DNA from: Chloroflexota bacterium
GTDB taxonomy: Bacteria > Chloroflexota > Dormibacteria > CF-121
Assembly: GCA_005881715.1 (NCBI GenBank)
Contig: VBEE01000040.1
Location: forward strand, 1 to 40,392
Reading direction: 5' to 3'
DNA length: 40,392 bases
The notes under the pieces are model-generated. The model was not told the origin of the DNA. It searched no databases and saw nothing but the letters and a program-made list of their open reading frames with translations. This document shows, one piece after another, positions 1 to 40,392 of this stretch. A program made the translations under genes and the position numbers. Numbering within the stretch: position 1 is the first letter of the stretch; each line of letters starts with the position of its first letter.

Positions 1-6
1 CACTGG

Positions 7-52
7 AACGTCTCAAAGGCTCGTATGGCACGTTCCGCGCCACTCGCGTCGG
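7..52. repeat. Intergenic repeat, copy 1
   Basis: This stretch aligns with 4325-4368 over about 45 bases, with only five or six substitutions and one 2-base gap. The shared core runs from aacg through ctcaaa, gctcg, tggcac, tccgcgcc to ctcgcgt. It lies just downstream of the minus-strand GNAT gene, so it is intergenic. It contains its own small inverted repeat (ggaacgt at 5-11 and acgttcc at 30-36). Being at the window edge, its full extent is unknown. Confidence 0.6.
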
Positions 53-102
53 GCGACGCCCGGAGCGCCGCGCGCGTGGGGCGACACCCCGGGCGCCAAT
101 CT

Positions 103-915
103 TCATGCCGTGGGCGCCATCACATACGCACCCTGACGCTGGAAATCCACGGCGGCCAGGCCAGCGGCGATGGCGGCCTCAAAAGCCGCCCGGCTCTCCA
201 TTCGCCACGCCAGCGCCAGCTCCAGGCTCTGCCGCTTGACCGCCTGGAAATCCGGCGGAATGCCGATCAGCGCCGCCCTCCCCGGGGTCACCTCGGCTGC
301 GACGCGCCGCGGCCGGCCGTCGCTGTCCAGCCTGAGGATCACGAGCGGATCGGTGACCGTCATCACGGGCTTCGGACGGCGGAGCCACCACTCGACCTCG
401 AATCGATCCGAGGGCAATCCGCGATTGAGCTCGTCCTCCATAACCCCGTAGTGGTCCCGATCGTAGAGGCGGGCAACACAGCCGAGCCGGTGGAGATTGA
501 TGTAGGCATTCCGCGCCTCGAGCGGATCGAAGGTCCAGCTGACCAGCTCATATCCCAAGCGAAGCGCATCGGCCCGCTGCGCCTCCTTCAGTGCGATCCC
601 AATGCCGCCCCCGCGAAGCTCGGGGACGACGCCGAGTTGATGCGAGCACAAGCGGAGCTGTCCGTTACGCCGGCCCAGGAAGGCAAAGCAGAATCCGACC
701 AGCCGGCCATCGGGGAAGAAGGCGCCGTGCACCAGCCCTCCGTTGAGCTGGATCGTCAGCAGCAGCTCGCGCGGCACCACGTTTCGCTCGGCGGCTCCCC
801 AGATGTCGCGGCTCATTGCCTCGCAGGCAGCAAACTCGTCATGCGAGCGAACGAGCCGGATCTCGACACGCGGGAAATTCCGCGACGCTGACACGTCCGG
901 CGGCACGCGCCACAT
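103..915 (-). CDS. GNAT-superfamily N-acetyltransferase (COG3375-like)
   Basis: This 270-aa protein is predicted to transfer an acyl group from acyl-CoA to an unidentified amine. The recognisable core is around residues 20-170, with a GNAT-like acetyl-CoA loop near 'PELRGGGIGIALKEAQR' and the strand-helix segment 'YELVSWTFDPLEARNAYINL' typical of the COG3375 family. The C-terminal 100 residues are family-specific and rich in Arg. The ATG at 915 lies inside the end of the upstream transglycosylase frame, giving a 103-bp overlap that is long for co-directional genes, so the true start may be further in, or the neighbour's tail may be artefactual. No clear Shine-Dalgarno precedes this ATG. The family is clear; the substrate is unknown. 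Confidence 0.8.
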   Translation of the reverse strand: MWRVPPDVSASRNFPRVEIRLVRSHDEFAACEAMSRDIWGAAERNVVPRELLLTIQLNGGLVHGAFFPDGRLVGFCFAFLGRRNGQLRLCSHQLGVVPELRGGGIGIALKEAQRADALRLGYELVSWTFDPLEARNAYINLHRLGCVARLYDRDHYGVMEDELNRGLPSDRFEVEWWLRRPKPVMTVTDPLVILRLDSDGRPRRVAAEVTPGRAALIGIPPDFQAVKRQSLELALAWRMESRAAFEAAIAAGLAAVDFQRQGAYVMAPTA

Positions 916-1655
916 GGTAGCGCGATCGTCGTACAGGTCCAGGCGCTCTGCCGTCCGGCGTTGTAGAAGACCAGCGCCGCCCGCGCTTGCGCGTACGGAT
1001 CCCAGATGTTCTGTCCGGGAAAGTTCGAGTTCCAGGTGGAGGGCATGAACTGGAAGAGGCCGCTGGCGCCGCTGGAGCGATTGATGGCCAGCGGGTTGTA
1101 GTGGCTTTCGCAGTTCGCTACCCGCAGCGCCCAGCTCAGCCCCGGACTGTTTCCGAACACGGCGTAGATCGCCGCCAGCCCATCCCCGCCCGAGCCGGGC
1201 GGTGGCGTGAACGTCGCGGAAGGGGCGCGGGGTGCGGCGCGTGCGACGGGCTCGGGGGCCGGAGGCGCCGGCCGTTCTTCCAGCGTCGACGCCTTGACGA
1301 CCTCGCGCATGTCCGGGGCACCGTGGCCTCGCAAGGAGCCGCTCCCTACCAGCTGGCCGGGGTACTGGACGGCGAGGATCGGGGTGGGCGCCGCTCGGCC
1401 ACTGGTGAGCGGGACGACCAGAATGAATCCCAGCGTCAGCACCAGGGCATGGCCGAGGAGCGTCAGGGACGGCCGCAGTCGGGCCGGTCGAACTCCGCGC
1501 AGCAGGTGCGGCAACCGGCTCTGGAGTCGTCGGGAACGCAGGACCGCACGGGCGGCCCAGTCAGAAACCACAAGATCATGGAGTCGGGCGTTAGTCAACC
1601 GCAAGATATGGGTGCGAGCCCTGGACAGGATAGCAATAAGGGCTGTAACGTTCAA
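813..1655 (-). CDS. Small secreted or anchored lytic transglycosylase-like protein
   Basis: The protein (280 aa) has an Arg-rich N-terminus, one hydrophobic segment at about 64-84 that could be a signal anchor, and a Pro/Ala-rich linker at 125-160. A transglycosylase/lysozyme-like domain covers about 160-241. The probable catalytic Glu is E183 in 'ANCESHYNP', followed by the typical 'GASGLFQFMPSTW' and the closing 'FYNAGRQSAWTC'. This domain cuts peptidoglycan glycan strands outside the membrane. The chosen start is a TTG at 1655 with GGAGGG about 9 nt upstream; no better start is visible. Homologous domains usually end at the final W-x-C, here residue 241; the following 39 Arg/Cys-rich residues overlap the GNAT gene and are probably not conserved, so a frameshift or a recent stop-codon loss is possible. 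Confidence 0.75.
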   Translation of the reverse strand: MNVTALIAILSRARTHILRLTNARLHDLVVSDWAARAVLRSRRLQSRLPHLLRGVRPARLRPSLTLLGHALVLTLGFILVVPLTSGRAAPTPILAVQYPGQLVGSGSLRGHGAPDMREVVKASTLEERPAPPAPEPVARAAPRAPSATFTPPPGSGGDGLAAIYAVFGNSPGLSWALRVANCESHYNPLAINRSSGASGLFQFMPSTWNSNFPGQNIWDPYAQARAALVFYNAGRQSAWTCTTIALPCGACRRTCQRRGISRVSRSGSFARMTSLLPARQ

Positions 1656-1793
1656 GGAGCCTTCCCTCCGTCACTTGGCGAACGTCCATCGACTTCTGGC
1701 CCGGTGAAGACGAGAGGAAGGCGATGAGCTACGACGAGGCGTAACGGACCGTCGTCCACCCTACCACAGGCGGTAGGCCACCCGTCAAGCCGG

Positions 1794-2906
1794 CTACAAG
1801 GCTTCCAGCAGGCGGCGGAGCAGCTCCGTCCGTTGCAGCCAGGTCGGGATCAGAAGGTGCTCTGAGTCAGCGTGCGCGCCGCCGCCATCCGGCCCCAACC
1901 CATCGAGGGTCGGGATGCCGATCGCGGCCGTGAAGTTGCCGTCACTGCCACCCCCGGTGCTGGTTTCCTCGAGGCGAAAGCCAAGGTCGGCCGCCAGCCG
2001 TTGAGCCAGGGTGGCCAGCCGGACAGTCCCGGGGCCGCGTTCCATCGGCGGGCGATCGAGACCGCCGCTGATCCGCAGGCGCGCCCCCTCGAGCGCCGGT
2101 CGCAGGGCGCGGACCGCCTCGACGATGCGCTCCGCCTCCGCGGCGCTGGTAAAGCGGACGTCGACCTCGGCCCGCGCGTGCGCGGGCACGACGTTGGGCC
2201 GGGTACCGCCGGTCAGTACCCCGACGTTGATCGTGGTGCCGCTGCGCGGATCGGCGAGCGCCTTCAGCGCCAGCACCTGGTGGGCGATCTCCTCGATGGC
2301 GCTCACGCCTTTTTCGGGCTCGACGCCGGCGTGGGCCGCGCGGCCATCGACCTCGAGGATGAAATCGGCGATGCCCTTGCGAGCCGTCTTCAGGGCGCCG
2401 CCGCTGGCGGCCGGTTCCAGCACAAGGACGGCCTCAGCCTGGCGTGCCGTCTCCTCGATCAATGTTCGCGAGCTGGTGCTCCCGATCTCTTCGTCGGAAG
2501 TCGACAGCACGATGACCGGCCGCGACGGCTTGGCGCCCTCGAGGGCGAAGGCTGCCTCCACGATGCCGGCCTTCATGTCGTAGCTCCCCGGACCGGTGAC
2601 CCGATCGCCCTCGACCAAAAAGGGCAGTCGGGCGAGGGTGCCGGCCGGCCAGACCGTGTCGTGGTGGCAGAGGAGCACGATCGGCCGTACGCCGGACCCA
2701 ACCCGGATCTCCAGGTGATCGCCCCGGTCGGGCCGCCGATGGCGGGTCGCGCGGGCGCCGGCACGCTGCGCAAAGAGCGCCGCCACCTCGTCGGCGCACG
2801 CGTCGCAGCGCGCCTTGTCCGGTGATGGCGACTCGGCGAGGACGAGGCGTTCGAGGGCGGCGAGCATGGCGGTCCGATCAGGCGTTTGCACCAGAGTGCC
2901 GTCCAT
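1794..2906 (-). CDS. M20-family metallopeptidase (glutamate carboxypeptidase CPG2-like)
   Basis: A 370-aa zinc peptidase predicted to remove C-terminal amino acids or hydrolyse N-acyl amino acids in the cytoplasm. Metal-site motifs are in order: H81-x-D83 in 'LCHHDTVW', D110 in '[10 protein letters not shown]', the Glu pair 139-140 in 'TSDEEIGS', and a C-terminal '[12 protein letters not shown]' providing the last His. The dimerisation lid with '[13 protein letters not shown]' lies between. The length matches the family. The ATG at 2906 was preferred over the in-frame ATG at 2942 because a TAGGTT -10-like box ends 5 nt before it, suggesting a leaderless transcript; ATG 2867 is another option. 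It is divergent from trpB2 with a 34-bp gap. Confidence 0.85.
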
Positions 2907-2911
2907 GCTAA

Positions 2912-2917
2912 AACCTA
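2912..2917 (-). promoter_or_regulatory. Putative -10 box of a leaderless M20 transcript
   Basis: On the minus strand TAGGTT ends 5 nt before the ATG at 2906. There is no Shine-Dalgarno between them. The pattern matches five other genes in this window. The -35 region is not recognisable. Confidence 0.4.
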
Positions 2918-2940
2918 GGGACCACAGGAGGGAGGTAGTC

Positions 2941-4305
2941 ATGAGCGTTCACGCGCCCGAAGTCGCCAATCGGATCGTGCTCGACGAGAAGGAGATGCCG
3001 ACCCGCTGGTACAACATCCAGGCGGACCTCCCGTTTCCCGGGAGCCCGCCGCTTCATCCCGCGACCCGCCAGCCGGTGGGTCCACAAGACCTGGCCCCGT
3101 TGTTCCCCATGGAGCTCATCAAGCAGGAGGTCTCCCAGGAACGCTACATTGACATCCCACAACCGGTCCAGGACGCGCTTCGGCTCTGGCGGCCGACGCC
3201 GCTGATGCGGGCGACCCGGCTGGAACGCGAGCTGAAGACGACCGCGAAGATCTACTACAAGTACGAAGGTGGCAGTCCGCCCGGATCGCACAAGCCGAAC
3301 ACGGCGGTCGCCCAGGCCTTTTACAACAAGGCGGAGGGTACCCGGCGGTTGACGACCGAGACCGGCGCCGGCCAGTGGGGAAGCGCCCTGGCCTTCGCCA
3401 CGAAGCTCTTCGACCTCGAGTGCATGGTCTACATGGTGCGGATCAGCTACGAGCAGAAGCCGTATCGGAAAAGCATGATGCACGTCTGGGGCGCCGAGGT
3501 AGTGCCCAGCCCATCCGACCGGACCCAGGCGGGCCAACGCATCCGAGCGGAAAACCCCGAATCGACGGGCAGCTTGGGGATCGCGATTTCGGAAGCGATC
3601 GAAGATGCCGCCGGCAAAGACGACACCAAGTACTCGCTGGGCAGTGTCCTCAACCACGTGCTCATGCACCAGACGATCATCGGCCAGGAAGCGCTGACGC
3701 AAATGGAGCGGGCCGGCGCCATGCCCGACCTGGTCGTGGGCTGTGTTGGCGGCGGCAGCAACTTCTCCGGTCTGGCCTTTCCGTTCCTGCGCGACCGCTT
3801 GACCGGCCGTAGCAAGACGCGGTTCCTGGCCGTCGAGCCGGCGGCCTGTCCATCCATGACGCGCGGCAAGTACGCCTACGACTCCGGCGATACGATCGGG
3901 ATGACGCCGTTACTGGAGATGTACACCCTGGGCCACACATTCATCCCCGAAGGGATTCATGCCGGCGGACTGCGGTACCACGGCATGGCACCGCTCGTGT
4001 CAGCGCTGGCGAAGCACGGGTTTATCGAGCCGGTGGCGTACCCGCAGCGGGCGGTCTTCGACGCCGCGGTGCAGTTCGCCCGAACAGAAGGCACCATTCC
4101 CGCACCGGAGACCGCCCACGCGATTCGGGCAGTGATCGATGAGGCCGTCAAGGCGCGCGAGCGAGGCGAGTCGCCGGTGATCCTGTTCAACTTCAGTGGC
4201 CACGGTCTGCTCGACCTGGCGGCGTACGACAACTATTTCGCCGGGACGATGAGCGATGTCACGCTCTCGGAGGCGCGCATCCAGGAACTCGTCGGCGCGC
4301 TGTAG
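2941..4305 (+). CDS. trpB2: Tryptophan synthase beta-like PLP enzyme, TrpB2 type
   Basis: A 454-aa PLP enzyme of the TrpB2 branch, which condenses indole with serine (or O-phosphoserine in some members) to give tryptophan. The Schiff-base lysine is K118 in '[12 protein letters not shown]'; the phosphate-binding glycine loop is '[10 protein letters not shown]', and '[14 protein letters not shown]' is a family hallmark. The N-terminal extension with '[12 protein letters not shown]' is diagnostic for TrpB2 over the canonical TrpB1. ATG 2941 follows GGAGGGAGG by about 6 nt; the longer in-frame ORF upstream overlaps the M20 gene and is rejected. There is no trpA or other trp gene here, as is common for TrpB2, which tends to work without the alpha subunit. 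It is followed by a strong hairpin. Confidence 0.92.
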
Positions 4306-4312
4306 AAATAAA

Positions 4313-4393
4313 GGGAAGGAACCGAACGCCTCAAACGCTCGCCTGGCACTCCGCGCCGCTCGCGTGGGCCGGCGGGCCCGAAGGTTCCTTCCC
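4313..4393. terminator. Long stem-loop between convergent trpB2 and KGG genes
   Basis: A perfect 11-bp inverted repeat (gggaaggaacc at 4313-4323 and ggttccttccc at 4383-4393) closes a 59-nt GC-rich loop. It sits exactly between the stop codons of two convergent genes, so it could terminate both transcripts. There is no strong U tract on either side, so a Rho-independent role is not certain. The loop contains the second copy of the intergenic repeat. Confidence 0.5.
4325..4370. repeat. Intergenic repeat, copy 2
   Basis: This is the second copy of the repeat seen at 7-52, inside the loop of the trpB2 terminator-like hairpin. Conserved blocks: aacg, ctcaaa, gctcg, tggcac, tccgcgcc, ctcgcgt. Confidence 0.6.
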
Positions 4394-4398
4394 GTGGT

Positions 4399-4686
4399 TC
4401 AGTGCTTGCCGCCCTCGCGGCCGATGGCCGCCATCCGGCTGCGGTCCTGGCTCGAGGCCTCACCGCCCTTCCGACCGGCTTCGCGCGCTTCCTCGGATGA
4501 GAACTCATGCGCTGAGCCTTTCTCGTGGGCCGCTTTGCCACCCTTGCTCCCGGCCTGGCGCGCTTCCTCGGTGCTGAATTCGTGGGCCGACCCTTTTAAG
4601 TGGGCTGCCTGACCGCCTTTGCTGGCGATCTCGCGCTGCTTTGCTTCATCCATGGAACCGAAGCCTCGCTTGCCGCTTGCTGGCAT
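4399..4686 (-). CDS. KGG-repeat stress-induced protein (GsiB/Con-10-like)
   Basis: A 95-aa, very hydrophilic protein built from near-identical tandem units: 'IASKGGQAAHLKGSAHEF', 'AGSKGGKAAHEKGSAHEF', then 'AGRKGGEAS'. This is the KGG domain found in general-stress protein GsiB and conidiation-specific protein 10, proteins linked to desiccation or starvation survival; the molecular mechanism is unknown. ATG 4686 is preceded by AAAGGAGG with about 6 nt spacing, so the upstream in-frame ATG at 4707 is not used. It is convergent with trpB2. Confidence 0.85.
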   Translation of the reverse strand: MPASGKRGFGSMDEAKQREIASKGGQAAHLKGSAHEFSTEEARQAGSKGGKAAHEKGSAHEFSSEEAREAGRKGGEASSQDRSRMAAIGREGGKH

Positions 4687-4823
4687 TTGTCGCCTCCTTT
4701 CAACCACGTTGCGCGGGAGTCTGCGAGAAGGAACCTCGGGCCCGCGAGCCGCCAGTTGCTAGCGCCGGTATCAATTTAGCTGACACGTTTGGCGGCCTGT
4801 CAAGCCTTCGGCTTGCGAGTCGC

Positions 4824-4854
4824 GCAAAAAACAGGGTCTCCGCGGAGACCCTGT
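4824..4854 (-). terminator. Rho-independent terminator of the LapA-like gene
   Basis: A perfect palindrome at 4831-4854 (acagggtctcc, gcggagaccctgt halves) is followed on the minus strand by a run of six T (4826-4831). It lies 24 bp after the stop codon of the minus-strand LapA-like gene. This is the clearest intrinsic terminator in the window. Confidence 0.85.
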
Positions 4855-4877
4855 GGTTCGAAAAACCGCGACGCGGG

Positions 4878-5363
4878 TTAGTAGCCGGCCGGCTCCCTGC
4901 CCGAAAAGAAGGCGCGCACCCGCTCGCCAAACGTCGACCGCGGTCGGTACGGCTTTGCCGCACGTGGCGCATCGGAGTCCGCTGGAGTCGAGGCTGGCTC
5001 CCGCGACGTCTCGTCACGGCTGGCGACCACTCCGCGATCCATGCCACGAAGCTCGCTGCGGACGCGGGCGTTCTCCTCACGCAACCGCTGGTTTTCTGCC
5101 TGCATGTCGTTGATCGCGGCCTCCCGGGTCGAGACCCGGCGGCGCATCGATCCGACCCGGACGCCATGAACCATGCCGGAGTACAGCATGTAGAGGAGGA
5201 AGAGCGCGCCGATCACGGCGGCTGTCAGCACCACCGGAACCCAGTCGGGAACCGCGGACCAATGCCATTGCCAGAGCGTGACGTCATGGGTCGCGGTGTT
5301 CTGGGCGGCATACACGGCGACCAGCGCCCCGGCAACGATCAGGAGTAGCAGGAACAGGATCAT
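4878..5363 (-). CDS. LapA-domain (DUF1049) inner-membrane protein
   Basis: A 161-aa membrane protein with two transmembrane helices (about 1-21 and 38-62) separated by a short loop containing 'AAQNTATHDVTLWQWHW', the conserved part of the LapA/DUF1049 domain. The second helix is followed by a heptad-type coiled coil (about 75-108, 'REAAINDMQAENQRLREEN') and a disordered C-terminal tail. Enterobacterial LapA proteins take part in lipopolysaccharide assembly control, but in high-GC lineages the role is unknown. ATG 5363 follows GGAGGG by 8 nt, so the upstream in-frame start is rejected. A promoter and a terminator can be seen on either side, so it is a single-gene unit. Confidence 0.8.
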   Translation of the reverse strand: MILFLLLLIVAGALVAVYAAQNTATHDVTLWQWHWSAVPDWVPVVLTAAVIGALFLLYMLYSGMVHGVRVGSMRRRVSTREAAINDMQAENQRLREENARVRSELRGMDRGVVASRDETSREPASTPADSDAPRAAKPYRPRSTFGERVRAFFSGREPAGY

Positions 5364-5406
5364 TGACAAATCCCTCCACGGGTTTTTTACGGATAATGTA
5401 GATATC

Positions 5407-5436
5407 ACGTTACCTGACAGCCGATTGCCGGGTCAA
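5407..5436 (-). promoter_or_regulatory. Putative sigma-70-type promoter of the LapA-like gene
   Basis: On the minus strand TTGACC (5431-5436) and TAACGT (5407-5412) are separated by 18 bp, about 44 bp before the start codon. The region is locally AT-rich compared with its surroundings. Confidence 0.45.
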
Positions 5437-5477
5437 GCCGCCAATTTGCCTTGCCGGCCCGCTGAGAGGGAGCCGGT

Positions 5478-5732
5478 CTAGCGGAGCGGGTCTCGCAGGT
5501 CGCGGACGGCGGCCGTGGCGAGGAAGCCGGTTGCCAGGGCCAGTGTCGCGAGACGGACCGAGGCGATGAGCCAGCCAGTCGACGGGGTGAGGCTGAGCGC
5601 CAACGCGGCGCACACGGAACTACAGAGACCGGCGATCAGCCAGTGAGGCCAGCGCCGGCGTCCGGGCCAGGCCAGCAGGATGCACAATAAGAAGGCGACC
5701 AGGATGAAACCCCCCACCATCCTGGTCGCCAT
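5478..5732 (-). CDS. Small hypothetical membrane protein
   Basis: An 84-aa protein with two or three hydrophobic helices (about 4-22, 30-48, 54-76), separated by Arg/Trp-rich loops such as 'WPGRRRWPHW'. I do not recognise the family. The ATG at 5732 has a G-rich stretch about 7 nt before it; a GTG at 5765 would add 11 residues. It lies alone between the LapA-like gene and the LuxR regulator, both on the same strand. Confidence 0.5.
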   Translation of the reverse strand: MATRMVGGFILVAFLLCILLAWPGRRRWPHWLIAGLCSSVCAALALSLTPSTGWLIASVRLATLALATGFLATAAVRDLRDPLR

Positions 5733-5875
5733 TGGAGCGCCCCCCAGGTCGATTGGCGCCCCCACCGCGACAAGCCTAGCGGCGCTCGATGGGGGGCGGT
5801 ATCCCCCGTGGTGATGAAAACGCGGCCGGCTCCAGTTCCAAGTGGGGGAGGCCGAATGGGGGAGAGGGGCGCGTT

Positions 5876-6682
5876 CTAGATCAGATTCTGTCGGGATGCG
5901 GCGGCGACGGCCTCGGCCCGGTTGCGCGCATTGAGCCGGCTCAGCAGATTCTCGACATAGGTCTTGATGGTGTTCTCGCTCAGGTGGAGGCGGCCGGCGA
6001 TCATGGAGTTCGAGTAGCCCTCGGATACCAGCTGAAGCACCTCCTGTTCCCGGCGCGAGAGCCGCACAGCCGGTTGCGCGTTGCCCACCGCCGGCTGGAT
6101 GCCGACGCTCGATGCCTGGACCCCACCGACGACGATCCGGTCGTACGCCGCCAGGATGGCTCCGGCGACCGCCATGATCAGGCTCCAGAGCAGCACGTCC
6201 CGAGCGGCGAAATCCTGGTTGAATGCCGCCCCCAGCGCGGCATGCAAGGCAAGCATCCCCAGCACGAAGATGGCCACGCAGAGCATGGCCCCTTCCGCCC
6301 CGTCGTAGGCGACCATCCAGACGATGAGCAGGATGTAGGCCGCGTAGATGCTGGTGCTGGCACCGACGCCCCCAAACACGAACAAGACCAAGAAGTAGCT
6401 CACCGTGTCGATCAGCGTCAGCGCCCGGCCCACCCGCAGGATCGAGGTATCGTCCGCCCTGGAGATCGCGATCATGCCCCAGGCGTTATAAACCGCCACC
6501 CAGATGAGCAGCAATGCCAGACCCAGGGGGAGTTTTGGCGGAACGGCGAGCGACAGGACGGCGGCAAAGAGCAGGCCCGGCCAGCGGACGACCGTGCCGA
6601 GCTTGGCGAGCTGACGGATCGAGCTCGCGTTCAAACGCGGACGCTCGGCGGCATCGAGTCCCAGGATCGACAGCGTCCGCAT
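5876..6682 (-). CDS. Membrane-anchored LuxR-family transcription regulator
   Basis: A 268-aa protein with an N-terminal half of about six predicted transmembrane helices (roughly 33-50, 52-72, 90-110, 111-128, 131-152, 163-181) and a C-terminal LuxR/NarL helix-turn-helix at about 205-262 ('LSRREQEVLQLVSEGYSN', 'ENTIKTYVENLLSRL'). There is no receiver or kinase domain, so the membrane part itself may act as a sensor that holds the DNA-binding domain at the membrane, possibly as a one-component system. GGAGGT is 7 nt before the ATG. It is divergent from the HAD gene over 112 bp, which may be its target region. No ligand can be inferred. Confidence 0.8.
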   Translation of the reverse strand: MRTLSILGLDAAERPRLNASSIRQLAKLGTVVRWPGLLFAAVLSLAVPPKLPLGLALLLIWVAVYNAWGMIAISRADDTSILRVGRALTLIDTVSYFLVLFVFGGVGASTSIYAAYILLIVWMVAYDGAEGAMLCVAIFVLGMLALHAALGAAFNQDFAARDVLLWSLIMAVAGAILAAYDRIVVGGVQASSVGIQPAVGNAQPAVRLSRREQEVLQLVSEGYSNSMIAGRLHLSENTIKTYVENLLSRLNARNRAEAVAAASRQNLI

Positions 6683-6794
6683 TCCCCGACCTCCGCCCCG
6701 CCCCCACAGGGTGGCCCCATTCTACTGGCGGTCCACCATCCCGTCCAGCACGGCGGAATGGGCGTCACGCGAGCTGACTATGCTCAGGACATCG

Positions 6795-7481
6795 ATGTCG
6801 ACCAGGACCGTCTTGATCATCGACGGCGACGACACGTTGTGGGAGAACAACGTCTACTTCGAGCAGGCCATCGAGGATTTCATCGACTTTCTCGCCCACT
6901 CGAGGCTCAGCCGGGAGCAAGTGCGGGCCACACTCGATGAGATCGAGCGGCTCAACAGCGAGGTTCACGGCTACGGCTCGGCCGCCTTTGCTCGCAACCT
7001 GCGTGAAACCTACGAGCGATTGGCGGAACGAGCCATCGAGACCCGCCACCTCGAGCACGTGATGAATCTCGGCCGGCGGATCGTGCAGGTCGAGCTCGAC
7101 CTGCTGCCCGGCGTGGCGCCGACACTGGATTACCTGACGGCCCGGCACCGATTGCTTCTCTTTACCAAGGGCGAGCCGGAGGAGCAGACGCTCAAAGTGC
7201 AACGATCCGGCCTCGCGCCTCGCTTCGACCAGGTCGTCGTCACAAAAGAAAAAGACGTCGCCGCCTATCGAGAGCTCATCCGTGAACACGATGTGGACGC
7301 CGGCCAGGCATGGATGGTTGGAAATTCCCCGCGTTCCGACATCAACCCGGCGCTGGAGGCCGGCCTGGGCGCCGTGTTCATCCCGCACCCGCACACATGG
7401 CGATTGGAGCACGCCGATGTCCGACATGATCCGCGCCTGCTGGTCCTTCAGTCATTTGCGCAGCTCAGGGATTACTTCTAA
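6795..7481 (+). CDS. HAD-superfamily hydrolase
   Basis: A 228-aa phosphatase-type HAD protein. The motifs are complete: nucleophile D10 and acid/base D12 in 'IIDGDDTLWE', motif II Thr124 in 'LLLFTKGEPEE', a motif III lysine at 151 or 153 ('VVTKEKD'), and motif IV 'MVGNSPRSDINPA' with D182. A helical cap lies between motifs I and II (about 18-105). The substrate is not predictable. The ATG at 6795 is preceded by AGGA at about 6 nt; the upstream extension encodes nothing family-like. The stop codon overlaps the stop of the convergent selenoprotein gene by 4 bp. Confidence 0.85.
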   Translation: MSTRTVLIIDGDDTLWENNVYFEQAIEDFIDFLAHSRLSREQVRATLDEIERLNSEVHGYGSAAFARNLRETYERLAERAIETRHLEHVMNLGRRIVQVELDLLPGVAPTLDYLTARHRLLLFTKGEPEEQTLKVQRSGLAPRFDQVVVTKEKDVAAYRELIREHDVDAGQAWMVGNSPRSDINPALEAGLGAVFIPHPHTWRLEHADVRHDPRLLVLQSFAQLRDYF

Positions 7482-8953
7482 TCGCCAATCACGGTTCGGA
7501 CCTCGCCGGACCGCCAGTCCGCCAGCGCGATTCGGTGGTTGTTCGTGTCGGCGATGTAGAGTCCGCCTACCCCGGCGCAGACGCTGCCCGGCTCACGGAA
7601 CGATGCGGAAGCGGGCGGGCCGTCCGATCGGCCTGCGGCCCCGCGCCCCAGCCAGGTGGTCACGGCGCGCTGCCGCGGGTCCAACCGTTTGATCTTGTTG
7701 TTGTAGCTGTCTGCCAGGTAAAGAAGCCCGTCCCTCGCCGTGATCCCCAGCGGGTGCTGAAGACGGACGACGTTCCCCTCCCCGTCCTGGTCGCCAAACA
7801 CAAAGAGGTCCTCGCCGACCAGCGTGGTGACGACCTTCGCTCGCAGCTCGATATCTCGAACGGCGCTCACCTCCGAATCGGCCACGTAGAGGTGGCCATC
7901 CGCCAGCGCCAGTCCACTCGATTGCGCGAACCACGTCTCGCGCAGAGGCCCATCGCGTAGGCCCTCGCGACCCGTGCCAGCAAACGGCGTCACCGTTTCA
8001 TGATCGAGGTCGAGTGACCAGATCTGATGCATGCCGGCCATCGCGATGTAGAGCGTGCGCCCATCGGCGGCGAGGTCCCACGGCGAACTCAACGGTGTGG
8101 AGCGCCCGGGACCGCCGAGACCGGCCCGCACTGCCTGCACGCCGGTGCCGGCAATCGTTCGAACCGCCCCCGACCCGAGGTTGACTTCGCGCACGGCGTG
8201 GTTTTCGGTGTCGGCGACGTAGAGCCTGCCGTCGATCACTGCCATGCCCTGGGGTTGCGCAAATGCGGCAACCCCGGCCGGCCCATCGAGCAGGGCCGGC
8301 TGGCCGCTGCCGAACCTACGCCGAATCGGTCCATCGGGGCCCGCCTCAACAATCTGATGGTGATTACTGTCCGCGATGAAAAGCGCCTCGTCGCATGCCA
8401 GCACTTTCCCTGGAAAGCTCAGCGTGTGTGAGGGTTCAGCAATCCCTTCCACGGCGATAGGGGACGCGCGCGGGTTGAGCACACCCCGTGCCTCGAAGTC
8501 CAGCAACATCCGGTCGACCAATGGGTCGAATTGCTCAAAGGGCAGCTCCCCTTCGTGCCTGTCGATGATGCGGCCTTCGGGGTCGACGAAGATGAGCGTG
8601 GGCCAGGCGCGACCGCCGAAACGCTGCCACACCTGGAAGTCACGATCGTTGACGACCGGGTGCTCGATCCGGTAGCGCAGCACCGCTTCGCGCAAGTTGG
8701 CGGTTTCGCGCTCGGCGGGAAACTTCGGCGAGTGGACCCCGACGACCACCACCTTGTCGCCGTATTTCTGCTCGATCTTCCGCAACTGCGGAAAGGTATG
8801 GATGCAGTTGATTCAGCAGAAGGTCCAGAAGTCGACGATCGCCAGCCGCCCACGAAGATCGGCGATGTGCAGTGGTCGGGCGACATTGAGCCAGTCGAGC
8901 CCCTCCGGGAAATCCGGGGCACGGACCAGACCGCTGAAGGAGGGAACCGCCAC
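7478..8953 (-). CDS. Selenocysteine-containing thioredoxin/NHL-repeat protein (UGA recoded)
   Basis: Read through the UGA at 8813-8815, this frame encodes 491 aa. Residues 10-150 form a thioredoxin/TlpA-like domain and about 155-491 an NHL-repeat beta-propeller ('GLYIADTNNHRIA', 'RLYVADTENHAVR', 'LLYLADSYNNKIK'). This is the NHLRC2-type architecture, whose active site is normally F-W-T-[YF]-C-C-I-N-C. Here it reads 'DFWTFC-U-INCIHTFPQL', so UGA (codon 47) exactly replaces the first Cys of the redox CxxC, giving U-I-N-C. Reading frame and homology continue on both sides. A 6-bp hairpin with loop AGUU lies 25 nt after the UGA, as expected of a bacterial SECIS. A GTG at 8953 gives the N-terminus expected for the family; no Shine-Dalgarno is visible. 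The protein is probably a thiol/selenol redox enzyme. It is divergent from an L,D-transpeptidase. Confidence 0.82.
8778..8815 (-). promoter_or_regulatory. UGA Sec codon with candidate bacterial SECIS hairpin
   Basis: On the minus strand the in-frame UGA (8815-8813) is followed after 19 nt by a perfect 6-bp stem TTCCGC/GCGGAA (8793-8788 and 8783-8778) with tetraloop AGTT. The UGA-to-loop distance is 25 nt and G is the second loop base. Both agree with the published general model of bacterial SECIS elements (a G within the first two loop positions, spacing of roughly 16-37 nt). Confidence 0.7.
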
Positions 8954-8992
8954 CGGATCAATGGTACCGGCGGTTTCTCGAGCTTCGAACGT

Positions 8993-8998
8993 TACAAT
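8993..8998 (+). promoter_or_regulatory. Putative -10 box of the L,D-transpeptidase gene
   Basis: TACAAT lies 12 nt before the ATG at 9011. With a normal start of transcription this would leave a leader of only about 5 nt. There is no Shine-Dalgarno. Confidence 0.4.
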
Positions 8999-9010
8999 AG
9001 AGCTACCATC

Positions 9011-9988
9011 ATGTCTGCTACCGCAACTGGGGGACGCAGCCGCGTCCCACGGTCGTGGCCGGCGTTCTGGCAGCGACAGACGCGCCGCGTTGTGCGGCTC
9101 CAATGGCAGCGCCGGCGCACCCTGCTCGTCGTCGTCCTGATGGCCGGCGTCGGGCTCGGCAGTTCCGGGGTGAATGCCGTCAGTGCCGCGGGCGCGAGCC
9201 ATGGGGTCCGCGCCCAGAGCGCCGAGGCGGCCACCATCAACGCCGACGCCGGCCGGCTGGCCTCGCAGTATCGAGGCAACCGGCAGGGGCTGCTGGAGGC
9301 GGGCCGCGCCGGACTCGCCGCTGGACGGAACGACGCGACCGTCGCCGAGTTCTTGAAACTCGGCTGGGCCCGCCGGCTCGATGCCGCGCTCGAGCGAAAT
9401 GGCGCGATGCTCGACAGCGCCCATGACCAGCAGGTGGCGTTGGGGGTGGCCGGCGTTCGGTATTTCGCCTCACAAATCCACACCGGCCTGCTCCGTGCCG
9501 GCTCGGGTCAGCTGATCACCGTGTCGCTGAAAGCGCAGGAGTTGATCGCCTACGAGCGAGGTCGGGTGATCGTCGATACGCCGGTGACGACCGGCCGGCC
9601 CGCGCTGCCGACCGACATCGGCGCCATGCAGGTCCTGAGCAAGGACGCGCCCTGGACCATGAAGTCGCCCTGGCCCCGGGGGTCGGCCGAATGGTATCCG
9701 GATACACCGGTGCAGATGGTCGTGTGGTTCACGCAGAACGGCGAAGGTCTGCACGATGCCAGCTGGCAACCGAACAGCACCCTCGGACCTGGCTCCCAGA
9801 ACGGGCCGTACGCGAGTCACGGCTGCATCCACGTGCCGCTGGCCGCCGTCAGACTCCTCTTCGACTGGGCCCCGATCGGGACGCCGGTCGTGGTCTATCC
9901 CGGTGACGGATCGCCCGTAGCAGATCAGGTTGCCCAGCAGTCAGTCGACGCGCAGGGGAACCCGACCTCGGGCGTGCGGGGCGACTGA
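9011..9988 (+). CDS. L,D-transpeptidase (YkuD domain), membrane-anchored
   Basis: A 325-aa cell-wall enzyme that makes 3-3 cross-links in peptidoglycan or attaches proteins to it. A basic N-terminus and a hydrophobic segment at 38-60 suggest a signal anchor or secretion. A helical region (about 70-160) precedes the YkuD catalytic domain (about 165-297). The catalytic signature is 'SHGCIHVPLAAV' with H270 and nucleophile C272; H248 in 'GLHDASW' is the usual upstream His. The length is normal. The start lies 57 bp from the divergent selenoprotein start. The lytic transglycosylase and sortase elsewhere in the window show that several envelope-remodelling enzymes cluster in this part of the genome. 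Confidence 0.9.
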   Translation: MSATATGGRSRVPRSWPAFWQRQTRRVVRLQWQRRRTLLVVVLMAGVGLGSSGVNAVSAAGASHGVRAQSAEAATINADAGRLASQYRGNRQGLLEAGRAGLAAGRNDATVAEFLKLGWARRLDAALERNGAMLDSAHDQQVALGVAGVRYFASQIHTGLLRAGSGQLITVSLKAQELIAYERGRVIVDTPVTTGRPALPTDIGAMQVLSKDAPWTMKSPWPRGSAEWYPDTPVQMVVWFTQNGEGLHDASWQPNSTLGPGSQNGPYASHGCIHVPLAAVRLLFDWAPIGTPVVVYPGDGSPVADQVAQQSVDAQGNPTSGVRGD

Positions 9989-10038
9989 CCGGGCGGAACT
10001 TTTCGGGGGCTCCGGCGTCGTAATCCTCGAGATCTTTT

Positions 10039-10416
10039 ATGACATCACGCATTGTGTCGTTCGCCCTGGCCCTGACGATGGCGGCCTGCGGCACGCCGGC
10101 TGCCCAGCCCGGTACCGGGATCCAGGGAACCGTGCAGGCCGGGCCGACCTGCCCCGTCGAGCGCATCAATTCTCCCTGTCCTCCGCGTCCGCTCGCCGCG
10201 ACGGTGGTGGTGCGTGATGGGAGCGGGTCTGAGGTGAGCCGCTTCCACTCGGGGGCGGATGGCCACTTCAAGGTGGAGCTTGCGCCCGGCTCCTACACCG
10301 TGGTGGGGCTCAACGTCGGGACTGGCTTCCTACCCCGACCGATCCCGACGTCGGTAACCGTGACGCCGGGAAACTACACGATGATCAACGTCGAGTACGA
10401 CAGCGGCATCCGCTGA
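10039..10416 (+). CDS. Small lipoprotein with carboxypeptidase-regulatory-like domain
   Basis: A 125-aa exported protein. The signal peptide ends in a lipobox-like 'LALTMAACG' (Cys17). The mature part is a single beta-sandwich similar to carboxypeptidase regulatory-like or SpaA/Cna-B repeats: 'GIQGTVQAGPTCP', 'ATVVVRDGSGSEVSRFHSG', 'GHFKVELAPGSYTVVGL'. Such domains are usually adhesive or structural, without catalytic activity. It follows the L,D-transpeptidase gene at 50 bp on the same strand. Two further cysteines ('GPTCPVERINSPCPP') may form a disulfide. Confidence 0.75.
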   Translation: MTSRIVSFALALTMAACGTPAAQPGTGIQGTVQAGPTCPVERINSPCPPRPLAATVVVRDGSGSEVSRFHSGADGHFKVELAPGSYTVVGLNVGTGFLPRPIPTSVTVTPGNYTMINVEYDSGIR

Positions 10417-10437
10417 ACCATGGCGCGGCCCGCGCCC

Positions 10438-11403
10438 CTAGTTGCCGAGGTGGGTGGCGGGAATCGTTCCCATCCGGCCGCGCCGGTAGTCGTCGACAGC
10501 CTGGGCAAGCTCTTCGTGCGTGTTCATCACGAACGGTCCGTACCACGCAACCGGCTCCCCGATGGGCTCACCGCCGAGGACGAGCACGTCGAGGTTGGGC
10601 GAACGGCTCTCCTGGGCGAGGTCGGCGGTGACGCTTATCAGGTCGCCCGCGCCGAAGGCCGCCAGCTGAGCGGTGCGGACGGGGGTTCGTCTTGAGCCGA
10701 CCGTTCCCCGTCCGGCCAGCACGTAGACGAGGCCGTTGAACTCACGCCGCCAGGGAAGGCGAAGCTCCGCCCCGGGATTGATGCTCGCATGCACCAGGGT
10801 AATCGGCGTGTGGGTGACGCCGGGCCCGGCGTGACCCGCGATCTCGCCGGCAATCACGCGCACGAGCGCCCCACCATCGTGTGAGGAAAGGAGGGTGACG
10901 CGCGCCGCCCCGATGTCCTGGTACCGAGGCGCGGTCCACTTTTGCTCCGCCGGCAGGTTGACCCAGAGCTGGATGCCGTGGAAAAGCCCGCCGCTGGCGA
11001 TGAGCGCCTCCGGTGGCCGTTCGATGTGCAGTATCCCAGCGCCGGCTGTCATCCACTGCGTCGCCCCGTTGGTGATGAGCCCGCCTCCGCCGGTTGAATC
11101 CTGATGTGCAAAGGTGCCGTCGATCATGTACGTGACGGTCTCGAAGCCGCGGTGCGGATGCCAGGCGGTGCCTTTCGGTTCGCCTGGGCCGTATTCGACC
11201 TCGCCCATCTGGTCCATGTGAATGAACGGATCGAGGTCGCGCTGATCGAGCCCATAGAACGCGCGGCGCACGGGAAAGCCCTCGCCCTCGACGCCCTGCG
11301 GGGCGGTGGTAATGGCGAGCAGGGGACGCTCGAGCGCCCCGACCGGACTGACGTCCGGAATGCGGGGGAGAGTCAGAACGTTCTCGACCGTGACCGCCGG
11401 CAT
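10438..11403 (-). CDS. Pirin family protein
   Basis: A 321-aa bicupin. The N-terminal cupin carries the metal ligands of pirin: H82 and H84 in 'WHPHRGFETV' and H126 and E128 in 'GAGILHIERP'. The C-terminal cupin (about 180-290) lacks them. Pirins bind Fe or other metals; some have quercetin 2,3-dioxygenase activity, others regulate transcription or metabolic enzymes. The chosen ATG at 11403 fits the normal family N-terminus; an upstream in-frame start at 11463 would overlap the control region of the divergent LLM gene. No Shine-Dalgarno precedes the ATG. It is convergent with the small lipoprotein gene at 21 bp. Confidence 0.9.
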   Translation of the reverse strand: MPAVTVENVLTLPRIPDVSPVGALERPLLAITTAPQGVEGEGFPVRRAFYGLDQRDLDPFIHMDQMGEVEYGPGEPKGTAWHPHRGFETVTYMIDGTFAHQDSTGGGGLITNGATQWMTAGAGILHIERPPEALIASGGLFHGIQLWVNLPAEQKWTAPRYQDIGAARVTLLSSHDGGALVRVIAGEIAGHAGPGVTHTPITLVHASINPGAELRLPWRREFNGLVYVLAGRGTVGSRRTPVRTAQLAAFGAGDLISVTADLAQESRSPNLDVLVLGGEPIGEPVAWYGPFVMNTHEELAQAVDDYRRGRMGTIPATHLGN

Positions 11404-11481
11404 ATCAGTAGTACTAACCGGGTCGGGCTGTTCGGTATTCCGTGGATTGCTACGGGATCGCATCGGTTAACGTCAACAGCC

Positions 11482-12438
11482 GTGAGGATCGGCGTGATGA
11501 TCGAGGGTCAGGAGGGATTGACCTGGGACCGATGGTTCCGGATCGCCGACCGGGTCGAAACGCTCGGTCTCGACTCGCTCTGGCGCTCAGACCATTTCTT
11601 CAGCCTGATGGGCCATCCGGAGCGACCGGCGCTGGAATGCTGGTCCTCGCTGACCGCGCTGGCGCAACGGACGCAGCGGATTCGCTTCGGCCCGCTGGTC
11701 AGCCCGATGACGTTTCGCCATCCCGCCCTGCTGGCGCGGATGGCGGCTGCCGTCGACGGGCTCTCCAACGGCCGGCTCTCCCTCGGCGTCGGCGCGGGTT
11801 GGAACGAAGCTGAGCACGAAGCCTTTGGTATCTCGCTGCCACCGCTCAAGGAGCGGTTCGACCGGCTGGAGGAAGGGATCGCCGTCATCAAGGCGCTATG
11901 GACCGGCGGGCCGGTGGACATCGACGGCCACTACTACCGACTCCGGGGCGCTGCCGCGTTGCCCCGCCCCGTGCAACGACCGGCGCCCCCGCTGCTGATT
12001 GGCGGCGACGGCGAGAAGAGGCTGCTGCGCATCGTGGCGAAAGACGCCGACGAGTGGAACAGTCATGCCCCGGGACCGGAGGCCTATCGCGGGAAGCGCG
12101 CTCGACTCGAAGAACACTGCCGGGAGGTGGGACGGGACCCGGATGCGATTCATCGGTCGTGGATGGGCGGGATCGTGATCGGCCGCGACGCTGCAGAGGT
12201 TGCCGAGAAGGGGCGCTGGATGCAGTCGTTTCTGGCGGCGCTGTCCGGCGTCGCGCCGACGGTGGCCCTGGACGAGCTGCGGCGACGCCACTGGCTGGTC
12301 GGTACCGCGGACCAGGTCGGATCCGAGCTGGATGCCTGGTCGGCGGTCGGCGTGGAGCGCGTGATGCTCCAGTGGTACAACCTCGACGACCTGGACGGTC
12401 TCGGCTTGCTCGCCGAGTTGAATCGTGGCCAGCGTTAG
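11482..12438 (+). CDS. LLM-class (F420- or flavin-dependent) oxidoreductase
   Basis: A 318-aa TIM-barrel enzyme of the luciferase-like monooxygenase superfamily. Typical segments are 'RIGVMIEGQEG' at the start, 'LWRSDHFFSL', 'RIRFGPLVSPMTFRHPALLA' and 'LSNGRLSLGVGAGWNEAEHEAF'. The latter is characteristic of the F420-dependent subgroup common in Actinobacteria and Chloroflexota. It would transfer hydride from reduced F420 (or FMN) to an unknown substrate. The start GTG 11482 gives the conserved N-terminus; no strong Shine-Dalgarno is present. It is divergent from pirin over 78 bp. The last 4 bp overlap the stop of the convergent GT2 gene. Confidence 0.85.
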   Translation: MRIGVMIEGQEGLTWDRWFRIADRVETLGLDSLWRSDHFFSLMGHPERPALECWSSLTALAQRTQRIRFGPLVSPMTFRHPALLARMAAAVDGLSNGRLSLGVGAGWNEAEHEAFGISLPPLKERFDRLEEGIAVIKALWTGGPVDIDGHYYRLRGAAALPRPVQRPAPPLLIGGDGEKRLLRIVAKDADEWNSHAPGPEAYRGKRARLEEHCREVGRDPDAIHRSWMGGIVIGRDAAEVAEKGRWMQSFLAALSGVAPTVALDELRRRHWLVGTADQVGSELDAWSAVGVERVMLQWYNLDDLDGLGLLAELNRGQR

Positions 12439-14522
12439 GGACTGGTCGTCGCGGTCGCCGACGCGCTCGGAGTTGCGCTGGGGCTCGCCGACGGCGACGC
12501 GGTCGGGGTGGGCGTCGGTGCGGGCCCGGTCTTGGGCAACTGCTTGTTCGTGATGCTCCCGATCCGCGGCAGGTCGGCCTGCCCGGATGGCGTGGTTTGG
12601 GGAGCGTTCAGCAGACCGTAGGCGAGCACCACGGCGACCACGACCGCCAGGGCGCCCGGGATCACCGCGGCGCGACTCGGCCGCTCTGGTCGATCACCGG
12701 TGTTTTGCGCGGATCGCAAGTAGATCTTCCGCTGCGGAGTCAGCTGGATGCCCTCGGCCGCGAGGCTGGCCCAGGGCGCGCTGCCGAAGATCCATGCTTC
12801 GAAGAGCAACATGACCGCCAGGATGACGGTCGCAAGGGCCGGCGCCGCCAGGAGCATCACGACCGCCCCGACCAGCGCCAGGATGGCGAGCAGGGATTCG
12901 ATGGCCGAGGAGCGAATCGCCGGCCACAGTCGGTTGCCACCCTCTTTCTGCTTGGGCGTGCGCAGGAACGCCGCCTGGCCGCTGAGCAGCCCGCGCACGA
13001 CCGCCAGGGTGTCGACCCAGCTCAGCGCGAACCAGATGGCGAGCGCCCTGAAGGCATCGCTCCAGCTGCACCGCTCAGCCCGCCGCAACGCCCAGAGTCC
13101 TCGCAGTACGCCGGTGATCAAGAAGGCCAGGGGCACGACCAGGATCGGCCCGGTGAGCTCGCGGACCGGCAGTCGGTGATGCAGGGCGGCGGCGACGGCG
13201 GTCAGCAGCAGGAGGGCGGTGAAGCCAACCGTCAGCAAATCCGAGAACCAGTGGACGCTGCCGAACAGGTAAGCAAGCCGCTGGCCCAACGTCAGGCGAA
13301 GCCGATGTGGGGCAAGGGGCAGCAGCTCCCGCCATTGGCGGCGCAAGATCTGGATCCCGCCGAGCGCCCATCGGAATCGTTGCTTCTTCAGCCCGTCGAA
13401 GCTCAACGGCATCAGGCCTTCGCCCCAAACGGTCGGTTCGTAGACGCCGGTCGAACCCAGGCCGAGCAGGCGCAGGCTCGCCTCGGCATCTTCCGTGATG
13501 ATGTTCTCGTCCCACCCCCCAATCCGCTCCAGCGCGGACCGGCGGATCAATCCCATCGTTCCGGCGAAGATGATGGCGTTGCGGTTGGCGCGGCTGGGCA
13601 TCGTTACATCGAAGAAATAGCGGTAGCTATAGAAGAGGCCGCGGAGATAGCCACTGTCCCTCCAATCGCGATAGTTCTGCGGCGTCTGCACGAATGCCAC
13701 CCGCTCATCGGCAAAGTGGCCCACCATCTCCTTCAGGAATCCGGGCTTGACCAGGTAATCGGCATCGACGATGCCCAGGATGCTGACGTCCTGCGGCAAC
13801 CGTCTCGTGGCCTCATTGAGCGCGCCCGCCTTGTAGCCCGGCCAGGGCTCGAGGTGGATGAACTGGAACCGTTCGCCCAGCTCCTTACACAGCGCCGCGA
13901 GCGAGCGCCAGATCTGCGGATCCTTGGTGTTGTTGTCAACCACCTGGACGATCACGTCCTGGTAATCGAGGTGGGCCAGTGCGGTCAGCGTCTCGCGCAT
14001 GACCTCGATCGGCTCGTTGTAGCAGGGGACCTGCATGGCGACCTTCGGCCGGTACGAGGGCTCGGCGCGATGGGCAATTCGGGTACGGCGGCTGAAGACG
14101 TCGAGGATCTCGAATAGGTAGTAGACGCTCAGCGACAGGGCGGATGCCTCGAGCAGCAACAACAGGAACGACGCGATTACCCCCAACGGACTGAGCCCAT
14201 CGACGATTGGCTGCACCGCCGCGTAGATCAGGTAGACAGCGGACGCCACCAGCAGCAAGGCCAGCAGCTGGGCGGCCAGCATGCTCCACTGGGGAAGGTG
14301 GCGCCGTGTTTCGATGACCGCCCCCACGCCGAAGAGAGGCAGGATCATTCCGGCCACCGCGTCCTGGGTGATCAAACTGGTGAGCCAGCCGGCACCGGCG
14401 AGAATGGCCAGGCCCAGCGGAATGCTCGCCCAGGCGCGCGCCCGGATCAAGCCCGGCACCATCACCGCCAGCGTGGTGATGACGGAGGCCAGGGTGAAGA
14501 ATAGAACGAGCTGAAGCAGCAT
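12435..14522 (-). CDS. Cellulose-synthase-like family 2 glycosyltransferase, multi-pass membrane
   Basis: A 695-aa processive GT2 that probably polymerises and exports a beta-linked polysaccharide from UDP-sugars. Four N-terminal membrane segments (about 2-23, 33-52, 82-104, 112-136) precede the cytoplasmic catalytic domain (about 158-400). The full D,D,D,QxxRW set is present: D196 ('VVDNN'), 'DAD' 253-255, 'TED' 343-345 and 'QRFRW' 381-385. About five more helices follow. No PilZ domain is visible, so direct c-di-GMP control is not evident. The C-terminal 30 residues are a low-complexity Pro/Thr/Ser/Ala tail. It is last in a four-gene operon with a GT4, a GH5 hydrolase and an aldehyde dehydrogenase. 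Confidence 0.9.
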   Translation of the reverse strand: MLLQLVLFFTLASVITTLAVMVPGLIRARAWASIPLGLAILAGAGWLTSLITQDAVAGMILPLFGVGAVIETRRHLPQWSMLAAQLLALLLVASAVYLIYAAVQPIVDGLSPLGVIASFLLLLLEASALSLSVYYLFEILDVFSRRTRIAHRAEPSYRPKVAMQVPCYNEPIEVMRETLTALAHLDYQDVIVQVVDNNTKDPQIWRSLAALCKELGERFQFIHLEPWPGYKAGALNEATRRLPQDVSILGIVDADYLVKPGFLKEMVGHFADERVAFVQTPQNYRDWRDSGYLRGLFYSYRYFFDVTMPSRANRNAIIFAGTMGLIRRSALERIGGWDENIITEDAEASLRLLGLGSTGVYEPTVWGEGLMPLSFDGLKKQRFRWALGGIQILRRQWRELLPLAPHRLRLTLGQRLAYLFGSVHWFSDLLTVGFTALLLLTAVAAALHHRLPVRELTGPILVVPLAFLITGVLRGLWALRRAERCSWSDAFRALAIWFALSWVDTLAVVRGLLSGQAAFLRTPKQKEGGNRLWPAIRSSAIESLLAILALVGAVVMLLAAPALATVILAVMLLFEAWIFGSAPWASLAAEGIQLTPQRKIYLRSAQNTGDRPERPSRAAVIPGALAVVVAVVLAYGLLNAPQTTPSGQADLPRIGSITNKQLPKTGPAPTPTPTASPSASPSATPSASATATTSP

Positions 14523-14560
14523 CCTTCTCGACTACGCTGCCACAGAGCCGCGTCGTCGCG

Positions 14561-15985
14561 CTACTTTGCGCTCTGCAGGAGCCGCCCAATCAGGTTGGCT
14601 TGCTGCATCAGCAGCCGCGGCGCCAGGAATTGGCGCTGGACCCGCCGTTTGGCCTCGGCGCCGAGTCGATCGGCGACCGCCGGGTCGGAAATGAGGCTCA
14701 CGACGGCAGCGCCAAAGGCGTCCAGGTCATGTGGATCGTCGATCAACAGGCCGGTCTTATCGTGTTCGATCTGATCCTGGATCCCGCCCACGCGGCTGGC
14801 CACCACCGGCCGACCCTTCCACATCGCCTCGGCGACCGTCAACCCGAAGCCCTCGCCAAGGCTCTTTTGCACCACGACCTGTGCCCGCCGCTGCAGCGCG
14901 TTGACGATGATGGCGTTCTCCTGGGGGTCGTCCATGGGCAGTCGCGCCAGGTGGACACGATCGCGTGCCGCCGGCGGCAGGTGGTGCCAACGATCCTCGA
15001 CCTCGCGCAACACCCCGGCCTCTTCGGGGTCGTCGGCGACCGTACTCGCGCCGGGGCCGGCCAGGATGAGATGGCTGTCGACCCTCGGCGCGACGAATTG
15101 CGCGAAGCCCTCCATCACACCCAGCGGATCTTTGAGGCGGTCCCAGCGAGAAACCTGGACCGTCAGGCCGGCGTCCTCCGGTAGCCTGGTTCCAGGGAAG
15201 AGATCGGTAGTCCGCTCGACCGACAACCCACTGACCTCCAGGCGGGGCTGGCCGGCAGCGCCATCCGCCAGGATCCCCGTGGTGCGCAGGATGGCCGCCA
15301 CCGTCTGGCCGTCCAGTTCCTGGTTTTTCGGAGCAAAGGCGTCGATGGCAGGAGGGATGATGTCCACGCGTGGCTGATCAAGGCCTTCCCAGACGTAGGC
15401 GCGGCGGGAGAACACCGTGGCGTGCGCGGCCGCAACCTGGGGGAGGAGGAAGCGCCACGCACCCTGCACGACCTCATTTGGCTGGTCGACGCCGATATGG
15501 CAGCGCCAGATGACGCGGCAGCCGTACCGGACGAAAAAGGGCACAAGCCCGGCCGTCTGTGGGTCGTGCAGGATGACGACGTCACGGGGTCGGATGTCAC
15601 GCGCAATCGCCTCGGCGTTGCGGGCAAGCGTCTGCTCATATTCCGTCCGTTCCGCTTCGTTGATCATCGAGCCGTCGGCGGCAACCCCGTGCAGCAAGGC
15701 ATGCAGCCGCTTGGTGAAGGTGAAGAACGGCGTGCCGCCCTGGATAACGAGCCAGCGAACATCCATCCCAACGCCGCGCTCGTAGGGGATCTGCCAGGCG
15801 AGCATCTCAGCGACTCCGCCGCCGTGGGCGGTGGAGTTGATGTTCCAGATGGCGCGGTTTTTCAGCTGGGCCGCCGTGTCTCGCATGGTGCGGGTAAAGC
15901 CATCCCATGCGGCGTTCTCGAGGAGCGCGTGTAACGGCTCAATCGACGCCGAGCCCAGCGAGACCTGGGTCGCGTCAGGCGGCAT
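14561..15985 (-). CDS. GT4-family glycosyltransferase, trehalose synthase (TreT)-like
   Basis: A 474-aa GT-B fold retaining glycosyltransferase. The N-terminal part carries 'NINSTAHGGGVAEMLAWQIPY', matching the glycine-rich acceptor-site loop of trehalose glycosyltransferring synthases (NDP-glucose plus glucose to trehalose). The C-terminal Rossmann domain has 'VQVSRWDRLKDPLGVMEGF' and 'QKSLGEGFGLTVAEAMWKGRPVVAS', with the E-x7-E motif. TreT-type activity is a family inference; neighbours suggest it could instead act in polysaccharide assembly. Its start overlaps the end of the upstream GH5 gene by 11 bp, and GT2 follows after 38 bp. Confidence 0.85.
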   Translation of the reverse strand: MPPDATQVSLGSASIEPLHALLENAAWDGFTRTMRDTAAQLKNRAIWNINSTAHGGGVAEMLAWQIPYERGVGMDVRWLVIQGGTPFFTFTKRLHALLHGVAADGSMINEAERTEYEQTLARNAEAIARDIRPRDVVILHDPQTAGLVPFFVRYGCRVIWRCHIGVDQPNEVVQGAWRFLLPQVAAAHATVFSRRAYVWEGLDQPRVDIIPPAIDAFAPKNQELDGQTVAAILRTTGILADGAAGQPRLEVSGLSVERTTDLFPGTRLPEDAGLTVQVSRWDRLKDPLGVMEGFAQFVAPRVDSHLILAGPGASTVADDPEEAGVLREVEDRWHHLPPAARDRVHLARLPMDDPQENAIIVNALQRRAQVVVQKSLGEGFGLTVAEAMWKGRPVVASRVGGIQDQIEHDKTGLLIDDPHDLDAFGAAVVSLISDPAVADRLGAEAKRRVQRQFLAPRLLMQQANLIGRLLQSAK

Positions 15986-17207
15986 TCCGTTCTCCAGCGG
16001 GCGCAGCCATCGCCTGGCCCAGACGCGGCCACTGGTAGCTGGACAGTACGTCGAGCTTTGCCCGGTCGAACGTCAACCAGTCGTCCTTCAGGATCCCGCC
16101 GGTGTCTCCCGAGTCGGGATTCCATGACCAGTACGTATAGCTGAGTCCGCTGGCCTTCAGAAAGTCGACGAGACTTCGTTGCCAGGTCCCTTCCTGGTCG
16201 TGCCCCATGGACCGGCCGCCGAATTCGCCAATCAGAACGGGAGCGATACGTTCCGCCGGCAGGTATGCCCAATGGCGGCGCCAGATCGCCGGCAGATTCC
16301 GGGGGTAGTCTGGCGCGGCAAACCACGGCTGCGGGTAGACGCCCGGGCCGTAGTCGTGCGCGGAGTAGACCAACTTATCGGGGCGGGCGAGGCGAACCGG
16401 GTGATCCCGGGCGGCCGCCAGGTTACCGCCCCACCAGTAGGTGTCGGCGCCGACCCGTTCGACCCCTTCCACGACGATGAGCCAGTCGGGGTTGACGCTA
16501 AGGATGGCGTTTCCGGCGCGCTCAGCCGCCATCCGCCAGTCAGTCCGCGGGTTGCCGTCGCCCCAGGTCGCGGCTCCATGTGGCTCGTTATGCAGGTCGG
16601 CCGCGATCACCGCCGGCTGCGCCCGGTAGCGGCGCGCCAGCATCGTCCAGTCGTCGATCCAGCGGGCCTCGGACACGCGATCCGTATACCAGAGCTCGCT
16701 CTGGGCGTCGGCGGTCGGCCGGTGTCGATCGAGGACGATCGCCAGTCCGCGCCGCCCGGCGCCCTCGACGATCCGGTCCATGACCTGGAGTCCGCTCAGG
16801 CCCAGCAGGTCGGGATTCTTCGTCGCATCCATGGAGTTCGCCAGGCTGCCGGCTTCGAGCACCTGGTTGCTGAAGGGAAGCCGGATGGCATTGAAACCGG
16901 CCTTCTCGACCTGGTCCAGCATGTCCTGCCAGTTGCGCGCCCAGAGGCCGTGCGGCGCAAAGTTGGGAGTCTCCAAACCAAACCAGTTCACCCCGGTGAG
17001 GCGCACCTCGTGGCCGTCGGCGGCGACGAGTTTTCCGTGTTCGGCGCGAATGGCCGCCAGCGGCTGCCCGTGAGGGGCTGGGGATCCCCGATTGGTCGAC
17101 GGGGAACGGCACGCTTGCAAAACCGCCGCCATCGCGGCCGTCGTAAGCCCACTCGTGCCGAGCCCGGCCAGCAGCTTGAGGATGGACCGCCGGCTGACCT
17201 GTCTCAC
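15975..17207 (-). CDS. GH5-family endoglucanase-like lipoprotein
   Basis: A 410-aa glycoside hydrolase. The N-terminus has 'RRSILKLLAG', then a hydrophobic stretch ending in a lipobox-like 'VLQAC' (Cys33), so it is probably exported and lipid-anchored; the RR could also mean Tat export. The GH5 barrel spans about 55-395 ('VRLTGVNWFGLE', 'GFNAIRLPFS'). The catalytic acid/base is E208 in 'LHNEPHG' and the nucleophile E328 in 'LIGEFGG'. Cellulase-type hydrolases (BcsZ in proteobacteria, GH8) often accompany cellulose synthases; here a GH5 could play that editing role next to the GT2. GTG 17207 begins 9 bp after the ALDH stop, with GGGACGA before it. Confidence 0.88.
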   Translation of the reverse strand: MRQVSRRSILKLLAGLGTSGLTTAAMAAVLQACRSPSTNRGSPAPHGQPLAAIRAEHGKLVAADGHEVRLTGVNWFGLETPNFAPHGLWARNWQDMLDQVEKAGFNAIRLPFSNQVLEAGSLANSMDATKNPDLLGLSGLQVMDRIVEGAGRRGLAIVLDRHRPTADAQSELWYTDRVSEARWIDDWTMLARRYRAQPAVIAADLHNEPHGAATWGDGNPRTDWRMAAERAGNAILSVNPDWLIVVEGVERVGADTYWWGGNLAAARDHPVRLARPDKLVYSAHDYGPGVYPQPWFAAPDYPRNLPAIWRRHWAYLPAERIAPVLIGEFGGRSMGHDQEGTWQRSLVDFLKASGLSYTYWSWNPDSGDTGGILKDDWLTFDRAKLDVLSSYQWPRLGQAMAAPAGERNAA

Positions 17208-17216
17208 TCGTCCCGG

Positions 17217-18668
17217 TCAGCCGAAATTGATCATGACATTCTTGATCTGCGTGTAGTTGGCGAGCGCCTCGACGCCCTGCTCCCGGCCGAAGCCGCTGCG
17301 TTTGTAGCCGCCAAACGGCAGGCCAATGCTGCCTTCCACGCTGTAGGCGTTGATCCGCACCTGGCCCGATTTGATGGCGGTCGCCGCCATCAGCGCCTTT
17401 GTCAGGTCGCGCGTCCAGATGCCGGTGACCAGTCCGTAGGGGGTTCCGTTTGCGATGGCAATCGCCTCATCAACGGATTCGAATGTCGTGACCGTGAGCA
17501 CCGGCCCGAAGATCTCCTCCTGCTCGAGGACGGAGCCCCGGGCGACATGGTCGAGCAGGGTCGGCTCGATGAAGTAGCCATTGGCGAGTTCGCGCGATGT
17601 CGAGCGACCGCCCCCCGTGACCGCTGTCGCCCCATCCCGGGCGGCGGCGTTGAGGTAACCGAGCACCCGGTTCATCTGCCGTTCGCTGACCACCGGGCCC
17701 ATGTCGGGGTTGTCGAGGCCGCGGCCCATCTTGATCGTTCGAATCCGCTGCGCGAGCAGGTCGACAAAGCGGTCATGGGCCGATCGTTCGAGTAGGAGCC
17801 GGGTTGGCGCAGTACAGGTCTGGGCGGAGTTTTGCATCAGCGTGGTCGCTGACGAGGCGGCCGCGCGCTCCAGGTCGGCATCGGCAAAGATGATGTTCGG
17901 TGACTTGCCGCCGAGCTCAAGCGTGACCGGCACGACATTGTCGGCGGCGGCTTTCATGATGGCGATCCCGGTTGGGACCGAGCCCGTGAACGTGATGTGG
18001 TTGATGCCGGGATGGGCGGCGATCGCCGCTCCAGTATCACGCCCGCCGGTGACGACGTTGAACACCCCGAGAGGACATCCCGCCTCCCCCGCCAGCTCCG
18101 CGAGGCGCACGATGCTCAGACCGGCCTCGGCTGCCGGTTTGGCGACGACGGTGTTTCCGCAGGCAAGCGCGGGGGCGAGACCCCGCGAGGCGAGGCGCAA
18201 CGGATAGTTCCAGGGCACGATCTGAGCCGAGACGCCCAAAGGCTCCCGTAAGGTGAAGTCCACGAAGCCTTTTCCGAGGGGGATGCTCGAGCCAAACACC
18301 TTGTCGGCGACACCGGCAAAGAACTCGAAATAGCCGGCCGCGGCGGACACGTCGTCTTCGGCCTGACGCAGCGGTTTTCCCACGTCGAGGCTCTCCAGGG
18401 CGGCGAACTCCGCACGGCGCTCCCGCAGCAAGCCGGCCAGCTGGTTGAGGATCCGAACTCGCCGCACCGGCGGAAGCCCAGCCCATCCGCCCTCGAATGC
18501 CGCTCGGGCGGCCGCGATGGCGGCATCGACGTCGCTCTTGTCGCCCGACGCCACCGTGGCGAATCCCTCAGCGGTGGCCGGGTCAATCGCCTCGAACGTC
18601 GCGGCCGATCTCGACCAGGTGCGCTGCCCGGCGATGAACATCCGGCCGTCCACGGTTTTCGTTTGCAC
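17217..18668 (-). CDS. Aldehyde dehydrogenase, NAD(P)-dependent
   Basis: A 483-aa ALDH of normal length that oxidises an aldehyde to an acid (betaine-aldehyde, gamma-aminobutyraldehyde or similar class; the exact substrate is not predictable). All catalytic residues are present: N154 in 'VPWNYPL', K177 in 'VVAKPAA', E251 in 'LELGGKSPN' and C285 in 'NSAQTCTAPTR'. Starting at GTG 18668, it has no proper Shine-Dalgarno, but TAGGCT lies 6 nt upstream, which suggests a leaderless mRNA; ATG 18641 is an alternative. It is the first gene of the operon leading to GH5, GT4 and GT2, though a link between this enzyme and the polysaccharide is not obvious. Confidence 0.9.
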   Translation of the reverse strand: MQTKTVDGRMFIAGQRTWSRSAATFEAIDPATAEGFATVASGDKSDVDAAIAAARAAFEGGWAGLPPVRRVRILNQLAGLLRERRAEFAALESLDVGKPLRQAEDDVSAAAGYFEFFAGVADKVFGSSIPLGKGFVDFTLREPLGVSAQIVPWNYPLRLASRGLAPALACGNTVVAKPAAEAGLSIVRLAELAGEAGCPLGVFNVVTGGRDTGAAIAAHPGINHITFTGSVPTGIAIMKAAADNVVPVTLELGGKSPNIIFADADLERAAASSATTLMQNSAQTCTAPTRLLLERSAHDRFVDLLAQRIRTIKMGRGLDNPDMGPVVSERQMNRVLGYLNAAARDGATAVTGGGRSTSRELANGYFIEPTLLDHVARGSVLEQEEIFGPVLTVTTFESVDEAIAIANGTPYGLVTGIWTRDLTKALMAATAIKSGQVRINAYSVEGSIGLPFGGYKRSGFGREQGVEALANYTQIKNVMINFG

Positions 18669-18674
18669 GCCTCT

Positions 18675-18680
18675 AGCCTA
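18675..18680 (-). promoter_or_regulatory. Putative -10 box of the ALDH-GH5-GT4-GT2 operon
   Basis: On the minus strand TAGGCT ends 6 nt before the GTG at 18668. Distance and sequence fit the leaderless pattern seen at several other starts in the window. Confidence 0.4.
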
Positions 18681-18732
18681 CGGGTAAGAAAGATTCAGGC
18701 GAAACACCGCTGTTTGGAGGGATGCTGAAGGC

Positions 18733-19344
18733 GTGAGGCTGATGACTCGCCTTGCGGCCTATCTGACCAGCCGCCGGAACCTGGCCGGATCGGGTCTCGC
18801 GCTAATCGGCGCCGGGCTTGCGCTCGCCGACCCGGTGGGGCTTGGTGGGTTGGCCCTCGTTATCGGCTTCTACCTGGTGGGCGCCCTGGCCGTTGCATCC
18901 AAGCCGGCCATCCACCCCTACGGGTTCGATCCGCAGCTGGTGCAGGGCGCCCTGAGCGACGAGATCAGGGTCGTCAGTGGCCGGGTGCCGGCCGACGTCA
19001 TCACGCGCATCCAGCGGATCGAGCTGACCATCCGATCCGAGATTCTGCCGGCTCTCGATGCCCTGCCCCCCGGTTCGGAGGAGCTTTACTTGATCGAGCG
19101 GACGGCGCGCGATTGGCTGCCGACCGCCGTTGAGCGGTACCTGACTCTTCCCGCCGACTATGTGTCATCGCAGCCCGGCAGCCGAGGCTGGACCGCGCTG
19201 CAGGTCCTGCTCGAGGAGCTGGACCTGCTCGATGCCGAGATGCGCCGCGTGGCGGAGGTCGTCCATCGTGCGGACATGGATCGACTGCTCGCGCACCGCC
19301 GGTTTCTCAACGAGCGGTTTCGCCGGGAGGACGCCTCAGGCTGA
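18733..19344 (+). CDS. Hypothetical membrane-anchored protein (distantly XpaC-like)
   Basis: A 203-aa protein with two adjacent hydrophobic helices (about 17-34 and 36-55) and a soluble helical C-terminal domain (about 65-200). The segment '[21 protein letters not shown]' recalls the conserved 'yLPttv..Y' region of XpaC-like 5-bromo-4-chloroindolyl phosphate hydrolysis family proteins, but this similarity is weak. The last 9 bp overlap the convergent DUF4349 gene. GTG 18733 is preceded by GAAGG; ATG 18742 is also possible. Divergent from ALDH over 64 bp. Confidence 0.65.
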
Positions 19345-20253
19345 CGTCGGCCGCCGCAGCGTCGGCCGGAGCGATACGGGCAGCAAGCGCCAGATACCCA
19401 GCCCGAGCAAGAGCAGGAGCGCGAACGGAAGGAGGAACCCGCTGACAACCAGGATTCCGCCGAGCACCGCGGTGAACGCCTGCCCGGCCGTCGCCCAGGA
19501 GGTTGCGAGACCGCTGCGGTCCCAGAGGGAGGGCTGCGCCGGCGCCGGCGCCACAGTGTAGAGCCGGACCGTGATCGTCGAGTAGGTGGTGCGCTGGTCG
19601 AGAAACCGGATTCGGCCCTGAATCTGCTCGATCTCGCCGGTCACCGATGACAGCTGGTTCTGGACGGCGATGCTGTCCGAAATCGTCTGCGCCTTGCGCA
19701 TCAGGTCGAGCAGGACCGCCTGCTGCGCCTGCTGGTTGCGTAGCCGCGACTGGAGGTCGACGTACTCGCCACTGACGTCCTGGCTTTGAACCTGGAGCTG
19801 GGTCGCCTTGCCGAGCCCGCGCAGCGCGCTCAACGCGTCGGCATAGCTCGACGACGGGACGGCGACGACGACGCTGCCGGCGTCGGTCTCCTTGCCGGAG
19901 ACGTCGCCGACCTGCGAGCTCACGAGGTAGCCGTTGAACTGGGCGGCGATGGCGACCGCCTTGTTGTAGCTGTTCCAGAACGAGCCCGAGGTGATCTGAA
20001 TGCCCATCGTCGCGTCCTGGATGACCTTCTGGTCGCCCCGCGCCTGCAAGACCGCGTTGCTGGCCGCCTGGGAGGTCTGCCCGCTCGCGGTGCTCTTATC
20101 GGCAGGCGCCGGCACGTTATTCCCGGACGAGCCCTGGCCCAGGCCGCCGCTGACCGTGCTGTTCGAGCCGGTGCCTGCTTGCGTCCCACAGGCCGCCAGG
20201 AGACCCACGAGACCGAGAAGCGCCAACAGACGTGGCAGACGGTTCAACGACAC
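19336..20253 (-). CDS. DUF4349 lipoprotein
   Basis: A 305-aa envelope protein. The signal peptide ends with the lipobox 'LVGLLAACG', followed by a Ser/Gly/Asn-rich linker. The DUF4349 domain covers about 75-240: '[20 protein letters not shown]', '[21 protein letters not shown]', then a long coiled-coil hairpin with '[20 protein letters not shown]' and '[13 protein letters not shown]'. A transmembrane helix (about 262-290) and a basic tail close the protein. DUF4349 proteins are widespread and of unknown function. The start was placed at GTG 20253 because GAGGTG lies 6 nt upstream. Confidence 0.85.
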
Positions 20254-20312
20254 GATCTTCACCTCGCAAGCTAGGACGCCGATCCTGGCAAAAAGTTCCG
20301 GGTTCATCAGGC

Positions 20313-20318
20313 TAAGCT
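20313..20318 (+). promoter_or_regulatory. Putative -10 box of the Cys-motif gene
   Basis: TAAGCT ends 6 nt before GTG 20325, with no Shine-Dalgarno between. Fits the leaderless pattern. Confidence 0.4.
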
Positions 20319-20324
20319 TGAAAC

Positions 20325-20639
20325 GTGAGCCGTCCGGTCGACCTTTCTCCGCTGCAGCGCGAGCTCGATAACCTGCGGCTGCAGCTCTGCATCTGCAACA
20401 ACGCCGGCACCTGTCTTGGCTGCCAGGGCGTCGAAATGCTGCGGCAGCAGGCGCAGATGGTCGTGTCGGCCGCCACCCAACCGGTGCTCCTGCAGGTGGC
20501 CCAGGAGACTCAGGCCAAAGAGCTGGTCAAGCAGGTGCAGGAAATGCAGGAGCGGCTTCTGCGCGACCCCGAGGCGGCGAAGGCGCTCGAAGAGTTACTG
20601 AAGTATTTTCAGGCGCCGCCCGAGGAAGAAAACCACTAG
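20325..20639 (+). CDS. Small conserved-looking protein with CxCx5CxxC motif
   Basis: A 104-aa cytoplasmic protein of unknown family. Near the N-terminus is '[16 protein letters not shown]' with four cysteines arranged C-x-C-x5-C-x2-C, a pattern suitable for binding Zn or an Fe-S cluster. The remainder is helical and probably coiled (about 36-100, '[20 protein letters not shown]') with an acidic end. It is divergent from the DUF4349 gene and convergent with the sortase, 15 bp from its stop. The GTG start has a leaderless-type -10 box. Function unknown. Confidence 0.7.
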
Positions 20640-20654
20640 ACCGGCGGCTGCCGA

Positions 20655-21272
20655 TTAAGTGCTCGACGTCGGCATCGCGGTGACAACCACGCGCTGGGTG
20701 TCGACCCAGTTCGGCCAACAGGTGAAGAGGGTGAGGCGGACGTCGCTGGTTGATTGCAGGATCTGCACGGCGGTCGGGGCCACAATCGACCGGGCTGTGA
20801 CCCGGTAGCTCACCGGCGAGCCGCCCGGCGCCGTCACCTGCACCTCGTCGCCGGGCCGCAGGTCTTGCAGCCGGCCGAAGACGCTGCCCTCGATGTCATC
20901 GTGGCCATACAGGACGGCGTTACCGGCGCCGATCGGGGAGGAGTAGGCGTAATGGGTGATGGCGTAGCCCTTGGCGATCTCCATGTTGCCGCCCCGATCG
21001 ACGCCGCGGTCGAAGATGGGGGCGTTTTTGACGCCCAGCCTGGGAATCGACAGGTAGGCGACCACCTGGTTGGGTCCGGCCGCGGTGCTGTTCGTCCCGG
21101 GCAGAAATTTCGGATGCTGGTGGGGCGGCGAGAGGGGATCGCTCAGCGCCGGGATCGACTGGGTGACGGCGGGCGCCGCGCCGAAGTTGATCAGGCCCAG
21201 CCCGGGAAGCGCGCTGGCCATCAAGGCCAGCCCGCCGGCAATGAGCAGTCCCGCTATCAGGTTTCGACGCAT
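20655..21272 (-). CDS. Sortase (class D/E-like)
   Basis: A 205-aa membrane-anchored transpeptidase. An N-terminal signal anchor (about 4-27) and a Pro-rich linker precede the sortase beta-barrel (about 68-200). The catalytic triad is visible: H124 in 'VLYGHDDIEGSVF', C185 in 'LTLFTCWP' and R194 in 'DTQRVVVTA'. Sortases of this type attach surface proteins with an LPxTG-like signal or act on pili; no substrate with such a signal is present in the window. ATG 21272 is supported by TATGAT 6 nt upstream; the gap sequence is GGGAGG, which would not be at a useful Shine-Dalgarno distance. Confidence 0.9.
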   Translation of the reverse strand: MRRNLIAGLLIAGGLALMASALPGLGLINFGAAPAVTQSIPALSDPLSPPHQHPKFLPGTNSTAAGPNQVVAYLSIPRLGVKNAPIFDRGVDRGGNMEIAKGYAITHYAYSSPIGAGNAVLYGHDDIEGSVFGRLQDLRPGDEVQVTAPGGSPVSYRVTARSIVAPTAVQILQSTSDVRLTLFTCWPNWVDTQRVVVTAMPTSST

Positions 21273-21278
21273 CCTCCC

Positions 21279-21284
21279 ATCATA
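21279..21284 (-). promoter_or_regulatory. Putative -10 box of the sortase gene
   Basis: TATGAT on the minus strand ends exactly 6 nt before the ATG at 21272. This is the best match to TANNNT with leaderless spacing in the window. Confidence 0.5.
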
Positions 21285-21314
21285 GTCAGAGGAATTCAAA
21301 ACCCTGTCAAGGAA

Positions 21315-21350
21315 TCAAACCCGGGCGCCGGCCCCAGGGGCCGACGCCCG
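21315..21350 (-). terminator. Strong hairpin after the HU-like gene
   Basis: The inverted repeat at 21322-21350 can form a 12-14 bp stem with one G-T wobble. It lies 16 bp after the stop codon of the minus-strand HU-like gene. The following sequence GGTTTGATTCC is only weakly T-rich. Confidence 0.6.
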
Positions 21351-21366
21351 GATCTCGAGCAGTGTC

Positions 21367-21714
21367 CTAGGCGGCCTTGCGGGCGGCCGTACGGATGTAG
21401 GCCTCGCGGACGGCCTTGGGGAACGACCAGCGCGGCTTCTTCGAGGCGGGCCGCGCCTTCAACATGATCGACTCGCCGGTGAAGGGGTTGGTGCCTTTCC
21501 CTGCCTTGCGGGCCTTGACGTCACGCGATGCGAGGGCGCCGATCTCGGGGAAACGCACGCGCATCCCGCGCGCGCCGGCGGTGATCGCCGCCTGAAAGGC
21601 GTCCTTGACGGCCCAGTTGAGGTCCGACTTCTTGACCTTCTGGCCCTTCTCGGTGAGGTTGTCGTGCACCAGGCTAACGAACGTCGACGCTGTCCATTTT
21701 TGCGTTTTCGCCAT
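21367..21714 (-). CDS. HU/IHF-family DNA-binding protein with basic C-terminal extension
   Basis: A 115-aa protein, longer than the usual 90-aa HU. The N-terminal dimer region is 'TASTFVSLVHDNLTEKG' and 'LNWAVKDAFQAAITAG'. The beta-arm region carries 'FPEIGALASRDVKARKAGKG' and the HU-typical 'NPFTGESIMLKA'. The last 30 residues are basic ('RPASKKPRWSFPKAVREAYI') and not part of standard HU. It should bend or compact DNA in the nucleoid. GGAGG is 5 nt before the ATG. Confidence 0.85.
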   Translation of the reverse strand: MAKTQKWTASTFVSLVHDNLTEKGQKVKKSDLNWAVKDAFQAAITAGARGMRVRFPEIGALASRDVKARKAGKGTNPFTGESIMLKARPASKKPRWSFPKAVREAYIRTAARKAA

Positions 21715-21829
21715 CGTGTCCTCCGTTCAGTTTCTCGAGCCGGCACGCGGCCCTGTCGTTCGGTCCAAACGGCCCCATCCCGAAAAACGTGCGTATTTCC
21801 CGAGAATCAGCCGCGAGAATAGAGCTGAG

Positions 21830-22291
21830 GTGCCTCAATTGCGGTTCGAAACCAGGCTCGAGTCGGATCAGGAGGCGGTCTTCATCCGGCTACCCGACGA
21901 CGTCGTGGCCGCGCTGGGGCACGGGAAGCGGGTGCCCGTCAAGGTCACGATCAATGGCCATCCCTATCGCAGCACGATCGCCGTCTACGGTGGTCGCTAC
22001 TACCTTCCGGTGCGCAAAGAGGTCCGAGCGGCAGCCGGGGTTGCGGTGGGGGACCAGCTCACGGTGAGCCTCGAGTACGATGCCGAGCTGCGGACGGTCG
22101 ACCTGCCTGAGGGTTTGCGGTCAGCCCTTCAGGCCAACGCCGAGGCGGCGGCCGCCTTCGACAAGCTCTCCTATACGCGCAAGAGGGAGCTCGTCCAGTG
22201 GGTAACCGGAGCGCAGCGTGCCGAAACGCAGCAGCGGCGGATGGCACAAGCGATGGCGATGTTGCGTGGCCACCGGACGGGGCGGCACTAG
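21830..22291 (+). CDS. DUF1905 / YdeI-OmpD-associated domain protein
   Basis: A 153-aa protein with an N-terminal DUF1905 beta-barrel (about 3-90: 'LRFETRLESDQEAVFIRLPD', 'VPVKVTINGHPYRSTIAVYG', 'GVAVGDQLTVSLEYD'). It has the C-terminal helical YdeI/OmpD-associated domain (about 105-150: 'AFDKLSYTRKRELVQWV', 'AETQQRRMAQAMAMLR'). Members of this family have been linked to antimicrobial peptide resistance, but the biochemical role is unknown. GTG 21830 gives the family N-terminus; the upstream in-frame ATGs lie in the divergent HU gene. It is divergent from HU over 115 bp. Confidence 0.85.
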   Translation: MPQLRFETRLESDQEAVFIRLPDDVVAALGHGKRVPVKVTINGHPYRSTIAVYGGRYYLPVRKEVRAAAGVAVGDQLTVSLEYDAELRTVDLPEGLRSALQANAEAAAAFDKLSYTRKRELVQWVTGAQRAETQQRRMAQAMAMLRGHRTGRH

Positions 22292-22295
22292 CAGG

Positions 22296-22478
22296 TCAGG
22301 CGGCGTTGCGCTGCCGCAGAGCGAAGGCGATCCGGTTATCGAGCATCCACTCTTCCTCGAGGGCCAGGATGCTCAGCAGCAGCTCCTCATGGATATCCTC
22401 GAGCTCGCGACGCCGCTCGATTCCCTCCGCATCCAGCGGCTGTGGAACGAGCGCCTCGAACTGCCGGGAGGCATCCAC
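22296..22478 (-). CDS. Small hypothetical protein
   Basis: A 60-aa acidic, helix-forming protein ('RRELEDIHEELLLSILALEE') starting with GTG, with a GAAGGA stretch about 12 nt upstream. It lies in the gap between convergent neighbours and its stop is 4 bp from the DUF1905 gene's stop. I do not recognise it. No other frame in the gap is better, and the amino-acid composition is plausible for a real protein. Confidence 0.4.
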   Translation of the reverse strand: MDASRQFEALVPQPLDAEGIERRRELEDIHEELLLSILALEEEWMLDNRIAFALRQRNAA

Positions 22479-22595
22479 TGCTGAGTCACATCCTTCTTGC
22501 CTCCGTTCTAGCGCGACAGCATTAAGGCCGCGTTAGAGGGTGCGCGGTTCTCGTGATCCGGCGCAGCACTGTGCCGCCGGCGTTACCGGCTCGTC

Positions 22596-24221
22596 TTATT
22601 CGGAGGGGCGGACGACCGCCGCTGCCTGGCGGGCCTGCTCCCGCAGGACTTTCTTGTCGAACTTCCCCACACTCGTCTTGGGAATCTCGTCGATGAAACG
22701 CACCTCGTCGGGCAGCCACCACTTCGCCACCAGCGGCCTGAGGTAGTCGAGAATCTCGTCCTGCGTCACGGCGCCCTTGAACTCCGGCTTGGCGACGACG
22801 TAGGCAATCGGGCGCTCCTGCCACTTCGGGTGAGGCACTCCGATGACGGCCGCCTCGAGCACTTTCGGGTTACCCATGATCGCCGACTCGAGCTCAACTG
22901 ACGAGATCCACTCACCGCCGGACTTCACCAGGTCTTTGGTGCGGTCGACGATCTGAGCGTACCCTTCCGAGTCGACATTCGCGACGTCGCCGGTTCGAAG
23001 CCAGCCGTCGGCGGTGAAGCGATCGGCATCGACGCCGCGGTAGTAGCCGGCCGTCACCCATGGGCCGCGGACCTGGATCTCACCGACGCTCTTGCCGTCC
23101 CAGGGCACCAGCTTCCCGCTGTCGACATCAGCCAGGCGTAGCTCAACGCCCGCCAGCGGAAGCCCCTGCTTGAGTCGAATCGCCTTAAGGTTGCTGTCCT
23201 TCATCGAGCTCTTGATGGTGGCACACGCCGCAACCGGGGAGGTCTCGGTCATGCCCCAACCCTGGTTGGTATCGATCCCGTGCCTGGTCAGCCCGTCGTA
23301 GAGTCCCGCGGACAGCGCGGAGCCGCCGACGAACATCCGCAGGCCTCGCAGGTCGGTCCCGGTCTTGTCGAGGTGCTGAAGCAGGGGGATCCAGACGCTG
23401 GGCACGCCGGCACTGAAGGTGACTCCCTCTTCCCTGATGAGTTCGGTGAGGCTGACCGGGTCGAGGAACCGGTCGGCAAAGACTTGCTTGGCCCCCAGCA
23501 TCGTGGCGGCATAGGGGAGGCCCCAGGCGTTCGCGTGGAACATCGGCACGATGGGCAGGATGCTGTCCGACTCCTGCAGGCCGATACCGCCGCCGATCGC
23601 GATGCCGAACGAATGCAGGACTGAAGATCGGTGGCTGTAGACAACGCCCTTTGGCTTACCGGTCGTGCCGGACGTGTAGCACATGGCCGCCGCGTCGCGC
23701 TCGTCGATCTGGGGCCAGGGATAACTGGTGGGCCGGCCGCCGAGGACCTCCTCGTAGGACGCCATGGGCTTGAGCTGGCCATCGGGTGAGGGAGCATCGG
23801 TCATCACGACGAACTGCTGCACACCTTTGATGTCGTTCGCGATGCGCTGCAGCGCCGGCAGGAGCGAAGCGTCGACGAATATGACCTTGTCCTCCGCATC
23901 GTTGATCACGTACTGCAGGTGCTCCGGAAAGAGCCGGGGATTCAAGGTGTGGAGGACGGCGCCGGCGCCAGGGACGGCAAAATACAGCTCCAGGTGGCGG
24001 TAGTTGTTCCAGGCGAGCGTGCCGACCCGGTCGCCGGCGCTTACCCCGAGGTGCTTCAGGCCATGCGCGAGTTGCGCCACACGTCCGCCGAAGTCGGCGT
24101 AGGTATAGCGATGGCGGCCGGTTTCGCGCCGGGTCACGATCTCCTTGGTTGGGAATAAGGTGGTCGATCGCCACAGAAAGTGCTGGAGCGTCAGTGGGAA
24201 GTCGGGCATCGTACTGCGCAT
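22596..24221 (-). CDS. Fatty-acyl-CoA ligase (AMP-forming, medium/long-chain AlkK-like)
   Basis: A 541-aa adenylate-forming enzyme that activates a fatty acid to acyl-CoA with ATP. The P-loop motif 'YTSGTTGKPKGVVYSHRS' is at about 182-199, followed by the 'HANAWGLPY' segment typical of AlkK and medium-chain ligases, 'NQGWGMTETSPV' at the adenine-binding site, 'GWLRTGDVANVDSEGY' and the catalytic lysine region 'PKTSVGKFDKKVLRE' near the C-terminus. Length and motifs are complete. ATG 24221 follows GGGAGGG by 9 nt. Confidence 0.92.
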   Translation of the reverse strand: MRSTMPDFPLTLQHFLWRSTTLFPTKEIVTRRETGRHRYTYADFGGRVAQLAHGLKHLGVSAGDRVGTLAWNNYRHLELYFAVPGAGAVLHTLNPRLFPEHLQYVINDAEDKVIFVDASLLPALQRIANDIKGVQQFVVMTDAPSPDGQLKPMASYEEVLGGRPTSYPWPQIDERDAAAMCYTSGTTGKPKGVVYSHRSSVLHSFGIAIGGGIGLQESDSILPIVPMFHANAWGLPYAATMLGAKQVFADRFLDPVSLTELIREEGVTFSAGVPSVWIPLLQHLDKTGTDLRGLRMFVGGSALSAGLYDGLTRHGIDTNQGWGMTETSPVAACATIKSSMKDSNLKAIRLKQGLPLAGVELRLADVDSGKLVPWDGKSVGEIQVRGPWVTAGYYRGVDADRFTADGWLRTGDVANVDSEGYAQIVDRTKDLVKSGGEWISSVELESAIMGNPKVLEAAVIGVPHPKWQERPIAYVVAKPEFKGAVTQDEILDYLRPLVAKWWLPDEVRFIDEIPKTSVGKFDKKVLREQARQAAAVVRPSE

Positions 24222-24382
24222 CGCGTGAACCCTCCCTCAGCGGCCCGCCCGGCCGCCCTATTTTTGGTCGTCGCAATACCCCCCATGATATGCTTGACGC
24301 CGGGCGGGGTCAGCCCGGTCATGGCACGCCCTAAGAACGCAAGTGGACCGGGGATAACTTTGCGAAGGAGCTAGCGACAGAC

Positions 24383-24586
24383 GTGGCGCAGAACGGTACG
24401 ATCAAGCGACTCGTGATGGATCGCGGATTCGGATTCTTGAGCGGCGAGGACGGCAAGGAGTATTTCTTCCATCGGTCGTCCGTCGAGGGCTCGTTCGAGG
24501 GGTTGCAGGAGGGGCAGAAGGTCAGCTTCGACGTCGAAGCATCAGCTCCCAAGGGGCCACGGGCCTCGCGGGTGCGCGTCGCTTAG
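24383..24586 (+). CDS. Cold-shock protein, CspA family
   Basis: A 67-aa single-stranded nucleic-acid-binding protein that acts as an RNA chaperone. RNP1 'DRGFGFLS' (residues 14-21) and RNP2 'EYFFHRSSV' (27-35) are present. The start is GTG 24383 with GAAGGAG about 12 nt upstream. The roughly 160 bp before the gene contain no other gene and may hold a 5' leader. The gene is followed by a clear terminator. Confidence 0.93.
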   Translation: MAQNGTIKRLVMDRGFGFLSGEDGKEYFFHRSSVEGSFEGLQEGQKVSFDVEASAPKGPRASRVRVA

Positions 24587-24608
24587 CGACTCACAAACCC
24601 AGAATCCG

Positions 24609-24640
24609 AAAGGCCCGGAGCGTTTCCCCGGGCCTTTTTG
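24609..24640. terminator. Rho-independent terminator downstream of the cold-shock gene
   Basis: A perfect 10-bp stem aaaggcccgg/ccgggccttt with a 9-nt loop is followed by T residues. The stem's leading AAA gives a short T run on the minus strand too, so it may also terminate the convergent arsM transcript. Confidence 0.85.
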
Positions 24641-24652
24641 TTTGCCGATCGT

Positions 24653-25423
24653 CTAGGGTTTTGCGGCGCGGATGTACGCGCTGGCGATTTTGCCCGAGCC
24701 CGCCGGCAGGCCGGCTTCGCCCGGGCCGAAAGTGTGGGTGACCTCGACCTCGACCTCCGTGAAGCCCGCCCCGAGCACCGCGGCGCGATAGGCCTCGACC
24801 GGGATGGTGCCGGCGACGCAGCCGGCCCAGGCATCGAGTGCCGACTTCACCTCGATCGGGAGCGGCTCGATTTCGACCATGTCGGAGACCGCGAGCCGGC
24901 CACCCGGCTTCAGCACCCGAAACGCTTCTTTCAGGACCGCCGCCTTGTCGGCGGCCAGATTGATCACGCAGTTCGAAATCACGACATCAACGGACCGCGG
25001 GGCAAGGGGGATGGCCTCGAGGGTGCCTTTGAGAAAGGTGGCATTCTCCACGCCGGCTCTGGCTTTGTTCTCGTTGGCGAGGGCCAGCATCTCGTCGGTC
25101 ATGTCGATGCCGTAGGCGTGGCCGCCGGGGGAAACCCGGCCGGCCGAGAGCAGCACGTCCAGGCCCGCTCCGCTGCCCAGGTCAAGGACCACCTCGCCCG
25201 CGTGCAGCTGTGCCAGCATCGTCGGATTTCCACAGCCCAGACTGGCGCCCAACGAGAGTCCCAGATCGGCGATCTCGGCCGTCGAGTAGGCTTCCGCACC
25301 GATCGGCCCGCTCACCGCGTCGGATCCACCGCAGCAGCTGGCATCGCAACAAGCTCCACCCTGGCTCAACCGGATCGCGGTTTCCGCGTATTTGGCCCGC
25401 ACCGACTCGCGAATCGTGTCCAT
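24653..25423 (-). CDS. arsM: Arsenite methyltransferase ArsM
   Basis: A 256-aa SAM-dependent enzyme that methylates As(III) to mono-, di- and trimethylated, partly volatile arsenicals. The SAM site 'VLDLGSGAGLDVLLSAG' (about 78-94) and the three arsenic-binding cysteines are present: C63 ('SLGCGNPT'), C151 ('ISNCVIN') and C201 ('WAGCVAG'). An N-terminal 'GGACCDASCCGG' adds two Cys pairs that may also bind As. ATG 25423 is chosen because GGGAG lies about 5 nt upstream. It is transcribed divergently from arsR. Confidence 0.93.
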   Translation of the reverse strand: MDTIRESVRAKYAETAIRLSQGGACCDASCCGGSDAVSGPIGAEAYSTAEIADLGLSLGASLGCGNPTMLAQLHAGEVVLDLGSGAGLDVLLSAGRVSPGGHAYGIDMTDEMLALANENKARAGVENATFLKGTLEAIPLAPRSVDVVISNCVINLAADKAAVLKEAFRVLKPGGRLAVSDMVEIEPLPIEVKSALDAWAGCVAGTIPVEAYRAAVLGAGFTEVEVEVTHTFGPGEAGLPAGSGKIASAYIRAAKP

Positions 25424-25459
25424 GGTCACTCCCTTCACGAATTGATGGTTATCGATGGA

Positions 25460-25488
25460 ATCGTAGCAAACCCATAGACAACTGTCAA
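25460..25488 (-). promoter_or_regulatory. arsM promoter
   Basis: On the minus strand TTGACA (25483-25488) and TACGAT (25460-25465) are separated by exactly 17 bp. It is the best sigma-70-type promoter in the window. The -35 lies inside the operator palindrome, so ArsR binding would block RNA polymerase. Confidence 0.75.
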
Positions 25489-25491
25489 TGG
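25472..25491. promoter_or_regulatory. ArsR operator palindrome
   Basis: CCATAGACA and TGTCAATGG are arranged around a central AC, matching at 8 of 9 positions. The palindrome overlaps the -35 elements of both the arsM and the arsR promoters, a good arrangement for joint repression by a dimeric ArsR. Confidence 0.65.
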
Positions 25492-25503
25492 AACAGCTAG
25501 ACT
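25475..25503 (+). promoter_or_regulatory. arsR-arsC promoter, leaderless
   Basis: TAGACA (25475-25480) and TAGACT (25498-25503) are separated by 17 bp. The -10 ends 7 nt before the ATG at 25511, so the mRNA probably starts at or next to the start codon. Confidence 0.6.
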
Positions 25504-25510
25504 ATTGACC

Positions 25511-25849
25511 ATGAAGGCAACCCTCCCGGAGCGCGTCAAGGGCGTCTGCTGCCCACCTTCGATCACGGTCCCGCCGGCCAGGGTGGACGCGTCGGTCGAG
25601 GTACTGAAGGCCCTCGCCGATCCGACGCGGCTGCAGATGGTCGGCGTGCTCAAGCGCTCCACGCGGCCGGTCTGCATCTGCGACTTCACGGCCGCTTTCG
25701 AGCTGAGCCAGCCGACCATCTCCCACCACATGGCGAAACTGCGCGACGTCGGCCTGGTGGAGATGACCAAGGTCGGTATCTGGGCCCACTACCGCCTGGC
25801 CGGTCACCTCGAGCCGAAGACTCGAGCCCTGCTCGACGTGCTCGTCTAG
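25511..25849 (+). CDS. arsR: ArsR-family arsenic-responsive repressor
   Basis: A 112-aa winged-helix repressor. The As(III)-sensing CxC of the ELCVCDL type is C55-I-C57-D in the alpha3 helix ('RPVCICDFTAAFELSQPT'); a further Cys pair (13-14, 'GVCCPP') may take part in metal binding. The recognition helix contains 'LSQPTISHHMAKLRDVGLV'. As(III) binding should release it from the operator upstream and turn on arsM and arsC. An in-frame TTG 6 bp upstream is ignored in favour of ATG 25511. Confidence 0.92.
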   Translation: MKATLPERVKGVCCPPSITVPPARVDASVEVLKALADPTRLQMVGVLKRSTRPVCICDFTAAFELSQPTISHHMAKLRDVGLVEMTKVGIWAHYRLAGHLEPKTRALLDVLV

Positions 25850-25859
25850 CCCGCCCGCG

Positions 25860-26288
25860 ATGGCACGGGTGCTGTTCGTTTGCCACCAGAATGCGGGACG
25901 GTCGCAAATGAGCGAGGCGCTGTTTGCGCGCGCGGCCGACGGCCGGCATGAATCGAGGTCCGCCGGCACCCGCCCAGCCGAGCAGCTGCATGCGGCAGTG
26001 GTCGAGGCGATGCGCGAGGTGGGGATCGATCTCTCCCAGAAACGGCCGGCGCCGCTCACGGATGACCTGGCCCGCTGGGCCGACGTGGTCGTGACGATGG
26101 GGTGCGGGGACGAGTGCCCATTTATTCCGGGAAAAACGTACGTCGACTGGGATCTTAGCGACCCGGCAGGCAAGCCGTTGGACCAGGTTCGCGCCCTCCG
26201 GGTGGACATCGACCATCGGGTCAAGCAGCTGGCCCACGATCTCGACGCGCGTCAAACGGCTGCCTCGACCAGCGCCGCCGACGGCTGA
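25860..26288 (+). CDS. arsC: Arsenate reductase ArsC, thioredoxin-coupled LMW-PTPase type
   Basis: A 142-aa enzyme that reduces As(V) to As(III), the substrate for ArsM. The P-loop 'FVCHQNAGRSQ' holds nucleophile C8; C82 and C86 in 'TMGCGDECPF' are the resolving pair that pass the disulfide on to thioredoxin. The product is normally exported by an efflux pump, but no arsB/acr3 is in the window. It starts 10 bp after arsR, without a good Shine-Dalgarno, so translation is probably coupled. Confidence 0.92.
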   Translation: MARVLFVCHQNAGRSQMSEALFARAADGRHESRSAGTRPAEQLHAAVVEAMREVGIDLSQKRPAPLTDDLARWADVVVTMGCGDECPFIPGKTYVDWDLSDPAGKPLDQVRALRVDIDHRVKQLAHDLDARQTAASTSAADG

Positions 26289-26319
26289 CCGTCGCTGAAC
26301 GTCCCCACGTAGATCCCGG

Positions 26320-27264
26320 GTGGCGATCACAGGTTTGTCCATCGCATGCCGTTGTCCGGTCGGCACTGTGACTCCTCCGCGCCCGAACGTCGAAAGTGTC
26401 ATCTCCGGCCCCTGGCCAACGTGGGTGACGTCGTCATCCCTCTCCATCGTGATGCCCGCCTACAACGAGGAGCAGAACATCGAGGGCGCGCTCGAGGACG
26501 CTTGCGAGGTCGCCGCGTCTGTGACGCCTGCATGGGAGGTCATCGTGGTGGATGACGGCAGCAAGGACACTACAGCCCAGCGGGTCACGCGCGTCAGCCA
26601 GCAGCAGGATCGGGTCCGCCTGATCAGCTTTCCGGAAAATCGCGGCTACGGCGTCGCACTACGGGCTGGATTTCACGCCGCCCGCGGCGACCTGATCTTT
26701 TACACGGATAGCGACCGGCAGTTCGATTTAAGCGAACTGCGGTTTTTCCTGCCCGTCATGGAGCGTACCGACGTCGCCATCGGCTTTCGGGTCTACCGGT
26801 ACGACCCGGTGCTGCGTTGTCTCCTCTCCTGGGTCTACAACCGGCTGGTTAGCGCCGTCTTCCGGGCGCGCGTCCGGGACGTCGACTGCTCGTTCAAGCT
26901 TTTCCGCCGCGAGGTGTTGGAAGCCATCGATCTCGAGACTACCGATTTTTTCATCGACACCGAAATGGTGGCCAAGGCGAGGAAGTGGAACTTCCGAATC
27001 CTGCAAAAGGGCGTGAAGCACTTTCCGCGGCGGGCCGGCGAGAGCAGCATCCGAGCCAGTCACATCGTCAGCACGCTGCGCACGGTGGCACGGATGTGGT
27101 TGCGAATCTATGTTCCCGCGCTGGTCGGTCGGCGGGAACGGATCGAGCCGGTGTGTCCGCGTCGCTTGATGGGCCAGGATATCGTCCGCCAGCAAACCCC
27201 CAGGTCGGCCCCGGCCCATCGCCAGGAACCGCCGGAGAGTCGCGAGGCGGACGGTGGAAAGTAG
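26320..27264 (+). CDS. Family 2 glycosyltransferase (dolichyl-phosphate-mannose-synthase-like)
   Basis: A 314-aa GT2. The catalytic domain begins at 'LSIVMPAYNEEQN' and has 'VIVVDDGSKDTTAQ', 'ENRGYGVALRAGFHAARGD' and a DxD-type 'YTDSDRQFD'. It would transfer a sugar from NDP-sugar to polyprenyl phosphate or a similar lipid acceptor. The N-terminal 35 residues before 'VTSSSLSIVM' look non-conserved, so the true start may be the GTG at 26425. No membrane segments. It is followed by an overlapping methyltransferase and forms the first gene of a likely four-gene operon. Confidence 0.82.
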   Translation: MAITGLSIACRCPVGTVTPPRPNVESVISGPWPTWVTSSSLSIVMPAYNEEQNIEGALEDACEVAASVTPAWEVIVVDDGSKDTTAQRVTRVSQQQDRVRLISFPENRGYGVALRAGFHAARGDLIFYTDSDRQFDLSELRFFLPVMERTDVAIGFRVYRYDPVLRCLLSWVYNRLVSAVFRARVRDVDCSFKLFRREVLEAIDLETTDFFIDTEMVAKARKWNFRILQKGVKHFPRRAGESSIRASHIVSTLRTVARMWLRIYVPALVGRRERIEPVCPRRLMGQDIVRQQTPRSAPAHRQEPPESREADGGK

Positions 27265-28021
27265 CCTCTACGACGAGTACGTCAGCATCGAAGACACCCA
27301 CTGGTGGTTCCGCGGACGCCGAGAGATCATCGCGACCCTACTCCGCCCCCACATGCGGTCGCCGGCCCGCATCATCGACATCGGTTCCGGAGGCGGCGCG
27401 GTGGCCCAGGCCCTTCTCGAATTCGGCAGCGTAACCGCTTGCGATATCGACGTGCGCTGTGCCGCGAGCGTGGCGCGGCGGGCCGGCATGAGTTTTGCGT
27501 ACGGCACTGCCGAGGCCGTTCCGTTTGCGGACGGGAGTTTCGACCTGGTCACCGCGTTCGACGTCCTCGAGCATCTCGACGATGACGTCAAGGCTCTTCG
27601 CGAGATGGCCCGCGTCGCCCGTCCAGCCGGCCTGGTCGCCGTGACGGTGCCGGCATACCGCTGGATGTGGGGTCGCCAGGACGAGATCAGCCATCACCGC
27701 CGGCGCTACACCGGCCGATCGCTGAGGCAGGCGATCACCGACGCTGGTCTCATTCCGCGGCGACTGACTGCCTTCAATACGATTCTTTTCCCGGGCATTG
27801 CGGCGGTCCGCATCACCCGGCGAGTTGCCAAGCGACTGGCCGGCGGCGGGCGGAGCTCCGATCTCTCCGAACTGAAGTCCGACTTCTCGATGACAAAGCC
27901 CGGCCTCTTCAACAACTTGATGGCGGCTACTTTCAGTGCGGAGGCTGCCGCACTGCGGTTCGTCGACTTACCGGTAGGCGTCTCGCTCCTGGCGTTAGCT
28001 GAGCCCCCCGGCGGCCATTAA
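27254..28021 (+). CDS. Class I SAM-dependent methyltransferase
   Basis: A 255-aa methyltransferase. The SAM site is 'RIIDIGSGGGAVAQALLEFG' (about 37-56); 'FDLVTAFDVLEHLDDDVKAL' is the post-motif region. The N-terminal 'EDTHWWFRGRREII' is shared with methyltransferases found beside GT2/GT87 genes. The C-terminus 'FNNLMAATFSAEAAALRFVDLPVGVSLLALAEPP' is similar to many such proteins. The substrate is probably a lipid-linked or secreted sugar, inferred from neighbours. It overlaps the upstream GT2 by 11 bp. Confidence 0.85.
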   Translation: MESSLYDEYVSIEDTHWWFRGRREIIATLLRPHMRSPARIIDIGSGGGAVAQALLEFGSVTACDIDVRCAASVARRAGMSFAYGTAEAVPFADGSFDLVTAFDVLEHLDDDVKALREMARVARPAGLVAVTVPAYRWMWGRQDEISHHRRRYTGRSLRQAITDAGLIPRRLTAFNTILFPGIAAVRITRRVAKRLAGGGRSSDLSELKSDFSMTKPGLFNNLMAATFSAEAAALRFVDLPVGVSLLALAEPPGGH

Positions 28022-28025
28022 CTCG

Positions 28026-29195
28026 GTGCACCTGGCGCGGCTTCGCTCCTGGACCGTCGACCCTTCCCAACCCCGCTGGCGTCGAGCCCGGGTGGCGGCG
28101 CTGGCCGTTGTTCTCGTCCTCTTCGGCTTCGACGTTATTCAGTACCTCACGTTCGTCATCAAAACGCCCTGGCAGCTCGATTTCTCCGACTTCTACTTTG
28201 CGGCTCGCACTGGTTTGACCCATGGCTGGGCAGAGATGTACAACACCTCCCTTTCCATGCCTGCGCTGTATGCGGCGACGGGTAACTGGTTTCCCTTTCA
28301 ACACACCCCTCTATTCGCGTGGCTGTTGGCCCCGCTCAGCCTGCTTCCGTACCCGGTCGCGCTCACCATCTGGGATGGCTTCCTGTTCGGATGCTTTCTC
28401 CTCTGTTGGCGCCTCCTGACCCAGGGCTCCGCAGGCCGTCGTCTCATTCTCCTGGTCGCCGGCCTGGCCCTCTACCCAGTCGTTCTAGGGCTGGCCCTCG
28501 GACAGCCCACGCTTGTGGTCCTGGCCGGGGTAAGCCTCGGTTGGTGGCTCCTGCGTCACGACCGCACGATGTTGGCCGCAGCCGCCCTGGCGCTCATCGC
28601 CGTGAAGCCACAGTCCAGCTTTCTCGTACCCATTGCCCTTCTCCTCGCCGGGCGCGTCCGCCTCTTCGCCACCTGGGCGCTTTTCACCGTCGCCCTCGCG
28701 GGCCTGTCCGTACTCGCCCTGGGGTTTCAAGGCCTCCATGACTGGCAGCACGCCATCGCGATCGCGTACCAGCTCCCTGGGATTCGATTCAATAGCGTCG
28801 GCTCGGTGATCGGGCCCGGTCCACTCGCCACAGCCGTAAACGTCACGGCGGCGGGCGTCGCCCTCCTGATCGCCCGGCTCGCGGCTCGCGGAGGCATCGA
28901 ACTCCCTATCGCGGCGGGGCTATCCGGGTCGGTGCTGGCCACGCCCTATCTCAGCGTGCACGATCTCTCCGCCCTCCTCATCGCTGCATGGCTGATTCTT
29001 CGACTCGATCCGCCCAGTTGGCTCAAAGCGTTGATGGTCGTGGGGTATCTACCGTTCTTCTTTGCCAACGCCCTCTTCATGCATGGCCCATTCCTACTCC
29101 TGGAGTGTGCCTGGCTCGTCGCCCTCCTGGCCTTCGCCATTCAGCGACGGGCCGGCGCGCGGGCAGACGCAAGGCTCACCCACGCCGCCGCCTGA
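28026..29195 (+). CDS. GT87-family (DUF2029) polyprenyl-phosphate-sugar mannosyltransferase
   Basis: A 389-aa integral membrane protein with about ten helices. The segment 'LDFSDFYFAARTGLTHGWAE' following helix 1 matches the catalytic periplasmic loop with its acidic pair in GT87/GT-C enzymes, and 'NWFPFQHTPLFAWLLAPLSLL' is typical of the family. GT87 members use polyprenyl-phosphate-mannose in glycolipid assembly. The upstream GT2 could make that donor. It starts 4 bp after the methyltransferase stop. Confidence 0.85.
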   Translation: MHLARLRSWTVDPSQPRWRRARVAALAVVLVLFGFDVIQYLTFVIKTPWQLDFSDFYFAARTGLTHGWAEMYNTSLSMPALYAATGNWFPFQHTPLFAWLLAPLSLLPYPVALTIWDGFLFGCFLLCWRLLTQGSAGRRLILLVAGLALYPVVLGLALGQPTLVVLAGVSLGWWLLRHDRTMLAAAALALIAVKPQSSFLVPIALLLAGRVRLFATWALFTVALAGLSVLALGFQGLHDWQHAIAIAYQLPGIRFNSVGSVIGPGPLATAVNVTAAGVALLIARLAARGGIELPIAAGLSGSVLATPYLSVHDLSALLIAAWLILRLDPPSWLKALMVVGYLPFFFANALFMHGPFLLLECAWLVALLAFAIQRRAGARADARLTHAAA

Positions 29196-29254
29196 TGTGG
29201 CTCCATAGCGGTCGCCGGAAAGAAGGTCATCATCCTGGCCGTTGAAGCCGGTGG

Positions 29255-30010
29255 ATGTCAGGCCTTTCGGTCGTCATTCCCTGCTACAACGAGGAAGGCT
29301 CCATTGGGCCGTTCCTTCGTGAGCTCGCCGCCCAGGCCAGACTTTTCTCCCGGTTCGAGATCATCGTGGTCGACGACGCCAGTCGGGACGGATCAGCTGC
29401 CGTCATCCGGTCGCTGGCCGCAGAGCTGCCGCTTCGAGTGATCACACACCCACGAAACATTGGTCTTGGCGCCGCGGTGCGCACCGGCTTCAACGCGGCC
29501 ACCCTGGACTGGCTGACCTACCTGCCCGGCGATGGCCACGTGCCGGCAGAGGAAGTCCACAAATTCCTGCCCTACATGGCGGCCTACGACCTGATCATCA
29601 CCCGCGCAGCGGCGCGTCCCGGTGCGACGGCCTACCGGCGTCGGGCCCTAACCATCTACACCGTCTGGGTCTCGGCGGCGTTCGGCCTCCGTCTCCGCGA
29701 CTTCAATGGGGCGCAAACGTGGCGGCGATCACTCTGGCTCCGCCAGCCCAGCGGGTCCGATCGTCCCGTCTCGCTTGCCGAGCTCCTGGTCCGCAGCCGG
29801 GCGGCGGAGCCACGTATGGTCGAGATCGAGATCGACGACCTGCCCCGGCGCGACGGTCGGCCGGCGAACGGATCACCGCGGGCCGCGCTCCGGGCCGCCT
29901 GGCAGATGGTCTGTCTGTTCGTCGAAGAGGGGCGCGCCGGTCGCTGGCATTTTCTTCGCCCGGTCGCACCCGATCGACCCGAACCCCTCCCTCTCAAACG
30001 GGTCGCGTAG
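29255..30010 (+). CDS. Family 2 glycosyltransferase
   Basis: A 251-aa GT2. Motifs: 'LSVVIPCYNEEGSIGPFLRE' at the N-terminus, 'EIIVVDDASRDGSAAVI', 'HPRNIGLGAAVRTGFNAAT', and 'LPGDGHVPAEEV' in the place of the DxD. No membrane segments; C-terminal tail Arg-rich. It probably acts on the same lipid-linked sugar pathway as the upstream genes; the acceptor is unknown. The start ATG 29255 is preceded by a weak GGTGG, and the gap to the GT87 gene is 59 bp. Confidence 0.82.
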   Translation: MSGLSVVIPCYNEEGSIGPFLRELAAQARLFSRFEIIVVDDASRDGSAAVIRSLAAELPLRVITHPRNIGLGAAVRTGFNAATLDWLTYLPGDGHVPAEEVHKFLPYMAAYDLIITRAAARPGATAYRRRALTIYTVWVSAAFGLRLRDFNGAQTWRRSLWLRQPSGSDRPVSLAELLVRSRAAEPRMVEIEIDDLPRRDGRPANGSPRAALRAAWQMVCLFVEEGRAGRWHFLRPVAPDRPEPLPLKRVA

Positions 30011-30016
30011 GCCCGG

Positions 30017-30487
30017 CTAGGGGAGCCAGATCTCGGAGGCGGACTGCACGTCGGTGATCCACCACCGGCCATCGATGTCGACGAGGGTGTAGTGGTAGTA
30101 GCCAAGGAAGCGGTGGGTGGTGCGCCGGCCGAGGCCAACGCCCTTCTCGGCATCGGGCACCAGCCGGTAAATCCACTCCTCCTTGGTCGTCACGTTGACG
30201 TTCTGCGGGCTGGCCTCCAGACCATACGCGGAGAGCTCGACCTTGCCGATTTGAAGGTACGCCGTGTAGGAGACATCGAGCACCTCGCAGGTGATGTCGA
30301 GCCGGGCCGCGGGGAACGACTCGAAGTCACCGGAGAGGTCGTGCGCCACCTGGGAGAGCATCGGTTCCAGGTACACCTCGCGCAGCACGTCGGCGTCGCG
30401 GTTGTTGTAGGCCTGCTGGTTGAGCTTGATCGAGCGCAGGACTGTGTCCTTGATCGCCGACACATTGAACGCCGTCTCCCGCTGCAC
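30017..30487 (-). CDS. NTF2-like / ARC6-IMS-like domain protein
   Basis: A 156-aa soluble protein. The pattern 'KLNQQAYNNRDADVLREVY' at the N-terminus, the strand 'VTTKEEWIYRLVPDA', and the end 'YYHYTLVDIDGRWWITDVQSASE' are typical of NTF2/SnoaL-like folds, including the IMS domain found in ARC6-like proteins. No catalytic residues can be named. GTG 30487 is preceded by TACTCT at 6 nt. It sits between the glycan operon and the start of the kinase cluster, convergent with the former and divergent from the latter. Confidence 0.65.
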   Translation of the reverse strand: MQRETAFNVSAIKDTVLRSIKLNQQAYNNRDADVLREVYLEPMLSQVAHDLSGDFESFPAARLDITCEVLDVSYTAYLQIGKVELSAYGLEASPQNVNVTTKEEWIYRLVPDAEKGVGLGRRTTHRFLGYYHYTLVDIDGRWWITDVQSASEIWLP

Positions 30488-30493
30488 GTGTAG

Positions 30494-30499
30494 AGAGTA
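30494..30499 (-). promoter_or_regulatory. Putative -10 box of the NTF2-like gene
   Basis: TACTCT on the minus strand ends 6 nt before GTG 30487. No Shine-Dalgarno. Confidence 0.4.
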
Positions 30500-30658
30500 G
30501 CAAAGGGCCGGATCGCATCCCTACGGGTTCGGGAGGGCGACGGTCCAGTAAACCTTTGTAAAGCTCGCCCCCGAAGCCCACCCGGGACTCGGCGTAGTGC
30601 GAAGCAATGCCACCGATCCCCGTCAAATCAATGCGCGCCCCGCAGGAAAGAGCACGTC

Positions 30659-32737
30659 GTGAAGAAACCGCATCCCGTTTCCACCTCCCGCAACCGGTTC
30701 AACTGGCGCCTCTGGTTTGCCCTGGGCGCCCTGACCGAGCTCTTCCTTCTCTACGTGGCGCGCTGGTGGGCGCCATCGCCGGTCACCTACTTCCTGGCCG
30801 TGCTCTTCTTGCCGGTGATGGTCCTCACCGGATTCTGGAGCTTCAAGTACTTCCGGGTGGTCCAGCTGAACCTGGAGCTCTCCCGGCGGGCGGACCAGAA
30901 CCTCCAGGAGCTGAGTCACTTCTTCGAGACCGCGACCGCGGTCTCCAACCTGACCAAGCTGGGCGAGGACCTGGGCACGCTTACCACCAAGCTGGCGGAG
31001 CTGCTCGACGTCGAGATGTGCGGGTTGTTCCTCTACCAGCAGGGACTCGAGGCGTTGATCGCACCGGCGGCGCCCTCCGGGATGCGGGAAAGCCGGCTGT
31101 TCAACCAGATGCGCCTCAACCAGCTTCGGTTTGGCGCCAACGCCTCGACGTTGATCGGACGGGTGTTCGTCACCCAGCAACCCACCATCATCGAGGACTG
31201 CCTCCACGACCTGGAAGCCGGCCAGCTGCTCCCGCAAACCTTTGGCTATCGCGACCTGCTGCTCGTGCCCCTGGGTTCGGGTGGCCGCCCACAGGGGGTG
31301 CTGATGCTGGCCAACAAGCGCCATGGGACCTTCAGTGGCAACTACGACGTCAAGCTGTCCGCCTCGCTGGGGGCGGAGGTCGCGGTCTCGCTCGAGAATA
31401 CGTTCCTCTTCGAACAGACCCGACAGCAGGCGCAGCGCCTCGACACCTCGATGGAGATGCTGCGCCAGGTGTCCCAGGCGCTGACCGCCACCACAGTTAG
31501 TCCGAACGCGCTGCTCCAGGGTGTCGCGCATGCCGTGATCGGCGTGTCGGGTGCCGCCTCCTGCCTGATCACGCTGACCACTGGAGGCGGGCCGGCTGAC
31601 CAGGTGATCGAGGTGGGCGAGGGGGTCGATCCGAGCGTCCACGGCAAGCCCTTGACCCACGTCTCGCCGGGGCTGGTCACCCAGGTGGTAATCGAGCGGC
31701 GACCGGTGTTCTCGGAAGACATCCAGCTCGACGGCCGCTTCCCGCTGGACCCGCTCGCTCAGCGATACGGCTGGCGGGCCGCGCTGGGGCTGCCAATGTT
31801 TCTCGAGCGAGAGTTTGTCGGCACCGTGTCGGTCTATTTCCACGAGCTGCGTGCCTTCGACCCCACCCTGATGCAAGTGCTGCAGATCCTCGCCAACCAG
31901 GCCGCCGTCGCCCTCGACAATGCTCGCCGCTTCCAGCGCGAGCGCCAGACCATCGAAATGCTGCAGCGGGCCAACCTCGAATTGCAGGAAGCGGACCGGA
32001 TGAAGTCCGAGTTCCTGACCAACATGTCGCACGAGCTCCGCACCCCGCTGAATGCCATCATCGGGTTCTCGGAGATCATCCGCACCACACCGGAGTTGTC
32101 CGAAGCCGAGCGCGGCGAGTTCGCGGAGACGATTCACAACAGCGGCCGCCGGCTCTTGACGTTGATCAATGACATCCTCGACCTGACCCACATCCAGGCC
32201 GGCCGGCTCGAGCTGCATCCCGCGCCCTGCCTCGTGGCCGAAGCGGTCGACGCGGCCCTCTCCGAGAACGCCGCCGCCGCCACCCAGAAAGAGTTGACCG
32301 TGACATCGGAGGTTGACCGCACCACGCAGGTCGTCTTCGATCCGCGCAGCCTCCGGCACGTCGTCCACAACCTGATCAACAACGCGGTCAAGTTCACGCC
32401 GCACCACGGCAGCGTGGTCATCAGCGCAGCGGAGACCGATGCCGGAACGGTGGTCGAGGTGCGCGACACCGGCATCGGCATCAAGCGCGAGGACCAGGCG
32501 CGCCTCTTCGAGGAGTTCCGTCAGGTCGATGGCTCGACGTCGCGCGGCTACGAAGGGGTTGGCCTCGGCCTGGCGCTCTCGAAGCGGCTGGTCGAGCTGC
32601 AAGGCGGACAGATCTGGGTGGAGAGCACGCCCGGAAAGGGCAGCGCCTTTCGCTTCTTGATCCGGCGGATCCCGCTGCTCGCCCAGACCGCCGGCGATCA
32701 ACCGATCGGGCGGGGACCGCTCCCGAGGGTGGCATGA
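30659..32737 (+). CDS. Membrane sensor histidine kinase (2TM-GAF-GAF-HisKA-HATPase)
   Basis: A 692-aa kinase. Two transmembrane helices (about 16-34 and 40-62, with a very short exterior loop) are followed by two GAF domains (about 80-255 and 270-425), a DHp helix with the phospho-acceptor H458 in '[17 protein letters not shown]', and an HATPase domain (N-box '[13 protein letters not shown]', 'VRDTGIGI', '[12 protein letters not shown]'). The GAF domains probably sense a cytoplasmic small molecule or redox/light cue. GTG 30659 follows AGGAAAG by 8 nt. Its last 4 bp overlap the next gene. Confidence 0.93.
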
Positions 32738-35163
32738 GCGAGCAGGCCGGCACCCGGCGGATTCTGATCGCCGACGACGATCCCGAACGTCTCAAAGCCC
32801 TCGTGGAGTGGCTGCAGCGCGAAGGCTTCAGCGTGCTGTCCGCCGAGGATGGGCTGGAGGCGCTCGATCGAGCCCGCGAGGAGCTGCCCGACGCCATCAT
32901 CCTCAACCTGCTGCTCCGTCGGATCGACGGGCTCCGGGTGTGCGAGATCTTGAAAAGCAACCCGGCCACGACCAACATCCCGGTGCTGCTGACCACCGGC
33001 GTCCACGTCGACGCCGACGAGGGTCAGCGGGCGCTGGCGGCGGGCGCCGACCGTTTTCTCAGCGACCTTGGCCCGCTCTCGACCGGGTCCGGACGCGAGC
33101 TGGGCGCCGGCCAGGACCTGGTCCAGGCGGTGCGGATGCTGCTGGGGGCGGAGCCGGAGCTGGAGCTCCGTCCCATCCTGCTGGCCATCGACGATGACCC
33201 CGACAACCGCGCCTTCCTGACCAAGGCGGTCTCGAGGCAGGGTTTCGAGGTGGTGACGGCGCCAAACGCCACGCAGGCCCGCCGTCAACTGGACGGCCGC
33301 CGGCCCGCCCTGATCTTCCTCGACGTCCAGATGCCGGAGGAGAGCGGGCTGACCCTGCTGCCGCAGATGCTGCGCGACTTCCCCGAGTCGGTGGTTGTGA
33401 TGATGACCGCCTACGGCTCCGAGCAAGTCGCCGCCGAAGCCCTGCGTGGCGGCGCGGACGACTACATCGCCAAGCCAATCGATCTGCAGCGGCTGCGCGA
33501 GTTGCTGGAGCGCAACCTCGAGAAACAGCGGCTGCGCGCGGAACGACAGAGCCTGGTCTCCCGGCTGAAGGATTCCAACCGGTACCTGATGCGCCAGCAC
33601 TCGGCCTTGCGCCGGGCGGATGAGGAGATCCTTCAGGTGAACCGTCAGCTCGAACAGTCGAACCGATACAAATCGGAATTCCTGGCCAATATGTCGCACG
33701 AGCTGCGCACCCCGTTGAACGCGATCCTCGGGTTCAGCGAGATCTTGCTCGACCTGACGATGAACCTGACGGCCGGTGAACGCACCGAGTTTCTGCGGAA
33801 CATCCACAGCAGCGGCCAGCACCTGCTGGGGCTGATCAACGACATCCTCGACCTGGCGAAGATCGAGGCGGGCAAGATGGAGCTGCACGCGGAAGAGATG
33901 CCGGTCAAGGAGGCGATCCAGGAGGTCACCGGCATCCTCGACCCGATGGCGCGCCAGCAAGGACTGCAGGTGACAACCGTCGGCGCCGCCGAAGCCGGGG
34001 TGATCAAGGCGGACCGCAGCAAGTTCAAGCAGGTGCTCTACAACCTGTTGTCCAACGCCGTGAAGTTCACGCCGCCGCCCGGCCAGATCACGCTCACGGT
34101 GAAGGACTCCCCGTCGCAGCTCACGGTCTCGGTCCAGGACACCGGCATCGGGATGAAGCCGGAGGATCTGCCCAAGCTGTTCCGCGAGTTCGAGCAGATT
34201 GATGGTTCCTACACCCGCCGCTATCAAGGTACCGGCCTGGGGCTGGCGCTCTGCCGCCGCTTCGTACAGATGCATGGCGGGAGGATCTGGGCGGAAAGCC
34301 AGTTCGGCAAAGGCTCGACCTTCACCTTCACCATTCCCCGAGGACTTCGCCCGGCTGCCGAGCTGCCGGTCGAGGAGGCGTTGCAGCCGATCGAAACCAT
34401 GGAACTCCCACTCGCGCTGGTGGTCGAAGACGACCCGGCGAGCAGCCAGCGGATGACGGCGGAAATCCAGGGCGTGGGCTTTCGCGTGGCACACGCCCGG
34501 GACGGAGATGAGGCCGTCCGCAAGGCGATGGAGATCCTGCCCGATCTCGTGGTGATGGAGACCGTACTCCCGGCCAAGGACGGCTGGCAGGTGCTGCAGG
34601 AATTACGGGCGCGGGCGGCCACCGCCGACGTGCCCGTGCTCGTCTGCTCGGTCACGAAAAATCAGCCCCTGATGAGTAAGTACGGCGTGGTTGGGTACGT
34701 CGCCAAACCGTGGGAAACGCGGACCATGCAGGACGAGCTGCGCCGCATCGGGCAGGGGATCAAGGCACGGCGCGACCGGGTCCGGGTCCTGCTGGTCCAC
34801 CGGGAACGGCGGGCGCTGGCGACACTGGCCGCCGCGTTGGTGGAGGAGGGCTTCGAGGTGTTTCGCGCGCCCGGTCTGCAGGAGGCCCTGGAAAAAGCCC
34901 GGGCCGCGGCCCCGGACGTCGTCGTCCTCGCGCCCCCCGAGCCCGAGTGGGTGGTGGGGCTGCGTGGACTCCCCGGCCAGCCCGCCCTGCTGGCCCTGGG
35001 CGAAGTTTCACCCAGGGTGCCAGCGACGGCTTGGAGCGCCGTTATACCCTCTGGCCTCTCCCAGCCAGATGTCGTATTGCACGCCATCAAGGGCCTGGAG
35101 GTCGTTCAGAGGCGAAGGAGGACAGGGCGTGACCGCCGGCAAGGTTCTGATCGTCGAAGATAA
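32734..35163 (+). CDS. Hybrid histidine kinase REC-REC-HisKA-HATPase-REC-REC with degenerate receivers
   Basis: An 809-aa cytoplasmic kinase. Domains in order: REC1 (8-135), REC2 (147-262), coiled linker, DHp with H322 ('[17 protein letters not shown]'), HATPase (about 425-536), REC3 (558-675) and REC4 (683-800). Only REC2 has the phospho-acceptor Asp (D197, 'FLDVQMP'). REC1 has Asn58 ('IILNLLLRR'), REC3 has Glu609 ('VVMETVLPAKDG') and REC4 has Ala733 with the acidic pocket lost. Asn cannot be phosphorylated and Glu can mimic phosphorylation, so REC1, REC3 and REC4 are likely docking or locked domains. Its start ATGA overlaps the previous stop; it overlaps the next gene by 35 bp. Confidence 0.92.
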   Translation: MSEQAGTRRILIADDDPERLKALVEWLQREGFSVLSAEDGLEALDRAREELPDAIILNLLLRRIDGLRVCEILKSNPATTNIPVLLTTGVHVDADEGQRALAAGADRFLSDLGPLSTGSGRELGAGQDLVQAVRMLLGAEPELELRPILLAIDDDPDNRAFLTKAVSRQGFEVVTAPNATQARRQLDGRRPALIFLDVQMPEESGLTLLPQMLRDFPESVVVMMTAYGSEQVAAEALRGGADDYIAKPIDLQRLRELLERNLEKQRLRAERQSLVSRLKDSNRYLMRQHSALRRADEEILQVNRQLEQSNRYKSEFLANMSHELRTPLNAILGFSEILLDLTMNLTAGERTEFLRNIHSSGQHLLGLINDILDLAKIEAGKMELHAEEMPVKEAIQEVTGILDPMARQQGLQVTTVGAAEAGVIKADRSKFKQVLYNLLSNAVKFTPPPGQITLTVKDSPSQLTVSVQDTGIGMKPEDLPKLFREFEQIDGSYTRRYQGTGLGLALCRRFVQMHGGRIWAESQFGKGSTFTFTIPRGLRPAAELPVEEALQPIETMELPLALVVEDDPASSQRMTAEIQGVGFRVAHARDGDEAVRKAMEILPDLVVMETVLPAKDGWQVLQELRARAATADVPVLVCSVTKNQPLMSKYGVVGYVAKPWETRTMQDELRRIGQGIKARRDRVRVLLVHRERRALATLAAALVEEGFEVFRAPGLQEALEKARAAAPDVVVLAPPEPEWVVGLRGLPGQPALLALGEVSPRVPATAWSAVIPSGLSQPDVVLHAIKGLEVVQRRRRTGRDRRQGSDRRR

Positions 35164-35518
35164 TCCGGTCAATCTCCGGCTTGCCCAGTTTCTCCTGGAA
35201 AAGAAAGGCTTTAGCGTCCGCAAGGCGGGCAGCGGCGCGGAGTGCCTGGCCGAGATGACCCGGGAGCTGCCCGACATCGTGCTGATGGATATCCAGCTCC
35301 CCGGTGAGGATGGGCTTGCCGTCACCCGAAAGATCCGCTCCGACGCCCGGATGGCAGGCGTCATCGTGGTCGCCCTGACGGCCCATGCCATGGCCGGGGA
35401 TCGGGAGAGGATCCTGGGCGCTGGCTGCGACGGCTACATTCCCAAGCCCGTCGACCCCCAGGGGCTACCCGGGGAGGTTGCCCGCTACCTGCAGCAGGGG
35501 CGGCTGAAGACCGCGTAA
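35129..35518 (+). CDS. Single-domain response regulator (DivK/CheY-like)
   Basis: A 129-aa receiver with no output domain. 'VLIVEDNPVNLRLAQFLLEKKG' carries the acidic pocket, 'PDIVLMDIQLPGEDG' the phospho-acceptor Asp (about residue 54), 'VVALTAHAM' the switch Thr, and 'GYIPKPVDP' the Lys. The sequence is closest to DivK-type receivers that shuttle phosphate between kinases. GTG 35129 has AAGGAGG 8 nt upstream; the longer in-frame ORF starting earlier lies inside the hybrid kinase gene and is rejected. It overlaps the next gene by 1 bp. Confidence 0.93.
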   Translation: MTAGKVLIVEDNPVNLRLAQFLLEKKGFSVRKAGSGAECLAEMTRELPDIVLMDIQLPGEDGLAVTRKIRSDARMAGVIVVALTAHAMAGDRERILGAGCDGYIPKPVDPQGLPGEVARYLQQGRLKTA

Positions 35519-35883
35519 TGAGCGAGCAGTCGCCAAAGCCCAGCCGGGCCAGCGAGTCCCTGTCGAAGTCCAGCAAGCCCTATACCGACATTCTTCAGCT
35601 CAACCAGGAACTCGTGCAGAATCTGCAGGGCCTCGTCGACGAACACGAGGCCCGCAAGAAGGAAGTCGACGAGCTTCGCTTCGCCCACGACCAGGCACAG
35701 GCCGAGATCGCTCGCCTCCAGGAGGAGTTGCGCCACGCGAACCAGCGCGACTCGGAACGGCACGAGCAGCTGCGCCAGCTCGAGCAGGAGCGGGTGGATC
35801 AGCTGGGCGCGATGAGCGCCCACCTCGATGCCCTGCGGTCCGCCGTCGATCGCTACCTCCAGCAGGGTCGGAAGGCGGCCTGA
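35518..35883 (+). CDS. Small coiled-coil protein, paralogous to the N-terminus of the next gene
   Basis: A 121-aa protein with no domain I recognise. After a Ser/Lys-rich start it is one coiled coil (about 22-115). 'YTDILQLNQELVQNLQGL' matches 'FADILQQNQDFIAHLQAL' at the start of the following 814-aa protein, and 'EQLRQLEQERVDQL' matches 'GQLRQLEQERIQL' there. The two therefore arose by duplication or truncation and could form a mixed coiled coil. Start and stop overlap neighbours by 1 bp each (TAATG and TGATG), so translation is strictly coupled. Confidence 0.75.
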   Translation: MSEQSPKPSRASESLSKSSKPYTDILQLNQELVQNLQGLVDEHEARKKEVDELRFAHDQAQAEIARLQEELRHANQRDSERHEQLRQLEQERVDQLGAMSAHLDALRSAVDRYLQQGRKAA

Positions 35884-38327
35884 TGCCAGAGATCCCGAAG
35901 CCGAAATCCTTCGCCGACATCCTGCAGCAAAACCAGGATTTCATCGCCCATCTGCAGGCCTTGCAGGAGGACGTCGGCTCGCAGCTCGGGGACAAGGAGA
36001 AGGAGCTGGCCCTGGTGAAGCGTCAGCTCGCCGAACGACAGCAGGAGCTGGACGAGATGCAGAACGCCCAGCTGCAGTGGGCGATGGATCGCCAATCGCT
36101 CCTCGATCAACACGAGTCGTTGAAGCAGGGGCAGCAGGACCTGCAGCAGAGCCACGACCAGGGGAAGGTTGAGCTCGCTCGACTCAAGGACGACATTGCC
36201 CGGGCCAAGACCCGCGACGAAGAACGGCGTGGCCAGCTCCGCCAGCTCGAGCAGGAGCGGATCCAGCTGGCGCAGAAATCTGAGGTGGACCAGAAAAAGA
36301 TCCGGGCGGATCTCAAGGCCGCCCAGGACGACCTCGACAGTCTGCAATCCGCCCAGCTGCAGTGGGCGATGGACCGGGAGGCGCTGCTCAAGGACCGAGA
36401 CACCGCGGTGGCCAAGCAGGCGCAGCTCGAGCAGGAATGGCAGAAAGCCCGGGTCGACCTGACCAAGGACAAGGCGCGGCTTACCGATGTTTCGGCGCAG
36501 CTGCAGCAACAGCTCAAGGTCGTGCAGGCTGAGCTCGAACCGCTCAAGGCGGCGCGGGAGAAGTGGCAGACCGAACGGCAACGGCTGATTGCGGATGTCG
36601 CCAGGCTGGAGCAGGGATCGCAGGAAGCCGAGTCGCAGTTCAGAGCCGATCGCAAATTGCTGCAGGGGCAGCTCGACGAGGCGCGCAAGAAGGCCGCCGA
36701 CCTCGACAAGGCCGAAGCCGAGTTTGGACGGATCAGCGACGAGCGCTCCGCTCTGTTGACGAAGGTCAAGGCCCTGGAGAAAGACTGGCAAAGCCGCGAG
36801 GCCTCCATTGCCGAAGAGAAGGCTGGGCTCAGGAAACAGGTGGCGGATGCCATCGCGAAACTGGCCGCCATGCAGCAGGACTACGAGAAGGTCAAGGCGC
36901 TCCACGCCGACCTGGCCGGGGAGACCGGGCGCAAGGCGGAGCAATGGACGGCGCGGGAGCAGCGGCTGACCTCGGAGAAGAACCAGCTCAAGGTCGACCT
37001 GGAGCGGGTGCAGGCGCAGCTCTCCGACATGATGTCGCAGTCCAACGACCTGCAGACCCAGCGAGCCGGCCAGTCGAAGGAGCTGGAGCAGGCCTGGCTG
37101 CGAGAGAAAGCTTCCCTCAAGGCTCAGCTCGATGAGGCGCGTAAGGCCGCCGGTAGCGGGCCGCCGTCAAGCCAGGTGCTCGCCCGCTACGAGGCGGAGA
37201 AACGGGCGATGCAGGCTCAGCTTGACAGCCTGAGAACCGAGCTGACGGCGAGCGGGAAGAACAAGGACGCGGCGCCGGCGCTGGCCCAGGCCAAGCGCGA
37301 CTTCGAGGCGAAATTCCGCGTCATCTACGACCAGAGCCACGATCTCAACTCGCCCCTCAACGCCATCAACGGCTTCTCCGAGATCCTGCTGGACGAAAAA
37401 GGCAACAAGACGACGCCGGAGGAGCGCCGGGAATTCGTCGCCCACATCAACGAGAGCGCCAAGCGACTCGGCGAGCACATCCGGGAGCTGATCGAGTTCG
37501 CCAAGCAGGAGGCCGGCATCCAGGAGCGCCCGGTGCAAATGGTGCCGCCCATGGGCATGGGCAGCAAGCCCCCCGTCATCCTGGTTGCCGACAACGACCC
37601 CGCCGTCAAGGAACGGATCGAGCCGTTCCTCAGCCACGCCGGCTACGAGGTGGTGATTGCCGCCAGCGCCCAGGAGGCACTGCGCAAGGCGGTGCAGCTC
37701 CAGCCCCTCGCCGTCCTGATCGACACCCAGCTGCCGCCCAATGGCGGGAGTGGACTGGTCTACGACCTGCGCCGCGAATCCAAGACCAAGGACATCCCGA
37801 TCGTGCTGACGTCGAAGGTGAACAAGGAATCGCTGCCGTTCGACATTGGCCAGGCTGACTTCCTCACCAAGCCGATCGACCGCCAGCAGTTGCTGCAGAT
37901 GATGGTGAAGTTCGACCTGCTGGCCGACGGAAAGCGCGGCAAGAAGACGCCGTCGTCGATCCTGATCGTCGACGACGACCCCCAGAACATCCGGCTGGTC
38001 AAGGCCATGCTCAAGCCGTTCAACATGGAGGTCATGGTCGCCGACGGCGGCAAGGCCGGCCTCGAGCTGGCCTTGAAGAAGAAGCCGGACCTGATCATCC
38101 TCGACCTGATGATGCCCGACGTCGATGGGTTCGAGGTTGTTTCCAAGCTCCGGGAGGACCCGGCCGGCAGCCAGATCCCCATCCTTATCTATACGGCGAA
38201 AAACATCACCAGCGAGGACCGCGAGCGCCTGCAGGGGAACATCCAGACGATCATCCAGAAGGGAGACTTCGGCAAAGACCGATTCCTGGAGATGATCAAC
38301 AACCTTCAAACCACCCACGCGGCGTAA
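35883..38327 (+). CDS. Coiled-coil / orphan DHp / REC-REC scaffold protein without ATPase domain
   Basis: An 814-aa protein. Residues 25-470 form a long coiled coil with internal repeats ('NAQLQWAMDRQSLL' at 61-74, 'SAQLQWAMDREALL' at 156-169). A DHp-like helix pair follows (about 475-545) with 'IYDQSHDLNSPLNAINGFSE', H486 in the place of the phospho-acceptor, but the next Glu is Asp, Arg is Asn and Thr is Ser. No N, G1 or G2 box follows. Two receivers come next: REC1 (563-680, D614 in 'VLIDTQLP') and REC2 (692-810, D741 in 'IILDLMMPDVDG'), both with their acidic pocket. It looks like a phosphotransfer scaffold that takes phosphate from, or pairs with, the neighbouring kinases. The name is mine. 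Confidence 0.88.
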   Translation: MPEIPKPKSFADILQQNQDFIAHLQALQEDVGSQLGDKEKELALVKRQLAERQQELDEMQNAQLQWAMDRQSLLDQHESLKQGQQDLQQSHDQGKVELARLKDDIARAKTRDEERRGQLRQLEQERIQLAQKSEVDQKKIRADLKAAQDDLDSLQSAQLQWAMDREALLKDRDTAVAKQAQLEQEWQKARVDLTKDKARLTDVSAQLQQQLKVVQAELEPLKAAREKWQTERQRLIADVARLEQGSQEAESQFRADRKLLQGQLDEARKKAADLDKAEAEFGRISDERSALLTKVKALEKDWQSREASIAEEKAGLRKQVADAIAKLAAMQQDYEKVKALHADLAGETGRKAEQWTAREQRLTSEKNQLKVDLERVQAQLSDMMSQSNDLQTQRAGQSKELEQAWLREKASLKAQLDEARKAAGSGPPSSQVLARYEAEKRAMQAQLDSLRTELTASGKNKDAAPALAQAKRDFEAKFRVIYDQSHDLNSPLNAINGFSEILLDEKGNKTTPEERREFVAHINESAKRLGEHIRELIEFAKQEAGIQERPVQMVPPMGMGSKPPVILVADNDPAVKERIEPFLSHAGYEVVIAASAQEALRKAVQLQPLAVLIDTQLPPNGGSGLVYDLRRESKTKDIPIVLTSKVNKESLPFDIGQADFLTKPIDRQQLLQMMVKFDLLADGKRGKKTPSSILIVDDDPQNIRLVKAMLKPFNMEVMVADGGKAGLELALKKKPDLIILDLMMPDVDGFEVVSKLREDPAGSQIPILIYTAKNITSEDRERLQGNIQTIIQKGDFGKDRFLEMINNLQTTHAA

Positions 38328-38342
38328 GGAACGAGGGCGCGG

Positions 38343-40392
38343 GTGACGGCCCTCGACCGCCAGTTCGTTCGGCTCCGGTTTGCTGCGCTCGCCATCCCCT
38401 TTGGCTTGCTGCTCTGGCTGCCCTCGGCCTCGGTGCCGGTCACGATCGTCCTCGCCGGCCTGATGGCGGCGTACAACGGCGTGGCGGAGCTGGCCATCCG
38501 CAAGCGGACCATCCCCCGCTTGGCGCGGCCGATGGCGGTGCTGTTGCTCGTCCTGGACCACCTGGTCGTCACCGGCTGGATCCTGCTCTTCGCGACCCCG
38601 TCGTCGCCCGTGCCCTACCTGCTCTTCGCGCTCGTCGCCGCCGAGGCCGTCTTCCGTTTCGACCTCTGGGGCGGGATCGGCACCAGCCTGTTCTTCACCT
38701 GCGGCATCATCCTCTTCCAGACGAGCGACCTGGGCCTGGCCATCTCCGTCCGCGATTCGATCCTTCGAGCGATCCCGACGGTCGCGGTGATCACCGGACT
38801 GGGCGCCGCCGTACGCGCCATGAATCATGAGATCCGTGGTACCCGCCGGCGCCTGGACCAGACTGAGCAGCTCCGCAAAGTGCTAGGCGAACTGGTCGGC
38901 CAGCTCGACGTGCCACGCATGCTCAACACCGTCATCCGCTGCGGCATGGAGCTCTTGCAGATGGATTCGGGAGCGGTCGTTCTGCTCGACGAGGACCGGG
39001 GTGTCTTTACCATGCGGGCGGCCGTCCACCTGCCCGAGGCCGTGGAAGGCATAGCCATCTCCGCGGCCGACGGGGTCGTCGGCCGGGTGGTCCGGGAGCG
39101 GCGCCTCGTGATGCTCGCCGAGCCGCCGCTCTTCGACGTCGCCGCGCTGAATGCGGCCGGATATGCGCGAGTCTTCGGCATACCGGTCGTGCTCGAAGGC
39201 AAGGTCTTCGGCGTGCTCCACCTCCAGACCCGCGATGATCAGCGCCGCCTGACCCGATGGGAAGAGGGGGCGCTGGAGGTGCTCGCCCAGCAGCTGGCCG
39301 TCGCCCTGCGAAACGTCCACCTGTTCGAGGAGACGGAGAAGCGCGCCCGGCGTCTCGAGCTCCTCAACCAATCCATCGACCAGATGAACCAGAAGCTCTT
39401 CGAGCCCGAGCTGCTCGATATTGTGGCCACCGCGCTGACCGGCAATCTCGGCTTCGCGGCAGCCCAGGTATGGCTGCTCGAGTCCAGCGATGGGGCCCTC
39501 TGGCGCCGCGCCAGCCACCACACAACCAGGAACTCACCGCCGGTGCCAGGTCGAGTGGAGCGCGGCATGAGCGAGATCGGTCAGGTGGCCGAGCTTCGCG
39601 TGCCGATCGTGACGAACGACCCGGCGAATCACCGGCAGGTCGGACTGAGTCCGTGGATGTCCGAGGAGGGCATCCGGGCCTTTGCCGGCTTTCCCATGGT
39701 GGTGGGAGACCAGCTGCTCGGCGTGCTGGCTGTCTATCACCGACGGCCGCTGGATCGCAACACGATCGAGCTCCTCACCCTTTTCGCACAGCACGCGGCG
39801 ACCGCCATCCAGGAGGCACACCTCTTCCATCTGGCGACCGAGCAGACCGCACGATTGGGCGCCGTCAATAGCGAGCTGCACCGGGCGAACCAGCACAAGG
39901 CCGAGTTCCTCGCCAACATGAGCCACGAGCTGCGCACCCCGCTGAACTCGATCCTCGGCTTTTCGCAACTGCTGCTCGAAGGTGACGGCGGCGCGCTGAC
40001 CCGCGACCAGCGTCAGGACGTGGACATCATCGCCCAGAACGGACAGCACCTGCTGGCGCTGATCAATGACCTGCTCGACATCTCGAAGCTCGAGGCGGGC
40101 AAGGCGCAGTTGCACCGTGGCGAGGTCGAGGTCGAGCCGTTGATTTCCGAGTGTGTCGAAAGCGTCAGGTCGCTGGCCAAGACGAAAAAGCTGGAGCTCA
40201 GCGCCGCCGTCTCACCCGAGGTCGGACGGGTCTTCGCCGATGGCCCCAAGCTCAAGCAGGTGCTGCTGAACCTGCTGGGCAACGCGATCAAATTCACCGA
40301 GTCCGGCAGCGTCCGGGTGACGGCCGAGCGTCAGGGCGCCGAGCTGCTGATCAGCGTGCGCGATACCGGCATCGGCGTCCCGGCGGACGACG
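38343..40392 (+). CDS. Membrane histidine kinase, 3' end outside window (TM-GAF-GAF-HisKA-HATPase)
   Basis: An open frame of at least 683 codons that runs off the window. The N-terminus has about five hydrophobic helices (residues 11-130), then a coiled linker, a GAF domain (about 175-330), a second GAF (about 350-490), a DHp with H528 in '[18 protein letters not shown]', and the start of an HATPase domain ('QVLLNLLGNAIKF', 'VRDTGIGVP'). GTG 38343 begins 15 bp after the previous stop, with AAGGA upstream. The DHp is very similar to those of the other two kinases in the cluster, so all three may share partners. Confidence 0.9.
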   Translation, partial: MTALDRQFVRLRFAALAIPFGLLLWLPSASVPVTIVLAGLMAAYNGVAELAIRKRTIPRLARPMAVLLLVLDHLVVTGWILLFATPSSPVPYLLFALVAAEAVFRFDLWGGIGTSLFFTCGIILFQTSDLGLAISVRDSILRAIPTVAVITGLGAAVRAMNHEIRGTRRRLDQTEQLRKVLGELVGQLDVPRMLNTVIRCGMELLQMDSGAVVLLDEDRGVFTMRAAVHLPEAVEGIAISAADGVVGRVVRERRLVMLAEPPLFDVAALNAAGYARVFGIPVVLEGKVFGVLHLQTRDDQRRLTRWEEGALEVLAQQLAVALRNVHLFEETEKRARRLELLNQSIDQMNQKLFEPELLDIVATALTGNLGFAAAQVWLLESSDGALWRRASHHTTRNSPPVPGRVERGMSEIGQVAELRVPIVTNDPANHRQVGLSPWMSEEGIRAFAGFPMVVGDQLLGVLAVYHRRPLDRNTIELLTLFAQHAATAIQEAHLFHLATEQTARLGAVNSELHRANQHKAEFLANMSHELRTPLNSILGFSQLLLEGDGGALTRDQRQDVDIIAQNGQHLLALINDLLDISKLEAGKAQLHRGEVEVEPLISECVESVRSLAKTKKLELSAAVSPEVGRVFADGPKLKQVLLNLLGNAIKFTESGSVRVTAERQGAELLISVRDTGIGVPADD

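Follow-up and report, generated by a model that had tools for sequence, protein, structure and literature searches.

The interrupted gene and its two domains

The window analysed here is the whole stretch of 40,392 nucleotides (positions 1–40,392 of contig VBEE01000040.1) from a Chloroflexota bacterium; it lies in a fragmented MAG of 125 contigs that is 89% complete. On its minus strand lies a gene of 491 residues (7478–8953), which runs from a GTG start at 8953 to a TAG stop at 7478 and has a single interruption, the TGA at 8813–8815. This is codon 47, and we read it as selenocysteine (U47). The read-through product consists of a thioredoxin-like domain over residues ~10–160 (8474–8926, minus strand), matched by Pfam Thioredoxin_8 (37.6 bits), AhpC-TSA (30.5 bits) and Redoxin (27.9 bits), followed by an NHL-repeat beta-propeller over residues ~177–489 (7487–8425, minus strand), matched by Pfam NHL (106 bits) and present in the structural model described below. 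The codon of Cys50, the second member of the U-I-N-C pair, is found at 8804–8806 on the same strand.

Translated with the standard code, the region gives a 203-aa ORF that ends at the TGA (8813–9424) and a 435-aa ORF (7478–8785) that starts from a TTG within a hairpin described in the next section. Standard gene calling therefore turns this gene into one spurious and one truncated ORF, as the original prediction had anticipated. The congeners speak for the start at 8953: ATG or GTG stands at the equivalent site in them, and several have in-frame stops no more than 20 codons upstream. A TACCAT box located immediately 5' of the start codon is common to the congeners (~8954–8993 of the window, minus strand), no clear Shine-Dalgarno sequence is seen there, and the mRNA may be leaderless.

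Conservation of the UGA codon and of the hairpin

After removal of duplicates we had 116 homologous genes, of which 42 have TGA at codon 47, 66 TGC, 6 TGT, one a Tyr codon and one a Ser codon, while TAA or TAG never appears at this position. Cysteine is thus encoded in 72 of the 74 homologues that do not carry UGA; the Tyr and Ser exceptions (L081 and L082) may, to judge from this replacement, have lost the redox function. In the 20,155 codons of the 42 TGA genes, all from the phylum Chloroflexota, there is no further in-frame stop. The closest relatives in the genome collection carry the TGA in register at codon 47, with homology unbroken along the full length of the protein, and the random stops elsewhere in the gene that would have spoken against recoding were not found in them. 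Within the class to which the window belongs, exactly one TGA lies inside the gene in all nine genomes of the same genus or family that have it. In a sample of 400 genomes of the phylum, in which TGA codons were counted per gene and their position was confirmed for the extracted loci only, 76 had a match: 55 with exactly one TGA, 20 with none and one a fragment that did not include codon 47. The TGA-containing gene was present in ~18 families and in 55 of the 75 informative gene-bearing genomes, so that the selenoprotein appears to be spread through the Chloroflexota. One of the UGA forms comes from a marine Dehalococcoidia genome (L041). Another (L069, JADDPP010000443.1) is in a record titled Rubrobacter (Actinomycetota); its gene sequence is identical to that of L140 in a genome (G406) placed in the phylum of the window, and the title is therefore probably a misassignment.

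When the window gene is compared with those of four congeners, most of the differences are at third codon positions, on either side of the UGA, indicating that the downstream part is under selection as protein. A nonsense mutation, or a sequencing or assembly artefact, followed by a decaying remnant can practically be dismissed as an explanation: the MAG is fragmented and its tuf gene has a likely consensus error, yet sequencing errors would not strike the same codon in 42 distinct genes from many assemblies with no other stops, the downstream substitutions are of the coding type, and the hairpin is conserved.

This hairpin, the putative SECIS element (8777–8794, minus strand), has the form UUUCCGC-AGUU-GCGGAAG, with a U.G outermost pair and the AGUU loop at 8784–8787. 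Its stem starts 18 nt and its loop 25 nt after the UGA. The original prediction had described a hairpin of six base pairs with loop AGUU, 25 nt after the UGA; the loop and the distance (measured to the start of the loop) are as described, while the stem is of 7 bp. Folding of the window RNA gave −13.4 kcal/mol (z = −2.6). The hairpin is inside the published limits for bacterial SECIS elements, i.e., a distance of 16–37 nt, a G among the first two nucleotides of the loop and a minimum free energy ≤ −7.5 kcal/mol (PMC13188914), so that the claimed agreement with the bacterial model stands. An Rfam scan of the window gave no match. Taken alone the hairpin would be weak evidence, since 4.7% of synonymous resamples of the window also reach 7 bp.

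The comparison among homologues is much more telling. All seven pairs are formed in 41 of the 42 UGA genes and six in the remaining one, against zero to five in the homologues that lack UGA. Stem variants such as CUCUCCC/GGGGGAG, CUGCCGC/GCGGCGG and CUGGCGC/GCGCCGG represent compensatory exchanges. In an alignment of 24 sequences, none of 500 shuffles reached the observed percentage paired or covariation score, although the number of doubly changed pairs was not exceptional (26 of 500 shuffles). The Leu codon that spans the loop is UUG in 42 of 42 UGA genes, where UUG makes up 10.6% of Leu codons overall, and is mainly CUG or CUC in the genes without UGA. The encoded peptide also differs, being PQLR (or SQLG, AQLR) in the UGA forms versus PDL or DEL in most of the others. 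The RNA constraint of the hairpin extends to the protein sequence. The original prediction had proposed looking among homologues for Cys or UGA at codon 47 together with conserved stem-loops, and this is the pattern that emerged; chance is excluded by the occurrence of the same codon and hairpin in 42 distinct genes.

The invariant UUG could also be taken as a start codon. The UGA would then act mainly as a terminator, and the hairpin would serve the TTG at 8785, inside it, from which the 435-aa ORF would give a separate propeller protein. We find this regulated truncation very improbable: initiation there would leave the thioredoxin fold incomplete, the 46 codons upstream of the UGA are conserved as protein, the Cys homologues make the full protein, and the SECIS loop already explains the invariance of UUG.

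Selenocysteine machinery and evolutionary history

The four genes needed for selenocysteine insertion, whose search had been proposed as a check, were all found in the same genome. There is a tRNA-Sec (selC) with a TCA anticodon that reads as UCA (57.8 bits), and profile searches detected selB (351.9 bits) adjoining selA (540 bits), as well as selD (397 bits). The selD gene is itself of the Sec type: it reads HGAG-UGA-ACKIGPEDL, followed by a hairpin GGUCC-UGA-GGACC (L110, ~1500–1580, contig C48 of the genome). This position is the known Sec site of SelD, and the genome thus contains a second, canonical selenoprotein. Another candidate, L028, was considered as a second Sec thioredoxin and rejected; its active site is CGPC and its TGA lies outside it.

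Among 32 genomes reached through the loci, selB was over the cut-off in 17 of 17 with the UGA gene versus 7 of 15 of the others (Fisher p 0.0006, a value uncorrected for kinship). The tRNA-Sec was clear in 14 of the 17; in the other three, those with L030, L035 and L069, it was missing or marginal, probably as a result of genome incompleteness.

An in-frame UGA does not by itself specify the inserted residue, and Trp, Cys or Arg could be introduced through a changed code or plain suppression, with no SECIS involved. This reading has very little probability left. There is a single in-frame TGA per gene, always at the catalytic Cys, it is accompanied by a SECIS hairpin and the full Sec machinery, and the homologues carry Cys, not Trp, at codon 47. 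On this comparative evidence the gene is almost certainly a selenoprotein, the Sec form of an NHLRC2/SOQ1-type thioredoxin-NHL protein, its UGA being decoded by means of SelB, Sec-tRNA and the hairpin.

A tree of 100 rows, built by a quick method and with several forks unsettled, placed 41 UGA genes within a single clade of 44 (SH-aLRT 97), together with three Cys members (L038, L063 and L143). It has three label changes, and L038 and L063 are on long branches. Most simply, the tree would be explained by one gain of Sec in Chloroflexota in place of Cys, followed by a few losses back to Cys with decay of the hairpin. L143, with TGC, is placed next to a Sec gene on a starred branch; its hairpin is gone, although its peptide still reads PHLRK. 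L063 keeps the AGUU letters without the full stem. Loss of Sec would be expected to leave such traces.

In the same genome, the EF-Tu gene (L017, contig C99, minus strand, ~2688–1504) has an in-frame TAG where L159 and L160 have GAG/GAA, and a GGC to TGC change five codons beyond it. Two G-to-T changes so close together suggest that the TAG is likely a consensus error of the MAG rather than recoding. Recoding of TAG, a possibility raised by this gene, was discarded on this account; the selenoprotein gene itself ends at TAG.

Structural relatives, active site and novelty

The closest solved structures, found over nearly the whole length of the protein, were those of Arabidopsis SOQ1 (7djj, E 4e-108) and human NHLRC2 (6gc1, E 7e-107). 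An AlphaFold model built from 36 sequences (pLDDT 94.7, pTM 0.92) matched 6gc1 with a TM score of 0.93 and SOQ1 (7djk) with 0.94, at ~40% identity. In the 36-sequence alignment residues 47 and 50 are invariant (reading Sec as Cys) and Cys46 is nearly so. The CC(I/V)NC motif of the NHLRC2/SOQ1 proteins is present as C-U-I-N-C, its second Cys being replaced by Sec, and Sec47 aligns with Cys90 of the human C89-C90-I-N-C93. The alignment with homologues thus confirms that the UGA is at the first Cys of the CxxC within FWTxCCINC.

Human NHLRC2 shares the Trx-NHL architecture over the full length (40% identity); it has Cys instead of Sec and an extra C-terminal domain. The lumenal domains of Arabidopsis SOQ1 contain the same module and the CCINC motif (41% identity), but SOQ1 has Cys, carries a HAD phosphatase domain and a transmembrane helix in the same chain, and resides in the thylakoid lumen. 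More distant is the C-terminal domain of Mycobacterium tuberculosis DipZ (2hyx, E 2e-21), which is thioredoxin-like with a SCINC-type site; DipZ has Cys, not Sec, and no NHL propeller. Classical thioredoxin, in contrast, is a general disulfide reductase made of a single small domain with WCGPC, unlike the two-domain CUINC protein of the window, which scored 23.3 bits with the NCBIfam thioredoxin model (cut-off 96.8) and falls outside that family.

NHLRC2 is the FINCA disease protein, and SOQ1 is tied to qH regulation in plant photosynthesis. Selenocysteine usually marks catalytic nucleophiles. That a large bacterial clade has it fixed at one Cys of CCINC argues that this site does chemistry, and singles out a residue that is likely to be the catalytic centre across the NHLRC2/SOQ1 family. 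The sequence of events is proposed to be as follows. The 7-bp AGUU hairpin would recruit SelB with Sec-tRNA(UCA), and UGA codon 47 would be decoded as Sec, a step for which the comparative genetics gives strong support. The U47-I-N-C50 site would then lie at the N-terminus of a thioredoxin-fold helix and, by analogy with NHLRC2, face the cleft to the NHL propeller. The Sec47 selenolate would be the attacking nucleophile and Cys50 would resolve the intermediate as a selenenylsulfide; Cys46 may assist, and the propeller would bind a protein or ligand substrate. A selenol/thiol redox pair Sec47-Cys50 facing the propeller cleft is the best reading. The protein is presumably cytosolic, no obvious signal peptide being apparent by eye at its N-terminus.

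In the human structure, the motif is located at the interdomain cleft, where Cys89 and Cys90 are at the surface and adjoin a cis-proline; NHLRC2 is essential and disease-linked, and its Trx domain showed no activity in the standard assay with insulin (PMC6107167). The redox role of SOQ1 has been debated (PMC10173003). Given the inactivity of the human homologue, classical disulfide reductase activity is doubtful for the bacterial protein as well, and it is a serious alternative that the protein has a dedicated substrate or catalyses a reaction other than on disulfides (peroxide, sulfenate or persulfide). We tentatively propose, giving it somewhat less than even weight, that this is an uncatalogued family and that Sec at the position of human Cys90 reveals a catalytic redox centre in the CCINC site throughout the NHLRC2/SOQ1 superfamily, one that serves a specific substrate offered by the propeller and not disulfides in general. 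If true, the bacterial Sec enzyme would give access to the reaction that underlies FINCA disease and qH regulation in plants.

The original prediction knew of no listing of this family as a selenoprotein, which holds in the catalogues examined. Neither the 2026 inventory (PMC13188914), which covers 119 prokaryotic selenoprotein families and whose table includes those of Haft and Tolstoy 2025, nor the 2022 list (PMC9312934) has an entry for NHL or NHLRC2. NHL is not mentioned in the main texts of deep-Sep (PMC12013277), the GOS survey (PMC2398784) and the 2016 survey (PMC5029168), and literature searches found no NHL selenoprotein. The catalogued UxxC selenoproteins (thioredoxin, Prx-like, thiol-disulfide isomerase-like and redoxin family) do share the thioredoxin fold, the Sec as first residue of CxxC and a bSECIS shortly after it. 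An NHL propeller or a relation to NHLRC2/SOQ1 is described for none of them (PMC13188914, PMC9312934).

Compared by description only, the broad 'Redoxin family protein' entry (PF08534, UxxC) and the marine 'Trx-like 1' and 'Prx-like 3' read clusters might contain fragments of this family. That the protein is a real selenoprotein already catalogued under one of them seems unlikely, though it deserves some weight: the PF08534 match is barely over the cut-off (27.9 versus 26.6 bits), the UGA form does occur in a marine genome, and the representatives MBA3499694.1 and HEU0032618.1 are given without architecture. Against this, the catalogues lack an NHL or NHLRC2 entry, no NCBIfam model was over its cut-off with the window protein, and Thioredoxin_8 and NHL outscore PF08534. 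What would be new is the Sec form of a known Trx-NHL family; the recoding mechanism was already known.

The neighbouring genes (HAD hydrolase, pirin, luciferase-like and others) recur solely within the genus or family of the window and therefore provide no functional link. A HAD-family hydrolase gene (6711–7481, plus strand) is tail to tail with the selenoprotein gene, in the same genus only. Plant SOQ1 is a HAD-Trx-NHL fusion (PMC6107167); the HAD neighbourhood may be a coincidence. The same genome also contains a Cys-type relative of the thioredoxin domain (L023, contig C98, 1963–2397), with the site TCINW.
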